Source: Mycolicibacterium arabiense
Lineage (GTDB): Bacteria > Actinomycetota > Actinomycetes > Mycobacteriales > Mycobacteriaceae
Assembly (NCBI RefSeq): GCF_010731815.2
Contig: NZ_AP022593.1
Location: forward strand, 5,642,001 to 5,706,000
Direction of reading: 5' to 3'
Length of the DNA: 64,000 nucleotides
The first letter of the stretch is position 1; the number at the start of each line of letters is the position of its first letter. The notes beneath the pieces are model-generated. The model saw only the letters and a program-made list of their open reading frames with translations. It was not told where the DNA came from and did not search any database. Both the position numbers and the translations under genes were made by a program. Shown one piece after another: positions 1-64,000 of this stretch.

Positions 1-937
<937 letters not shown>

Positions 938-941
938 GGCG

Positions 942-2960
942 ATGACTCTCAAGATGTTCGATACCGTGCTGGTGGCCAACCGAGGTGAGATCGCCGTGCG
1001 GGTGATCCGCACCCTGCGCGCGATGGGCATCAGGTCGGTCGCCGTCTTCAGCGACGCCGATGCCGGGGCGCTGCACGTCGCCGAAGCCGACGTCGCGGTG
1101 CGGATCGGACCCGCCCCGGCACGGCAGAGCTACCTCGACATCGCCGCGGTGGTCGAGGCCGCACGCCGCACGGGTGCCCAGGCCGTCCACCCCGGATACG
1201 GATTCCTCTCGGAGAACGCCGAATTCGCCGCGGCGCTGCGGGACGCGGGCATCGCGTTCATCGGCCCACCGGTCACCGCCATCCAGACCATGGGCGACAA
1301 GATCGCCGCCAAGGCCGCGGTGTCGGCGTTCGGCGTGCCGGTGGTGCCGGGCATCTCGCGCCCGGGACTCACCGACGACGACCTGATCGGGGGCGTCGGC
1401 GACGTCGGCTTCCCCGTGTTGGTCAAGCCGTCGGCAGGTGGTGGTGGCAAGGGGATGCGAGTGGTGCACGCGGCCGCCGACCTTCCGGCCGCCTTGGTCT
1501 CCGCGCGCCGTGAAGCCGCCGCGGCCTTCGGCGACGACACGCTGTTCATCGAACGCTTCGTGTTGAATCCCAGGCACATCGAGGTGCAGGTCGTCGCCGA
1601 CGGCCACGGCAACGTCGTGCACTTCGGGGAGCGCGAATGCAGCCTGCAGCGCCGTCACCAGAAGGTGATCGAGGAGGCGCCCTCACCGCTGCTCGATCCG
1701 GCGACGCGGGCGCGCATCGGCGCGGCGGCGTGCGACACCGCGCGCAGCGTCGACTACACAGGTGCCGGCACCGTCGAGTTCATCGTCTCGGCCGACCGGC
1801 CCGACGAATTCTTCTTCATGGAGATGAACACCCGCCTGCAGGTCGAGCACCCGGTCACCGAACTGGTCACCGGCACCGATCTCGTGGAACTCCAGGTTCG
1901 CATCGCGGCGGGGGAGAAGCTGACGCTCGAGCAGGACGACGTCGTGCTCTCCGGCCACGCCATCGAGGCGCGCGTCTACGCCGAGGATCCGGCACGGGAC
2001 TTCCTGCCCACCGGCGGCACGGTCCTGGACGTCGTCGAGAGTGGAGCCGGCGGGCAGGAGCGCAGCGACCCGAACTGGTTGGTGCGCAACGATTCCGGCA
2101 TCCGGGTGGGCACCGTCGTCGGCAGTGACTACGACCCAATGCTGGCCAAGGTCATCGCCCACGCCGGGGACCGGGAAGGCGCCCTGCGGGCGTTGGACCG
2201 TGCCCTGGCAGGCACCGCCGTACTCGGGGTCACCACCAACGTCGACTTCCTGCGCTTCCTGCTCGCCGACCCCGATGTGGCGGCCGGGCGGTTGGACACC
2301 GGGCTACTCGACCGCCGCCTGCCCGACTACGGCGGATCACCTGCTGGTGACGACGAACTGATCGCCGCCGCCGTCCACCACTGGCTCCGGCGCTGGGCCG
2401 GGGCCGGCAACGACCCGTGGTCGGTACCGTCGGGCTGGCGCGCCGGCGTCCACGCCGCGACGACCACCCGGTTGCGGGCGGGCGACCGCACCGAACACGT
2501 GCACCTCACCGGAACCCCGGCCGCGGGTACAGCCCGTATCGAAGATGGCGAAACACGTTCTCTGACAGCCACGCTCGACGGCCGACACCTCACCGTCACC
2601 CTCGACGGGCTGCGGACGGACTACGTGGTCGCGGCTGCCGAGCACGTCACCTGGTTGCACGGTGGCGGCCGCACCACGGCGGTCGAGGAGGTGCGCGAGG
2701 CGCCGGTCCGGCCGGACGACGCGCACGCCGGAGACGCCGAACTCGTCAGCCCGATGCCGGGGTCGGTGGTCGCGGTGGGCGCCGAGGACGGCGCCTCGGT
2801 GACGTCGGGGTCCGTCGTCGTCACCGTCGAGGCCATGAAGATGGAACACGCCCTCTCGGCGCCCGTGGACGGCGTCGTCGAACTACTCGTCGCCGTCGGC
2901 GACCAAGTCAAGGTGGGCCAGCCGCTGGCCCGAATCACCGCGTCGATCAAGGAGTCCTGA
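942..2960 (+). CDS. accA1: AccA1-type biotin-dependent acyl-CoA carboxylase alpha subunit
   Basis: A 672-residue protein combining biotin carboxylase and biotin carboxyl carrier domains. The N-terminal domain opens with [15 protein letters not shown], has the ATP-grasp loop SAGGGGKGM near residue 164 and the [16 protein letters not shown] signature. The C-terminal BCCP domain carries EAMKMEH with the biotinylated lysine at residue 633. With AccD1 it carboxylates branched-chain acyl-CoA in the cytosol. The frame is open further upstream to 873, but that would overlap accD1 by 65 bases and add 23 non-homologous residues; ATG 942 is preceded by a GAGGCG ribosome site and starts just after the accD1 stop. 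The stop is 2 bases from fadE19. Confidence 0.95.
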
Positions 2961-2962
2961 GA

Positions 2963-4126
2963 ATGAGCGACTTTCTGTCCACCGGCACCCTGCCGGACCA
3001 CTACGAACAGTTGGCCAAGACCGTGCGCGACTTCGCGCAGAGCGTCGTCGCCCCGGTGGCGGCCAAGCACGACGCCGAGCACTCGTTCCCCTACGAGGTG
3101 GTCGCCGGCATGGCCGACATGGGTCTGTTCGGCCTACCGTTTCCCGAGGAGTACGGCGGGATGGGCGGCGACTACTTCGCGCTGTGCCTGGCGCTGGAGG
3201 AACTCGGCAAGGTCGACCAGAGCGTTGCGATCACCCTCGAAGCCGGTGTGTCGCTGGGCGCCATGCCCGTATACCGCTTCGGTAATGACGCCCAGAAGCA
3301 GGAGTGGCTGCCGCTGTTGGCGAGTGGCAAGGCGCTGGGGGCCTTCGGCCTCACCGAGGCGGGCGGCGGCTCCGATGCGGGCGCCACCAAGACCACCGCC
3401 AAGCTCGACGACGGTCACTGGATCATCAACGGCACCAAGCAGTTCATCACCAACTCGGGCACCGACATCACCAAGCTGGTGACCGTCACCGCCGTCACTG
3501 GTGAACGCGAGGGCGGCAAGAAGGAGATCTCGTCGATCCTGGTGCCGGTGCCTACTGAGGGATTCACGGCCGAACCGGCGTACAACAAGGTCGGCTGGAA
3601 CGCCTCCGATACTCACCCGTTGAGCTTCGACGACGTCCGCGTGCCGCAGGAGAACCTGCTCGGTGAGCAGGGCCGCGGCTACGCCAACTTCCTGCGCATC
3701 CTCGACGAGGGTCGCATCGCGATCGCGGCGCTGTCGGTCGGTGCTGCGCAGGGCTGCGTCGACGAATGCGTCCGGTACGCCAAGGAGCGCCAGGCCTTCG
3801 GTGCGGCCATCGGGACCTATCAGGCGATTGCGTTCAAGATCGCCCGCATGGAGGCACGGGCGCACGCCGCCCGCGCGGCCTACTACGACGCGGCCGCACT
3901 CATGTTGTCCGGCAAGCCCTTCAAGAAGGCGGCGGCCGTCGCCAAGCTCGTCTCCAGTGAGGCCGCCATGGACAACGCACGCGACGCCACGCAGGTGTTC
4001 GGCGGCTACGGCTTCATGAACGAGTACCCGGTGGCGCGGCACTACCGCGACAGCAAGATCCTCGAAATCGGCGAGGGGACGACCGAAGTGCAGCTGATGC
4101 TGATCGCCCGGGAGGCCGGGCTGTAA
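2963..4126 (+). CDS. fadE19: FadE19-type acyl-CoA dehydrogenase (isovaleryl-CoA/branched acyl-CoA)
   Basis: 387 residues, the normal length for a medium/short-chain acyl-CoA dehydrogenase. It oxidises a branched acyl-CoA to the 2-enoyl-CoA with FAD. Seen: the FGLTEAGGGSDAGATKTTA FAD-binding segment, the GTKQFITNSG motif, RQAFGAAIGTYQAIAFKIA, and the C-terminal QVFGGYGFMNEYPV and IGEGTTEVQ segments typical of the family. ATG 2963 follows an AAGGAG ribosome site 2 bases after the accA1 stop; the longer open frame back to 2417 lies inside accA1 and is not homologous. The next gene begins within its stop codon (TAATG), so it is a member of the same operon. Confidence 0.93.
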   Translation: MSDFLSTGTLPDHYEQLAKTVRDFAQSVVAPVAAKHDAEHSFPYEVVAGMADMGLFGLPFPEEYGGMGGDYFALCLALEELGKVDQSVAITLEAGVSLGAMPVYRFGNDAQKQEWLPLLASGKALGAFGLTEAGGGSDAGATKTTAKLDDGHWIINGTKQFITNSGTDITKLVTVTAVTGEREGGKKEISSILVPVPTEGFTAEPAYNKVGWNASDTHPLSFDDVRVPQENLLGEQGRGYANFLRILDEGRIAIAALSVGAAQGCVDECVRYAKERQAFGAAIGTYQAIAFKIARMEARAHAARAAYYDAAALMLSGKPFKKAAAVAKLVSSEAAMDNARDATQVFGGYGFMNEYPVARHYRDSKILEIGEGTTEVQLMLIAREAGL

Positions 4127-4623
4127 TGGCGGATGAGACGCAGAAGAGAACCGTCACCCAGCGGGGGCTGTGGTTCGAGGAGTTCGAGACAGGTGTGCTC
4201 TACCAGCACCGGCCCGGGCGCACCATCACCGAGGCCGACAACGTCTTCTTCACCACGCTGACGATGAACACCCAGGCGCTGCACCTCGACGCCGCGTTCT
4301 CCGATGCACTGCCACCGTTCAACCAGCGGCTGGTGAACTCGATGTTCACGCTGTCCACGCTGGTCGGACTGTCGGTGGCGCAGCTGACGCAGGGCACGAT
4401 CGTCGGCAACCTCGGCTTCGGCGAAGTCGCGTTCCCCAAACCACTGTTCCACGGCGACACGCTCTACGCCGAGACCGAGGTGCTCGAGAAGCGCGAGTCC
4501 AAGAGCAGGCCGGGCGAGGGCATCGTCACCTTCTCCCACCTCGGGCGCAACCAGCACGGCGACGTGGTGGCCACCGCGTCGCGAAAGACCATGGTGCGCA
4601 AGCAACCAGCGGAGGAGTCCTGA
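4126..4623 (+). CDS. MaoC-like (R)-enoyl-CoA hydratase of the leucine/itaconate operon
   Basis: 165 residues, single hotdog MaoC domain. The segment ITEADNVFFTTLTMNTQALHLD contains the Asp/Asn/His hydratase-2 pattern; FPKPLFHGDTLYAETEV is the second typical block. The orthologue Rv2499c sits in the same place between fadE19 and citE; established work on that operon assigns hydration of itaconyl-CoA/mesaconyl-type or 3-methylglutaconyl-type enoyl-CoA before cleavage by CitE. The ATG shares one base with the fadE19 stop and its TGA overlaps the citE ATG, showing tight translational coupling. Substrate is inferred from context, not visible in the sequence. Confidence 0.88.
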   Translation: MADETQKRTVTQRGLWFEEFETGVLYQHRPGRTITEADNVFFTTLTMNTQALHLDAAFSDALPPFNQRLVNSMFTLSTLVGLSVAQLTQGTIVGNLGFGEVAFPKPLFHGDTLYAETEVLEKRESKSRPGEGIVTFSHLGRNQHGDVVATASRKTMVRKQPAEES

Positions 4624-5426
4624 TGCTCGGGACCAACGGCCCCGGCTGGCTGTTCTGCCCCGCCGACCGCCCCGAGCGGTTCGAGAAGGCCGCGGCGGCG
4701 GCTGACGTCGTGATCCTGGACCTCGAGGACGGCGTCGCCGCCAAGGACCGGGAGGCGGCGCGCAGGGCGCTCGTCGAGACCCGACTCGACCCGGCGAAGA
4801 CCGTCGTGCGGGTCAACCCCGTGACGACGCCGGACCACGCCCTCGACATGACGACCCTCACGCAAACCGACTACACGACGGTGATGCTCGCCAAGACCGA
4901 GACCGCGGAGCAGGTGCGTTCACTCGCCCCGTTCGACGTCGTGGTGCTCGTCGAGACCCCGCTGGGCGCCCTGGCCGTCACCGAGACCGCGCGCATCGAC
5001 AACGCCGTCGCCGTGATGTGGGGTGCCGAGGACCTCTTCGCCGTCACCGGCGGCACCGCGAACCGATGGCCCGACGGCAGGTACCGCGACGTCGCACAGC
5101 ACGTCCGGTCGCAGACCCTGCTCGCGGCGAAGGCCTACGGCCGGCTTGCGTTGGACTCGGTGTACCTCGACATCAAGGACCTCGACGGGCTGCGCGCCGA
5201 GAGCGACGACGCGGTGGCGGTGGGTTTCGACGCCAAGGTCGCGATTCATCCGACCCAGGTGGCGGTCATTCGCTCGGCGTACACGCCGACCGACGAGCAG
5301 ATCGACTGGGCGCGACGCGTTCTGGACACGGCACGCGACCAGCGCGGTGTCTTCCAGTACGAGGGCCTGATGGTGGATGCCCCCGTGCTGCGACGCGCTG
5401 AACGAATCGTCGCGTTGGCGCCCTGA
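4623..5426 (+). CDS. citE: CitE-like beta-hydroxyacyl-CoA lyase
   Basis: 267 residues of the HpcH/HpaI aldolase superfamily without partner CitD/CitF genes. Seen: VVILDLEDGV with the metal-binding acidic residues, VVLVETPLGAL with the conserved Glu, MWGAEDLFAVTGG, and FDAKVAIHPTQVAVI near the C terminus. The M. tuberculosis counterpart Rv2498c is described as an (R)-3-hydroxyacyl-CoA lyase cleaving citramalyl-CoA and HMG-CoA, linking itaconate and leucine breakdown to acetyl-CoA. The ATG overlaps the maoC stop by one base. In M. tuberculosis the bkdABC genes follow; here the operon ends in a foldback hairpin and a convergent gene. Confidence 0.92.
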   Translation: MLGTNGPGWLFCPADRPERFEKAAAAADVVILDLEDGVAAKDREAARRALVETRLDPAKTVVRVNPVTTPDHALDMTTLTQTDYTTVMLAKTETAEQVRSLAPFDVVVLVETPLGALAVTETARIDNAVAVMWGAEDLFAVTGGTANRWPDGRYRDVAQHVRSQTLLAAKAYGRLALDSVYLDIKDLDGLRAESDDAVAVGFDAKVAIHPTQVAVIRSAYTPTDEQIDWARRVLDTARDQRGVFQYEGLMVDAPVLRRAERIVALAP

Positions 5427-5433
5427 GGCGCGG

Positions 5434-5482
5434 GATTCGTGGAGTATCACCCGCGCTGAGCGCAGGTTTCACTCCACGAATC
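5434..5482. terminator. Long-stem hairpin between convergent citE and enoyl-CoA hydratase
   Basis: Perfect 12-bp arms GATTCGTGGAGT (5434-5445) and ACTCCACGAATC (5471-5482) flank a 25-base loop that itself contains a short GCGC dyad. It fills the 58-bp gap between two convergent genes, so it can act as a bidirectional terminator. Its shape (arms of 11-12 bp, ~50-60 bases overall) resembles two other foldback elements in the window. Confidence 0.7.
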
Positions 5483-5484
5483 GC

Positions 5485-6237
5485 CTACTTGCGCTTGGCG
5501 GCAGCCAAACGCGCTGCGAATTCCGGCGATTCGATCGACCGTGCCTGCGGGCCGATCTCGACGTCGACCGCCTGGGCGTGCTGGTCCAGGTCGACGGTGC
5601 CGGGGTTCGCCGTAGCCCGCATCGAGGCCTTGGTGGCGAGGACGACGTCGCGCGGCGCTGATGCCGGGCCTGCTGCAAGCGCACGTGCGGCAGCGACCGG
5701 ATCATCGGCGACCTCGAGTGCAAGTCCGTGTCGCACAGCGGTTTCCGCGTCGAAGCGCATGCCGAACAGCAGCGCTGCGCGGGCGGCCTGCGGCCCGATC
5801 GCGCGTTGCAGCATCCACGTCGCGCCACCGCCGGGGTGGATGCCCAGCTTCTGGAATCTCGGGTCGAACATCGCTGCCGGCCCTGCGATCCGGACGTCGG
5901 CGGCGAGCGCCAGGTTCAGGCCCGCGCCGACGGCTGCGCCGTTCACCGCGGCGATCGTGGGAAGAGTGCATTGCGCGACGGCGAGGAAGCCGTCGTAGAT
6001 GACGCGCAGGCCGTCCTCGGTCGCGGCACCGAGCGCAGTGAGGTCGGCGCCGGCGCAGAATGCCTTGCCCGCGCCGGTGAGGATGACGGCGTGTACCTCG
6101 GTGTTCGCCTCGGCGGCCTCGACCGCGGCGCGTAGTTGGGCCGAACTCTCCGCGGTGACTGCGTTGCGGCGATCCGGGTCGTTGACGGTGATGAGCGCGA
6201 CGCGGTCCTCGACCTGCGTCAGTACGAGATCGGGCAT
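5485..6237 (-). CDS. Enoyl-CoA hydratase/isomerase family protein
   Basis: 250 residues, crotonase fold. [12 protein letters not shown] and [20 protein letters not shown] form the oxyanion-hole region; [22 protein letters not shown] carries the Gly/Pro-rich segment after the usual catalytic Glu position. The canonical Glu of hydratases in this segment is replaced (LGIHPGGG), so hydratase chemistry is not certain; isomerase or other crotonase activity is possible. The start was set at ATG 6237, which opens with the normal family N terminus [20 protein letters not shown]; the frame continues 79 codons upstream but that part is Arg-rich, crosses the promoter region and overlaps the start of the divergent gene. 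Confidence 0.85.
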
Positions 6238-6467
6238 CGTCTCAGCGTAGTGACGCGCCGGATTGTGGGCGCAGAAGGGCCGTTCGCGGCCTACGACGGG
6301 CGGACCGTGGCTCGACGCAGCCCGATTACCTGCGGTTTCCCTTCTCCGGTCACGGAGGCGAGTCGCCTTGGCAACAGGTTTATAACCGCCCATATTGTCT
6401 AACGTGCAAATAAATAAACCGGTCCTACCTTCAGCTTGACCACAGGGTCTGAAGAGCTGGAGGAACG
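6238..6467. promoter_or_regulatory. Divergent promoter region with AT-rich island and 7-bp dyad
   Basis: 230 bases between divergent genes. Most is GC-rich, but 6377-6431 is markedly AT-rich. GGTTTAT (6377-6383) and ATAAACC (6414-6420) form an inverted pair 30 bases apart, and TACCTT (6426-6431) fits a mycobacterial -10 (TANNNT) for the repeat-protein gene about 36 bases downstream. No coding sequence is supported here. The dyad is directly visible; a regulatory role is inference. Confidence 0.45.
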
Positions 6468-9383
6468 ATGGCACCGACGAGCAAGCGCCTCACCGTGAGT
6501 GCAGTGGCGATCACGGCAATGTGCTGGCCAATGATCTTGCCGAGCGCGGTGAGCACCGCTGAGCCGGCTCACCAATCAGCGGGTAGCGGGGGTGTGCCCT
6601 GCTCGAACATGTTCCAGCAGTTCACGTCAACGCCGGCCGGCGTTCCCCAGACCCTTCAGAGTGCCGCGTCGGCCCTCACCGGTGCAGGCGCGCCGGCCAC
6701 GCCGGTGGTGATCCCGCCGGCGACGAACGCGGCGGCAGTCGGTGGTGGCGCGGGAGCCGGTGGTGCTGGCGCAGCGGGTGGTGGTGGGGGAGCTGCTGGT
6801 GGTGGCGCCGGAGCCGGTGGTGCGGGTGCGGCCGGTGGTGGCGCGGGAGCCGGTGGTGCTGGCGCAGCGGGTGCCGGCGGGGCTGGTGGCGGAGCTGCTG
6901 GCGGTGGCGCCGGAGCTGGTGGCGGAGCCGCCGGTGGTGGCGCCGGAGCAGGTGGTGGAGCGGGTGCCGGTGGTGGCGGAGCCGCTGGTGGTGGTGGCGG
7001 AGCAGCCGGTGGTGGTGCAGGCGGCGGTGCGGCTGGTGCCGGCGGAGGCGGCGGTGCCGGTGGTCTCGGTGGCGCCGATGCGGCCGCACTGCAGACCGCT
7101 TCGGGTGTCGCCGGTAGCGACGCGGGCGCCGCGGCACCTCTGGGTGCGGTTGATGCCAGCGCCGGTGTCGTCGGCGATGGCGGCGGTGCGGGAGCTGGTG
7201 GTGGAGCGGGTGGCGGTGGCGGCGCAGGCGGTGGCGCGGGTACCGGAGGCGGCGGTGCTGATGTGGGACAACTCGTCGATGCCGCCGGTGCAGGCGCCCC
7301 GATCGACACTGCGGCGGGCGTAGGAGCGCCTGTTGCCGAGGCGATTCCGGCGGCCGCGCCCATTGGTGGCGGTGCTCCGGTCGGTGGTGGCGCACCGGTG
7401 GGTGCTCCGGTTGGCGGTGGTGCTCCGGTTGGTGGTGGCGCTCCGGTTGGTGGTGGCGCTCCGGTCGGCGGTGGCGCCCCGGTCGGTGGCGGCGCGCCGG
7501 TGGGTGCTCCGGTTGGTGGTGGCGCGCCCATTGGTGGCGGTGCTCCTGTAGGCGGTGCGGTAGCCGTGCCCGCCGCTGACGCAGGTGCGGTAGCCGCGCC
7601 TGTAGTCGATGCCGCGGCCGTTGCAGCGCCGGCCGCAGACGCTGGTGCCGTCGCCGCGCCCGTCGTGGACGCTGCCGCAGTCGCGGCACCGGGCGGCGGG
7701 GGCGTCGTGGGCGGCGCGCCCGCCACGGGCGCCGTCGAGGTGGGAGTGCCGGCAGCCGTTCAGGTTCCGGCCGCCGCCACGATCGAGAACTCGGGAGCCG
7801 TCGTGGGCGGTGCGCCGGCCGCAGCCCCGGTCGTCGCCGGTGCGCCCGACGCCGTGACGGCGGGGATTCCCGGAGTGGGCGTTCCAGGGGTCAGCGTCCC
7901 GATCGTGACGCCCCCCTCGGCAGGAACGGTGCCCCTCGGGCTGCCGTCCGCAGCGCTCGGCGCCATTCCGGGTGCGGGCGCATCCGGTGGCGGTTCCGCA
8001 GCCACGGCCGGCGGTGGCGCCGCGGCCGCGGGCGGCGGTGCGGGTGCGGCTGGTGCAGGCGGTGCAGCGGCCGGTGCCCCCGCGGTGGGCGCAATCGACA
8101 CTGCCTCGGCAGCAGCGGTTCCCGCGGCCATCGACGCTGCCGCTGGCGTGCCCGTCGCAGGCGGTGGCGGTGTGCCGGCAGCCGGTGGCGGAGGTGCACC
8201 CGTCGTAGGCGATGGCGGTGTGCCGGCAGCTGGTGGCGGTGGTGTGCCTGCCGCGGGCGGTGGCGGTGTGCCAGCGGCCGGTGGCGGCGGTGTGCCAGCC
8301 GGTGGCGGTGGCGGTGTGCCCGCGGCCGGCGGTGGCGGCCTTCCGGAGGCAGCCGGCGGTGGACTGCCCGGCGGCGGAGGTGCGGGTGCTCCGGCGGTAG
8401 GTGGCGGAGGCGCACCCGCTGCCGGCGGGGCAGGTGGCCCAGAGGTGTTGCCACAGGCGGTCATCGACGATGCAGCCGCACGCGCGCAGCTCGACCAGAA
8501 TGCTGCCCGTGCGGCAGCCGAGCAGGCCGCAGGCGCCGGTGGCGGCGCGGGTGCCGGTGGCGGCGAAGGTGCCGGTGTGCCCGGGGGCCAAGTTGGGATC
8601 GACGGTGGCCAGGGCGCTGCCATCGACCAGCTAGCAGCTGTCGGGGCTCCTGCCGGGGGCGCCGAGGCGGCGCCGATCGTCGACGCGGCCGCAGCTGCTG
8701 CTCCCGGAGCCGGCGGCGCAGGGGGAGCCGGTGGCGGAGGCGCCGCGGGCGCAGGCGGTGGCGCCGGTGGTGCAGGTGCCGGAGGCGGAGCCGGTGGAGC
8801 AGGCGGCGGTGCAGGTGGAGCTGGAGCCGGCGCAGGCGGTGGCGCTGCGGGTGGCGCGGGTGCCGGTGGTGGCGGCGGTGCAGGTGGCGCCGGAGCGGGC
8901 GGCGGTGCCGGTGCAGGCGGCGCAGCAGCAGGTGGCGGAGGCGGTGGCGCAGCAGCAGGCGGTGCCGGTGCAGGCGGCGCAGCCGCAGGTGGTGGCGCAG
9001 CAGGTGGAGGTGCTGCCGGCGCGCCGGCCGTCGTGACCCAGGCCGCCGGTGTTCCCGCCGGTGCGTCCACCGGCGTCCTCGCTCCGATGGCTGCCGCACA
9101 GCCGATCCCCGCGCAGGTCATCGCTCCGCTGACCGGGGCTGCGGCTCTTGCCACGCAATACGTGCCGCAGCCGGCGATCGTGCCAGGACAGGGAGGGCTG
9201 TTCGCGCTGCCCGCACTGAACCTGCCCGCGGTCAGCGGGCTCGGCATTCCGCTACCCACGCAGATCACCATGCCCACGGACATGATCTGCACGTCGCCGG
9301 ACTGGTCGGCCCCCGCGGGCCCAGCTGCTCCCGGCGGCCCGACCCCGCCGCCGGCCACCGCGCCGGTCGGCGGAAGGTGGTGA
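6468..9383 (+). CDS. Secreted Gly/Ala/Pro-rich repeat protein, function unknown
   Basis: 971 residues. Residues 1-32 form a typical signal peptide: Lys-Arg start, hydrophobic core, likely cleavage after AVSTA. A short unique N domain with [12 protein letters not shown] follows, then low-complexity blocks: Gly-Ala-Gly runs (about 85-205), VGGGAP-type runs (about 300-365), a 20-residue duplicated Ala/Val/Asp unit (7572-7691), GGGGVPAA runs (about 565-630), another Gly-Ala block (about 745-850), and a more complex Pro/Leu-rich C-terminal 110 residues ending near a second Cys (DMICTSPDW). It has neither a PE nor a PPE domain, so it is not a PE_PGRS protein, although composition is similar. Cell-surface or wall location is inferred. 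GGAGGAACG precedes the ATG. A strong hairpin follows. Confidence 0.85.
7572..7691 (+). repeat. Two tandem 60-base units encoding the same 20 residues
   Basis: Unit 1 (7572-7631) and unit 2 (7632-7691) both encode [20 protein letters not shown]. The proteins are identical, but 14 of 20 codons differ, all silently. This is a coding repeat inside the Gly/Ala/Pro-rich protein gene. Confidence 0.9.
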
Positions 9384-9421
9384 TGGACAACCTCGTTCAC
9401 CTGATGGCATGACGACGGTGA

Positions 9422-9466
9422 AACGGTCCGCTGGCCGTGGCGAGAGTCACGGGCCAGCGGGCCGTT
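9422..9466 (+). terminator. Strong hairpin after the repeat-protein gene
   Basis: AACGGTCCGCTGGCCGTG pairs with CACGGGCCAGCGGGCCGTT around an 8-base loop, with one G-T pair and one single-base bulge. It begins 38 bases after the stop of the 971-residue gene and is followed by TCCTCGTCT rather than a long T run, as is usual in mycobacteria. Confidence 0.75.
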
Positions 9467-9532
9467 CCTCGTCTGCTGGACGTATTCGACGTCTACCGCC
9501 CATGACGGCGCGACCTGACGCAGGATGAACGC

Positions 9533-10231
9533 ATGGACCTCTCTTCCTGCACTGCACTGGTCACCGGAGCCAACCGCGGGCTCGGCAGACACTTCGCCGA
9601 ACAGCTCCTGCAACGCGGGGCGCGCGTCTACGCCGGCGCCCGGAACGCCGACGGCGTCGACTTGCCCGGTGCGATCCCCGTGACGATCGACGTCGCCGAT
9701 CCCGGTTCGGTATCGGCCGCCGCGGAGGCAGCCGGTGACGTGACGCTGCTGATCAACAACGCCGGTATCTCCCTGGGCGCAGACCTGCTGACCGGCGATC
9801 TCGACGACGTCCGCCGCGAGATGGACACCAACTACTTTGGAACCCTGTCGGTGGCACGGGCATTCGTTCCGGTCATCGAGCGCAACGGCGGCGGCGCGAT
9901 GCTGAACGTGCTGTCGGTGCTGTCGTGGCTGAGTCTGCCTGCGGCGGGCAGCTATTGCGCATCGAAGGCGGCCGCCTGGTCCATGACCAACGCCCTCCGG
10001 CTGCAACTCGCCGAACGCGGGATCGCCGTGACGGCACTGCACGTCGGCGCGATGGACACCGACATGATGAAGGACAGCGACGCGCCGAAGTCCAACCCCG
10101 CCGCGGTGGCGGCGCTGGCGCTCGACGGTGTCGCCGCAGGCCACCACGAGGTCCTCGCCGACGACGTCAGCCGTCACGTGCAGGCGCAGTTGTCGAACGG
10201 TGTCGACGGGGTGTATCCGCAGCTGGCCTGA
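9533..10231 (+). CDS. Short-chain dehydrogenase/reductase (SDR)
   Basis: 232 residues, classical SDR length. The cofactor motif TGANRGLG lies near residues 11-18, NNAG at about residue 78 and the active-site YxxxK as SYCASKAAAW near residue 140. Arg after the second Gly and absence of an acidic residue at the end of beta-2 (GARNADG) suggest NADP(H). It is probably cytosolic; substrate is unknown. The convergent ArsR-type gene stops 18 bases downstream, and the upstream hairpin separates it from the repeat-protein gene, so it is likely a single-gene unit. Confidence 0.88.
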   Translation: MDLSSCTALVTGANRGLGRHFAEQLLQRGARVYAGARNADGVDLPGAIPVTIDVADPGSVSAAAEAAGDVTLLINNAGISLGADLLTGDLDDVRREMDTNYFGTLSVARAFVPVIERNGGGAMLNVLSVLSWLSLPAAGSYCASKAAAWSMTNALRLQLAERGIAVTALHVGAMDTDMMKDSDAPKSNPAAVAALALDGVAAGHHEVLADDVSRHVQAQLSNGVDGVYPQLA

Positions 10232-10249
10232 GTGGGCCGCCGGGTCCGG

Positions 10250-10603
10250 TCACGCCGTGGTGTCGCGGGCGCCCAGGCGGAGATGCTCGATGTGGTAGAC
10301 CGCCTCGTCGAGGAGTTGCGCCACGTGATTGTCGTACAGGCGATAGACGATGTTGCGCCCGTTGCGATCTCCGGTCACCAGGCCGAGCGCACGCAGCAGG
10401 CGGAGTTGATGCGACACGGCCGGTTGCTCCATGCCGACGGCGGCCGACAGGTCGGTCACGGTGCAGGGCGAGAGCCGTAGCCGGGTGAGGATCAAGAGCC
10501 GGTTCGGTGAGGCGAGGGCTTGCAGGGTCTCGGCCACCTTGGCAGCCGACGACGCATCGAGGGTTGCCGGTGGTGTCGACCGGCCCTCTACGCCGTGGCC
10601 CAT
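10250..10603 (-). CDS. nmtR: NmtR-type ArsR/SmtB nickel-cobalt sensor repressor
   Basis: 117 residues with the ArsR winged helix (VTDLSAAVGMEQPAVSHQLRLLRALGLV recognition region). It matches M. tuberculosis NmtR almost residue for residue: the protein begins MGHGVEGR, giving Gly2 and His3, and has Asp91, His93, His104 and His107 in YDNHVAQLLDEAVYHIEH, the known Ni/Co ligands at the same numbers. The open frame extends 4 codons upstream to a TTG, but the N-terminal amine/His3 ligand requires the ATG at 10603. It is divergent from the P-type ATPase gene that it would repress until metal binds. Confidence 0.95.
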   Translation of the reverse strand: MGHGVEGRSTPPATLDASSAAKVAETLQALASPNRLLILTRLRLSPCTVTDLSAAVGMEQPAVSHQLRLLRALGLVTGDRNGRNIVYRLYDNHVAQLLDEAVYHIEHLRLGARDTTA

Positions 10604-10654
10604 GGATCCATTCAAGCATGACCCGGGGGGCTACCCCTGACACCTCTACACTTT

Positions 10655-10670
10655 TACATGTATACATGTC
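10655..10670. promoter_or_regulatory. Palindrome between nmtR and ctpJ: probable NmtR operator over ctpJ -10
   Basis: ACATGTATACATGT (10656-10669) is a perfect 14-base palindrome in the 70-base nmtR-ctpJ gap. Its TATACAT core lies 7-12 bases upstream of the GTG chosen for ctpJ, the spacing of a -10 for a leaderless transcript. ArsR repressors commonly bind such AT-rich dyads. Position and symmetry are seen; binding is inferred. Confidence 0.6.
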
Positions 10671-10673
10671 TGC

Positions 10674-12623
10674 GTGACTTGTTCTGGAACGCTGACACAC
10701 GCGGGCACGCCCTGCGCCGACCACGACGTCGCTGCTCCCGCTCGCTCGTCGGGCGCGTGGTCGGTGCCGTCGGTGCGCTGGGCGGCCGTGGCGTTGGCCC
10801 TCTTCCTGGCCGGCCTCGGTGCACGACTGCTCGGAGCGCCCGCCGCGGTGTGGTGGTCGTTGTTCCTGGCCTGCTACGCCGCCGGGGGGTGGGATTCGGC
10901 CCTTGAGGGCCTGAAGGCGTTGCGGGACAAGCGCCTCGACGTGGATCTGCTGATGATCGTGGCTGCGATCGGTGCCGCTGCGATCGGGCAGGTGCTCGAC
11001 GGCGCCCTGCTCATCGTCATCTTCGCCACGTCGGGAGCCCTGGAGGACGTCGCGACACGGCGCACCGAGGATTCGGTCAACAGCCTCCTGACCCTCGCGC
11101 CGCAGCAGGCCGTGCGCGTGGACGCCGACGGCACGGAGACCGTGGTGCCGGCCAGTCGCCTCGCCATCGGCGACCGCGTGATAGTCCGCCCCGGTGAACG
11201 CATCTCGGCCGACGGCCGGGTGGTCGACGGTGCGTCGGACGTCGATCAGTCCTCGATCACGGGCGAGTCCATGCCGGTTGCCAAGGACGTGCACGACGAG
11301 GTGTTCGCGGGCACCGTGAACGGATCGGGCGCGTTGGTCGTGCGGGTCGATCGCGACCCGTCGCAGACGGTCATCGCCCGGATCGTCGAGATGGTGGCCG
11401 AGGCGTCGGCGACCAAGGCCGGCACCCAGTTGTTCATCGAGAAGGTCGAACAGCGGTACTCGACGGTCGTGGTCGCCGCGACGGTCGCGCTCCTGGCGAT
11501 ACCGCTGCTGTTGGGCCACGACGTGCAGTCGACCCTGCTGCGCGCCATGACGTTCATGATCGTCGCATCACCGTGCGCTCTCGTCCTCGCCACGATGCCT
11601 CCGCTGTTGTCGGCCATCGCCAACGCAGGACGGCACGGCGTCCTGGTCAAGTCGGCGGTGGCGATGGAGCACCTCGCCGACGCCGACGTCGTCGTCCTCG
11701 ACAAGACCGGAACCCTCACCCGCGGAACGCCCGAGGTCTCCTCGGTCGTCGCGCTCGACGAGTCCGCCGGCGGTCCGGACGTCCTCGAACTCGCGGCGGG
11801 CGCCGAACTCTACAGCGAGCACCCGATCGGTCGCGCGATCGTGGCAGCAGCACGTGCCAGGGGAGTGGAGATCCCACCGGCACGGCAGTTCACGGCGCTA
11901 CCCGGACGCGGAGTCCGAGCGGAGGTGCGGGGTCGCACGGTCGAGGTGCTCGCGCCCGACGACCAAGACCGCCTGCCGCAGGTGGTCGACATGCAGGCGG
12001 CGGGCGCCACGGTAGTCGTGGTGCTGGTCGACGGGCGCGCAGTCGGACTCCTCGGGCTCACCGACCTCATACGAACCGACGCCGTCGAATCCGTCGAACG
12101 GCTCACCCGGATGACCGAGACGTCGCCGGTCCTGCTGACGGGCGACAACCCGTCCACGGCCGCGCACGTCGCGCGAGCGGTCGGAATCCGCGAGGTGCAC
12201 GCCGACCTGCTTCCCGACGAGAAGCGCTCCGCCGTGGAAGGTTTCGAGCAGGCCGGCCGGCGCACGCTGGTCGTCGGCGACGGCGTGAACGACGCGCCCG
12301 CGATGGCTGCCGCACACGCATCGATGGCGATGGGGCGTACCGGAGCAGACCTCAGCATCGACACCGCCGACGCGGTCACCGTGCGCGACGAACTGACCGT
12401 GATCCCGACGGTCCTCGCGCTGGCACGTCGCGCACGGCGAATCGTGATCGCCAATCTCGTCATCGCGGGCTCGGCGATCGTCGCCCTGGTGACGTGGGAT
12501 CTGCTCGGCGAGCTTCCGCTGCCGCTCGGAGTGGCTGGACACGAGGGGTCGACGATCCTGGTGGCGCTGAACGGCTTGCGTCTACTGACCGACCGTGCGT
12601 GGCGGCGGGCGGGAGGACGCTGA
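10674..12623 (+). CDS. ctpJ: CtpJ-type P1B-4 ATPase, cobalt/nickel efflux
   Basis: 649 residues. No N-terminal CxxC metal-binding domain; the protein starts with a short Cys/His-containing tail (TCSGTLTHAGTPCADHD) that may bind metal. Seen: actuator TGES, membrane metal site SPC at residues 299-301, phosphorylation motif DKTGT with Asp343, hinge GDGVNDAPAMAAA, and the subgroup-specific HEGST motif in the last helix (GHEGSTILVALNGLR). SPC plus HEGST without a heavy-metal-associated domain define P1B-4 pumps for Co/Ni (and Fe). It is adjacent and divergent to nmtR, as in Rv3743c-Rv3744. GTG 10674 is favoured; there is no Shine-Dalgarno, consistent with leaderless translation. Confidence 0.93.
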   Translation: MTCSGTLTHAGTPCADHDVAAPARSSGAWSVPSVRWAAVALALFLAGLGARLLGAPAAVWWSLFLACYAAGGWDSALEGLKALRDKRLDVDLLMIVAAIGAAAIGQVLDGALLIVIFATSGALEDVATRRTEDSVNSLLTLAPQQAVRVDADGTETVVPASRLAIGDRVIVRPGERISADGRVVDGASDVDQSSITGESMPVAKDVHDEVFAGTVNGSGALVVRVDRDPSQTVIARIVEMVAEASATKAGTQLFIEKVEQRYSTVVVAATVALLAIPLLLGHDVQSTLLRAMTFMIVASPCALVLATMPPLLSAIANAGRHGVLVKSAVAMEHLADADVVVLDKTGTLTRGTPEVSSVVALDESAGGPDVLELAAGAELYSEHPIGRAIVAAARARGVEIPPARQFTALPGRGVRAEVRGRTVEVLAPDDQDRLPQVVDMQAAGATVVVVLVDGRAVGLLGLTDLIRTDAVESVERLTRMTETSPVLLTGDNPSTAAHVARAVGIREVHADLLPDEKRSAVEGFEQAGRRTLVVGDGVNDAPAMAAAHASMAMGRTGADLSIDTADAVTVRDELTVIPTVLALARRARRIVIANLVIAGSAIVALVTWDLLGELPLPLGVAGHEGSTILVALNGLRLLTDRAWRRAGGR

Positions 12624-12628
12624 GTGCG

Positions 12629-13333
12629 GTGGCGTCTCCGCGTCTCCGCACAGCCGAGTTCCGCGAGACGGGCGGCAAGGCGGGCGGCGTGTTCGAGGGC
12701 AAGCCGCTGGTGCTCGTGCACCACGTCGGCGCCAAGTCGGGCAAGGAGCGCATTGCGCCCCTGGTGCCCTATCTGGATGGCGATCGCATCGTCATCTTCG
12801 CCAGCAAGGGCGGTTCCGACACCAATCCCGACTGGTATCACAACCTGGTCGCCAATCCGGACACCGTCGTGGAGCTGGGCGCCGAGACGTTTCGCGTCAC
12901 CGCGCGAGTACTGAGCGGTGACGAACGGGACGACGTGTACGCCAAGCAGACCGGGGTGGAGCCCCAGTTCGGCGAGTATCAGCGCAAGACGTCGCGGGTC
13001 ATTCCCGTCATCGAGTTGCAACGCGTGGTGGACTTAGCCATGGCCGTAACCGTTCTGCTGGAGATCAAGCTCAAGCCCGAGTCCGTAGCCGAAGCGCGCG
13101 AGCTGATGGGGCGCGAACTGCAAACCACACGCGCGTTCGACGGCAATCTCGCCCTCGACGTCATCGTCGACGAGGACGACCCGACGCACTGGATCATCTA
13201 CGAACGCTGGAACTCCGTCGAGCAGGACGAGGCGTACCGGAGCTTCCGGGCGGGCGAGGGCCAGATCACCGGACTGCCTGCCCTGCTGGCCGCTCCACCG
13301 GTCAAGACGCGGTACCTCGACACCGACATCTGA
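12629..13333 (+). CDS. Deazaflavin (F420)-dependent nitroreductase-family domain fused to an ABM-type monooxygenase domain
   Basis: 234 residues if started at GTG 12629, 6 bases after ctpJ. Residues 1-~132 are the nitroreductase/quinone reductase (DDN) split-barrel: FRETGGKAGGVFEG, GAKSGKERIAPLVPY, FASKGGSDTNPDWYHNLVANP and QRKTSRVIPVIELQR. Residues ~138-234 are a dimeric alpha-beta barrel antibiotic-biosynthesis-monooxygenase-like domain (TVLLEIKLKPESVAEARELM, DDPTHWIIYERWNS). DDN proteins normally end near IELQR; here the frame continues through VVDLA into an in-frame ATG at 13040, from which the ABM domain could also be made separately. Real fusion, readthrough after stop loss, or a sequencing frameshift are all possible. 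Confidence 0.8.
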   Translation: MASPRLRTAEFRETGGKAGGVFEGKPLVLVHHVGAKSGKERIAPLVPYLDGDRIVIFASKGGSDTNPDWYHNLVANPDTVVELGAETFRVTARVLSGDERDDVYAKQTGVEPQFGEYQRKTSRVIPVIELQRVVDLAMAVTVLLEIKLKPESVAEARELMGRELQTTRAFDGNLALDVIVDEDDPTHWIIYERWNSVEQDEAYRSFRAGEGQITGLPALLAAPPVKTRYLDTDI

Positions 13334-13336
13334 CGA

Positions 13337-13354
13337 CCAGGCGGAGTCGCCTGG
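13337..13354. terminator. Short hairpin between convergent genes
   Basis: CCAGGCG and CGCCTGG form a 7-bp stem with a GAGT loop, 3 bases after the fusion-gene stop and 4 bases before the stop of the convergent thioesterase gene. Confidence 0.55.
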
Positions 13355-13358
13355 CGGA

Positions 13359-14111
13359 CTACAACTTGCGGAGCAGCACCGCCGCGCGGACGTCGTCGCC
13401 GACGGCGAGCGCGAAGTGCACCTCGTCATCGCGGCGTACGGAACGAATGGTGACGTCCTCGCCGTAGCGGATCGGCCGTCGGTACTCGACGACGGCTCGG
13501 TAAGGTGCGGTGCACACGTCGGGGGCGGAGGCCATCACCTCGTGCACCGCGTGCCAGTAGGCGGCGTTGGTGACGTGCTCGAAGAGGTCGATGTCGGTGC
13601 GACGCAACGCGAACGGCGTGACGACGTCGGTGTCGGTCGGGTTCTGCAGCCATGGTCGCCACTTGAGACGGTGCTCGTCGGTCGTGGTGGCGAACCGCGC
13701 GACCAGGGTGTCGGAGACGCGCGACGGAGTGAGCGTGTCCTTGTTGATCGCGATCCAGAATCCTTCGGTCTCGATGTGGCCGCCGGCGCTGCCATCGAGG
13801 TCGACGCGCATCGTGCACCACCGGCTCGACAACGCCGAACACCACCGGTGGAACGTCAGGTCACTGGGCCACTCGATGGGTTCGATGACGTCGATGACCG
13901 TGCGTTGCACGATCCAGTGCGGATGGTTCTCGGCCTCGCCGGCGTCGACCAGGTTCTCCGCACCGACCTCCTGGATGTAGCGGGCCACGCCGTCGAGGCG
14001 CAGGTGCAGGTCACCGTCGATGTCGCCCGTCGCGACCGGCCACGACGTCTGGTAGACGTACCCGGTGTCGGGCCGGGGGCTCAGGCGGTGGTCGACGTCG
14101 TTGGTGGGCAT
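13359..14111 (-). CDS. Acyl-ACP thioesterase (FatA-like) family protein
   Basis: 250 residues forming two tandem hotdog domains, the layout of acyl-ACP thioesterases. The first domain has DIDGDLHLRLDGVARYIQEVGAEN and HWIVQRTVIDV; the second RRTDIDLFEHVTNAAYWHAVHEVM, a DxDxxxHVNNxxY-like motif with the Asp, His and Asn expected at the thioester site. It presumably releases a fatty acid from a carrier in the cytosol. M. tuberculosis has a similar protein (Rv2001-like). ATG 14111 is the natural start. It is transcribed in the same direction as the GDPD gene, 62 bases downstream of it. Confidence 0.82.
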   Translation of the reverse strand: MPTNDVDHRLSPRPDTGYVYQTSWPVATGDIDGDLHLRLDGVARYIQEVGAENLVDAGEAENHPHWIVQRTVIDVIEPIEWPSDLTFHRWCSALSSRWCTMRVDLDGSAGGHIETEGFWIAINKDTLTPSRVSDTLVARFATTTDEHRLKWRPWLQNPTDTDVVTPFALRRTDIDLFEHVTNAAYWHAVHEVMASAPDVCTAPYRAVVEYRRPIRYGEDVTIRSVRRDDEVHFALAVGDDVRAAVLLRKL

Positions 14112-14148
14112 CGGGTCATGTGTACCGCATCCGCTCGCGGCGCTCGAT

Positions 14149-14168
14149 CACCGGTCGCGGGACCGGTG
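14149..14168 (-). terminator. Possible weak terminator after the GDPD gene
   Basis: CACCGGT and ACCGGTG form a 7-bp stem with a 6-base loop, just past the end of the GDPD gene and before the thioesterase start on the same strand. It may cause partial termination. Confidence 0.35.
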
Positions 14169-14173
14169 CGTCC

Positions 14174-15187
14174 TCACCGCCGATAAGCCTTCGGCAGCGG
14201 CATGCCACGGTCGGCCATCACCGATCGAAGCCGCGTCGGGTAGTCGGTGATGATGCCGTCGGCACCCGCGTCGATCTGTGCCGCCATCGCCTCGGGGTCG
14301 TTGATCGTCCACGGGATCACCCTCAGTCCCTCGGCGTGGGCACGATCGACGAACGCCCGGTCGGCGACGAGCCGGAAGCCCGGGTCGCGCGGCGTGCTGC
14401 CCGAGGGCACCGAGTAACCGGGTGACAGGACGTCGGCGCCCACGGCCAGTGCACCGGCGATGGGGTCCGGCACGACGGCCGGGTCGACCCCGGCGAGCCA
14501 CGGCGAGCCTGGTACGTAGGTCGTGTCGTCCCACAGTGCCACCAGCGGAATGGTCGGCTCGGCGGCACGCACCATGGGCAGGGTGCGCCAATCGAAGCTC
14601 TGCACGTCCACCCTGTCGACCTTGCCCGCCGCACGCACCGCCGCCAGGATCACGTCGACGAATTGCCGAGGGGGAGCCGAGGTCTCGGGTGCCTCCGCCT
14701 CGACCTTGGTCTCGATGTTGAAGCGGACGTCGGCGCCGTACTCGTCGACGAGTGCGAACACCTCGGGCAACGTGGCGATGCGGTTGTTCGCGACGACCTC
14801 CGCATCGGGGAAGTTGGTGAGCAACTTGCCGCAGTCGAGTTTGCGGATCTGCGCCAACTCCAGGTCGCGGACCAGCTTGCCGACGTAGGGGTACATGGGA
14901 TCACCCGCGAACGCGGGCCCGATGTCGGAACACTTCGTCGGATCGATCATGGGGTCGTGCCACACCAGCGGCTGACCGTCCTTGGTGATCACGATGTCGA
15001 GTTCCAACGTGCTGACCCCGAGTTCGAGCGCCTTGGCGAATCCTCGCAGGGACTCCTCGGTCGTCTCGCCGCGTCCACCCCGGTGGGCTTGCAGGTCGAA
15101 GTCGGGTTCGGCTGCGAGGGCGGCGGGAGTGTCCGCGACCGACCCGACGGTGATTCCCAGCACGACCGCAACCACTCCCAAGCGCAT
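14174..15187 (-). CDS. Secreted glycerophosphodiester phosphodiesterase (GlpQ-like)
   Basis: 337 residues. Residues 1-25 form a signal peptide (MRLGVVAVVLGITVGSVADT, then AALAA cleavage). The catalytic motifs are AHRGGRGETTEES, LELDIVITKDG and WHD, giving the His/Glu/Asp/His set for Ca2+-dependent phosphodiester hydrolysis; FNIETKVE and the C-terminal INDPEAMAAQIDAGADGIITD complete the TIM barrel. It would release glycerol-3-phosphate from deacylated phospholipids outside the membrane. Start ATG 15187 gives a clean signal peptide; the longer frame to 15238 adds an Arg-rich stretch. Divergent from the PHP gene. Confidence 0.9.
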   Translation of the reverse strand: MRLGVVAVVLGITVGSVADTPAALAAEPDFDLQAHRGGRGETTEESLRGFAKALELGVSTLELDIVITKDGQPLVWHDPMIDPTKCSDIGPAFAGDPMYPYVGKLVRDLELAQIRKLDCGKLLTNFPDAEVVANNRIATLPEVFALVDEYGADVRFNIETKVEAEAPETSAPPRQFVDVILAAVRAAGKVDRVDVQSFDWRTLPMVRAAEPTIPLVALWDDTTYVPGSPWLAGVDPAVVPDPIAGALAVGADVLSPGYSVPSGSTPRDPGFRLVADRAFVDRAHAEGLRVIPWTINDPEAMAAQIDAGADGIITDYPTRLRSVMADRGMPLPKAYRR

Positions 15188-15348
15188 GATTGACGACGTT
15201 AGACAGTGACGGCCCCGATCGCGTGCCCGACGAGCCAACGGGCAGGGTGGTCACCAAGTGTTCGTCTGAAGGACAGGAACCCTGGATACGTTCGCGTCCG
15301 GGCCTCGTCGCCCTGGCGCACCCGAGGCATCTGAGGAGCTGAACCCGC

Positions 15349-16197
15349 ATGGACCGACCGACGCGGAACCTTCCCGCCGACAACCACGTGCACACGCGGT
15401 GGTCGTGGGACACCGCGGAGTCGTCGTCGATGCAGCTCGCCTGCGCCCACGCCGTGCAGCTGGGCGTGCCAGGCGTCGCGTTCACCGAACACGTGGACTT
15501 CGTCGACTGGAGCGGCGAGGGCACGACGGACGTCGCGCGGCCTGCGGAGGTCGGGCCGCGCCCCCGCGTGGTGCCGTTCGACGTCGATAGCTATCTGGCC
15601 GATGTGGCGCGATGCCGCGAGTCGTTCCCGCAGCTGCGAATCCTGTCGGGCATCGAGGCCGGTGAGCCGCATCTGTTCGCCCAGAGCGTGGCATCGGTGT
15701 TGCGCGCCGGCGAGTTCGAGCGCGTGCTCGGCAGCCTCCACGCCATCGAGCATCGTGGCGTGCTCACGGGCGTCGGCCACGCCCTGTTCGCCGAACTCGG
15801 CACGCGTGAACTCATGACCCGGTACTTCACCGAGATGGTGACGCTCGTCGACGGCTCGGCAGCGTTCAACGTGCTCGCGCACTGCGACTTCCCGCGCCGC
15901 TACTGGCCCACCGAACGCGCCGGCCGCTACCGCGAAACCGACTTCGAGGAGCAGTACCGGGCGGTGTTCCGCGCCCTCGCGGCGTCGGGTCGTGCCCTGG
16001 AGATCAACACTCGCAGCCCGCTGGCGTCGGTCGAGTTGATGCGATGGTGGTGGCAGGAGGGCGGCGACGCCGTGTCGTTCGGCAGTGATGCGCACACGCC
16101 GTTGCGCGTGGGCGAGCACTTCGCGACCGCGGTCGACGTCGTCGAAGCCGCGGGCTTCCGCCCGGGCCGCGATCGGTTCGACTTCTGGCGGCGCTGA
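15349..16197 (+). CDS. PHP-domain phosphoesterase (histidinol-phosphatase-like)
   Basis: 282 residues of the polymerase/histidinol phosphatase fold. Metal ligands are visible in order: DNHVHTRWSWDT, FTEHVDF, GIEAGEPHLF, SLHAIEH, LAHCDFPRR and GSDAHTP. This is the full PHP set, so the enzyme should be active. It resembles HisK-type histidinol-phosphate phosphatases, but no other histidine genes are nearby and the substrate could be another sugar or polyol phosphate. ATG 15349 follows a GAGGAG ribosome site. A 9-bp stem hairpin and a convergent tRNA gene lie just downstream. Confidence 0.82.
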   Translation: MDRPTRNLPADNHVHTRWSWDTAESSSMQLACAHAVQLGVPGVAFTEHVDFVDWSGEGTTDVARPAEVGPRPRVVPFDVDSYLADVARCRESFPQLRILSGIEAGEPHLFAQSVASVLRAGEFERVLGSLHAIEHRGVLTGVGHALFAELGTRELMTRYFTEMVTLVDGSAAFNVLAHCDFPRRYWPTERAGRYRETDFEEQYRAVFRALAASGRALEINTRSPLASVELMRWWWQEGGDAVSFGSDAHTPLRVGEHFATAVDVVEAAGFRPGRDRFDFWRR

Positions 16198-16200
16198 CGT

Positions 16201-16222
16201 CGCATCCGAGTCTTCGGATGCG
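16201..16222. terminator. Hairpin between PHP gene and tRNA-Arg
   Basis: CGCATCCGA and TCGGATGCG pair perfectly (9 bp) around GTCT. It starts 4 bases after the PHP stop and touches the 3' end of the convergent tRNA gene, so it can serve both. Confidence 0.7.
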
Positions 16223-16293
16223 CCCCCGGCAGGGATCGAACCTGCGACCAACCGCTTAGAAGGCGGCTGCTCTATCCGCTGAGCTACGGGGGC
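16221..16293 (-). tRNA. tRNA-Arg (anticodon TCT)
   Basis: 73 bases on the minus strand. Acceptor arms GCCCCCG and CGGGGGC pair perfectly, the D arm reads GCTC...GAGC, the anticodon loop is CTTCTAA (TCT), and the T arm is GCAGG TTCGATC CCTGC. The discriminator is G; CCA is not encoded. Confidence 0.97.
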
Positions 16294-16359
16294 CGCGATC
16301 ACACCCTAACGGGACCGGAATCGAACGATGCGTCATCCCTGCCCCCTATCTTGGCGGTC

Positions 16360-16416
16360 ATGCATCACACGAAGGACAAGGGCGAGGTCTCACAACTGCG
16401 TCACAGCTACGACTAA
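16360..16416 (+). CDS. Possible leaderless 18-residue small ORF upstream of the WS/DGAT gene
   Basis: ATG 16360 to TAA 16414-16416 encodes MHHTKDKGEVSQLRHSYD. TATCTT (16347-16352) fits a -10 and ends 7 bases before the ATG, the geometry of leaderless mycobacterial mRNAs, and there is no Shine-Dalgarno. It ends 75 bases before the WS/DGAT start, which has its own -10-like TAGCGT at 16445-16450. It may be a leader peptide or chance. No family recognised. Confidence 0.35.
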   Translation: MHHTKDKGEVSQLRHSYD

Positions 16417-16491
16417 CGCCCCTCGCAACCGACAGCCCGCGGACTAGCGTGGGGTCAGCATCAGGCCACCAGGGGGAGGAGAGCGCACGCC

Positions 16492-17973
16492 ATGAGCGAC
16501 GTGCCGGAGTTGGACGCGGCCGGACTTCCCGAGGAACTGAGCGCAGTGGACCAGCTGTTGCACCGCGGCGAGGCCAACCCACGCACCAGATCGGGAATCA
16601 TGGGCGTCGAGCTGCTCGACACCACGCCCGACTGGAACCGCTACCACGCGAAGTTCGAGCAGGCGTCGCGCAAGGTGCTGCGCCTTCGGCAGAAGGTCGT
16701 CATGCCGACGTTGCCCACCGCGGCGCCGCGATGGGTGGTCGACCCTGACTTCAACCTCGACTTCCACGTGCGCCGGGTGCGCGCGCCCGAACCGGGATCG
16801 CTGCGCGACGTGCTCGATCTCGCCGAGGTGGCCCTGCAGTCACCGATGGACATCTCACGGCCGCTGTGGTCGGCGACGTTGGTCGAGGGTCTCGCCGACG
16901 GCCGTGCCGCGAGCATCCTCCACCTGAGCCACGCGATGACCGATGCGGTGGGTGGGGTCGAGATGTTCGCCCACATCTACGATCTGGAGCGCGACCCGCC
17001 CGCGACGCGCGAGGCGCCGCTGCCGATTCCGCAGGACCTGTCGCCGAACGACCTGATGCGCGAAGGGATCGGCAACCTGCCCAACACGATCGTGGGCGGT
17101 ATGCGAACCGCACTCGGCGGAGCGGCCGGAACGCTGAGCCGAGTAGTGCGGAACCCGGCGTCGGCGGTCGGCGGCGTCGTGGGCTACGCCCGGTCCGGAG
17201 CGCGGGTCATGGGCCCGGTGTCCGAACCGTCACCGCTTTTGCGCCGCCGCAGTCTCTCGTCTCGCAGTGAGGCCATCGACATCGAGTTCGGCGACCTGTA
17301 CCGCGCGACCAAGGCCGTCGGCGGATCGGTCAACGACGCCTATCTGGCCGGATTGTGCGGCGCGCTGCGGCGCTATCACGAGGCGCGCGGACTGCCGGTC
17401 CAGACGATCCCCATGGCGGTTCCCGTCAACCTGCGCTCCGACGACGATCCCGCGGGCGGCAATCGATTCGCCGGGGTCAACCTCGCAGCACCGGTCGGAA
17501 TCGTCGACCCCGCCAAGCGGATTCAGCAGGTGCGCAAGCAGATGACCGAAAAGCGCGAGGAGCGCGCCATCGACCTGGTGGGCGCCGTCGCGCCAATCCT
17601 CAGCTTCCTGCCCGACGCGGTCCTCGAATCGGTGGCCGGGTCCATCGTCGCCTCCGACGTACAGGCCAGCAACATCCCGATCTACCCGGGTGACACGTTC
17701 ATCGCAGGCGCGAAGATCGTGCGGCACTACGGACTCGGTCCGCTGCCCGGGGTGGCGATGATGGCGGTACTGGTGTCCCGCGCCGGGTACTGCACCATCA
17801 CCACCCGCTACGACAAGGCATCGATCACCGATTCGGAACTGTGGGCCCGCTGCCTCGCCGAGGGTTTCGACGAGGTGCTCGCGCTCGGCGGCGAGGCCCG
17901 CTGCATACCGGCTTCGTTCACCGACGATGCCGACGAACCCACTGACACGTCGAATGGGAGTGCGCCGCAATGA
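16492..17973 (+). CDS. WS/DGAT-family acyltransferase (wax ester synthase/diacylglycerol acyltransferase)
   Basis: 493 residues, N-terminal WES_acyltransf plus C-terminal DUF1298 domains. The active-site motif HHxxxDG appears as LSHAMTDAVGG: the second His and the Asp are kept, the first His is Ser and the final Gly is Ala, as I recall for the Rv2484c group. The C-terminal part has VNDAYLAGLCGALRRYHEARG, PVNLRSDDDPAGGNRF and ASNIPIYPGDTF. It would esterify diacylglycerol or alcohols with acyl-CoA, or have lost that activity. It overlaps plsC by ATGA and heads a glycerolipid operon with plsC and pls[12 protein letters not shown] precedes the ATG. Confidence 0.88.
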   Translation: MSDVPELDAAGLPEELSAVDQLLHRGEANPRTRSGIMGVELLDTTPDWNRYHAKFEQASRKVLRLRQKVVMPTLPTAAPRWVVDPDFNLDFHVRRVRAPEPGSLRDVLDLAEVALQSPMDISRPLWSATLVEGLADGRAASILHLSHAMTDAVGGVEMFAHIYDLERDPPATREAPLPIPQDLSPNDLMREGIGNLPNTIVGGMRTALGGAAGTLSRVVRNPASAVGGVVGYARSGARVMGPVSEPSPLLRRRSLSSRSEAIDIEFGDLYRATKAVGGSVNDAYLAGLCGALRRYHEARGLPVQTIPMAVPVNLRSDDDPAGGNRFAGVNLAAPVGIVDPAKRIQQVRKQMTEKREERAIDLVGAVAPILSFLPDAVLESVAGSIVASDVQASNIPIYPGDTFIAGAKIVRHYGLGPLPGVAMMAVLVSRAGYCTITTRYDKASITDSELWARCLAEGFDEVLALGGEARCIPASFTDDADEPTDTSNGSAPQ

Positions 17974-19625
17974 GTTCGCAGAACGGACAGACCAGCCGGG
18001 CCATGCGTCTGCCGGGTTCGGTGGCCGAGATCCAGGCCAGCCCGGAGGGCCCCCGGATCGGCGCGTTCTTCGACCTTGACGGCACATTGGTCGCCGGCTT
18101 CACCGGGGTGCTGATGACCCAGGACCGCCTGCGCCGCAGGCAGATGAACGTCGGCGAGTTCATCGGCATGGTGCAAGCGGGGCTCAACCACCAGCTCGGC
18201 CGCTCCGAGTTCGAGGATCTCATCGGCAAGGGCGCCCGCATGCTGCACGGCAGTTCGCTCAGCGATCTCGAGGAACTCGGCGAGCGCCTGTTCGTCCAGT
18301 ACGTCGAGCAGCGCATCTATCCCGAGATGCGCGACATGGTGCGCGCTCACCAGGCACGCGGGCACACCGTCGTGCTCAGCTCCTCGGCGCTGACCGTGCA
18401 GGTCGAGCCTGTCGCCGCGTTCCTCGGCATCGACAACATCCTCAGCAACAAGTTCGAGACCGACGAGAACGGCCTGATCACCGGTGAAGTGAAGCGGCCC
18501 ATCATCTGGGGGCCGGGCAAGGCACGCGCGGTGCAGGCCTTCGCCGCGGAGAACGGCGTCGACCTCACCAAGAGCTACTTCTACGCCGACGGCGACGAGG
18601 ACGTCGCGCTGATGTACCTCGTCGGAAACCCGCGTCCCACCAACCCCGGCGGCAAGATGCAGGCCGTCGCCATGAAGCGCGGGTGGCCCGTGCTGCGGTT
18701 CTCCAGCCGCAGCGGCAGCAGCCCAGTGTCGCAGCTGCGGACGGTCGCAGGCATCGCGTCGCTGGTGCCCGCCGCCGCGGGCGCACTCGGGCTGGGCCTG
18801 CTGACCCGCAACCGCCGCACCGGAGTCAATTTCTTCACCTCCACGTGGACCAGGCTGCTGATGACGGTGATCGGCATCGACCTCAACGTGGTGGGCGAGG
18901 AGAACCTGACGGCCAAGCGGCCGGCGGTGTTCCTCTTCAACCACCGCAACCAGGCCGACCCGTTCATCGCCGGTCGCCTGATCAGCGACAACTTCACGTC
19001 GGTGGGCAAGAAGGAACTCGAGAACGATCCGCTGATGGGCTCGATCGGCAAGGTGATGGACGCCGCGTTCATCGACCGGGATGACCCCCGGGCCGCCGTC
19101 GAGGGCCTGCAGAAGATCGAAGAACTTGCGCGCAAGGGCATTTCGGTGATGATCGCGCCCGAGGGCACCCGGCTCGACACCAACGAGGTGGGCCCGTTCA
19201 AGAAGGGCGCCTTCCGCATCGCGATGTCGGCAGGCATCCCGATCGTGCCGATCATCATCCGCAACGCGGAGGTCATCGCGCACCGGAACTCCAGCACCTT
19301 CAACCCGGGCACCGTCGACGTCGCGGTCTTCCCGCCCATCCCGGTCGACGACTGGACCAACGAGAACCTCTCGGAGCGCATCGCCGAGGTCCGTCAGCTC
19401 TACCTGGACACGTTGAGGGAATGGCCGTTCGACGGCATCCCCGACGTCCCGCTCTACTCGCGCACCACCGCCGAGAAGTCGCAGCCGAAGAAGGCCGCTG
19501 CGAAGAAGTCCGCTGCCAAGAAGGCGCCGGCCAAGAAGGCCGCTGCCAAGACGCAGGCGAAGAAGGCGACCAAGAAGCCAACGGGGGCAGCAGGTTCCGC
19601 CGCGACCGCGAAGGGGCGGCCGTGA
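17970..19625 (+). CDS. plsC: HAD phosphatase-PlsC acyltransferase fusion with Lys/Ala-rich tail
   Basis: 551 residues. Residues ~25-235 are a HAD-IB phosphatase ([36 protein letters not shown]). Residues ~290-480 are a 1-acylglycerol-3-phosphate acyltransferase with HX4D as [10 protein letters not shown], then [36 protein letters not shown] and [11 protein letters not shown]. Together these could acylate lysophosphatidate and dephosphorylate the product. Residues ~503-551 are a Lys/Ala-rich tail of the histone-H1/HupB type, unusual for an acyltransferase. ATGA overlap with the WS/DGAT gene upstream, GTGA overlap with plsB downstream. Same order as Rv2484c-Rv2482c. Confidence 0.92.
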
Positions 19626-21997
19626 AGCCGTCGGTCGACGAATACGCCACCTTCAGCCCGACCGGCGACGCGCTGGTCCTCGCGTCCGTCGGTTCGCCCG
19701 CCGAACGGCGCCTGCTCGACGACTGGCTCGACGAGCAGCGCGACAAGCATCCGGATGCCCGCATCGAAGTCCTGGAACTCCCCGACGGCGATCCGCCGGG
19801 AGCGGTGCTGGCCAGACTGGTGGAGTTGCTCGAGGCCGACGAGGACAGGTCGGTCGTGCCGTCGCGGGTGTTCTGGATTCCCGGCGGTCTACCGACTCGG
19901 TCGAAGGTGGTGTCGTTCCTGTCGGGCCGCGACACCTACCGCCCGCCGACCGCGCTGCAGCGCCGCATCCTCAAGCGTGACCCGGCGCGCGCCCGCGTCG
20001 TGGCCGGTGAGCCCGCCAAGGTCTCCGAGCTACGCCGTCAGTGGAGCGACACCACGGTCGCCGAGAACCCCCGCGAGTTCGCGCACTTCGTCCTGCGGCG
20101 GGCCAGCCTGGCCATCGAGCGCGTCGAATTGCGGTTGCTCGGACCCGAATACAAGTCGCCCCGTCTGGTCAAGCCCGAGATGCTGGCATCGGCGCGGTTC
20201 CGCGAGGGCCTCGAGAAGATTCCCGACGCCACCGTCGACAAGGCCGGCGAGATGCTCGACGAATTGTCGACCGGGTGGAGCCGGTTCTCCGTCGACCTGA
20301 TCCCGTCGCTCGGACGGGCGATCTTCAGCCGCGGCTTCGACCCCAACATCGACTACGACCGCAGCCAGGTCGAGTCCATGCGCAAGGCGCTGGAGACGCA
20401 TCCGGCCGTGCTGTTGTTCTCGCACCGTTCGTATCTCGACGGCGTCATCGTGCCGGTGGCCATGCAGGAGAACCGGCTGCCTCCGGTGCACACGTTCGCC
20501 GGCATCAACCTGTCGTTCGGCGCCATGGGACCGCTCATGCGGCACTCCGGGGTCATCTTCATCCGGCGCCGGCTCGACGACCCGCTGTACAAGTACGTGC
20601 TGCGGCAGTTCGTCGGGTACATCGTCGAGAAGCGGTTCAACCTCAGCTGGTCGATCGAAGGCACGCGGTCACGCACCGGAAAGATGTTGCCGCCCAAGCT
20701 CGGTCTGCTCGCCTACGTCGCCGACGCGTACCTCGACGGCCGCAGCGACGACATCCTGCTGCAGCCGGTGTCCATCAGCTTCGATCAGCTGCACGAGACG
20801 GCGGAGTACGCGGCGTACGCCCGCGGCGGCGAGAAGACGCCCGAGGGCCTGTCCTGGATGTACAACTTCATCAAGGCCCAGGGCGACCGCAACTACGGCA
20901 AGATCTACGTTCGCTTCCCCGAAGCGGTGTCGATGCGCGAGTACCTCGGTGAGCCGCACGGCACGATGACCACCGAGGAGGACGCCAAACGCCTTGCGCT
21001 GCAGAAGATGGCGTTCGAAGTGGCCTGGCGCATCCTGCGGGCCACCCCGGTCAACGCGTCCGCGCTCGTGTCCGCTCTGCTGCTCACCTCGCGCGGTCTC
21101 GCACTCACCCTCGATCAGCTGCACCACACGCTGCAGGACTCCTTGGACTACCTCGAGCGCAAGCAGACCCCGATGACCAACAGTGCCCTGCGCCTCCGCA
21201 CTCCCGAGGGGGTGCGAGCGGCGGTGGACGCGCTGTCGAACCGGCACCCGGTCACCCGCGTCGACGGGGGACGGGAACCGGTGTGGCTGATCGCCCCGGA
21301 GGACGAGCACGAGGCGGCGTTCTACCGCAACACGCTGATCGACGCGTTCCTCGAGACGTCGATCGTCGACCTCGCCCTCGCGCATGCCGCCCGCGTCGAC
21401 GGCGATCGCCTCGAAGCGTTCTGGTCCCAGGCGATGCGCCTGCGCGACCTGTTGAAGTTCGACTTCTACTTCGCCGACTCTGCGGCCTTCCGTACGCACG
21501 TCGCGGAGGAGATGTCGTGGCTGGCGCGCAATCGCGAGACCGGTGCGCCGTCCGACGGCGCCTCCGACTGGGAGGACGACGTCGCCGCGGGCCCCGACTG
21601 CATCGCCGAGATGCTGCAGAAGAAGCGGCCGGTGGTCGCCGGTGCGCTGCTGCGTCCGTTCTTCGAGGCCTACGCGATCGTCGCCAACGTGCTGCGCGAT
21701 GCGCCTGCCGACATCGACGAGAAGGAGCTGACTCGCCGAGCGCTGGGCGTCGGCAATCAGTACGTCGCCCAGGGCAGGGTGCGTAGCAACGAGTCGGTGT
21801 CGGCGCTGCTGTTCGCGACGGCGCGGCAGGTGTGCGCCGACCGGCGGCTGCTCGAACCGGCCGCCGATCTCGCCGACCGGCGTGCCGCGTTTAGGCAGGA
21901 ATTGCGCGACATCCTCGAGGACATGAGCACGGTGGAGACGGTGTCCCGGCAGCAGTTCATGGCGCGGGAGTCGAGGCGGCGTTCAGCCGCCGAATGA
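19622..21997 (+). CDS. plsB: PlsB-type glycerol-3-phosphate 1-O-acyltransferase
   Basis: 791 residues, matching PlsB2 (Rv2482c, ~789). The acyltransferase blocks are [15 protein letters not shown] (HX4D), [49 protein letters not shown] and [12 protein letters not shown]. It adds the first acyl chain to glycerol-3-phosphate at the membrane. Start GTG 19622 overlaps the plsC stop (GTGA); the longer open frame to 19421 is the plsC tail in another frame. It is the last gene of the operon; the next gene begins after 33 bases. Confidence 0.94.
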
Positions 21998-22030
21998 CCG
22001 TCGGTCACCGCACCGCAATACCCTGGTGGC

Positions 22031-24043
22031 ATGACCACCACCACCGCGCCGCCGAGTACCCGCCGTGGTGCGGTCGGCCCGATCCTGGTGGCCGTCGCAC
22101 TGCTCGCCGGGTGCACCGCTGCGGGGCTGGGCGCGCTGGCGCTGGCCGACGCACTCACCGCCACCGGGCTGCCCGATCCGGGTCCGATCACCAGCTACGG
22201 CCTGCCGTTCGTGCGGGCTGCGGGCGAGATCGCCGCCGTCGTGGCCGTCGGCTCCTTCCTGTTCGCCGCGTTCCTGGTGCCGCCGCAGACCAGCGGCGTG
22301 CTCGACGTCGCCGGGTACCGCGCGCTGCGCATCGGCACCGTCGCGTCCGGGACGTGGGCGGTGTGCGCGGCGCTGCTGGTGCCGTTGACCGTCTCCGACG
22401 TCACTGGTCAACCGCTGACCCCGCAGCTCAGTCCATCGTCCATCTGGTCGGTGGCCGGTCTCGTCGAGACGGCCGGGCTGTGGCGCTGGACCGCGGCGCT
22501 GGCCGCCATCGTCACCATCGCGGCCATCCCGGTGCTGCGCTGGTCGTGGACCCCGCTGCTGTTCGCCGGCTCGCTAGTGACCCTGCTCCCGCTGGCCCTT
22601 GCCGGTCACTCGTCGTCGGGTGGCTCGCACGACCTGGCCACCAACAGCCTGATCATGCACCTCGTCGCGGGCGCGATCTGGGCAGGCGGCCTGCTTGCGC
22701 TGCTGGTCCACGCGCTGCGCGGTGGGGCGCACGCCGACGTCGCGGCGCGGCGATTCTCCGCGATCGCGCTGTGGTGCTTCGTCGCGATGGCGGTATCCGG
22801 CGTCGTCAACGCGCTGGTGCGGATCCGGCCGGAGGATCTGCTGACCAGCAGCTACGGCGGCCTGATCGTGGCCAAGGTCGTCGCCTTGGGCGTACTGGCC
22901 TTCATCGGCTGGCAGCACCGGCGGCGGAGCGTGGCCGCGTTGGCCGAGGACGCCGAGAGCCGCCGTCCACTGATCCGGCTCGCCGTGGTCGAGGCGGTGG
23001 TGTTCGCGCTGACGTTCGGCATCGCTGTGGCACTCGGACGGACGCCGCCCCCGCCGCCGCTCGTGCTCAACCCGTCGATCCCCGCCGTCGAACTGGGCTA
23101 CGACCTCGCGGGTCCGCCCACGGTGGCGCGGCTGCTGTTCGACTGGCGCTTCGACCTGATCCTTGGCACGGCGGCGCTGGTCTTCGCTGCCGTCTACGTC
23201 GCGGGCGTCGTGCGGCTGCGCCGTCGCGGCGACGCCTGGCCGACCGGACGCATCGTCGCCTGGCTGTGCGGTTGCGCCGTGCTGCTGTTCACGACGTCGT
23301 CGGGGGTCGGGCGCTACATGCCCGCGATGTTCAGCGTGCACATGTCGGCGCACATGCTGCTGTCGATGCTGGTGCCGGTCCTGCTGGTCCTCGGAGCGCC
23401 GGTGACGCTGGCGCTGCGGGCACTGCCCGCCGCAGGCCGCGGCGATCCGCCGGGCCTGCGGGAGTGGCTGCTCGCCGCGCTGCACAGCAAGGTGTCGAGG
23501 TTCCTGACGCACCCGATCGTGGCGCTGGTCCTCTTCGTGGCCGGCTTCTACGGTCTGTACTTCGGTGGGCTGTTCGACGCCGCCGCGGACAGTCACGCCG
23601 CGCACGTGGCGATGAACGTGCACTTCCTGCTCAGTGGGTACCTGTTCTACTGGGTCGTGATCGGCGTCGACCCGACGCCACGCCCGATTCCGCCGTTGGC
23701 CAAGCTCGGCATCGTGTTCGCCTCACTGCCGCTGCACGCCTTCTTCGGCGTCGTGCTGATGGGCACCAAGGCGCTGCTCGCCGGGGACTTCTACGAGTCG
23801 CTGGGCCTGCCGTGGCACACCGACCTCGTCGACGACCAGAAGCTCGGCGGTGCGATCGCGTGGTCGGCGGGCGAGGTGCCATTGGTCCTGGTCCTGCTCG
23901 CACTGCTGATCCAGTGGCGCCGAACCGACCAGCGCACCGCGACGCGCATGGACCGCGCTGCCGACCGCGACGACGACGCCGACCTCGCGGCGTACAACGC
24001 GATGCTGGCTCAGATGGCCAAGCGCGAGTCCGAGTCGCGCTAG
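22031..24043 (+). CDS. CopD/CtaG-like polytopic membrane protein (copper resistance/cytochrome oxidase assembly)
   Basis: 670 residues with about 14 hydrophobic segments. The N-terminal half (to ~300) resembles the copper-resistance CopD domain; the C-terminal half (about 360-640) resembles caa3-type oxidase assembly factor CtaG, with MPAMFSVHMSAHMLLSMLVPVL and MNVHFLLSGYLFYWVVIGVDP carrying Met/His residues suited to copper. Same fusion as M. tuberculosis Rv0102, which is not at this locus there. A role in copper delivery or tolerance in the membrane is inferred. The C-terminal 40 residues are charged and probably cytosolic. Confidence 0.85.
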   Translation: MTTTTAPPSTRRGAVGPILVAVALLAGCTAAGLGALALADALTATGLPDPGPITSYGLPFVRAAGEIAAVVAVGSFLFAAFLVPPQTSGVLDVAGYRALRIGTVASGTWAVCAALLVPLTVSDVTGQPLTPQLSPSSIWSVAGLVETAGLWRWTAALAAIVTIAAIPVLRWSWTPLLFAGSLVTLLPLALAGHSSSGGSHDLATNSLIMHLVAGAIWAGGLLALLVHALRGGAHADVAARRFSAIALWCFVAMAVSGVVNALVRIRPEDLLTSSYGGLIVAKVVALGVLAFIGWQHRRRSVAALAEDAESRRPLIRLAVVEAVVFALTFGIAVALGRTPPPPPLVLNPSIPAVELGYDLAGPPTVARLLFDWRFDLILGTAALVFAAVYVAGVVRLRRRGDAWPTGRIVAWLCGCAVLLFTTSSGVGRYMPAMFSVHMSAHMLLSMLVPVLLVLGAPVTLALRALPAAGRGDPPGLREWLLAALHSKVSRFLTHPIVALVLFVAGFYGLYFGGLFDAAADSHAAHVAMNVHFLLSGYLFYWVVIGVDPTPRPIPPLAKLGIVFASLPLHAFFGVVLMGTKALLAGDFYESLGLPWHTDLVDDQKLGGAIAWSAGEVPLVLVLLALLIQWRRTDQRTATRMDRAADRDDDADLAAYNAMLAQMAKRESESR

Positions 24044-24194
24044 CGAGGACCGCCTCGGCCATCCATCCCCAGTCCGGGATTCATCAACAGCGCGGCGCCG
24101 TCGGCGCGGTTCTGCCGCGTCCTCGTCACCCCTCGCACCGTGAATGAAGGTGTCCACCGTGGACATCGCCAGTAGCGATACGAGAGGAACACCA
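24044..24194. other. Intergenic gap before the SSB paralogue
   Basis: 151 bases without a supported gene. GTCCACCGTGGAC (24152-24164) is a 13-base palindrome about 30 bases before the SSB start; it may be an operator. An ATG at 24144 is in frame with the SSB gene but lacks a ribosome site. Confidence 0.35.
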
Positions 24195-24701
24195 ATGTTC
24201 GAGACACCCATCGCCCTCGTCGGCAACATCGTCAGCGAGCCCGTGCGGCGCCGCGTCGGCGAGCAGGACCTCACCCGCCTCCGGGTGGCCAGCAACTCCC
24301 GCCGCAAGGCGGCCGACGGCAGCTGGCAGGCCGGGGACACGCTGTACGTGACGGTCAGCTGCTGGGGTGCGCTGGCGCTGGGAGCCGGCGGATCGCTGGT
24401 CAAGGGCGACCCGGTCGTGGTCGTCGGCCACCTCTACACCAATGAGTACGACGACAAGGAGGGCAACAAGCGCTCGACCAACGAGATCCGCGCCATCTCC
24501 GTCGGGCCGGACCTCGCGCGCAGCGTCGCACGCATCACCTCGACGCGACGACTGGTTGGCGTCGGTCCCGGCGCCGGCGACGGTGGCGATGCGGGCACGG
24601 AATCCGCCGGCACCGGCCACGCCGACCCCGGCGACGTCGACGACGACGGTGCGGACGGCTTGTCGGACGCGTCGGAGGCGGGGCTGACGCTCACGGCGTA
24701 G
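24195..24701 (+). CDS. Single-stranded DNA-binding protein paralogue (Rv2478c-like)
   Basis: 168 residues. One OB-fold at residues 1-~112: MFETPIALVGNIVSEPVRR, LRVASNSRRK, LYVTVSCWG and VVVVGHLYTNEYDDKEGNKR. The C-terminal ~55 residues are Gly/Asp-rich but do not end in the DDDIPF-type tip that recruits partners in housekeeping SSB; the protein ends LTLTA. So it is likely the accessory SSB, as Rv2478c. ATG 24195 has GAGAGGAAC upstream and gives the normal family N terminus; the open frame from 24144 adds 17 non-homologous residues. It precedes ettA by 92 bases. Confidence 0.9.
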   Translation: MFETPIALVGNIVSEPVRRRVGEQDLTRLRVASNSRRKAADGSWQAGDTLYVTVSCWGALALGAGGSLVKGDPVVVVGHLYTNEYDDKEGNKRSTNEIRAISVGPDLARSVARITSTRRLVGVGPGAGDGGDAGTESAGTGHADPGDVDDDGADGLSDASEAGLTLTA

Positions 24702-24793
24702 CCGCCCGACAGCCTCCGTCGGCTCGGCCGACGCGGTCACGCCTAGGATGGTCTCCGAGCATCACCCGGGGAGACGAAAGGCAACGCAACGGC

Positions 24794-26467
<1,674 letters not shown>

Positions 26468-26504
26468 TCTCGCCGGGTAGGAGCGCGGGGGCCACGGGGG
26501 CTAC

Positions 26505-26557
26505 TAGTGTCGCTGCTGCGTGCCATCGCTCCGCCGTCCCCGTGGGGTTGGCGGAGC
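26505..26557 (+). promoter_or_regulatory. gdh promoter -10 and 5'-UTR hairpin
   Basis: TAGTGT (26505-26510) fits a -10 in the 130-base ettA-gdh gap. About 18 bases later GCTCCGCC (26528-26535) pairs with GGCGGAGC (26550-26557), enclosing a CCCC/GGGG pair. The hairpin lies in the predicted gdh leader; it could be the ettA terminator read from upstream or an attenuator-like leader structure. Confidence 0.45.
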
Positions 26558-26597
26558 AGGCCAACGACGGACGGCGCGCAGGCGGGAGTAGATCGGC

Positions 26598-29500
26598 ATG
26601 ACGGTGATTCCGGGAGGCAGCAGGGGCGCCGACGGCTCGGCTGAGACGACCACGATTCCCAGCCAGGACCCCAACGCCACGCTCGCCAGGGCGTACCTGC
26701 AGACCCACCGGGGACCGCACGGCGACGCACCCGCCGCGGACTCCACCATCACCGCGCCGATCGCCCGTTCCATCGCGGGCGGCATCGTCACGCCTGCCCT
26801 GCTCGCCGCTCACGGCAAGGTGGGCCGCAAGCGGTCGATGGGTGAGACAAAGGTCGCGGTGTACGCCTCGGGTGACCAATCCGGTTGCGGCCCCGCGATA
26901 CAGATCGTCACCGACGCCAGCGCGATGTCGATGGATTCGGTCACCGTGCTGCTGCATCGCCTCGGCGTCGCCTACGTGGCGATCATGAACCCGGTGTTCC
27001 GGGTGCGCCGCAGCGCCAATGGCGAGCTACTCGACATGCAGCCCGCCGCCGACCCGCAGGCAGCGAGGGACGGCATCGACGAATCCTGGATCCACGTCGA
27101 ACTCTCGCCGTCCGCCGACGCGAAGGCCGTGACGGAGGCGGCCGAGTTGCTGCCCAACGTGCTCGCCGATGCCCGCCAGGTCGCCGTCGACACCGGCGCG
27201 CTGAACGCCATGCTGGTCGGGCTGGCCAACGCGCTTGACTCCGACGTCGCGGGCAACTTCCCGAGTTACGACCGCCGCGACGTGGCGGCGCTGCTGCGCT
27301 GGCTGGCGGCCGGGCACTTCGTGATGCTCGGCTACCAGCGCTGTGCGGTGCGCAACGGCGAGGCGTCGGTCGAGCCCGCCAGCCGGCTCGGCGTGCTGCG
27401 GCTGCGCACCGACGTGCTGCCGCAGCTCACCGGCGACGACGACCTGCTGGTGCTCGCCCAGGCCACCATGCCGAGCTACCTGCGCTACGGCGCGTACCCG
27501 TACATCGTGGTGGTCCGGGAGAACCTGCCCGGTGGCACCACCATCGAGCACCGGTTCGTGGGACTCTTCACGGTCGCCGCGGCGAATGCGAACGTGCTCG
27601 AGATTCCGCTGATCTCGCGCCGTGTCAACGAGGCGCTGGCGCTCGCGCACGGCGACCCCAGCCATCCCGGTCAGCTGATCCTCGACATCATCCAGACCAT
27701 CCCGCGGCCGGAACTGTTCTCGCTCACCGCGCGTGACCTACTCGAGCGGGCCAAGGCCGTGGTGGACCTCGGTTCCCGGCGACGGGCACTGCTGTTCCTG
27801 CGGGCCGACAAGCTCGCGCACTTCGTGTCGTGCCTGGTGTACCTGCCGCGTGACCGGTACACCACCGCCGTGCGGTTGGAGATGCAGGACATCCTGGTCC
27901 GCGAGTTCGGTGGCCTGAGCATCGAGTACACCGCGCGCGTCAGCGAATCCCCATGGGCGGTCGTCCACTTCACGGTCAAGCTGCCGGACGGCTCGGCGCG
28001 GACCGAAGTCGATACGTCGCTGGAGAACGAGACGCGGGTACAGAGCCTGCTGACCGAGGCTGCCCGGACGTGGGGTGACCGGCTGATGGGCGCGGTGCGC
28101 GACGGCGCCATCAGCCACACCGACGCCGAGCACTACGCGGCGGCGTTCCCGGAGGTCTACAAGCAGGCGTTCAGCCCGGACGATGCGATCGCGGACATCG
28201 AGATCATCGAGCAGCTGTCCGACGACTCGGTCAAGTTGGTGTTCGCCGACGGCGCCGAAGACCATGCCGCGCAATTGACCTGGTACCTCGGCGGGCGGTC
28301 GGCATCGCTGAGCGAGCTGCTGCCGATGCTGCAGTCGATGGGCGTGGTCGTGCTCGAGGAGCGGCCGTTCACCGTCACCCGCAACGACGGTCTGCCGGTG
28401 TGGATCTACCAGTTCAAGATCGCGGTGCATCCGTCGATACCGGATCCCGACGACGCCGAGGAACGTGCCGCCACCGCCACCCGGTTCGCCGACGCCGTCA
28501 CCGCCATCTGGCAGGGCCGGGTCGAGATCGACCGGTTCAACGAGCTGGTGTTGCGGGCAGGGCTCACCTGGCAGCAGGTGACGATTCTGCGTAGTTACGC
28601 GAAGTACCTGCGGCAGGCCGGTTTTCCCTACAGCCAGAGCCACATCGAGACCGTCGTCAACGGCAACCCGGACACTTCGGTCGCGCTGGTGCGGCTGTTC
28701 GAGGCGCTGTTCGATCCGTCGGAGTCCGACACCCGCCCCGATGCGCAGGCCGCGGCCGCCGTCGTCGCGGCCGACATCGAGGCGCTCGTCAGCCTCGACA
28801 CCGACCGCGTGCTGCGCGCGTTCGCCTCGATGATCCAGGCGACCCTGCGCACCAACTACTTCGTCACCCGGGCCGGCTCGGCCCGCGAGCAGAACGTGTT
28901 GTCGATCAAGCTCAATCCGCGCCTGATCGACGAACTTCCGCTGCCGCGGCCGAAGTACGAGATCTTCGTGTACTCCCCGCGGGTGGAGGGCGTGCACCTG
29001 CGCTTCGGCAACGTCGCGCGCGGTGGCCTGCGGTGGTCGGACCGCAGAGAGGACTTCCGCACCGAGGTCCTCGGGCTCGTCAAGGCCCAGGCGGTCAAGA
29101 ACGCCGTGATCGTGCCCGTCGGCGCCAAGGGCGGGTTCGTGCTGAAGAACCCGCCGTCGCCGACCGGCGACCCGGCCGCCGACCGCGACGCGCAGCGTGC
29201 CGAGGGCGTGGCCTGCTACCGCCTGTTCATCGGCGGTCTGCTCGACGTCACCGACAACGTCGACACCGTGAGCGGCAACGTCACGGTGCCCGACCAGGTG
29301 GTGCGTCGCGACGGCGACGACGCCTATCTGGTGGTGGCCGCGGACAAGGGCACCGCCACGTTCTCCGACATCGCCAACGAGGTCGCGAAGTCCTACGGCT
29401 TCTGGCTCGGCGATGCGTTCGCCTCTGGCGGGTCGGTGGGCTACGACCACAAGGCGATGGGCATCACGGCCAAGGGCGCTTGGGAGTCGGTCAAGAGACA

Positions 29501-31466
29501 CTTCCGCGAGATGGGCCACGACACGCAGACCGAGGACTTCACCGTGGTGGGCGTCGGTGACATGAGCGGTGACGTGTTCGGCAACGGGATGTTGCTGTCC
29601 AAGCACATTCGGCTGGTCGCGGCGTTCGACCACCGGCACGTCTTCCTCGACCCGAACCCCGACGCGGCGAGTTCGTGGGACGAGCGCAACCGCATGTTCG
29701 CCCTGCCGCGGTCGAGTTGGGACGACTACGACCGCAGCCTGCTCAGCGAGGGCGGCGGCATCTACAGCAGGGAGCAGAAGTCCATCCCGATCAGCCCCCA
29801 GGTCCGCGCGGCGCTGGGCCTGTCGGGCGACGTCGAGGAGATGACGCCGCCTGCCCTGATGAAGGCCATCCTGCTGGCGCCGGTCGATCTGTTCTGGAAC
29901 GGCGGCATCGGCACCTACGTCAAGGCCGAGACCGAGTCCGACGCCGACGTCGGTGACCGCGCCAACGACCCGATCCGCGTCAACGGAAACCAGTTGCGCG
30001 CCAAGGTCGTTGGCGAGGGCGGCAACCTCGGCGTGACGCAACGCGGCCGCATCGAGTTCGACCTCAACGGCGGCCGGATCAACACCGACGCGATGGACAA
30101 CTCCGCGGGCGTCGACTGCTCGGACCACGAGGTCAACATCAAGATCCTCGTCGACGCGCTCGTCACGGCGGGCAAGGTCAGCGCCGGGGAGCGCACCGAT
30201 CTGCTGATGTCGATGACCGACGAGGTCGGACAGCTCGTGCTCGCCGACAACGCCTCGCAGAACGACCTGATGGGAACCAGCCGCGCCAACTCGGCGAGCT
30301 TGCTGCCCGTGCACTCGCGTCAGATCAAGGAACTCACCGCCAGCCGGGGACTGAACCGCGAACTCGAGGCGCTGCCGCCGGAGAAGGAGATCCGCAGGCG
30401 CATCGACCTCGGGCTGGGCCTCACCTCACCGGAGTTGGCGACGCTCATGGCGCACGTCAAGCTGGCCCTGAAGGACGACCTGCTGGCGACGGACCTGCCC
30501 GACCAGGAGGTGTTCGCGGCGCGTCTGCCCGAGTACTTCCCCTCGCAGCTGCGCGAGGGCTTCGGTCCCGACATCCGTACCCACCAACTGCGGCGCGAGA
30601 TCGTGACGACCATGCTCGTCAACGATCTCGTCGACACTAGCGGGATCACCTACGCCTACCGGGTCACGGAGGACACCGGCGTGGGACCGGTCGACGCGGT
30701 GCGGAGCTTCGTGGCCGTCGACGAGATCTTCCGCGTCGGCGAGGTGTGGCTCGGCATCAGAGCCGCAGCGGCACAGGGCGTTCCGGTCTCGGTGACGGAC
30801 CGTCTGACGCTGGATCTGCGCAGGCTCATCGACCGGGCGAGCCGGTGGCTGCTGAACTACCGTCCGCAACCGCTGGCAGTCGGCGCCGAGGTGAACCGTT
30901 TCGCGTCGAAGGTGGCCGCGCTGACCCCGCGGATGTCGGAGTGGCTGCGTGGGGCCGACAAGGACATCGTGGAGAAGCAGTCCGCCGAGTTCACCGCCAA
31001 GGGCGTCTCGGCGGATCTCGCGACGATGGTCGCGACGGGGCTCTATCAGTACAGCCTGCTCGACATCATCGACATCGCCGACATCGTGGACCGTGAGCCT
31101 GCAGAGGTGGCCGACGTCTACTTCGCGCTGATGGATCACCTCGGCACCGACGGACTGCTGACCGCCGTGTCGGGCCTGGCCCGCGACGACCGTTGGCATT
31201 CGTTGGCCCGTCTGGCGATTCGCGACGACATCTATGGATCGCTGCGCGCCCTGTGCCTCGACGTGCTGGCCGTGGGCGAGCCGGAGGAGACCGGCGAGCA
31301 GAAGATCGAGGAGTGGGAGCACACGAACAGCTCGCGCGTCGCGCGCGCACGGCGCACCCTCACCGAGATCTACACCGACGGCGAGAAGGACCTGGCGACG
31401 CTGTCGGTGGCTGCGCGCCAGATACGAAGCATGACCAGGACGAGCGGAACGGGAGCCACCGGGTGA
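26598..31466 (+). CDS. gdh: NAD-specific glutamate dehydrogenase, large (180-kDa class)
   Basis: 1622 residues, close to Rv2476c (1624). The N-terminal ~700 residues hold ACT-like regulatory modules; the catalytic part is at about 810-1170 with [38 protein letters not shown] (catalytic Lys), [15 protein letters not shown] (Rossmann loop) and [18 protein letters not shown]; a helical C-terminal domain follows. It deaminates glutamate to 2-oxoglutarate using NAD+. In mycobacteria this enzyme is controlled by the FHA protein GarA, itself a target of PknG/PknB; a PknB-like kinase gene lies 7 kb away. GGCGGGAGTAG precedes the ATG. GTGA overlap with the thioesterase gene. Confidence 0.95.
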
Positions 31467-31903
31467 CGAGCGAGCCGCCACGGACTGACGGCCAGGAGCG
31501 GTTCACGACACCGGTGCCGGTGCGATGGTCGGACATCGACATGTACCAGCACGTCAATCACGCGACGATGGTGACGATCCTGGAAGAGGCGCGCGTGCCG
31601 TTCCTCACCAAGCCCTTCGCCGACGACTTCGCGACCACCGGGCTGCTGATCGCCGAGGTACGAGTCGCGTACAAGGGTCAGTTGCGACTCGCCGATTCGC
31701 CACTGCAGGTGACGATTTGGGTCAACCGCCTGCGCGCGGTCGACTTCACGCTCGGTTACGAGGTGCGTTCGGTGCTGGCGGATCCGGATTCCAAGCCCGC
31801 GGTGATCGCGGAGACGCAGCTGGCCGCGTTCGACATCGGGGCGCAGAAGTTGGTGCGCCTGGCGCCGCATCATCGGGAGTACCTCCAGCGCTACCAGCGA
31901 TGA
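31463..31903 (+). CDS. 4HBT-family acyl-CoA thioesterase
   Basis: 146 residues, single hotdog domain. [25 protein letters not shown] contains the DxDxxxHVNH catalytic pattern of YbgC/4-hydroxybenzoyl-CoA thioesterases. GTG 31463 overlaps the gdh stop (GTGA) and its own stop overlaps the next ATG (ATGA), so gdh, this gene and the following one form a coupled operon, as Rv2476c-Rv2474c. The open frame back to 31193 is antiparallel-frame gdh sequence. Substrate unknown. Confidence 0.87.
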
Positions 31904-32583
31904 GCGCCGGGGAGCGCGGTCTGTGGCTCGACGGCGGCGCGCAACGCGACGACCTGGCGACGTTCGTCGAGCGGACGTTGCGGCTCGACGAGTCGGCCGT
32001 GATCAGGCTCCGTGAACGGGCCGACGGACGAGTCGTCGCCTGGGTCGCAACGGGTTTCGACGTCCTTGCCAGTCGCGTCGTCGGTGGTCGGGTGCGTCCC
32101 GCGGACCTGTCCGCCGGCGCCGACGCGCTGGCACGTTCGCTACCTGCGATGGACGACTCGGGCTTCGTGGAGACGGGCTTCGCCATGGATTCGGCGTGGC
32201 GTGGTGCCCTACCCCCGGACAGCGGATTCGTTCACCTCGACGACGTGCCTGTGCGCGCGGTGCTCGACCTGGCACAGCGCGGCGTCACCCTGGCCAAGGA
32301 GCACGGCAGCGCGCACGGTCCCCCGGCATCGCTGCTTGACCAGGAGGTCGTGGCCGTCAGCTCGGGCGATGCGTCGGTGGGCGTTCCCATGCGGTGCGTG
32401 TTCGCCTTGACGGCAATGGGTTTCCTGCCGCAGTCGCCTTCGCGAGCCGACGACTTCTCCCCGGAGTCGGTGGCCGCCGACGAGGTCGTGCGGGTACGCG
32501 TACACCCGTCGTGGTTGCGCGTCGACGCGAGGTTCGGCACGGTGTACCGCCGCCGCGGCGACCCGGCGCTGGTCTTGCGCTAG
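31900..32583 (+). CDS. Conserved hypothetical protein (Rv2474c-like)
   Basis: 227 residues, soluble, no recognised domain or motif. It begins [13 protein letters not shown] and ends in VYRRRGDPALVLR, with Ala/Val/Asp-rich composition typical of mycobacterial cytosolic proteins. It contains no Cys clusters, signal peptide or membrane segment. The ATG overlaps the thioesterase stop, so it is translated with gdh and the thioesterase. Its position matches Rv2474c. No function can be assigned. Confidence 0.75.
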   Translation: MSAGERGLWLDGGAQRDDLATFVERTLRLDESAVIRLRERADGRVVAWVATGFDVLASRVVGGRVRPADLSAGADALARSLPAMDDSGFVETGFAMDSAWRGALPPDSGFVHLDDVPVRAVLDLAQRGVTLAKEHGSAHGPPASLLDQEVVAVSSGDASVGVPMRCVFALTAMGFLPQSPSRADDFSPESVAADEVVRVRVHPSWLRVDARFGTVYRRRGDPALVLR

Positions 32584-32590
32584 GACGCGG

Positions 32591-33244
32591 TCACCGGGGG
32601 CGGGAACGCAGGTGATCGCGAAGTAGGAACTCGGGGGCCGGCGGCAGAGCGTGATCGCCGGTGACCTCGAACGCCCGCAGGAAGTGCGCCGCGAGGCGAG
32701 CCGAGGCGGGACGTGGATCGGGATTGTCGGCTATCAGACCGGCGTTGGTGACCAGAACCAGTAGGACGTCCTCGGCGGTGACGTCCGATCGCATCCGGCC
32801 TGCCGATTGGCATCTGGCGACCAGCATCGCCAAACGGTCCCGCGCCTGATCCAGGCGGTCGTCGGTGAAGTGGGGATGCCTCAGCAGGAAGGTCTGCGAG
32901 AAGGCCCGGTCTTCGCACTGCATGCTGCAAACCCGATTCACCAGCGTGCACAGCGCATCCCATGGATCGGGGCTGGCCACGGCATCCTCGAGCGCGGTGC
33001 TGCACTCGCCGAGCTGGTCGGTGTAGGCAGCGACCACGAGGTCCTCGCGGGTCGGGAAACGGCGGTACAGCGTGGCGAGGCCGACACCGGCGCGGCGAGC
33101 CACGGTCGCCATCGGCGCGTCTAGTCCGCGTGCGGAGAACACCTCCTTGGCCGCCCGCACCATCCGTTCTCGATTGAGGGCGGCGTCGCTACGCAAGGCG
33201 CCTGCGGCGCTCGCGACACCGTCGTGAGACGTTTCGGTGGGCAT
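32591..33244 (-). CDS. TetR-family transcriptional regulator
   Basis: 217 residues. The N-terminal helix-turn-helix runs from about residue 20 to 68: MVRAAKEVFSARGLDAPMA, then TVARRAGVGLATLYRRFPTREDLV. The C-terminal ligand domain matches the SBD of actinobacterial TetR proteins (CSMQCEDRAFSQTFL, with two Cys near one another). ATG 33244 gives a normal length; the frame extends to 33331 but that would cover the divergent promoter. It faces the oxidoreductase gene, which it probably represses together with itself. Confidence 0.85.
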   Translation of the reverse strand: MPTETSHDGVASAAGALRSDAALNRERMVRAAKEVFSARGLDAPMATVARRAGVGLATLYRRFPTREDLVVAAYTDQLGECSTALEDAVASPDPWDALCTLVNRVCSMQCEDRAFSQTFLLRHPHFTDDRLDQARDRLAMLVARCQSAGRMRSDVTAEDVLLVLVTNAGLIADNPDPRPASARLAAHFLRAFEVTGDHALPPAPEFLLRDHLRSRPR

Positions 33245-33289
33245 CCTTCTCACTTCGGCCGAGGCGGAGTCGTCGGGTGGCGGCGTCCG

Positions 33290-33311
33290 TTGACATCGAG
33301 TGTACGAACAC
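33290..33311 (+). promoter_or_regulatory. Candidate promoter/operator between tetR and oxidoreductase
   Basis: TTGACA (33290-33295) is a consensus -35. Directly after it GTGTACGAACAC (33300-33311) is a GTGT/ACAC dyad lying in the spacer, a usual TetR-operator position in a 90-base divergent gap. Seen: sequence and symmetry. Inferred: function. Confidence 0.4.
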
Positions 33312-33334
33312 CCACCGGCCAGGGGAGTCACTTG

Positions 33335-34312
33335 ATGTCGCAGATGCGTGCCGCGCTGTACGACCGCTTCGGACCACCGGACGTGCTGTACGAGGGGACG
33401 GCTCTCATGCCGAGAACCCCCGCGGACGGCGTCCTGGTCAAGGTGGCCGCGGCGACGGTCAACGGTGGCGAATTGACCGTCCGATCGGGTGAACTGCCGA
33501 GGTGGTTGATGCGCAACCCATTTCCTCGACAGATGGGGCTCGACTTCGTCGGGAAGGTCGCCGAGCTGGGTAGCGCGGTGACCGGCTACGCGGTCGGCGA
33601 CGCGGTGTGGGGGTTGCTCGACGAGAAACCGGATGCGAGCGGTCAGAGCCTGCGCAGCCTCGCCGAGTACGTGGTGGTGCGGCCGTCGCAGATGTCCCGC
33701 GCGCCTGCGACTCTCGACCCGGTGCAGGCGGCCACGATCCCCGCCGGCGGCCTCACGGCCCTGTTGGCGCTGCGTCGGGAGGCCCGGCTACGCCCGGGTG
33801 AGGAGCTGCTGGTGCGTGGTGCAGGTGGCGGTGTCGGCAGCATGGTGGTCCAACTCGGCCGTGCGTTCGGCGCCGAGGTCACGGCACTCGGCGGGGCGCC
33901 GAGCCTCGACTTCGTCAGGCAGCTCGGTGCAGTACGCGCCCATGATCACCGCACCACGGGACCGGATGAGTTGGGCCGGTTCGACGTCGTGGTCGACGCC
34001 GTGGGCACCGATCTGCATCGGTATCGGCGTCTGCTGAGGCCGGGCGGACGCATGGTCGCCGTGCGCTTCGACACCGACCACGTGGTCCGTAGCCTCGCCG
34101 GGATCGGCGCATCAGTAGTGCACGGGGGCAGGCGCATTCGGTTCTTCCGGGGTGCGCCCGACCACGAGCTGTTCACCGAACTCGCACGGCTGGCCGACGA
34201 CGGCACCATCCGGCCGGTCGTCGACACGGTCTATCCGCTGTCCCGGATCGCCGATGCGCACCGTCACCTCGAGCGTGGCGGCGTGCGCGGCAAGATCGTC
34301 GTCACGATCTGA
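33335..34312 (+). CDS. Zinc-independent MDR/quinone-oxidoreductase-type dehydrogenase
   Basis: 325 residues, medium-chain dehydrogenase fold. Cofactor loop GAGGGVGSMVVQLGRAFGA binds NADPH; TIPAGGLTALLALRREARLRPGE is the typical segment before it; DFVGKVAELGSAVTGYAVGD and GGVRGKIVVTI mark the start and end. The zinc ligands of alcohol dehydrogenases are absent, so it belongs with NADPH:quinone reductases/enoyl reductases. ATG 33335 has AGGGGAG 7 bases upstream; the longer frame to 33224 crosses the promoter. Divergent from TetR. Confidence 0.87.
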   Translation: MSQMRAALYDRFGPPDVLYEGTALMPRTPADGVLVKVAAATVNGGELTVRSGELPRWLMRNPFPRQMGLDFVGKVAELGSAVTGYAVGDAVWGLLDEKPDASGQSLRSLAEYVVVRPSQMSRAPATLDPVQAATIPAGGLTALLALRREARLRPGEELLVRGAGGGVGSMVVQLGRAFGAEVTALGGAPSLDFVRQLGAVRAHDHRTTGPDELGRFDVVVDAVGTDLHRYRRLLRPGGRMVAVRFDTDHVVRSLAGIGASVVHGGRRIRFFRGAPDHELFTELARLADDGTIRPVVDTVYPLSRIADAHRHLERGGVRGKIVVTI

Positions 34313-34315
34313 CGG

Positions 34316-35884
34316 CTAGGACACCCAGGCCGCGGCGTTGGGCGGCAGGTCGCCGCGAACCAGGGGAGCGCTGCTGATCAGGACGTCCTCGTCGGACAGC
34401 GGCACGGGGTGGTCGGTCGCGTTGAGCAGACACGTGACGCCGTCGGGGCCGCGGAAGGCGAGCACTCCGGTCGGCGTCGCGAGCCATTCGACGCCGGTGC
34501 CGAGATCGGTTCTGCCGTGCCTGAGTTCGATTGCGCGGCGGAAGAACTCCAGCGTCGAGCCCTCGACGCCGTCCTGCTTCGCCACGGTCAGCGCCGCCCA
34601 TTCGGGAGGCATCGGCAGCCATGTGTCGGGTGAGGAGCTGAAGCCGAACGGTGGCGCCTCCCCCGACCACGGCATGGGCACCCGGCATCCGTCGCGGCCA
34701 CGCTCGGTGCGATCGGATCGTTCCCACACCGGGTCTTGCAGCACCTCGTCGGGCAGGTCGACGTTGGGCAGGCCGAGTTCTTCGCCGTTGTAGACGAACA
34801 CCACGCCGGGCAGCGCGAGCATCACCAGCGCCATCGCCCGCGCACGCGCCAGTCCGATCTCGCCGCCACCGTAGCGACTGACCTCCCGGTCGACGTCGTG
34901 ATTCGACAGCGTCCACGTCGGGGGCGAGCCGGCCAGATCCGCTGCCGCAAGCGAGTTCTCGATGGCCTCACGCACCTCGATCGCGTCGAACTCAGCGCGG
35001 ACGAGGCGGAAGTTGAAGCCCAGGTGCAGTTCGTCGGGCCGCAGGTACTTCGCGAAGTCCTCGTTGTCGAACACCCAGATCTCGCCGATCGTGACGGCCT
35101 CGGGATGGTCGTTGACGACGGTCCTGATCCCGCGGTGGATGTCGTGCACCCCGTCGTGGTTGAAGCGCGGGTCCTGCGAGTCGTGGCTCAGCATCGCCAG
35201 ATCGGTGGTCGCCATGTCGGGTAGGCCAGGTGGCTTCGACATGCCGTGCGCGACGTCGATGCGGAACCCGTCGACGCCCCGCTCCAGCCAGAACCGCAGC
35301 GTCTTCTCGAGGTCGTCGAAGACCTCCGGGTTCTCCCAGTTGAGGTCGGGCTGCTCGGGGTCGAACAGGTGCAGGTACCACTCGCCCGGGTTGCCGTCGG
35401 GTTCGACGACGCGGGTCCACGCGGGGCCACCGAAGACCGACACCCAGTTGTTCGGGGGATGGATGCCTGCGTCGCCGCTGCCCTCGCGGAAGACGTAGCG
35501 CTCACGTTGGGCGCTGCCAGGGCCGGCGGCCAGCGCCGCCTCGAACCACGGGTGCCGGGAGCTGGTGTGGTTCGGGACGAGATCCATCGTGATCTTGATG
35601 TCGCGCGCGTGCGCAGCCTCGATCAGCCGGTCCAGCGCGTCGAGCCCACCGAAGATCGGGTCGACGTCGCGGGGGTCGGCCACGTCGTAGCCGTGGTCGG
35701 CCATCGGCGAGACCATCACCGGGTTCAGCCACAGGGCGTCGACGCCGAGCCGGGCCAGGTAGTCCAGGCCGTCGGTGACGCCGTCGAGGTCCCCGACGCC
35801 GTCTCCGTTGCTATCGCGGAACGACCGTGGGTAGGCCTGGTAGAACACGGCGCGGGACCACCACGCGTCGGGGGATTGGGTCAC
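34316..35884 (-). CDS. aglA: GH13 alpha-glucosidase
   Basis: 522 residues. GH13 regions in order: VDALWLNPVMVSPMADHGYDV, MDLVPNHTS, DGFRIDVAHGM with nucleophile Asp210, TIGEIWVF with acid/base Glu268, and LSNHDVDRE with the transition-state Asp. This pattern is that of oligo-1,6-glucosidase/alpha-glucosidase acting on short alpha-glucans or trehalose-related sugars in the cytosol; no signal peptide. Start GTG 35884 lies 21 bases after the glbO stop, so glbO and aglA form one minus-strand unit, as Rv2470-Rv2471. Confidence 0.92.
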   Translation of the reverse strand: MTQSPDAWWSRAVFYQAYPRSFRDSNGDGVGDLDGVTDGLDYLARLGVDALWLNPVMVSPMADHGYDVADPRDVDPIFGGLDALDRLIEAAHARDIKITMDLVPNHTSSRHPWFEAALAAGPGSAQRERYVFREGSGDAGIHPPNNWVSVFGGPAWTRVVEPDGNPGEWYLHLFDPEQPDLNWENPEVFDDLEKTLRFWLERGVDGFRIDVAHGMSKPPGLPDMATTDLAMLSHDSQDPRFNHDGVHDIHRGIRTVVNDHPEAVTIGEIWVFDNEDFAKYLRPDELHLGFNFRLVRAEFDAIEVREAIENSLAAADLAGSPPTWTLSNHDVDREVSRYGGGEIGLARARAMALVMLALPGVVFVYNGEELGLPNVDLPDEVLQDPVWERSDRTERGRDGCRVPMPWSGEAPPFGFSSSPDTWLPMPPEWAALTVAKQDGVEGSTLEFFRRAIELRHGRTDLGTGVEWLATPTGVLAFRGPDGVTCLLNATDHPVPLSDEDVLISSAPLVRGDLPPNAAAWVS

Positions 35885-35905
35885 GCCAACCCATCCTGCC
35901 GCAAG

Positions 35906-36310
35906 TCAGAACGTCGAGTTGACCATCGACTGGGCCGCCATCTCGAGGTAGTCCAGCAGCGCCTTGCGATGGGCGTCGTCGAGCGTCTGCGAGTCGATCT
36001 CCGCAACTGCCGTGTGCATGCACCGCAGCCAGGCGTCGCGTTCGAGGAAGCCGATCCGGAACGGCGCGTGACGCATCCGCAGCCGCGGGTGTCCGCGCTG
36101 GTCGGAGTAGGTCCGCGGGCCGCCCCAGTACTGCTCGAGGAACATGAGCAGACGGACTTCGGCGGCCGCGAGGTCTTCCTCCGGGTAGAGCGGGCGCAGG
36201 ATCTCGTCGTCGCGCACCAGCTCGTAGAAGCGGCCCACGATCCTGCGGAAGGTCTCCGCGCCGCCGACCGCGTCGTAGAACGACCGGGAATCGTCTGTCA
36301 CGGCGTCCAT
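35906..36310 (-). CDS. glbO: Truncated haemoglobin O (trHbO, group II)
   Basis: 134 residues, slightly longer than the 128-residue Rv2470 protein. Seen: FYDAVGG start, B-helix FYELVRDD with Tyr B10, [24 protein letters not shown] with Tyr CD1 and proximal His, and RDAWLRCM with Trp G8. These residues define group II haemoglobins that bind O2 very tightly and can handle peroxide or NO. Cytosolic or membrane-associated. It is upstream of aglA in the same transcript. The N terminus has ~6 extra residues ([10 protein letters not shown]). Confidence 0.95.
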
Positions 36311-36443
36311 TGTCCTCCGCTGTCGCGGGGCTGCGTCGCAGGCGTCGGCGTCACGCGTTGTTCATCGAACTGACCTGCGAACACGGTCAGAATTGTCGTG
36401 CGGACGACTCGGATCCATGGTGGACTGTCTCCTCGGAGGGCGT

Positions 36444-37094
36444 ATGTCGCAGCGAGGAAGAAGTCGCGGCCGGCAACACGGGACCGCGACGGGTTTGACC
36501 GGGCTGCCTGCTGCTCCTGCAGCGGGCCCGTTCCTTCACGCGACCGTCGACGGTCGGGTGGGAAGCCAGGCGTCCATCTGGGGCCGTCGCCGGGTGCTGC
36601 TGCTGAACTCCACCTACGAGCCGTTGACTGCGCTTCCGATGCGACGTGCGGTGATCATGCTGATGTGCGGCAAGGCCGACGTCGTGCACGAGGACCCGTC
36701 GGGTCCGGTCATCCACTCTGCCACTCGGACCATCACGGTCCCGTCGGTGATTCGACTGCGCACCTTCGTGCGGGTGCCCTATCGGGCGCGGGTACCGATG
36801 ACGCGGGCCGCGCTCATGCACCGCGACCGGTTCCGCTGCGCGTACTGCGGACAAAAGGCCGACACCGTCGATCACGTCATCCCGCGCAGCCGCGGCGGCG
36901 AGCACTCCTGGGAGAACTGCGTGGCCGCCTGCGCGCAGTGCAACCACCGCAAGGCCGACCACATGCTGGCCGAGCTGGGCTGGACCTTGCGGGCGACGCC
37001 GCTACCGCCCAAGGGGCAGCATTGGCGGTTGCTCTCGACGGTCAAGGAACTCGACCCGGCGTGGGTGCGCTACCTCGGTGAGGGAGCGGCGTGA
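36444..37094 (+). CDS. HNH endonuclease-domain protein (Rv2469c-like)
   Basis: About 216 residues. The C-terminal HNH fold is complete: CAYCGQKADTVDHVIPRSRGGEHSW then NCVAACAQCNHRKADHM, giving two CxxC zinc pairs and the His/Asn/His catalytic set. The N-terminal half has VLLLNSTYEPLTALPMRRAVIMLM, seen in a large bacterial HNH family whose biology is not settled. Start is uncertain: ATG 36444 (GGAGGG only 3 bases upstream), ATG 36417, or a later GTG just before VGSQASIWGRR. Co-directional with the next two small genes. Confidence 0.85.
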   Translation: MSQRGRSRGRQHGTATGLTGLPAAPAAGPFLHATVDGRVGSQASIWGRRRVLLLNSTYEPLTALPMRRAVIMLMCGKADVVHEDPSGPVIHSATRTITVPSVIRLRTFVRVPYRARVPMTRAALMHRDRFRCAYCGQKADTVDHVIPRSRGGEHSWENCVAACAQCNHRKADHMLAELGWTLRATPLPPKGQHWRLLSTVKELDPAWVRYLGEGAA

Positions 37095-37148
37095 GCCTTC
37101 GCCGGTTCACTCCGCGGCTCGCGCGAGCCTGCTGATACGGTTTGCACC

Positions 37149-37382
37149 GTGAGCGAAGTCGCGATTGCCCATTCGATCATGGGCGGCGTTCCATTGCTGG
37201 TGTTGCTGATCCTGGCGGCCCTGATCTACCGCCACAAGGGCCCGCATCCCAAGACGTACGAGCTGTCCCAGGAGTGGACCCACGAACCGATTCTGTGGGC
37301 GTCTCCCGAGCCTGCTGACCATGGCCACGGCGGCCACGGCACGCACCTGACCGTGGGAGGTGGCGCAAGTGGCCGGTGGTGA
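37149..37382 (+). CDS. ctaJ: Small single-span membrane protein, probable cytochrome c oxidase accessory subunit (CtaJ-like)
   Basis: 77 residues with one transmembrane helix ([20 protein letters not shown]) near the N terminus and a cytoplasmic tail containing [15 protein letters not shown] and a His/Gly run (HGHGGHGTH). The position between the HNH gene and the next gene matches M. smegmatis MSMEG_4693, which I recall as CtaJ, a subunit found in the CIII2CIV2 supercomplex structure. That identification rests on memory of locus order, not alignment. GTG start; ends overlapping the next gene by 14 bases. Confidence 0.65.
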
Positions 37383-37839
37383 AATCGCGAAGACCTCTGA
37401 CGGCGCCGTTCTGCCCTACGGGTACGCGCAGACGCTCAGCGGACGCATCTCCGGCGTCACCGAGCCCGGTGAGCTGTCGGTGCACTACCCGTTCCCGGTC
37501 AAGGATCTCGTCATCCTCGACGATGCGCTGAAGTACGGATCGCGCGCGGCGCGGGCCCGCTTCGCCGTCTACCTCGGCGACCTTGGCGAGGACACCGCTG
37601 GAACCGCGCGCATGATCCTGGCGCGGGTACCCACCCCGGAGAACGCCGTGCTGCTCGCGGTGTCGCCCAATCAGCGGGCCATCGAGGTGGTGTACGGCTC
37701 GGAGGTCAAGGGCCGTGGCATCGAGGAGGCTGCGCCACTGGGCGTTTCGGCCGCCGCCGCGTCGTTCCAAGAGGGCGACCTCATCGACGGACTGATCAGC
37801 GCCGTGCGCGTGCTGTCCGCCGGCGTCTCCCCCCGCTAG
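37369..37839 (+). CDS. DUF5130/TPM-like protein, probable PRSAF1 (supercomplex-associated factor; Rv2468c-like)
   Basis: 156 residues from GTG 37369, which has GGGAGGT 7 bases upstream; an earlier in-frame GTG at 37360 sits on that site. It has no strong membrane helix except a C-terminal hydrophobic Ala/Val stretch. Segments [24 protein letters not shown] and [26 protein letters not shown] are typical of the actinobacterial DUF5130 family related to TPM-fold proteins. Locus order equals MSMEG_4692, which I recall as PRSAF1 copurifying with the respiratory supercomplex. Translationally coupled to the small membrane protein. Confidence 0.68.
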
Positions 37840-37862
37840 CTGGTCTCCCAACCCGTTCTTCG

Positions 37863-37922
37863 GCGAGCGTGCGTGTCTGCGGGCGACACGCCGCTCGCGA
37901 AGCCGACTTTCCGCACGCTCGC
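37863..37922 (+). repeat. 60-base foldback repeat, copy 1
   Basis: Begins GCGAGCGTGCG and ends with its reverse complement CGCACGCTCGC. The first 31 bases match copy 2 (40235-40294, opposite strand) with one mismatch; both copies are exactly 60 bases. It lies just after a gene end and before a terminator. Confidence 0.8.
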
Positions 37923-37940
37923 GCCCCCCGGAAAAGCAAG

Positions 37941-37969
37941 AAGCCGGTGATCCTGGGGATCACCGGCTT
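37941..37969 (-). terminator. Strong terminator after the 46-residue gene
   Basis: AAGCCGGTGATCC (37941-37953) pairs with GGATCACCGGCTT (37957-37969), 13 bp, 3-base loop. On the minus strand it is followed by CTTGCTTTTCC, a T-rich tail, so it belongs mainly to the minus-strand small gene at 37985-38125; it may also serve the plus-strand gene. Confidence 0.8.
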
Positions 37970-37984
37970 ACGAGAGTCGCTGCG

Positions 37985-38125
37985 TCACTGATCGGCGTCG
38001 TACCTCTGGGCGATTGCCAAAAGTTCTTCGCGAACCGTGGACTGCGGAAGTGCGTAGATCCGTGCGTACAGACGGCGCCGGTTGATGGCGCGCGTCATTT
38101 CGGCGCGGTATCGAGCGAGGGGCAT
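37985..38125 (-). CDS. 46-residue basic small protein, unknown
   Basis: ATG 38125 with AGGAGT 6 bases upstream, TGA at 37985-37987. The protein starts MPLARYRAEMTRAINRRRLY and ends LLAIAQRYDADQ; it is rich in Arg and Tyr and predicted helical. A strong ribosome site and a dedicated terminator 16 bases downstream support a real gene. It is too short for family assignment. Its start lies inside another small ORF (38095-38217) in a different frame. Confidence 0.65.
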   Translation of the reverse strand: MPLARYRAEMTRAINRRRLYARIYALPQSTVREELLAIAQRYDADQ

Positions 38126-38217
38126 TCGGGGACTCCTACGTTGTGCTCCGGGTCACAGAGCGTTGATTGCTGTGTGCCCGCCGACATGAGGATCGCCCAG
38201 TCGGCGGGCTCCTCCAT
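38095..38217 (-). CDS. Possible 40-residue leader ORF overlapping the 46-residue gene
   Basis: ATG 38217 (MEEPADWAILMSAG...) to TGA at 38095-38097; it overlaps the next ORF start by 31 bases in another frame. No Shine-Dalgarno; GTTAACA ends 7 bases upstream, which could be a -10 for a leaderless transcript. It contains two Cys. Could be a regulatory upstream ORF or chance. Confidence 0.35.
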   Translation of the reverse strand: MEEPADWAILMSAGTQQSTLCDPEHNVGVPECPSLDTAPK

Positions 38218-38350
38218 GGTCCGTGTTAACGCCATGTAAATCAAGTTCTGACCTGTGATCTTGCGCTCACACCGGGGTAGTCGAATGGCGTCACGGACAC
38301 CAACGGCCATGCCGGCGTGCCATCCCGCCGGCACGAACGGTGTTTGCTGA
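38218..38350. other. Gap between kinase gene end and small ORFs
   Basis: 133 bases. An AT-richer patch (38221-38255) contains GTTAAC and ATCAAGTT and is probably the promoter of the minus-strand small genes. No gene of its own is supported. Confidence 0.35.
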
Positions 38351-39727
38351 CTACGGCCCGCCGAGCGAAGAACCCGAGCCGAGCACGATGGTGATCTTGG
38401 TGGTGATCGCAGTCGATCGGTTCGCCGGGGGATTGGTACCCACCACGCGCTCCTCGAGATCGGGCGTGGACGGCAACGACGACTGCTGGAAGTTGCGAAA
38501 GCCCGCGTTCGTCAGGGCCATGACCGCCTCGGCATACGTCATCGACGACACGTCGGGCACCACCGCCTGCTGGTCGTTCGCCGTCACGAGTGGCGCTTCG
38601 GTGCGTGGGGACGACGGCGCATCCGGGGTGGTGGGCACCGTCGCGTCCTGGGAGTCGGGCGCGACGGCGTTGATCCCGATCGTCACCACGACGGCCGCCA
38701 CGGCCAGCACGGCGACGCCGGACAGCCATCGCCCGACCGAACCGCGGGGCTCGCGATCCTGCCCAGGGGCAGAGCCTTGCGTCGGCATCCGTGCCGTACG
38801 CGACTTGTTGGGTACCAGCGGGGCGGTTGGGGGCGTCCAGGCAATGGCGGCGTCGGTGTCGGCTTCGGCCGAGGCGGCGTAGGACGGCGACCCACTGTGC
38901 AGGCGAACGAGGTCGGTGCGCATCTCCGCGGCGCTCTGGTAGCGGTCGCCGGGGTCCTTGGCCATCGCCTTCAGCGTGACGGCGTCCGCATCCGGGGTGA
39001 CCGTGGCGTTGCGCCCAGACGGCGGGACCGGAGTCTCGCGCATGTGCTTGTAGGCGACCTCCACCGCCGAATCAGCGGCGAACGGCGGTTCGCCGGTGAG
39101 CAATTCGTAGAGAACGCAGCCGAGGGAGTACACGTCGGCGCGCGCGTCGACGGGGTCGCCGCGCGCCTGCTCGGGAGACAGGTACTGGGCAGTGCCGATC
39201 ACGGCGCCGCTCTGGGTGACGCTCTGCTCGTCGTCGAGCATCGCCTTGGCGATGCCGAAGTCGACGACCTTCACCGAGCCGCTCTTGTCGATCATGATGT
39301 TGCCGGGTTTGACGTCGCGGTGGATGATCCCGCGCCGGTGACTGAAGCTCAGGGCCTGGCACACGTCGGCGACGACTTCGATCGCGCGCTGCGCTTCGAG
39401 CGGCCCGTGGATGCGAAGGACGTCTCGCAAGCTGAGCCCGTCGACGTACTCCATCACGATGTAGGGGAGCAGTCCGTCCTGCGTCTCGACCTCGCCGGTG
39501 TCGTACACCGCGGCGATCGCGGGGTGGTTGAGCCCGGCGGCATTGAGAGCTTCGCGCCGGAATCGCAGGTTCAGGCTGCTGTCTTCGGCCATGTCCGCGC
39601 GCAGCACCTTGACCGCGACGTCACGATGCAGCCGCAGGTCGCGAGCGAGGTGCACCTCACTCATGCCGCCGAGGCCAAGAATCTCGCCGAGTTCGTAGCG
39701 GCCGGACAGTCGCCGTGGCGTCGTCAC
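38351..39727 (-). CDS. PknB-paralogous Ser/Thr protein kinase with one PASTA domain
   Basis: 458 residues. Kinase domain at ~11-275: GLGGMSEVHLAR, VAVKVLRADM, IIHRDVKPGNIM, VDFGIAKAM, GTAQYLSPEQARG. A juxtamembrane linker of ~50 residues is followed by one transmembrane helix at ~327-348 and an extracellular part with a single PASTA domain at ~382-452 (VVPDVSSMTYAEAVMALTNA...GTNPPANRSTAI). It starts VTTPRRLSGRYELGEILG, nearly the start of PknB, but PknB has four PASTA domains and ~626 residues. GTG 39727 is chosen by that alignment; the open frame to 40129 overlaps the HNH gene. Not the cell-division-locus pknB, which lies with fhaA/pbpA/rodA. Confidence 0.9.
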   Translation of the reverse strand: MTTPRRLSGRYELGEILGLGGMSEVHLARDLRLHRDVAVKVLRADMAEDSSLNLRFRREALNAAGLNHPAIAAVYDTGEVETQDGLLPYIVMEYVDGLSLRDVLRIHGPLEAQRAIEVVADVCQALSFSHRRGIIHRDVKPGNIMIDKSGSVKVVDFGIAKAMLDDEQSVTQSGAVIGTAQYLSPEQARGDPVDARADVYSLGCVLYELLTGEPPFAADSAVEVAYKHMRETPVPPSGRNATVTPDADAVTLKAMAKDPGDRYQSAAEMRTDLVRLHSGSPSYAASAEADTDAAIAWTPPTAPLVPNKSRTARMPTQGSAPGQDREPRGSVGRWLSGVAVLAVAAVVVTIGINAVAPDSQDATVPTTPDAPSSPRTEAPLVTANDQQAVVPDVSSMTYAEAVMALTNAGFRNFQQSSLPSTPDLEERVVGTNPPANRSTAITTKITIVLGSGSSLGGP

Positions 39728-39840
39728 GACCCCGACCAGACCGGTGCCGTCGGGGCATGCCGTCGCGCCGCTGCTGCCGTGCGGTACGCCGCGGTGAGGG
39801 CCACCTGCTGATGGTGGCATGTTCTGGACGCGCGCGACGG

Positions 39841-40218
39841 CTAGTCGAACGACGGTTCGGGTTCCAGGGCGGTGGTCTGCGCCACCAGCTCCGCCCGGAT
39901 CCGCACGTACCGCTCGAGGAACGCCCGCTCGTCGAGACGCTTGCGGCGCAGCCAGCCCGTCACCTCGTCGTTGCACTTGCTGGCGTTGCATGCCCCGCAC
40001 GCAGGCACCACGTTGTCGATCGTGTACCGGCCGCCGCGGGAGATCGCCATCACGCAGTCGCGTTGCAGGGCACCGCCGGTCGCGCCGCAGTAGGCGCACC
40101 CGTCCCACGCGGCCTTGATCGCGGCCCACTGCGCCGGTGTGAGGTCGTTGACGACGGCCTTCACCCGTCGCGTGCGCCTGCGCGCTGCCCGCGCTCTCCG
40201 GCTGTTGGTACCCGCCAT
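39841..40218 (-). CDS. Small HNH endonuclease-domain protein
   Basis: 125 residues from ATG 40218 (MAGTNSRRARAARRRTRRVK, strongly basic). HNH features: GCAYCGATGGALQRDCVMAISRGG, then NVVPACGACNASKCNDE, with two CxxC pairs; the usual first catalytic His-His/Asp-His region is D-C-V-M, so catalytic competence is doubtful. A longer open frame to 40284 would enter the foldback repeat. Same strand as and 113 bases upstream of the PknB-like gene. Function unknown. Confidence 0.75.
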   Translation of the reverse strand: MAGTNSRRARAARRRTRRVKAVVNDLTPAQWAAIKAAWDGCAYCGATGGALQRDCVMAISRGGRYTIDNVVPACGACNASKCNDEVTGWLRRKRLDERAFLERYVRIRAELVAQTTALEPEPSFD

Positions 40219-40234
40219 CGGAACATCATGCGGC

Positions 40235-40294
40235 GCGAGCGTGCGCGAACTCCCGTACGACCACGGCGTGTTGCCCGCAGACACGCACGCTCGC
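40235..40294 (-). repeat. 60-base foldback repeat, copy 2
   Basis: Same 11-base terminal inverted arms as copy 1 (37863-37922) and same length, on the opposite strand. On the minus strand its first 31 bases match copy 1 with one change (GGGCAACACG against GGGCGACACG); the middle 18 bases have diverged. It lies between the HNH start and the pepN stop. Confidence 0.8.
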
Positions 40295-40312
40295 CGGAGA
40301 AGGGGAGGGGTG

Positions 40313-42916
<2,604 letters not shown>

Positions 42917-42923
42917 GTCAAGC

Positions 42924-42929
42924 ACACTA
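42924..42929 (-). promoter_or_regulatory. pepN -10 element for leaderless transcript
   Basis: TAGTGT on the minus strand fits TANNNT and lies 7 bases from the pepN GTG, with no Shine-Dalgarno between. Confidence 0.5.
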
Positions 42930-42963
42930 GACGCCGCCGGTGTGCATGGCGCGGCGCCGTGGG

Positions 42964-42990
42964 GGGAACATCGGTGTCGACGGCAGGGTT
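42964..42990 (+). promoter_or_regulatory. SigH-type promoter of the DsbA-like reductase gene
   Basis: GGGAACA (42964-42970), 16-base spacer, GGTT (42987-42990) fit the SigH consensus GGAAC N16-20 GTT. The M. tuberculosis orthologue Rv2466c is a known SigH-dependent gene. Confidence 0.75.
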
Positions 42991-43036
42991 GTGCTGAACG
43001 GAATTCTGCCCTCACCGACTGAAGGGAACGCACGCC

Positions 43037-43657
43037 ATGGCTGACAAGTCCGGGAAAAGAGATGAAGCCGGTTTCTGGTTCGATCCGCTGTGCCCGTGGT
43101 GCTGGATCACCTCGCGCTGGATCCTGGAGGTCGAGAAGGTCCGCGACATCGACGTGCAGTGGCACGTGATGAGCCTCGCGGTACTCAACGAGGGCCGTGA
43201 CCTGCCCGAGGAGTACCAGGAGATGATGAAGAAGGCGTGGGGCCCGGTGCGCGTCGCGATCGCCGCCGAGCAGGCTCACGGCAAGGACGTGCTCGCCCCG
43301 CTGTACACGGCGATGGGCACCCGGATCCACAACGAGGGCAACAAGGACTTCGACGACGTCATCAAGGGCGCGCTCGCCGACGCCGGTCTGCCGGCCGACC
43401 TCGCCAAGGCGGCCACCTCCGACGAGTACGACGAGGCGCTGCGCAAGAGCCACCACGCGGGCATGGACGCCGTCGGCGACGACGTGGGCACGCCCACCAT
43501 CCACGTCAACGGGGTCGCGTTCTTCGGGCCGGTGCTCTCGCGCATCCCGCGCGGCGAGGAGGCAGGCAAGCTGTGGGACGCCTCGGTGACCTTCGCGTCG
43601 TATCCCCACTTCTGGGAGCTGAAGCGCTCGCGTACCGAGTCGCCCGAGTTCGACTGA
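43037..43657 (+). CDS. Mycoredoxin-dependent DsbA-like oxidoreductase (Rv2466c-type)
   Basis: 206 residues, thioredoxin fold with helical insert. Active site CPWC at Cys19 and Cys22, as in Rv2466c; [18 protein letters not shown] near residue 155 contains the cis-Pro. This family is reduced by mycoredoxin/mycothiol, acts in the cytosol in oxidative stress, and in M. tuberculosis activates thienopyrimidine prodrugs. AAGGGAACG precedes the ATG, and a SigH-type promoter lies ~45 bases upstream, both consistent with stress induction. Divergent from pepN. Confidence 0.93.
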
Positions 43658-43667
43658 CGCGGGCCGG

Positions 43668-45230
43668 CTACTCGACGGTGAACACGATCGAGTGCCAGCC
43701 CGTGGAGCCGTCGGGGACCGGCCCGGGGTTGATCAACCGGAGCCGGTCCTCGGCCTGCATCTGACCGTCGCCGTCGAACGCGCGGCACGTCACGGTGTGC
43801 TGACCGGCCGGCAGCGCCGTCGTCAGCCGGAACATCCGCCACGTGTTGGGGTTGACCTCGGTGGCCAATTCGGCGGCCTGCCACGGGCCCTTGTCGAGGC
43901 GTAGCTCGACGCGGCTGATGCCCCGGCCCTGCGCCCACGCGGTGCCGGCGATCGTGACGTCCCCGCCGGGCAGCCGCTGGAACGACGTCGGTGCGTCGAC
44001 GCGGGACGAGATCTTGATCGGGACGATGCCGGGCGGTTGGCCGTCCCATCCGCGTTCCACCCAGTAGGGCTTGACGTCGTAGGTGGCGAGTTCGAGTTCG
44101 GTGACCCACTTCGTCGCCGAGACGTAGCCGTACAACCCGGGGACGACGGTGCGCATCGGGAAGCCGTGCTCGGGCAGCAGGGCCTCGCGGTTCATGCCGA
44201 TGGCCAGCAGGGCATCGTCGCCCGCGGCGCGCAGCATGTCCAGTGGCGTGCCGAGGGTGAACCCGTCGACCGCGTGGCCGACCAGTTGCTGCGCACCGCC
44301 GCGGATCCCGGCGCGTTCGAGCAGTTCCAGCAGTGGCACGCCGATGAAGTTGGCGGTCGAGACGTACGGTCCGCCAACCTCGTTCGACACGCACGTCATC
44401 GTGATCGTCTTCTCGACGAGCGTCATGTTCCGGATGTCGTCGAAGCTGAGTTCGAGCGGCTCGTCGACCATGCCGGTGATGCGCAGGGTGGCGTCCTCGG
44501 CGCGCAGTTGCGGGACCGCCAGGTTGACGTCGATGCGGTAGAAGTCCGCGACCGGCGTGAGGAACGTCGGGGTCCCGAGTTCGGGGAACGCCGCGTCCGC
44601 CGGGATCGGCGGGGCCGGTGTGGTGGGCACCAATTCGCCGACGCCGCGGCGTGACTCCGCGACGTCGATGCGGCGGGCCGACGCGAAGCCGCCCGCGCCC
44701 GCCAGCAGCGCTCCCACCGAGGTGGCGGCGGCACCGATGACGAAGCCCCGCCGACCCACGCCGCCCTGTGGTGTCTCCGCGGCCGGGCGGGCGCGGCGGT
44801 GCAGCCACCAGAACACCGCGAGCCCGGCGACCATCGAGCCGAGCGGCGCCAGCAGTCCGAGGCGGCCCGACGACTGTTCGTTCACCGCCAGTGCGCCGAC
44901 GATCCCGAGGACAACGACGGCGACGACCCCCGGCCACACAGTGCGACGCGACGCCAGCCCGATCAGCAGGCCGGCCAGGACGAGGACCACCGCCATGCCG
45001 ACCAGCAGGGCCGGTTTGTCGTTGGTGCCGAACGTGGAGATCGCGAAGTCCTTCACCGGCGCCGGGGTGCGGTCGATGAACGCGTTGCCGACCGCCAGGA
45101 ACGGCGAAGCGGCGGGAAGCAGCAGCAGTCCGGCCACCAGATGCCCGACGCCCAGCGCCGCCAATATGGCGACGAGCCCGGTCGTCGCGGCGCGGACGGC
45201 GGACAGGTGCGGCGTCGTCATGACACTCAT
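43668..45230 (-). CDS. Membrane-anchored molybdopterin oxidoreductase (SuoX/YedY-like)
   Basis: About 520 residues. The N-terminal ~185 residues hold four to five hydrophobic helices, ending in RRGFVIGAAATSVGALLAGAGG, reminiscent of a Tat-like RR sequence. The rest is a sulfite-oxidase-type Mo-MPT domain with TITMTCVSNEVGGPY, whose Cys280 should bind Mo, VGHAVDGFTLGTPLDML, and LPEHGFPMRTVVPGLYGY, followed by a dimerisation domain (VTIAGTAWAQGRGISRVEL). Electron partner and substrate are unknown. ATG 45230 or 45221 are alternative starts. Opposite in direction to its neighbours on both sides. Confidence 0.85.
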   Translation of the reverse strand: MSVMTTPHLSAVRAATTGLVAILAALGVGHLVAGLLLLPAASPFLAVGNAFIDRTPAPVKDFAISTFGTNDKPALLVGMAVVLVLAGLLIGLASRRTVWPGVVAVVVLGIVGALAVNEQSSGRLGLLAPLGSMVAGLAVFWWLHRRARPAAETPQGGVGRRGFVIGAAATSVGALLAGAGGFASARRIDVAESRRGVGELVPTTPAPPIPADAAFPELGTPTFLTPVADFYRIDVNLAVPQLRAEDATLRITGMVDEPLELSFDDIRNMTLVEKTITMTCVSNEVGGPYVSTANFIGVPLLELLERAGIRGGAQQLVGHAVDGFTLGTPLDMLRAAGDDALLAIGMNREALLPEHGFPMRTVVPGLYGYVSATKWVTELELATYDVKPYWVERGWDGQPPGIVPIKISSRVDAPTSFQRLPGGDVTIAGTAWAQGRGISRVELRLDKGPWQAAELATEVNPNTWRMFRLTTALPAGQHTVTCRAFDGDGQMQAEDRLRLINPGPVPDGSTGWHSIVFTVE

Positions 45231-45328
45231 TCGGCGCGGGTGACGGTCGGGATGGCACGGCGATGTGACCAAAACCTGACGCGGCGTGAGCCGCTCCGGT
45301 TGCGAGCGGCGGCGACTGGGTGAACGGT

Positions 45329-46741
45329 ATGCGAATGGCAGTCGCTGAGCCCACCACCGATGGCACCTATCGCGACCGGATCGTCGCCGTCGAACCCGGC
45401 GGGAACGAGTTCATCGCCGAAGCAGACCGGCACGGCAAGCCGCGCCAACTGTTCTGGACCTGGACGTCACCGAACCTCGAGTTCGCGACGATCTTCGTGG
45501 GCATGCTCGCGGTGCTCGCCTTCGGAATGACGTTCTGGCAGGCGGTCGCTGGGATCGTGATCGGCACGGGGCTCGGCGCCGCCGCGCACTACTTCCTGTC
45601 CGCGCGCGGTCCGCTGCACGGGGTGCCGCAGATGGTGCTGGGCCGCATGGCCTTCGGCTTCCGGGGCAACGCCGTGCCGTCGGTGCTGATGTCGATCACT
45701 GCCGGTGTGGGCTGGTTTGCCACCAACAGCGTCAGCGGCGCGTTCGCGCTCTCGACGTTGTTCGGCATCGGCCCGTTGGTCGCACTCATCGTGATCGTGC
45801 TGCTGCAAACGGGTTTCGCGTTCTTCGGTCACAACCTGGTGCAGGCCTTCGAGCGGTGGTCGTTCCCGTTCCTGGCGGTCATCTTCGTCGTCGCGTCGGT
45901 GGCGATCTTCGCCCACGCCGACTTCACCACGCCCGTGGCGGCCGAAGGCGTCGGCGGTATGGGCGGCTTCCTGCTCACCGTGGGGACGTCGTTCGGGTAT
46001 GCCGCAGGCTGGACGCCGTACGCGGCCGACTACACCAGGTACCTGCCGTCGACGGTGTCCACCGCGCGCACCGGATTGTTCGCGTCGTCGGGCCTGTTCC
46101 TGTCCTGCGTGGTGCTCGAGGTCGTCGGCGCGGCATCGGTGACCACCGGCGAGGCGTCGCTGGCCGATCCCACCGGTTCGTTCACCTCCGAGCTGGCCTC
46201 ACCGCTGGCCAACGCAACGCTGCTGGCGATCGCCGTGGGCGCCATCGCCGCGAACTCGATCAACATCTATTCCGGCGCAATGGCTTTCGTGACGATCGGG
46301 ATCAAGTTGCCCGCGCACATCGCCCGGGCACTGGTGACCGTGTTCTTCGGAGTGGCCGGCTTCCTGGTGGCGTGGTGGGCGCTGCCCGACGCCGCGCACA
46401 GCTACGAGGCGTTCCTGCTCATCATCGCCTACTGGATCGGGCCGTGGCTGGGCGTGGTGTTCGCCGACCAGTACCTGCGCCGCAACCAACCGATCGCGGA
46501 GTTCCTCTACGACCGCTCGTACACGAACTGGAACGGCCTGCTGTCCTTCGTCATCGGCCTCGTCGCGTCGGTGCTGCTATTCGCCAATCAGGAGAAGCTG
46601 GTCGGCCTGGTCACCCGGGCGGTGCCCCAACTGGGCGACGTCACGTTCTTCGTGGGCTTCCTGTTGGCGGGCGGCTGCTACCTACTGCTGTGCAAGTCGA
46701 AGATCGCCAGGGAACGCGACGCGGCGCCGGTGACGCGGTGA
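45329..46741 (+). CDS. NCS1-family cytosine/purine permease
   Basis: About 470 residues with 12 predicted membrane helices. The NCS1 signature is visible in LFWTWTSPNLEFATIFVGML, FGMTFWQAVAGIVIGTGLGA and LHGVPQMVLGRMAFGFRGNAVPS; later SFGYAAGWTPYAADYTRYLP and IYSGAMAFVTIGIKLP. It imports cytosine, purines or related bases with a cation. Start is ATG 45329 or 45335; a GTG at 45320 is also in frame. Its stop overlaps the deaminase GTG (GTGA), so the two are coupled and the substrate is probably a cytosine-type base. Confidence 0.88.
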   Translation: MRMAVAEPTTDGTYRDRIVAVEPGGNEFIAEADRHGKPRQLFWTWTSPNLEFATIFVGMLAVLAFGMTFWQAVAGIVIGTGLGAAAHYFLSARGPLHGVPQMVLGRMAFGFRGNAVPSVLMSITAGVGWFATNSVSGAFALSTLFGIGPLVALIVIVLLQTGFAFFGHNLVQAFERWSFPFLAVIFVVASVAIFAHADFTTPVAAEGVGGMGGFLLTVGTSFGYAAGWTPYAADYTRYLPSTVSTARTGLFASSGLFLSCVVLEVVGAASVTTGEASLADPTGSFTSELASPLANATLLAIAVGAIAANSINIYSGAMAFVTIGIKLPAHIARALVTVFFGVAGFLVAWWALPDAAHSYEAFLLIIAYWIGPWLGVVFADQYLRRNQPIAEFLYDRSYTNWNGLLSFVIGLVASVLLFANQEKLVGLVTRAVPQLGDVTFFVGFLLAGGCYLLLCKSKIARERDAAPVTR

Positions 46742-47178
46742 CACCGGAGCAGATGCTCGACGTCGCCGTCGAGGAGGCACGGCAGGGCCTGGCGGAGGGC
46801 GGGATCCCGATCGGGGCGGCGCTGTTCTCCGCCGACGGCACGGTGCTCGGCCGCGGCCACAACAGGCGCGTGCAGCAGGACGACCCGTCGGTGCACGCCG
46901 AGACGGACGCGTTCCGCGCCGCGGGCAGACAACGCAACTACCGCTCCACCGTGATGGTCACGACGCTGTCGCCGTGCTGGTACTGCAGCGGGCTGGTGCG
47001 GCAGTTCAACATTGGCGCGCTGATCGTGGGGGAGTCGACGACCTTCCACGGCGGACACGACTGGCTCGCCGAGCACGGCGTATCGGTCACGGTGCTCGAC
47101 GACGAGCGGTGCGTGGAGATGATGACCGACTTCATCGCCGCGCGCCCCGATCTGTGGGCGGAGGACATCGGTGAGTGA
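46738..47178 (+). CDS. Yeast-type cytosine deaminase (FCY1-like)
   Basis: 146 residues. Zinc ligands His53 in HAE with catalytic Glu55, and Cys80/Cys83 in SPCWYC. It resembles fungal cytosine deaminase along its length: GGIPIGAALFSADGTVLGRGHN near the start and DERCVEMMTDFIAARPDLWAEDIGE at the C terminus, unlike E. coli CodA (amidohydrolase fold). Fungal enzymes of this type convert cytosine to uracil and also 5-methylcytosine to thymine. GTG start overlaps the permease stop; the oxygenase gene follows after 9 bases. Confidence 0.88.
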   Translation: MTPEQMLDVAVEEARQGLAEGGIPIGAALFSADGTVLGRGHNRRVQQDDPSVHAETDAFRAAGRQRNYRSTVMVTTLSPCWYCSGLVRQFNIGALIVGESTTFHGGHDWLAEHGVSVTVLDDERCVEMMTDFIAARPDLWAEDIGE

Positions 47179-47187
47179 GGTGAACGG

Positions 47188-48147
47188 ATGAGTGCGATTG
47201 CGACCATCGACCTGTCGCGCTGGCGCGCCGGCGGTGCCGACGCCGATGCGGTGGCTGACGAGGTGGACGCCGGGCTGCAGCGGGCGGGGTTCATCCTCGT
47301 CACCGGCCACGGCGTCGACCCGGGCCTGACGGCGGCGGTGCGGGCGGCCAGCCGCTCGTTCTTCGCCCAACCCGAGCACGTCAAGGCGCGCTATTCGGTG
47401 CCGGTCGGCGGTCACGGATGGATCGGGCCCGGCGCCGAGGCCAACGGCTACGCCGAGGGAACCGAGACGCCACCGGACCTCAAGGAGAGTTTCAGCCTCG
47501 GCGCCGAGACGGCTACCGGCGACCCGGACGTCGACCGAATCTGGTTCGCGCCCAACGCATGGCCTGTGGAGGTGCCGTCGCTGCAGCCGCTGGTCGACGA
47601 GTACACCGCGGCCATGCGCAGGGTCTCCGACGAATTGCTCGCCCTCTTCTCCCACGCCCTCGGGTTGCCCGACAATCCGTGGCTGGCGTTGGCGGATCAG
47701 CCGACGTGGACGATGAACATCAACCACTACCCGCCCGTGAGCGTGGTCGGCCAACCCGAGCCCGGCCAGTTCCGCATCGGGCCGCACACCGACTTCGGAA
47801 CGGTGACCGTACTCGATCGCGAGCCGGGAGCCGGTGGGCTGCAGGTGTTCTCCGACGACGGCGGCTGGGCCGACGCACCGTACGACCCCGCGGCGCTCAC
47901 CGTGAACATCGGCGACCTGCTCGAGTACTGGAGTGGCAGGCGGTGGCCCTCGGGTCGCCACCGGGTGCTGCCGCCGCAACCGGAGGCGCCGGAGGAGGAC
48001 CTGGTGTCGCTCATCTACTTCTACGAGGCCAACCACGACGCGCTGGTCCGCCCGCTCGATCCGCCGGTCGGCCGCGTCGCCGGGCTCGATCCAGTCACGT
48101 CGGCGGACTTCATCAAGGAACGGCTCGACGCCATCACGGTGGGATAA
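47188..48147 (+). CDS. 2-oxoglutarate/Fe(II)-dependent oxygenase, isopenicillin-N-synthase family
   Basis: 319 residues. DIOX_N domain at the start (ATIDLSRWRAGG, GFILVTGHGVDPGL) and the 2OG-FeII domain with iron ligands His200 and Asp202 in HTDFGTVTVLD and His258 in SGRHRVLPP. The family includes fungal thymine-7-hydroxylase as well as secondary-metabolite oxygenases. Being third in an operon with a cytosine-type permease and cytosine deaminase, oxidation of a pyrimidine base is a reasonable inference. GTGAGGTGAACG is the ribosome site before ATG 47188. Confidence 0.85.
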   Translation: MSAIATIDLSRWRAGGADADAVADEVDAGLQRAGFILVTGHGVDPGLTAAVRAASRSFFAQPEHVKARYSVPVGGHGWIGPGAEANGYAEGTETPPDLKESFSLGAETATGDPDVDRIWFAPNAWPVEVPSLQPLVDEYTAAMRRVSDELLALFSHALGLPDNPWLALADQPTWTMNINHYPPVSVVGQPEPGQFRIGPHTDFGTVTVLDREPGAGGLQVFSDDGGWADAPYDPAALTVNIGDLLEYWSGRRWPSGRHRVLPPQPEAPEEDLVSLIYFYEANHDALVRPLDPPVGRVAGLDPVTSADFIKERLDAITVG

Positions 48148-48183
48148 CCGCTGCGTGCGGGACCGTCCGGACGCTCTGCCACA

Positions 48184-48672
48184 ATGGCGGTCATGCGCGT
48201 CTACCTCGGCGGCGACCACGCCGGATTCGAACTCAAGCAGGCGATCCTCGAGCACCTGTCGGCGAGCGGCCACGAGCCGATCGACTGCGGTGCCTTCGCC
48301 TACGACGCGCAGGACGACTATCCCGCGTTCTGCATCGCCGCCGCGGAGAAGACCGTGGCCGATCCCGGCAGCCTGGGCATCGTGCTCGGCGGCTCGGGCA
48401 ATGGCGAGCAGATCGCCGCCAACAAGGTGCCCGGCGCACGGTGCGCGCTGGCGTGGAGCGTCGAGACCGCTCAGCTCGCCCGCCAGCACAACAACGCCCA
48501 GCTGATCGGCATCGGTGGCCGCATGCACACGGTCGAGGAAGCGCTCGCCATCGTCGACGCGTTCCTCGCCGCGGCGTGGTCGGAGGAGCCGCGGCATCAG
48601 CGCCGCATCGACATCCTGGCCGAATACGAGACGTCGCACGTCGCACCCCCGGTGCCCGGCGTCTCCGCCTGA
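48184..48672 (+). CDS. rpiB: Ribose-5-phosphate isomerase B
   Basis: 162 residues, same as Rv2465c. MRVYLGGDHAGFELK, CGAFAYDAQDDYPAF, and GGSGNGEQIAANKVPG, in which Glu75 is the catalytic base used in mycobacteria in place of the Cys of E. coli RpiB. It interconverts ribose-5-phosphate and ribulose-5-phosphate in the pentose phosphate pathway. ATG 48184 (MAVMRVYL) is chosen over 48193 because it matches the MSGMRVYL start of the orthologue. The nei gene follows after 3 bases, giving an operon. Confidence 0.95.
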   Translation: MAVMRVYLGGDHAGFELKQAILEHLSASGHEPIDCGAFAYDAQDDYPAFCIAAAEKTVADPGSLGIVLGGSGNGEQIAANKVPGARCALAWSVETAQLARQHNNAQLIGIGGRMHTVEEALAIVDAFLAAAWSEEPRHQRRIDILAEYETSHVAPPVPGVSA

Positions 48673-48675
48673 CCC

Positions 48676-49470
48676 ATGCCCGAGGGCCACACGCTGCACC
48701 GGCTGGCCCGGCTGCACCAGCAGAGATTCGCAGGCGCGCCCGTCGAGGTGTCCAGCCCGCAGGGCCGTTTCGCCGAGGGTGCCGCCGCAGTGAACGGGCG
48801 GGTGCTGCGCAAGGCGAGTGCCTGGGGCAAGCACCTGTTTCACGACTACGAGGGCGGCCTGATCGTCCACGTCCACCTCGGGCTGTACGGGAAGTTCACT
48901 GAGCGTCCCGTCCCGATGCCCGCACCGGTGGGCCAGGTGCGGATGCGCATGGTCGGTGCGGAGTACGGCACCGATTTGCGCGGGCCGACGGCGTGCGAGA
49001 TCCTGCACCGCGCCGAGGTCGACGAGATCATCGCCCGGCTCGGCCCCGACCCGTTGCGCCGCAACCCCGACGCGGCGAAGGCGTGGACGCGAATCAGCAA
49101 GTCTCGCCGACCCATCGGTGCGCTGCTGATGGATCAGTCGGTGATCGCGGGCGTCGGCAACGTGTACCGCAACGAGCTGCTGTACCGCCATCTCATCGAC
49201 CCGCACCGGCCCGGCACCCACATCGGCGAAGACGAGTTCGACGCCGCGTGGACCGACCTGGTCAAGTTGATGAAGGTCGGCGTCAGCCGCGGCAAGATCA
49301 TCACGATCCGCAAGGCCGACGACAAGGGGCAGCCGTCGTACCGGCCCGGGCGTCCGCGGTCGTACGTCTACCGGCGTGCCGGCGACGCGTGCCGCGTCTG
49401 CGGGGACACCATCCGCACCGAGGTGATGGAGGGCCGCAACCTGTTCTGGTGTCCCACCTGTCAGGTGTGA
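48676..49470 (+). CDS. nei: Fpg/Nei-family DNA glycosylase (Nei1)
   Basis: 264 residues. After Met removal the protein begins PEGHTLHR, giving the catalytic Pro and Glu of endonuclease VIII. The helix-two-turn-helix has SVIAGVGNVYRNELLYR; the zinc finger ends CRVCGDTIRTEVMEGRNLFWCPTCQ. It excises oxidised pyrimidines in base-excision repair; orthologue of Rv2464c next to rpiB. The start is fixed by the catalytic Pro2. A foldback hairpin follows the gene. Confidence 0.95.
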   Translation: MPEGHTLHRLARLHQQRFAGAPVEVSSPQGRFAEGAAAVNGRVLRKASAWGKHLFHDYEGGLIVHVHLGLYGKFTERPVPMPAPVGQVRMRMVGAEYGTDLRGPTACEILHRAEVDEIIARLGPDPLRRNPDAAKAWTRISKSRRPIGALLMDQSVIAGVGNVYRNELLYRHLIDPHRPGTHIGEDEFDAAWTDLVKLMKVGVSRGKIITIRKADDKGQPSYRPGRPRSYVYRRAGDACRVCGDTIRTEVMEGRNLFWCPTCQV

Positions 49471-49488
49471 GCCCAACGGACCCCTCGC

Positions 49489-49544
49489 CGAGACTGCTGT
49501 GAGGGCGTGATCCGAGGCTCAAACGCGATCTGGCAGCAGTCTCG
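49489..49544 (+). repeat. 56-base foldback hairpin after nei
   Basis: CGAGACTGCTG (49489-49499) and CAGCAGTCTCG (49534-49544) pair perfectly over 11 bp with a 34-base loop. It lies 18 bases after the nei stop and 38 bases before the antiporter gene. May be a terminator or a mobile foldback element. Confidence 0.65.
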
Positions 49545-49581
49545 ACGCGAGCCGAACGGGGTTTGACGGGACAATCGTCGC

Positions 49582-51273
49582 GTGGAACTGATCCTCGTCG
49601 TCGTCGGCGCCATCGTCGTGACCGCCATCGCCCATCGCCGCGGCCTGGAACCCGCGCTGATCATCGTGGTGGTGGGCATCGCGGTGTCGTTCCTGCCCGG
49701 ATTCGAGGCGCCCGAACTCGATTCGCACATCCTGCTGACGGTGGTGTTGCCGCCGCTGCTCTACTCGGCGGCGCTCAACTTCTCGTTCCCGACCTTCCTG
49801 CGCAACATCCGGCCCATCTTGGGGCTTGGCGTCGGCCTGGTCGTCATCACCGCGTTCGTCGTGGCCGCGGTGTCGTCGTGGCTGGTGGTCGTGCCGCTGA
49901 CGTTCGCGACGGCGCTGGTCCTCGGCGCGATCGTGGCGCCGCCGGATGCGGTGACGGCGGTGGCGGTGGGCCGCAAGCTGGGCCTGCCCAAGCGGGTGAT
50001 GGCGATCCTCACCGGCGAGAGCCTGATCAACGACGCCGCCGCGCTCACGCTGTTCTCGATCGCCGTCGCGCAGGTGGCAGGCAGTCACACGTTCATCGAG
50101 AACCCGTTCCTGCTGTTCGGCTACAGCGCCACCGTCGGTCCCATCGTCGGCGGCGTGCTCGGCGTCGTGACGCTGTGGATCCGCAAGCGGCTGGCCAACC
50201 CGGGGCTGGAGACGGTCCAGGGTCTCGTCGTCCCGTTCGCGGCGTTCATCGCCGCCGAGGAATTGCACGCCTCCGGGGTGCTCGCCGTCGTCGTCGCCGG
50301 GTTCGTGGTCGGCAGCGGCACACTCGGCGCCGGCTACCAGACCCGGTTGCAGGAGCGCTACGTCTGGAATTCGGTCGACGTGCTGCTCGAGGCGTTCGTG
50401 TTCGCCTACATCGGACTGCACCTGCGGTTCGTCCTCGAGGACCTGCACGAGGCTCGCGAATCGCTCGCCGAGGTCGCCGTCGCGTCGGCCATCGTGCTGC
50501 TGATCGTGCTCGTGATCCGGCCGCTGTCGGTGTTCGCGATCTTCGGTCGCAACAAGTTGTCCAGTCACGTCGAGCGGCGGCTCAGCGTGCCCGCACCGGA
50601 CGGGGGCGGCCGCCGCGCCTCGGGCACGCGGCAGCGGGAGCGCGCGCCGGGCAGGTGGCGGTCGCGTATCGACCGGCGCCATCTGTCGTGGCAGGAGAAC
50701 GTCGTGGTGTCGTGGACGGGGATGCGCGGCGTGGTGACGCTGGCGGCCGCCGCGGCGATCCCCGCGACGACGGTCAGCGGTGAGCCGTTCCCCGAGCGGG
50801 CGACGATCCAGGCGATCGCCTTCGTGGTCAGCGTGGGCACGCTGCTGATCCAGGGGTGGTCGCTGCCTGCCCTGATCCGGCGGCTACGGCTGTCGCGGTT
50901 CTCCGACGACCACGCCGCCGACCGCGGGGAGGAACTGAAGGCCGAACGCGTGGTCCACGACGCCGCCGACGAGGTGCTCGCGGCGTTCCGCGCCGACCCG
51001 CCGGCGGGCCTGGACCCGCGCGTGCTGGAGGAGATCCGTGCCGCGATCGCCCGGCAGTCCGAGGACGTCGACGAGATGCCGGACCCGGAGGCGCCCACCA
51101 AACGGGCCAAGGTCTTCTCCGCGCTCTACCGCGACGTGCTCGCCGCGCAACGGGAGGCGCTGATCACCGAGCGCGACGAGGGCCGCATCGAAGACGAGGC
51201 CGTGCGCGCGATGTTGGAGCGCCTCGACCTGCAGGAGGCAGGTGTTTCAGCGCGTCTGGAGAGTCGGTTCTGA
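49582..51273 (+). CDS. CPA1-family Na+/H+ antiporter
   Basis: 563 residues: ~12 membrane helices in the first ~410 residues, then a cytosolic tail of ~150 residues. LLTVVLPPLLYSAALNFSF, GAIVAPPDAVTAVAVGRKLG, ILTGESLINDAAALTLF and WTGMRGVVTLAAAAAIP are CPA1 hallmarks; the Asp of NDAA and the PPDA segment are the ion path. A charged insert (SVPAPDGGGRRASGTRQRER) separates two late helices. GTG start, short leader, no clear ribosome site. It probably exports Na+ for pH and salt homeostasis. Confidence 0.9.
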   Translation: MELILVVVGAIVVTAIAHRRGLEPALIIVVVGIAVSFLPGFEAPELDSHILLTVVLPPLLYSAALNFSFPTFLRNIRPILGLGVGLVVITAFVVAAVSSWLVVVPLTFATALVLGAIVAPPDAVTAVAVGRKLGLPKRVMAILTGESLINDAAALTLFSIAVAQVAGSHTFIENPFLLFGYSATVGPIVGGVLGVVTLWIRKRLANPGLETVQGLVVPFAAFIAAEELHASGVLAVVVAGFVVGSGTLGAGYQTRLQERYVWNSVDVLLEAFVFAYIGLHLRFVLEDLHEARESLAEVAVASAIVLLIVLVIRPLSVFAIFGRNKLSSHVERRLSVPAPDGGGRRASGTRQRERAPGRWRSRIDRRHLSWQENVVVSWTGMRGVVTLAAAAAIPATTVSGEPFPERATIQAIAFVVSVGTLLIQGWSLPALIRRLRLSRFSDDHAADRGEELKAERVVHDAADEVLAAFRADPPAGLDPRVLEEIRAAIARQSEDVDEMPDPEAPTKRAKVFSALYRDVLAAQREALITERDEGRIEDEAVRAMLERLDLQEAGVSARLESRF

Positions 51274-51274
51274 C

Positions 51275-52099
51275 TCAGAAGCCGAAGTCGCCGCCACCGA
51301 AGTCGCCGAGGCCGCCACCGTCGCCGCCCCAGCCGCCGCCGTCACCACCCCAGCCGCCGTCGCCACCGCCGCCGTCCCAGCCACCGTCGCCGCCTGCGTC
51401 ACCGCCGCCGTCGAGCGCGCCCTGGTCCGCGCCGTCCTGGAATCCCTCGCCGTAGCCGTTCTCGAATGCCTGCGCGTCGTAGCCGACGCCGCCCATCCCG
51501 GAGAACAACGACGTGAACAGCAGCGCCGAGCCCACGCCCCAGGCCCCGGCCACCAGCGCGGGCTTCCACCACGGCTCCGAGTACCAGCCCGCGGGAACCG
51601 GGCGTCCGGCGACGCGGCCACCCGGGTAGTAGTTGGGTGTGCGCTGCGAGGGCGCGGGGGAGGCCTCGATCTCTCGGCCCTCGAACTCGACCCGACGGTC
51701 TTCGGTCACGGTGCCCGCCGACTTCTGGCCCGACAGCGATTCGAGTTCCGGTCCCGGGTCCATGCCCATCGCCACGCGGGCGGCGCGCACGTAGTAGAGC
51801 CCTTCGACGGCGCTCTCCTTGGCCAGCTGCGCCTGCTTGACCGTGGTGGCCTGGTCGATCTGCGACGCCGCGGCGTTGTAGCGCTCGGAGGCGTCGGCCA
51901 TGGCCTGCTTCGACGCCTCGTCGCTGCCGCTGAGGTTGAGTACCTGCCCGCCGAGGCGCTCGATCAGTCGCCGGGCGTCGGCCTTCGCGTCGGCCAGCGT
52001 GTTGGCGTTGCGAGCGCCGGTCGCCTTGTTCGTGCTGTAGACCGCCACGCCGATGGCGACCACGACCAGCACGATGAGTAGAAGCAGGAAGCTTTCCAT
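51275..52099 (-). CDS. Membrane-anchored protein with Gly/Asp/Trp-rich tail (DUF1542-like), unknown
   Basis: 274 residues. N-terminal helix MESFLLLLIVLVVVAIGVAVY anchors it; residues ~30-95 are a predicted coiled coil (ADARRLIERLGG, SERYNAAASQIDQAT); VEGLYYVRAARVAMGMDPGPELE and NYYPGGRVAGRPVPAGWYSEPWW are recognisable from conserved actinobacterial proteins of unknown function; a second hydrophobic segment near 195-215 precedes a ~60-residue tail made mostly of Gly, Asp and Trp. ATG 52099 is the sensible start; ORF extends to 52129. Its stop is 1 base from the antiporter stop (convergent). Confidence 0.75.
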   Translation of the reverse strand: MESFLLLLIVLVVVAIGVAVYSTNKATGARNANTLADAKADARRLIERLGGQVLNLSGSDEASKQAMADASERYNAAASQIDQATTVKQAQLAKESAVEGLYYVRAARVAMGMDPGPELESLSGQKSAGTVTEDRRVEFEGREIEASPAPSQRTPNYYPGGRVAGRPVPAGWYSEPWWKPALVAGAWGVGSALLFTSLFSGMGGVGYDAQAFENGYGEGFQDGADQGALDGGGDAGGDGGWDGGGGDGGWGGDGGGWGGDGGGLGDFGGGDFGF

Positions 52100-52139
52100 G
52101 ACGTTCAGCCTACCGACGGGAAACACCAAGGAGGTGTGG

Positions 52140-53027
52140 TCAGAGAGCGTGCAGCGCGAGTACGCCCGCGATGCTCAGCCCGGCGCCCGCCAGTGCGATC
52201 TTCGAGGCGTGTTCCTCGAAGTGGCGCAGCGCCAACAGCATGGTGATGACGGGGTAGGCAGCCGAGGTCGCCACCACCAGGGTCCCCGAGGCCTGGCCGA
52301 GACCGAACCCGACGTTGATCGCCAGGACCGCTAGCATCTGCAGCACCCCGGCCGCCAGGACGTACGGGTTGCGCAGCGTCTCGAGCACCAGCGTTCGGGT
52401 CACCAACTCGCGTCGCCGCCGGGTCACCAGCACGAAGCCGATGACCGGAACCATCGTGACGAACTGGATCAAAGTGACCGTCTGCCAACCGGATTGGTCG
52501 ATGGCCTGACCCACCAGCGGGTAGCCGAACCCCCACAGCGCCGTGGTGAGCAGAGCCAGCGCCGGGCCCGTGCTCAGCTTGCGCTCGGTCCGGTCGACGT
52601 TGAACAGCCCGGCGGCGGCCATGATCCCCACGACGATGACGGCGATCGCGATGCATTCGGCCACGCTGAGTTCGGCGTGGAAGAACGCCACGCCCACCAC
52701 CGTGGTGACCAAGGGATAGGCGGCGCTCAACGGGCTGGCCAGGCTGACGGGGCCGATGTCGAAGGCGAGGTAGAGCGTGCACATGCCCGCGCCCATCAGT
52801 ACCCCGCCGCCCACGGCGTACGCCCATCCCGACGGCGCCATCGCGGGCATGCCGTCGGTGAACAGGACGTACCAGAGGGCATAGGCGAGCGTCCCGGTCG
52901 ACTGCACGAAGAACACGGCGGTGACGGGGCCGAGGTTCTTCGACGCGCGGGCGCCGAAGAAGTCGGCGATGCCGAAGCTGGCGGCGGCGAGGACGCCGAT
53001 GCCGAATACCGCCAGGGCGCTCGTCAC
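52140..53027 (-). CDS. EamA/DMT-family transporter
   Basis: 295 residues with ten hydrophobic helices in two EamA repeats. The first repeat begins ALAVFGIGVLAAASFGIADFFGARASK and the second at about residue 155 (GPALALLTTALWGFGYPLVG). Likely exports or imports a small metabolite; substrate unknown. GTG 53027 is the natural start; the much longer open frame to 53915 is antisense to the regulator gene. Divergent from the LAL-LuxR gene across 96 bases; 40 bases upstream of the DUF gene on the same strand. Confidence 0.87.
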   Translation of the reverse strand: MTSALAVFGIGVLAAASFGIADFFGARASKNLGPVTAVFFVQSTGTLAYALWYVLFTDGMPAMAPSGWAYAVGGGVLMGAGMCTLYLAFDIGPVSLASPLSAAYPLVTTVVGVAFFHAELSVAECIAIAVIVVGIMAAAGLFNVDRTERKLSTGPALALLTTALWGFGYPLVGQAIDQSGWQTVTLIQFVTMVPVIGFVLVTRRRRELVTRTLVLETLRNPYVLAAGVLQMLAVLAINVGFGLGQASGTLVVATSAAYPVITMLLALRHFEEHASKIALAGAGLSIAGVLALHAL

Positions 53028-53111
53028 GGCGCCATCCTCGCAGCCGCCGGGGGCGGACCGGCGGGAGAGGTCCGGCTGACTTATTGACCGGCGCGTCAGC
53101 GCAACTTTGGT

Positions 53112-53117
53112 TAACAT
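53112..53117 (+). promoter_or_regulatory. -10 element for the leaderless LAL-LuxR transcript
   Basis: TAACAT fits TANNNT and ends exactly 6 bases before GTG 53124, so transcription would start at the first base of the start codon. No Shine-Dalgarno is present. Confidence 0.55.
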
Positions 53118-53123
53118 CGCGCT

Positions 53124-55733
53124 GTGCTCGATCACTGGCCGCTGATCGGGCGAGATGGCGACGTCGAAGAAGTGGTCGGGCTGGTCACCGGCGGGTACTG
53201 CCGAGGAGTGGCGCTCGGCGGCAAGGCCGGAGTCGGCAAATCCCGACTGGCCCGCACCGTCGCCCAGGCCGCTACCCACACCGGGTGGACCGTGCGCCGG
53301 GTCGCCGCCACCGCCACCAGTCGCTCGATACCCCTCGGCGCCTTCGCCCAGTGGGTCGACGACCTCGATGGCCCACCACCGGCGATGGCGCGCAGGGTGG
53401 TCGGCTCGATGACCGCCGGGACCGAGGTCGGCCGCCTGCTCGTCTTCGTCGACGACGCGCACCTGCTCGACGACCTGTCCGCGCTCGTCCTGCACCTGCT
53501 GGTGCACGCGGAGAACGCGACGGTGCTCTTGACCGTCCGCACGGGCGAGGCGATTCCGGATGCGGTGTCGGCGTTGTGGAAGGACGGCCTCGTCGAGCAT
53601 CGGGTGCTCTCGCCGCTGTCCCGACCCGACAGCGAGGAGCTGCTCAAGGCGGCGCTGGGGGCACGGCTGAATCCGCGGAGCGCCGACCGGTTGTGGCGAC
53701 TCGCCCGTGGGAACGTGCTGTTCCTGCGTCAGCTGGTCGAGATGGAGGTGCGCGCGGACAGGATGATTGCCCGCGACGGCGCAATCGAGTGGGCCCAGGA
53801 CGCCGTCGTGCCGGCGACTCTGCTGGAACTCGTCGACGGCCAGATCGGCTCGATCCCCGCGCGCGTCCGCGACGTCGTCGACTTCGTCGCCATTTCCGAA
53901 CCCGTCGACTGGCACTGTCTACGGATGCTCGCCGACCAGGCGGCGATCGAAGAGGCCGAGCAGCGTGAGCTGATTCGCACCGGGGACGGATTGGTCTACG
54001 TCGGCCATCCGCTCTACGCCGATGTGCGTCGCACCCGTTGCGGGCCGTCGCGGCTGCGACGGCTGCGCGGTGAAGTCGCCATGGCGATGAAGGACGGCGG
54101 CAGTGCGACGCAGGTCATGAATCGGGGAATGCTGTGGCTGGACTCCGATCTGCCACCCGAGCCGGACGTGCTGTCCGCGGCGGCTGCGGCGGCCACCTCC
54201 CTCATGGACTTCGATTCCGCTGAGCGGCTCCTCGCGGCGGCGGTGCAGGTCGACGGCGGCGCTCCAGCACGCGTTCGACGGGCCTACAACTTGCTGATGG
54301 TGCAGCAGGGCGAGCGGGCGGCGGCGGTGTTGGACACGATCGAGGCCGGCGAGGTGCCCCCGTCGGTGTTCCTCAATGACGTGGTGTTGCGCGCGGCCAA
54401 CCTGCTGTGGTGGGAGCGATCACCCGCGGAGTCGATGCGCGTGCTGGACGAGGCCCTGGCGATGGACGATCAGCCGCACCGTGATGCGCTGCTGGTGTTC
54501 CGCGCGCTGCAACTGGTGCTGGGCGCCAAGCCGTTCGAAGCGCTCGAGGGCATCGCCGGCATCGACCTCGGCGGTCTGGACGACTTCGGCGCGACGATCG
54601 GGCTGAGCGTCCGATGTCTCGCGTCCGCTGAGCTGGGGCGCTCCGCTGATGCGGCCGCGGCGGCCGCGTCGTGCGCCGCGGTCGTGCAGTCCAGCGAGCA
54701 GGCCAAGCTGCTGAGTCTGCTGCTGACCGACTATCAGACTTTCGCCCTGGCCGCCGCGGGGTACGTTGCCGAGGGCGTCGAGGTGGCGCAAGCGCGACTG
54801 CGAGCCGACGAGGCCCAGCCCGCCTCCACGAGAGCAGTCATGTCCGAGCTGGCGGGCGGCGCGGCGTTGGCTGCCGGCGACCTCGACGCCGCGCTGCGTC
54901 ATCTGTCGGTGCGCACCGAAGACATTGCCGCGGAGTCGAATACGTTTCACCTGGCCGTCAGCGCCCACCGGTACTACCTGCGCCGGGCCCAGGTGTTGGC
55001 CCGCCGGGGCGATCCGGAGGGCGCCGAGGCGGCGATCGAGGCCGCCCGCCCGCACCGGCATCCCGCGTACGTCAACCTGACCCCGGTCGACACGCTCACC
55101 GCCGCCTTGATCGCCGGGGCGCGCGATCGAGTCACCGAGGCACGCCGGTTGGCCTGTGCCGCAGCGGACTTCGCGCGCCGCCACGACTCGTGGGCCCGGG
55201 AGGTGTGGTGCTTGCAGACCGCCGTGCAGTTCGGCGACATCGGCCACGCCGACCGGCTCGCCGAGTTGGCGACCATGGTCGAGGGTCCGCGGGCCGCGGT
55301 CGCCGCTCACCACGCGGAGGCGCTGGGCCGCGACGACGCGGTCGGCCTGGATCGCGTCTCCCAGGAGTTCGAGGCGATGGGCGACCTGCTGGCCGCCGCC
55401 GACGCGGTCGCCCAGGCCGCGGTGTCGCACCGGCGCGCGGGTCGGATCGGTAGCGCGATGACGGCCGAGGCGCGGATGCGTCGGCTAGTCGAGAGATGCG
55501 GCGGGGCAACGAGTCCGGCGATCGTGGCCGCGACTCCGGCGGCCACGGCGTTCTCGAATCGGGAACGCGAGATCGCGGCGCTGGTGGAGCAAGGTCTGTC
55601 CAACCGGGAGATCGCCGCGGCGGTGTCGTTGTCGGTGCGCACGATCGAAGGACACATCCTGCGTGCCAGCGCCAAGGCCGGCGTAACGGGTCGGGCCGGA
55701 CTCGCGGCGGTGGTGCGCGCGATGCGCGGCTGA
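53124..55733 (+). CDS. Large ATP-binding LuxR-family regulator (LAL type)
   Basis: 869 residues. Walker A GGKAGVGKSRLA near residue 35; Walker B-like LLVFVDDAHLLDD near 110; a long alpha-helical TPR/MalT-like middle region; C-terminal LuxR helix-turn-helix SNREREIAALVEQGLSNREIA...SVRTIEGHILRASAKAGV at ~805-860. LAL/MalT-type regulators bind an inducer in the middle region and activate genes, often neighbours. It is followed by the flavin oxidase/permease operon, separated by 173 bases containing a 9-bp inverted repeat, so it is the likely regulator. Confidence 0.9.
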   Translation: MLDHWPLIGRDGDVEEVVGLVTGGYCRGVALGGKAGVGKSRLARTVAQAATHTGWTVRRVAATATSRSIPLGAFAQWVDDLDGPPPAMARRVVGSMTAGTEVGRLLVFVDDAHLLDDLSALVLHLLVHAENATVLLTVRTGEAIPDAVSALWKDGLVEHRVLSPLSRPDSEELLKAALGARLNPRSADRLWRLARGNVLFLRQLVEMEVRADRMIARDGAIEWAQDAVVPATLLELVDGQIGSIPARVRDVVDFVAISEPVDWHCLRMLADQAAIEEAEQRELIRTGDGLVYVGHPLYADVRRTRCGPSRLRRLRGEVAMAMKDGGSATQVMNRGMLWLDSDLPPEPDVLSAAAAAATSLMDFDSAERLLAAAVQVDGGAPARVRRAYNLLMVQQGERAAAVLDTIEAGEVPPSVFLNDVVLRAANLLWWERSPAESMRVLDEALAMDDQPHRDALLVFRALQLVLGAKPFEALEGIAGIDLGGLDDFGATIGLSVRCLASAELGRSADAAAAAASCAAVVQSSEQAKLLSLLLTDYQTFALAAAGYVAEGVEVAQARLRADEAQPASTRAVMSELAGGAALAAGDLDAALRHLSVRTEDIAAESNTFHLAVSAHRYYLRRAQVLARRGDPEGAEAAIEAARPHRHPAYVNLTPVDTLTAALIAGARDRVTEARRLACAAADFARRHDSWAREVWCLQTAVQFGDIGHADRLAELATMVEGPRAAVAAHHAEALGRDDAVGLDRVSQEFEAMGDLLAAADAVAQAAVSHRRAGRIGSAMTAEARMRRLVERCGGATSPAIVAATPAATAFSNREREIAALVEQGLSNREIAAAVSLSVRTIEGHILRASAKAGVTGRAGLAAVVRAMRG

Positions 55734-55780
55734 CTCTCGATCGCGCACTACTCGAAAGCATCGAGCACGTCACCCCGCCG

Positions 55781-55836
55781 CGTTAGGTAGTCCCGTTGAC
55801 TGGCCGCGCCGAGATCGGGTGGTCCATTACCTAACG
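55781..55836. promoter_or_regulatory. Spaced 9-bp inverted repeat upstream of the flavin oxidase operon
   Basis: CGTTAGGTA (55781-55789) and TACCTAACG (55828-55836) are exact reverse complements 38 bases apart, with TTGAC between them. They lie 71-126 bases before the oxidase start. Candidate binding sites for the adjacent LAL regulator or a hairpin terminating its gene. Confidence 0.5.
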
Positions 55837-55906
55837 GTGGGTTCAACGGAACGGCGAAGATCGAGCCGACGACGGGAAGCGCCCGGCGCGCGGTGAGAGG
55901 TATCTC

Positions 55907-57295
55907 GTGATCGATGCGGCGGTGTCGGACACCCTGACCGGTCGGGTGGTTCGACCGGGTGACGACGACTATCCCGCGGCGAGTGCGGGTTGGAACCTGC
56001 TCTACACCCACGAACCCGCGGTGGTCGTGTTCGCCCAATCCACGGCCGACGTCGTCAACGCGCTGTGCTGGGCGCGCCGCAACGAGGTGGCGGTGCGGGT
56101 ACGCAGCGGAAGGCACAACCTCGAAGGGTGGTCGTGTGTCGACGGCGGCATCGTCATCGACGTCAGCGAGCTCAAGTCGGCGGCCATCGACGCCGCCGCG
56201 GGAACGGCGACCGTCGGCGCGGGACTCAACCAGCTCGAAGCCGTCACCGCACTCGGCAAGGCCGGTGTCGCGGCCCCCACCGGCACCGAGGGGTCAGTCG
56301 GCCTGGTCGGGGCCACCCTCGGGGGCGGGTTCGGACTGCTCACCCGGAGCTTCGGCATGGCGTCGGACAACCTGCTCGCCGCGGAGGTCGTCGTCGCGTC
56401 TCGAGACGGCGGTGCACGAGTGATCACGGCCTCCGAGGACGACGACGCCGATCTGCTGTGGGCGCTGCGGGGGGCCGGCAACGGCAACTTCGGGATCGTC
56501 ACCTCGCTGACCTACCGGGTGCACCCGATGACGGACCCGGTCTACGTCACCGCGAAGTGGGCCGGCCTGGACGACTTGGTGGCGCTGTTCGACGCCTGGC
56601 AGCGCTTCGCCCCCTTCGCCGACGACCGGCTCACCAGCCAGCTCGAGATCGGCCGCGACGACATCTCGCTGATCGGGGTGCTGACGTCGGGTTCGGAGAT
56701 CGAGGCGGAGCAGTTGCTCGCACCGGTGCTGTCGATCGGTGCTCCTGCGGTGTCGATGACGACGGCGCCGTGGGCGGATGTCTACGCGGGGTTTCAGATC
56801 CCGATCTCCGACGAAGCCGCCAATTGGAAGTTCACCTCGCAGTTCGTGTACGAGCCGTTTCCGCGGGAGGCGATCGACGTCATCGGCAGCTTCATGGCGA
56901 AAACCCCCGGCCCACAGTGCAATTACTTCGCCAACGCGTTCGGAGGGGCGGTCAGGCGTGCCGAGCCCGCAGGCGGCTCGGCGTTCGCCCACCGCGACGC
57001 ACTGTTCTACGCCGAGCCCGGCGCCGGATGGGGCGTCCGCGGCGAGGGCCCAGGCGCCGAGGAGGATCCGCTGACGACGGCATCGCTGGCCTGGTTGGAC
57101 GAGTTCTCCCGAGCGTTGGAGCCCTACGTCGCGGGCGCCTACGCCAACGTGCCGAACGCCGGCCAAGCCGACTGGGCGACCCAGTACTGGGGGGCCAACG
57201 TCGAGCGTCTTCGCGCGATCAAGGCGCACTACGACCCCGAGAACGTATTCCGCTACGAGCAGAGCATTCAACCCGAAGGCGAGCAGACTTCATGA
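55907..57295 (+). CDS. FAD-linked oxidase, berberine-bridge/6-hydroxynicotine-oxidase type
   Basis: 462 residues. FAD_binding_4 domain with SGRHNLEGWSCVDGGIVID, where His70 corresponds to the covalent FAD His of 6-hydroxy-D-nicotine oxidase; the usual GGH is GRH. VGLVGATLGGGFGLLTRSFG and GAGNGNFGIVTSLTYRV are typical; BBE C terminus YDPENVFRYEQSIQP. It would oxidise an amine or alcohol with O2, producing H2O2. No secretion signal. GTG 55907 has GAGAGG upstream. The stop overlaps the permease start (ATGA), so substrate and transporter are probably linked. Confidence 0.87.
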   Translation: MIDAAVSDTLTGRVVRPGDDDYPAASAGWNLLYTHEPAVVVFAQSTADVVNALCWARRNEVAVRVRSGRHNLEGWSCVDGGIVIDVSELKSAAIDAAAGTATVGAGLNQLEAVTALGKAGVAAPTGTEGSVGLVGATLGGGFGLLTRSFGMASDNLLAAEVVVASRDGGARVITASEDDDADLLWALRGAGNGNFGIVTSLTYRVHPMTDPVYVTAKWAGLDDLVALFDAWQRFAPFADDRLTSQLEIGRDDISLIGVLTSGSEIEAEQLLAPVLSIGAPAVSMTTAPWADVYAGFQIPISDEAANWKFTSQFVYEPFPREAIDVIGSFMAKTPGPQCNYFANAFGGAVRRAEPAGGSAFAHRDALFYAEPGAGWGVRGEGPGAEEDPLTTASLAWLDEFSRALEPYVAGAYANVPNAGQADWATQYWGANVERLRAIKAHYDPENVFRYEQSIQPEGEQTS

Positions 57296-58758
57296 CCCAG
57301 GCAACGACCGGCGACGAAGTCTCCGACGAATTCTGCGAGGACTGCGGCTACGAGCCGGAGCTGAAGCGGTCGCTGTCCGGCTTCCAGATGTTCGCCATCG
57401 GGTTCGCATCGGTGTCGGTGGTGATGGGCATCTTCGCCACCTACGACGACGTGCTGAGGTTCTCCGGGCCAGTCGGAATCTGGCTGTTTCCCCTCATCGG
57501 AGTGGGACAGCTGCTGGTGGCGCTGGTCTACGCGCAGCTCGCCGCACGCATCCCACTGAGCGGCGGTGCCTACGCGTGGGGCTCGCGGCTCGCCAGCCCA
57601 AGAGTGGGTTGGGCCTTCGGATGGCTGGCGTTCCTGGGTGCCGTCACCGGACCGGTGGCGATCGACAACGCGCTGGCGACCCAGTGCCTGATGCCGCTGT
57701 TCGAGATGGCACCGTCCGGGACCACCGGCCGGGTGCTCACGGTGGTGCTGCTGGTGATCCAGGCAGGGCTGGCGATCGCAGCGACCAAGATCGTCGGCTG
57801 GGTGAACTCGCTGTCGGTGGGCGTCGAGATCGGCATCCTCGTCGTGCTGGGAGTCGCACTGGCGATCGCGATGATCGCCACCGGCGACGGCGTGGCCGGC
57901 AACGTGTTCTCCCGCGGTGCGACCGAGAACGACCCCAACTACCTGGCGATCGGCGGCGGACTGATGGCGGCCACGCTGATGGGTTTCAGCACCCTGGTCG
58001 GCTTCGAGACACCCGCCAACATGTCGGAGGAGGCGAAGGACGCGACGCGTACGGTGCCGCGCGCGATCATCGGGGCGGTGATCGCGTCGGCGACGTTGGG
58101 TCTGGTCTTCCTCGTCATTCTGACCATGGCGATCAGGGATCTGCCTGCCGCCACGGCGAGCGACTCCCCGGTTGCGGAGATCATGCGTCAGCAGATCGGC
58201 CCTGGCCTGGAACGGCCCTTCCTCGCCGCCATCGCGGTGGCGTTCTTCGGCGCCGCGCTCGTCGCCATGGCCTCCACTTCGCGCTACATCTTCGCGATGT
58301 CGCGCGACGGACGCTTTCCGGCCCACCGGGTGATGAAGCGGGTCAACCCGCGCACCCAGACACCGATTCCGGCGACCCTGCTGGTGCTGGCCGTTGGCGT
58401 GATCCTGATGGCGGTCCTGCCCGGCGACGCACTCAATCAGCTCATCGCCACGGGCGCCATCATCGGCATCACCCTCTACACCATGACGGTCGTGCTCTAC
58501 CTGACCTCACGCAAGAAGTTCCTCAACGAGAAGCGCGGCGGCTTCGACCTCGGGCGGTTCGACCGGCCCGTCGCGATCGCTGCCCTGGTGTGGGTCGTCT
58601 TCTCGCTGGGCGTGATCCTGTCGGCCTCCACGACGGCGGCGACGCTGATGCTCGTCGCGGGCCAGTTCCTCGCAGGGTTGGCGTACTTCGTCTACATGTG
58701 GAAGTTCAACCGCGAGGTCCTCGAGAGCGAACCAGGCGATGCCGCCATCCTCGGGTGA
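57292..58758 (+). CDS. APC-superfamily amino acid/amine permease
   Basis: 488 residues, 12 hydrophobic helices after a ~30-residue cytosolic N terminus with CEDCGYEPELKRSLSG. Seen: FQMFAIGFASVSVVMGIFATYDDV, ARIPLSGGAYAWGSRLASPRVGW, STLVGFETPANMSEEAKDATRTVP and SRYIFAMSRDGRFPAHRVMKRVNP, typical of amine/GABA-type permeases. ATG 57292 overlaps the oxidase stop; the long upstream frame is oxidase sequence in another frame. It likely imports the amine-containing substrate of the oxidase. A strong hairpin follows. Confidence 0.88.
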   Translation: MTQATTGDEVSDEFCEDCGYEPELKRSLSGFQMFAIGFASVSVVMGIFATYDDVLRFSGPVGIWLFPLIGVGQLLVALVYAQLAARIPLSGGAYAWGSRLASPRVGWAFGWLAFLGAVTGPVAIDNALATQCLMPLFEMAPSGTTGRVLTVVLLVIQAGLAIAATKIVGWVNSLSVGVEIGILVVLGVALAIAMIATGDGVAGNVFSRGATENDPNYLAIGGGLMAATLMGFSTLVGFETPANMSEEAKDATRTVPRAIIGAVIASATLGLVFLVILTMAIRDLPAATASDSPVAEIMRQQIGPGLERPFLAAIAVAFFGAALVAMASTSRYIFAMSRDGRFPAHRVMKRVNPRTQTPIPATLLVLAVGVILMAVLPGDALNQLIATGAIIGITLYTMTVVLYLTSRKKFLNEKRGGFDLGRFDRPVAIAALVWVVFSLGVILSASTTAATLMLVAGQFLAGLAYFVYMWKFNREVLESEPGDAAILG

Positions 58759-58800
58759 CCCGGGGGTCCCGATCCGCCCAATAGGCGCCGCAAAGCAGAA

Positions 58801-58824
58801 GACCCGCCCTCGTCAGGGCGGGTC
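58801..58824. terminator. Bidirectional terminator between permease and tRNA-Gly
   Basis: GACCCGCCCT and AGGGCGGGTC form a 10-bp stem with a CGTC loop. On the minus strand TCTTCTGCTTT follows, so it ends the tRNA-Gly transcript; it also lies 43 bases past the permease stop. Confidence 0.8.
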
Positions 58825-58830
58825 CGGTGG

Positions 58831-58901
58831 AGCGGGCGACGGGAATCGAACCCGCGTAGCTAGTTTGGAAGACTAGGGCTCTACCATTGAGCTACGCCCG
58901 C
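58831..58901 (-). tRNA. tRNA-Gly (anticodon TCC)
   Basis: 71 bases on the minus strand. Acceptor arms GCGGGCG/CGCCCGC, anticodon stem CTAGT/ACTAG with loop CTTCCAA (TCC), T arm GCGGG TTCGATT CCCGT. CCA is encoded at 58830-58828. Confidence 0.97.
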
Positions 58902-58997
58902 GTGCACTGCACCGCAGACTGTACCGGCGACGACCTAGGCAAATCCAATTGAAGGTGCCGCGCGTCGAGGCCGTAGTATTCCGTCCGCAGAGTCAGA

Positions 58998-59071
58998 CGG
59001 GGTGTAGCGCAGCTTGGTAGCGCATCCGCTTTGGGAGCGGAAGGCCGCAGGTTCAAATCCTGTCACCCCGA
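58998..59071 (+). tRNA. tRNA-Pro (anticodon TGG)
   Basis: 74 bases. Acceptor arms CGGGGTG/CACCCCG, D arm GCGC...GCGC, anticodon loop TTTGGGA (TGG) on a CCGC/GCGG stem, T arm GCAGG TTCAAAT CCTGT, discriminator A. It lies 40 bases upstream of tig on the same strand. Confidence 0.97.
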
Positions 59072-59111
59072 CAGACGCCGTCATTCGATCCAACATGCAA
59101 GGAGCACCGAA

Positions 59112-60539
59112 GTGAAGAGCACCGTCGAGAAGTTGAGCCCGACCCGGGTTCGCATCAACGTGGAGGTGCCCTTCACCGAGCTGGCTCCGGACTTCGACCA
59201 GGCGTTCAAGGAGATGGCGAAGACCGTCCGCCTCCCCGGCTTCCGGCCCGGCAAGGTGCCCGTGAAGCTCCTCGAACAGCGCATCGACAAGCAGGCGATG
59301 CTCGACCAGGTGATCGGCGAGGCCATCCCGGGTCGCTACAGCGAGGCCGTGGCCAGCGCCGAGGTGCAACCGCTCGGCCAGCCCGAGATCGACATCACCA
59401 AGAAGGTGTACGGCGAGGACCTGACGTTCACCGCCGAGGTCGACATCCGTCCCGAGATCGAGCTGCCCGACCTGTCGGCGCTCAAGATCGAGGTCGACGC
59501 GATCGCAGTCGACGACGACGAGGTCGACACCGAGCTGCAGAACCTGCGCGCCCGGTTCGGCACGCTCACCGGCGTGGACCGCCCCGCCCAGGACGGCGAC
59601 TTCGTGTCCATCGACCTGTCGGCCACCGTCGACGGCAAGGACGTCGAGGAGGCCAAGACCGAGGGCCTGTCCCACGAGGTGGGCTCCGGCAACCTGATCG
59701 AGGGCCTCGACGACGCCATCAAGGGCCTGAGCGCCGACGAGACCAAGGTGTTCACCACCAAGCTCGTCGCCGGTGAGCACGCCGGCGAAGAGGCCGAGGT
59801 GACCGTCAAGGTCAACTCCGTCAAGGAGCGCGAACTCCCCGAGCCCGACGACGAATTCGCGCAACTGGCAAGCGAATTCGACACCATCGAGGAGCTGCGC
59901 GAGAGCCTCGTCGAGCAGGTCAAGCGCGTCAAGCGCGTCCAGCAGGCAGAGCAGATCCGCGATAAGGCGCTCGAGACGCTGCTCGAGCAGACCGAGATCC
60001 CGCTGCCCGAGGCCATCGTCCAGGCCCAGGTCGACGACACGCTGCACAACGCCATCCACGGCCTCGACCACGACGAGACGGCCTTCGCCGAGGCGCTGGA
60101 GAAGGAAGGCAGCACCCGCGAGGAGTTCGACGCCGACAACCGCAGCAATGCCGAGAAGGCCGTCAAGACCCAGCTGCTGATGGACGCCGTCGCCGACCAG
60201 CTCGAGATCGAGGTGGGCCAGGGTGACCTCACCGAGCGCCTGGTCCTCATGTCCCGCCAGTACGGCATCGAGCCGCAGCAGCTGCTGCAGGTGCTGCAGC
60301 AGAACAACCAGCTGCCCGCCATGTTCGCCGACGTGCGTCGCGGTCTGACCATCGCCGCCGTCGTGCACGGTGCGACGGTCACCGACAGCGAGGGCAACGA
60401 GGTGGACACCGCCGAGTTCTTCGGCCCGTCGAACACCGAGCAGCCCGTCGAGTTGGCCACCGGCGACGACGAAGCGGACGCAGCCGACGGCGACGTCGCA
60501 GACGACGACGCGGACGAAGCAGCCGACGACTCCAAGTGA
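59112..60539 (+). CDS. tig: Trigger factor (ribosome-associated chaperone/prolyl isomerase)
   Basis: 475 residues. N-terminal ribosome-binding domain with FRPGKVP ([16 protein letters not shown], the trigger-factor signature) near residues 46-52; FKBP-type domain at ~160-245 ([18 protein letters not shown]); C-terminal helical chaperone arms; then an acidic Asp/Ala-rich tail of ~30 residues characteristic of mycobacterial trigger factors. Start GTG 59112 follows AAGGAG; the open frame back to 59031 overlaps the tRNA gene. Upstream of clpP1-clpP2 as in Rv2462c-Rv2460c. Confidence 0.96.
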
Positions 60540-60673
60540 CCCAGCGCGCGAGGGGCGAAATACTGCCCTGAGCGAACGAGCGTGCTCCGGGGACTCCCAA
60601 GCGCCATGCGTTCGTTAGTGTCGGTAGACGTGAATGCCGAGTACGAATACTCGAGAAAGCAGGTAAACCAGTC
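60540..60673 (+). promoter_or_regulatory. tig-clpP1 gap with clpP1P2 promoter
   Basis: 134 bases. TAGTGT (60616-60621) fits a -10 for clpP1 with a ~46-base leader. GCGAACGAG (60572-60580) and GCGTTCGTT (60608-60616) share AACGA/TCGTT in opposite orientation and might be an activator site (ClgR regulates clpP1P2 in mycobacteria). No clear terminator for tig. Confidence 0.4.
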
Positions 60674-61267
60674 GTGACTGACATGCGTTCGAGCACGTCG
60701 GGGCTAAACCTCGTCGACTCCGTCTACGAGCGGTTGCTCTCCGAACGGATCATCTTCCTGGGGTCGCAGGTCGACGACGACATCGCCAACCGGCTGTGCG
60801 CGCAGATCCTGCTGCTCTCGGCGGAGGATCCGACCAAGGACATCAACCTCTACATCAACTCGCCTGGCGGCTCCATCAGCGCCGGCATGGCGATCTACGA
60901 CACCATGGTGCTCGCGCCGTGCGACGTGGCGACCTACGCGATGGGCATGGCCGCGTCGATGGGTGAGTTCCTGCTCGCTGCGGGCACCAAGGGCAAGCGC
61001 TACGCCCTGCCGCACGCGCGCATCCTGATGCACCAGCCGCTCGGTGGCGTCACGGGCAGCGCGGCCGACATCGCCATCCAGGCCGAGCAGTTCTCCGTGA
61101 TCAAGAAGGAGATGTTCCGGCTGAACGCGGAGTTCACCGGCCAGAGCATCGAGCGCATCGAAGCCGACTCCGACCGCGACCGCTGGTTCACCGCGCCGGA
61201 GGCACTGGAGTACGGCTTCGTCGATCACATCATCACTCACGCAAACTTCAACGGAGCCACGCGATGA
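60674..61267 (+). CDS. clpP1: ATP-dependent Clp protease proteolytic subunit 1
   Basis: 197 residues. Catalytic Ser95 in [14 protein letters not shown], His120 in ILMHQPLGG and a C-terminal Asp; IYINSPGG-type motif as [13 protein letters not shown]. The first residues ([10 protein letters not shown]) are a propeptide-like segment. In mycobacteria ClpP1 and ClpP2 form mixed ClpP1P2 tetradecamers that degrade unfolded and tagged proteins with ClpX or ClpC1 and are essential. GTG start; ATGA overlap with clpP2. Confidence 0.97.
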
Positions 61268-61911
61268 CCGACCAGACCGACCCCAGGCTGCAGCCGCAGG
61301 CCCGCTACATCCTGCCGTCGTTCATCGAGCACTCGAGCTTCGGCGTCAAGGAGTCCAACCCGTACAACAAGCTGTTCGAGGAACGCATCATCTTCCTCGG
61401 CGTGCAGGTGGACGACGCCTCGGCGAACGACATCATGGCGCAGCTGCTGGTGCTGGAGTCGCTCGATCCCGACCGCGACATCACCATGTACATCAACTCA
61501 CCGGGTGGCTCGTTCACCTCGCTGATGGCGATCTACGACACCATGCAGTACGTGCGTGCCGACATCCAGACGGTGTGCCTGGGCCAGGCCGCGTCTGCCG
61601 CCGCGGTGCTGCTCGCCGCCGGTACGCCCGGTAAGCGCCTCGCGCTTCCGAACGCCCGCATCCTGATCCACCAGCCCTCGCTGGGTGGCGTCATCCAGGG
61701 GCAGTTCTCCGACCTGGAGATCCAGGCCGCCGAGATCGAGCGGATGCGCACGCTGATGGAGGTCACCCTCGGGCGGCACACCGGCAAGGATCCCGAGGTC
61801 GTTCGCAAGGACACCGACCGCGACAAGATCCTCACGGCCGCCCAGGCCAAGGACTACGGGATCATCGACACGGTCCTGGAGTACCGGAAGCTCTCCGCTC
61901 AGAACGCCTGA
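61264..61911 (+). CDS. clpP2: ATP-dependent Clp protease proteolytic subunit 2
   Basis: 215 residues. Ser111 in [16 protein letters not shown] and His136 in [30 protein letters not shown]. It has a longer C-terminal and N-terminal segment than ClpP1 (starts [20 protein letters not shown]). It forms the ring that docks ClpX/ClpC1 through hydrophobic pockets. The ATG overlaps the clpP1 stop, ensuring equal synthesis of both rings. Confidence 0.97.
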
Positions 61912-62200
61912 TCGTCACCCGGTGCACCGGCCGGCGGAATGTACGTTGGAAGAGGTAGTCCTCTGTACGTCCCGCTCGGCGGGTTACGGTGGCGACACGC
62001 TCACGACACGTGGCGCGTCCCACCCGCAGTGCGGGTCGCCACGGGCTATGTTCTCCTCCTACGCAGATGAATATCACCGACGCGATTCGGCTTCATCTGT
62101 CGCATGGTGCGGGAACGAGCGGGTAGCGTCGGGTTTCAACCGGAGCTGTCCGACGGACACAGTTATCGACGGCGATCGCAGAAAGTAGGCCACCAGGACC
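61912..62200. other. Intergenic region clpP2-clpX
   Basis: 289 bases with no supported gene; an 88-codon open frame at 61922-62188 has no ribosome site or family resemblance. Two structures are visible: AGAGG TAGT CCTCT flanked by GTAC on both sides (61941-61968), a possible clpP2 terminator, and CAGATGAA (62064-62071) with TTCATCTG (62092-62099), an 8-bp dyad 20 bases apart in the likely clpX promoter area. The clpX ribosome site is weak (CCACCAGGACC). Confidence 0.45.
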
Positions 62201-63481
<1,281 letters not shown>

Positions 63482-63495
63482 TACGCCGAGATCGA

Positions 63496-63534
63496 ACTGA
63501 GGGCTGCGAATCCACGTGATTCGCAGCCCTCAGT
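63496..63534. terminator. Bidirectional terminator after clpX
   Basis: ACTGAGGGCTGCGAATC and GATTCGCAGCCCTCAGT pair perfectly over 17 bp with a CACGT loop. It sits 14 bases after the clpX stop and 16 bases from the end of the convergent small membrane-protein gene. Confidence 0.88.
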
Positions 63535-63550
63535 ACATTCTCACCGATCG

Positions 63551-63880
63551 TTACCCGCGTGCCGGTTCCCGCACCGTCGACATGAACAGCACCCGCAGCG
63601 TGTAGTCGGGGGCCTCGGCCGGATGCACCGTCGACGCGAATTGCACTGCGGTGGCTTCGGTGTGGGCTGCGTTCTGCGTGGCGGTCAGCATGGTGTCGTA
63701 GTCGTCGGCCGGCGAGACGCCGTCGAGTCGCCGCCATTGCGACCACCCGTCGGCGGTCGCCTGCCGCCACATCACCTCCATGGTGGTGCTGCGTTCGACG
63801 TGCAGTTGACGCAGCGAGCAGACCAGAGCCCATAGCAGGGCCACGACGACGACGGCGGTCATGACGAGATCGCTAGACAT
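63551..63880 (-). CDS. Small membrane-anchored protein, unknown
   Basis: 109 residues. N-terminal helix LVMTAVVVVALLWALVCSL anchors the protein; the rest is soluble with WRQATADGWSQWRRLDG and DYTLRVLFMSTVREPARG. No known motif. ATG 63880 overlaps the end of the upstream gene by 8 bases (ATGTCTAG), so the two are translationally coupled. Convergent with clpX. Confidence 0.7.
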   Translation of the reverse strand: MSSDLVMTAVVVVALLWALVCSLRQLHVERSTTMEVMWRQATADGWSQWRRLDGVSPADDYDTMLTATQNAAHTEATAVQFASTVHPAEAPDYTLRVLFMSTVREPARG

Positions 63881-64000
63881 GCTGCGGCTCCCGCGTGGTC
63901 TCGCCGATGACCTCGTCGATGAGCGAGCCGATCTCCGCGACGCCGTCGCGGCCGGCGTACGCGCGCTGCAGCCGGCGTGCGGCGGAGCGGTAGCGGCTCG
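63873..64000 (-). CDS. 3' end of an unidentified gene, cut by window edge
   Basis: The last 41 codons are visible before TAG (63875-63873): starts SRYRSAARRLQRAYAGRDG and ends VIGETTREPQHV. Basic then acidic, predicted helical, no membrane segment. Overlap of the stop with the next ATG shows operon coupling. Too little remains for identification. Confidence 0.6.
   Translation of the reverse strand, partial: SRYRSAARRLQRAYAGRDGVAEIGSLIDEVIGETTREPQHV

Follow-up and report, generated by a model that had tools for sequence, protein, structure and literature searches.

Within the 64,000-nucleotide stretch of Mycolicibacterium arabiense DNA analysed here (the window), which belongs to a host genome of 6.45 Mb, a trio of genes at positions 45320-48147 of the forward strand encodes an NCS1 permease, a cytosine deaminase of the yeast Fcy1 type, and a DIOX/IPNS-like Fe(II) oxygenase. 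An earlier note on this DNA had described three coupled genes, and the coordinates, the GTGA overlap, and the 9-base gap lie where it placed them. The features of the locus are the following:

45320 (GTG) or 45329 (ATG, the start in the earlier note) to 46741, + strand: NCS1-type base permease (PF02133)
46738..47178, + strand: Fcy1-type cytosine deaminase, 146 aa, with its GTG start inside the GTGA overlap at 46738-46741
46894..46902, + strand: deaminase H53-A54-E55, presumed zinc His and catalytic Glu, aligned to yeast H62-G63-E64
46975..46986, + strand: deaminase C80-W-Y-C83, presumed zinc cysteines, aligned to yeast C91 and C94
47179-47187: gap of 9 bases between deaminase and oxygenase
47188..48147, + strand: DIOX/IPNS-like Fe(II) oxygenase, 319 aa, member of the DR/Leu272 clade (from Pfam, model, and clade)
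47716..47718, + strand: oxygenase Asn177 at the position of the essential Arg190 of thymine-7-hydroxylase (T7H), in 55/55 deaminase-linked oxygenases
47785..47793, + strand: oxygenase iron ligands His200-Thr-Asp202, the His and Asp in 55/55 deaminase-linked oxygenases
47815..47820, + strand: oxygenase Asp210-Arg211, proposed relocated 2-oxoglutarate (2OG) anchor, in 100/100 Leu272 against 0/25 Arg272 sequences
47959..47961, + strand: oxygenase iron ligand His258, in 54/54 sequences reaching the position (L060 is cut)
48001..48003, + strand: oxygenase Leu272, replacing the RxS-motif Arg (T7H Arg286), in 54/54 sequences reaching the position

The call of an NCS1 permease is borne out by a Pfam match to PF02133 of 129.8 bits against a cut-off of 23.5 (E 1.6e-37). 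With the NCBIfam model TIGR00800 (ncs1) the protein scores 117.6 bits, below the cut-off of 353.1, and a sequence search at E 0.001 returned no solved structural relative. The deaminase matches PF00383 (E 3.6e-18), and the HAE and SPCWYC motifs and Fcy1-like C terminus, on which the earlier note had based a yeast-type assignment, are all present. Its best solved relatives are structures of yeast cytosine deaminase (120 bits, E 9.7e-34), followed by the tRNA adenosine deaminases (best 52 bits), and the closest named protein among the matches listed is from Mycolicibacterium lacusdiani (97%). Yeast H62, E64, C91, and C94, which we take to be the zinc and catalytic residues, align with the identical H53, E55, C80, and C83, while N51, F114, W152, and D155, presumably the substrate contacts, align with N42, F103, W140, and D143. 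Both sets are conserved in 84/84 oxygenase-linked rows, in which one locus is counted twice (L098 and L146), and in 25/25 unlinked rows, some of which are on short contigs (L050 and L051) where an oxygenase may be cut off. Unlike yeast Fcy1, the bacterial deaminases mostly have Ala for Gly63 and have Trp for Asp92, linked and unlinked proteins alike. No pocket residue divides the two groups, and a deaminase specialised for its oxygenase partner was therefore rejected as an explanation. As the pocket is near-identical with or without the oxygenase, the latter looks like a front-end or back-end extension.

Fcy1-type deaminases convert cytosine to uracil and ammonia. Like the yeast Fcy1/Fcy2 pair, the trio combines an Fcy1-type deaminase, including its zinc and contact residues, with a member of the broad cytosine/purine permease family; unlike that pair, its genes are linked and number three, the extra one encoding an Fe(II) oxygenase. 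In E. coli codBA, a cytosine permease gene lies beside that of a cytosine deaminase, CodA, which is an unrelated amidohydrolase. The apparent logic of permease plus deaminase is the same in the trio, although codBA has no oxygenase.

The three-gene neighbourhood proved to be conserved beyond the window, to a degree that exceeds chance. Among the best 80 of 575 confirmed deaminase loci, a set biased toward close relatives, an oxygenase adjoins the deaminase in 55 and a permease is present too in 46; by arrangement, 46 are permease-deaminase-oxygenase, seven deaminase-oxygenase, and two oxygenase-deaminase, and 25 lack the oxygenase, five of them with a permease match (L065, L066, L071, L079, and L083). 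In a sample of 298 genomes from across the order, the Fcy1-type deaminase is found in 122 genomes and 44 of 76 genera (E ≤ 1e-30), and a relative of the oxygenase at E ≤ 1e-40 in 53 genomes. Oxygenases of the trio type, defined as full-length with at least 54% identity, occur in 31 of the 298, counting the genome of the window and omitting G005, whose 56% identical copy is truncated at the end of a contig. The deaminase adjoins the oxygenase in 27 of these 31 genomes (in G165 it is itself cut by a contig end), and the other four (G235, G087, G003, and G111) hold a deaminase at another site, giving a deaminase in 31/31 trio-type genomes against 91/267 of the others (raw counts, uncorrected for kinship). 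The 30 trio-type loci besides the window consist of 12 permease-deaminase-oxygenase, eight deaminase-oxygenase-permease, five deaminase-oxygenase, one permease-oxygenase-deaminase, two permease-oxygenase, and two oxygenase-only arrangements, with the genes on one strand throughout. Since the trio-type oxygenase always occurs with a deaminase and the deaminase often occurs alone, the oxygenase appears to be the accessory component. In a sample of the phylum, a relative of the oxygenase was identified in 9/396 genomes (E ≤ 1e-45), and in one further genus (g78) the deaminase adjoins the oxygenase in three of four members.

The surroundings of the trio differ among lineages. In Mycolicibacterium it lies mostly between Rv2466c-like and rpiB-nei genes, in Pseudonocardia it follows genes read from their translations as rpoA-rplQ-truA, and at locus L015 it is flanked by DUF3152/ThiF and UvrD-type genes, with homologous neighbours at L023. 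These differing flanks and gene orders rule out mere inherited synteny as the source of the linkage. Pfam scans of selected neighbours showed no consistent fourth partner gene, and the trio was not recognised in the open-licence literature, as judged by titles and abstract openings. The conserved cassette is real and is of a known general type, namely base import plus deamination.

Regulatory, RNA, and defense features were also considered. A GTNAC-N6-NNNAC site is located at 45265-45280, upstream of the permease. Control by GlnR is not claimed, as such a site occurs in 7/55 upstream regions versus 2.8 expected from base shuffles. Rfam detected no RNA in 43000-49500 at gathering scores, and PADLOC returned one weak partial match to the deaminase and none to the permease or oxygenase.

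The oxygenase had been assigned to the isopenicillin N synthase family with an intact His-x-Asp...His motif, and this assignment agrees with its DIOX_N (1.2e-19) and 2OG-FeII_Oxy (1.4e-17) domains and with His200-x-Asp202...His258. The predicted model (pLDDT 92.7) has a fold that fits DIOX-type Fe(II)/2OG oxygenases, and no NCBIfam model matches any of 39 oxygenases. By sequence and fold, the protein belongs to the same DIOX subfamily as 9ovh (a reconstructed ethylene-forming-enzyme ancestor), 6jyv, TropC, TraH, and SpoC. It also resembles fungal T7H (PDB 5c3p-5c3s) in its DIOX-type fold, HxD...H motif, aromatic stacking residue, and aligned C-terminal helix.

In T7H (PMC4787775), His214, Asp216, and His271 bind the iron, Arg286, Ser288, and Tyr194 bind the C5 carboxylate of 2OG, and Arg190 contacts both the C1 carboxylate and the substrate. 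Phe292, Tyr217, Asn87, Glu122, and Asn294 surround the base, and a backbone NH contacts substrate O4. Mutation of Arg190 or Phe292 drastically reduced or abolished activity, whereas N87A and E122A were mild on thymine and N294A was without effect (PMC4787775). In the alignment, the iron ligands correspond to His200, Asp202, and His258 of the trio oxygenase, and Phe292 and Tyr217 to Phe278 and Phe203. Arg286, Ser288, and Tyr194 correspond to Leu272, Ser274, and Tyr181, and Asn87, Glu122, and Asn294 to Gly75, Ser103, and Glu280; a second alignment, of 125 sequences, has a T7H Ala in column 75 rather than Asn87. The T7H-like reading in the earlier note is not supported: although the folds are close, Arg190 has become Asn177, the RxS Arg has become Leu272, and other polar contacts are replaced.

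The loss of the RxS Arg, which the earlier note does not mention, is accompanied by the gain of an Asp-Arg (DR) pair. In a set of 125 different sequences, of which 121 are bacterial (the window's among them) and four are stretches of solved chains, Asp210-Arg211 occurs with Leu272 in 100 and Arg272 without DR in 25, with zero exceptions; this set was limited to oxygenase matches of at least 100 bits and more than 250 aa, which excluded the own-genome paralogue L086 (Arg272 and Lys177). Unlike the trio oxygenase, 9ovh, 6jyv, and TropC keep the RxS Arg and have no DR. Among the DR sequences, Ser274 is found in 100/100, Tyr181 in 97/100, and Glu at position 280 in 94/100. They form a single branch (SH-aLRT 100), and so the gain of DR and of Leu272 was probably one evolutionary event; having changed together once on the tree, the two provide by their correlation no proof of compensation. 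The 42-row clade (SH-aLRT 100) does not include T7H, which sits on a branch of length 1.95; this placement was made by a quick method with one partial T7H chain and calls for long-branch caution.

In the predicted model, residue 210 closes strand 206-210 and residue 272 opens strand 272-279. To our knowledge, C5-carboxylate anchors otherwise lie on other strands, and we know of no characterised 2OG oxygenase in which an Arg on the strand after HxD is the 2OG anchor. The subgroup L124-L129 has drifted: positions 177, 179, 203, 278, and 280 are variable or changed, yet Arg211 and Leu272 persist, and this retention of Arg211 despite pocket drift suggests a cosubstrate anchor. We infer from these sequence patterns that the 2OG anchor was relocated from the RxS Arg to Arg211, and it is the oxygenase clade, with its apparently rebuilt cosubstrate site, that is the new part of the cassette. 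The clade as a whole is not tied to the Fcy1-type deaminase, since DR oxygenases at 41-49% identity (L120-L129) have an adjacent deaminase in 0/10 genomes; four of these genomes (G253, G241, G236, and G225) have no deaminase anywhere at E ≤ 1e-30.

A related cassette was found around oxygenases of the Arg272 type. At L140, the genes for one such relative (35% identical), an NCS1 permease, and a deaminase of family PF00962 overlap in a single run. The deaminase is closest, among solved structures, to 3rys, 4gxw, and 3ou8, of which we take 3rys and 3ou8 to be adenine deaminases. Arg272-type oxygenases occur in 43/298 genomes (E ≤ 1e-70), and 30 of their 44 places were read with 1.5 kb on each side. 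An adenine-deaminase-like gene adjoins the oxygenase in nine of these 30 loci, the discovery locus included (L189 is L140), always on the same strand, and two of the nine also carry an NCS1 permease; the other 21 have no adenine-deaminase-like gene within 1.5 kb. Arg177, Arg272, and Asp280 are present in 30/30 of the oxygenases read. Position 280 is therefore acidic in both branches, and T7H has Asn there; Asp280 is also found in L130-L133, which have no adenine-deaminase-like neighbour. Both cassettes are carried by G026 and G214. Within one oxygenase subfamily, two branches thus show at least a partial link to a base deaminase, for cytosine in one case and probably for adenine in the other, while the tree leaves the join of the Arg272-type branch and the DR clade unplaced and their shared chemistry is an assumption.

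The earlier note had combined these genes into a (methyl)cytosine salvage route, of which the cytosine side is kept and the T7H-type oxidation of a C5 methyl is given less weight. The trio is very probably a functional cassette for a cytosine-type base, and the oxygenase probably acts on the base itself. Adenine and cytosine share an exocyclic amine but not a C5 methyl, so that, if chemistry is shared, the two branches would not have C5-methyl hydroxylation in common. On the same condition, the two deaminase pairings point instead either to N-dealkylation ahead of the deaminase step or to hydroxylation of the ring once deamination has occurred, and each of these fits both pairings. We propose that the permease would import a cytosine-type base, and that the oxygenase would use Fe(II), O2, and most likely 2OG held by Arg211 in place of the RxS Arg to dealkylate a modified cytosine at its exocyclic amine, in a reaction that proceeds through hydroxylation and releases formaldehyde. 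N4-methylcytosine, converted to cytosine, is our best guess for the substrate, and the Fcy1-type deaminase would then turn the resulting cytosine into uracil and ammonia. The probability of this whole proposal, including the order of its steps, is put at roughly one in three (0.35). The proposed chemistry alone is like that of AlkB, FTO, and ALKBH5, which belong to a different branch of 2OG oxygenases and act on nucleic acids. Dealkylation before deamination also suits a deaminase pocket unchanged by the oxygenase. Moreover, CodA of E. coli is reported not to convert N4-methylcytosine, and an as yet unknown demethylase is proposed to act upstream (PMC11898903).

Against dealkylation as the first step, an O4-binding backbone NH like that of T7H, if the pose is kept, would suit a base that is already deaminated. 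The same contact, transferred by homology, would fit hydroxylation of the uracil ring after deamination, towards 5-hydroxyuracil or barbiturate, just as the Arg272-type relative might act on hypoxanthine formed by an adenine deaminase. This reading is compatible with both deaminase pairings, but T7H is described as not binding uracil (PMC4787775), and the barbiturase family has no match in the own genome, where the search control likewise matched nowhere; we consider it unlikely. Similarly improbable is the route of the earlier note, in which imported 5-methylcytosine would be deaminated to thymine and its C5 methyl oxidised as by T7H towards 5-carboxyuracil and uracil. It is possible but receives less weight, because the equivalents of the T7H-essential Arg190 and Arg286 are replaced, T7H is not within the oxygenase clade, and the related branch is coupled to an adenine-type deaminase. 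The three polar contacts are replaced too, although the corresponding T7H mutants are mild on thymine in the published account. In addition, no isoorotate-decarboxylase-like gene is linked among the matches listed: PF04909 has 11 matches in the own genome, the nearest approximately 82 kb from the trio, and matches in 34/34 other genomes, the nearest approximately 22 kb from the genes among those listed. In M. smegmatis, uracil served as a nitrogen source for growth and thymine did not (PMC4222082). Least probable, and combinable with any of these, is an oxygenase that works with another 2-oxo acid or, as IPNS does, takes all electrons from its substrate: Leu272 and Asn177 replace both arginines, a Lys or Arg normally holds the C5 carboxylate in 2OG oxygenases (PMC4543633), and in DAOCS the RxS Arg makes a critical contact with 2OG, R258Q lowering activity severely (PMC6097109), but Ser274 and Tyr181 are maintained in the DR clade and Arg211 persists where the pocket has drifted, as a cosubstrate anchor would.

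Modified bases released by the turnover of DNA and RNA need recycling, and the route of N4-methylcytosine demethylation is stated to be unknown (PMC11898903). An oxygenase that recurs in genetic linkage with a cytosine deaminase is a testable candidate for this demethylation or for another missing step. A wider and rather doubtful extension of N-dealkylation before deamination is that actinobacteria have paralogous cassettes of permease, oxygenase, and deaminase for the dealkylation of free bases, one for N4-alkylcytosine (the trio) and one for N6-alkyladenine, with the 2OG anchor of the trio moved to the strand after HxD. If this is true, the trio oxygenase would become a candidate for the demethylation step that base salvage lacks for N4-methylcytosine. 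Losing one widely conserved 2OG-binding Arg while gaining another would also illustrate rewiring of the cosubstrate anchor within one oxygenase subfamily.

The trio of permease, deaminase and oxygenase genes lies in an interval (window 43037-49470) flanked by Rv2466c-like and rpiB-nei genes, and the extra genes found there, which include the trio and a molybdopterin oxidoreductase, differ among related species. Because of this variation, the interval looks as if it were an insertion-prone site. At locus L006, it holds a putative aldo-keto reductase and TetR pair, as judged by reading. Two features precede the permease gene in the window:

43668-45272, (-) strand, divergent, sulfite-dehydrogenase-like molybdopterin oxidoreductase, scoring under curated cut-offs
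45265-45280, GlnR-like candidate site GTGACCAAAACCTGAC

The oxidoreductase gene is immediately upstream of the permease gene and was detected by tblastn in four (L010, L011, L014, and L040) of the best 80 of 575 confirmed deaminase loci. The candidate site, which resembles a GlnR-type AC-N9-AC site, also occurs in M. lacusdiani (L010) and showed no general conservation ahead of the permease across the loci compared.

Two distant paralogues of the trio oxygenase in its own genome (L085 and L086) have an intact RxS Arg. A second cassette, parallel to the trio, was observed at two loci, with its genes close together or overlapping:

L140 4892-8279, (-) strand, and L195: NCS1 permease, RxS-keeping oxygenase of the trio oxygenase's subfamily, and adenine-deaminase-like amidohydrolase

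Oxygenases of the DR/Leu272 clade (Asp210-Arg211, with Leu272 replacing the RxS Arg) also occur outside the trio. Those of genus g32 (L124-L129) have a drifted substrate pocket that has lost Phe278 and no linked deaminase; near the L124 gene are an aldo-keto reductase and an AlkZ-like DNA glycosylase. Another member, 46% identical, was found in a different class of the same phylum (L187, genome G406), and its neighbors, a Rieske oxygenase, PhyH-type oxygenases, and a SnoaL-like ORF, suggest that the clade has been put to a different use there.
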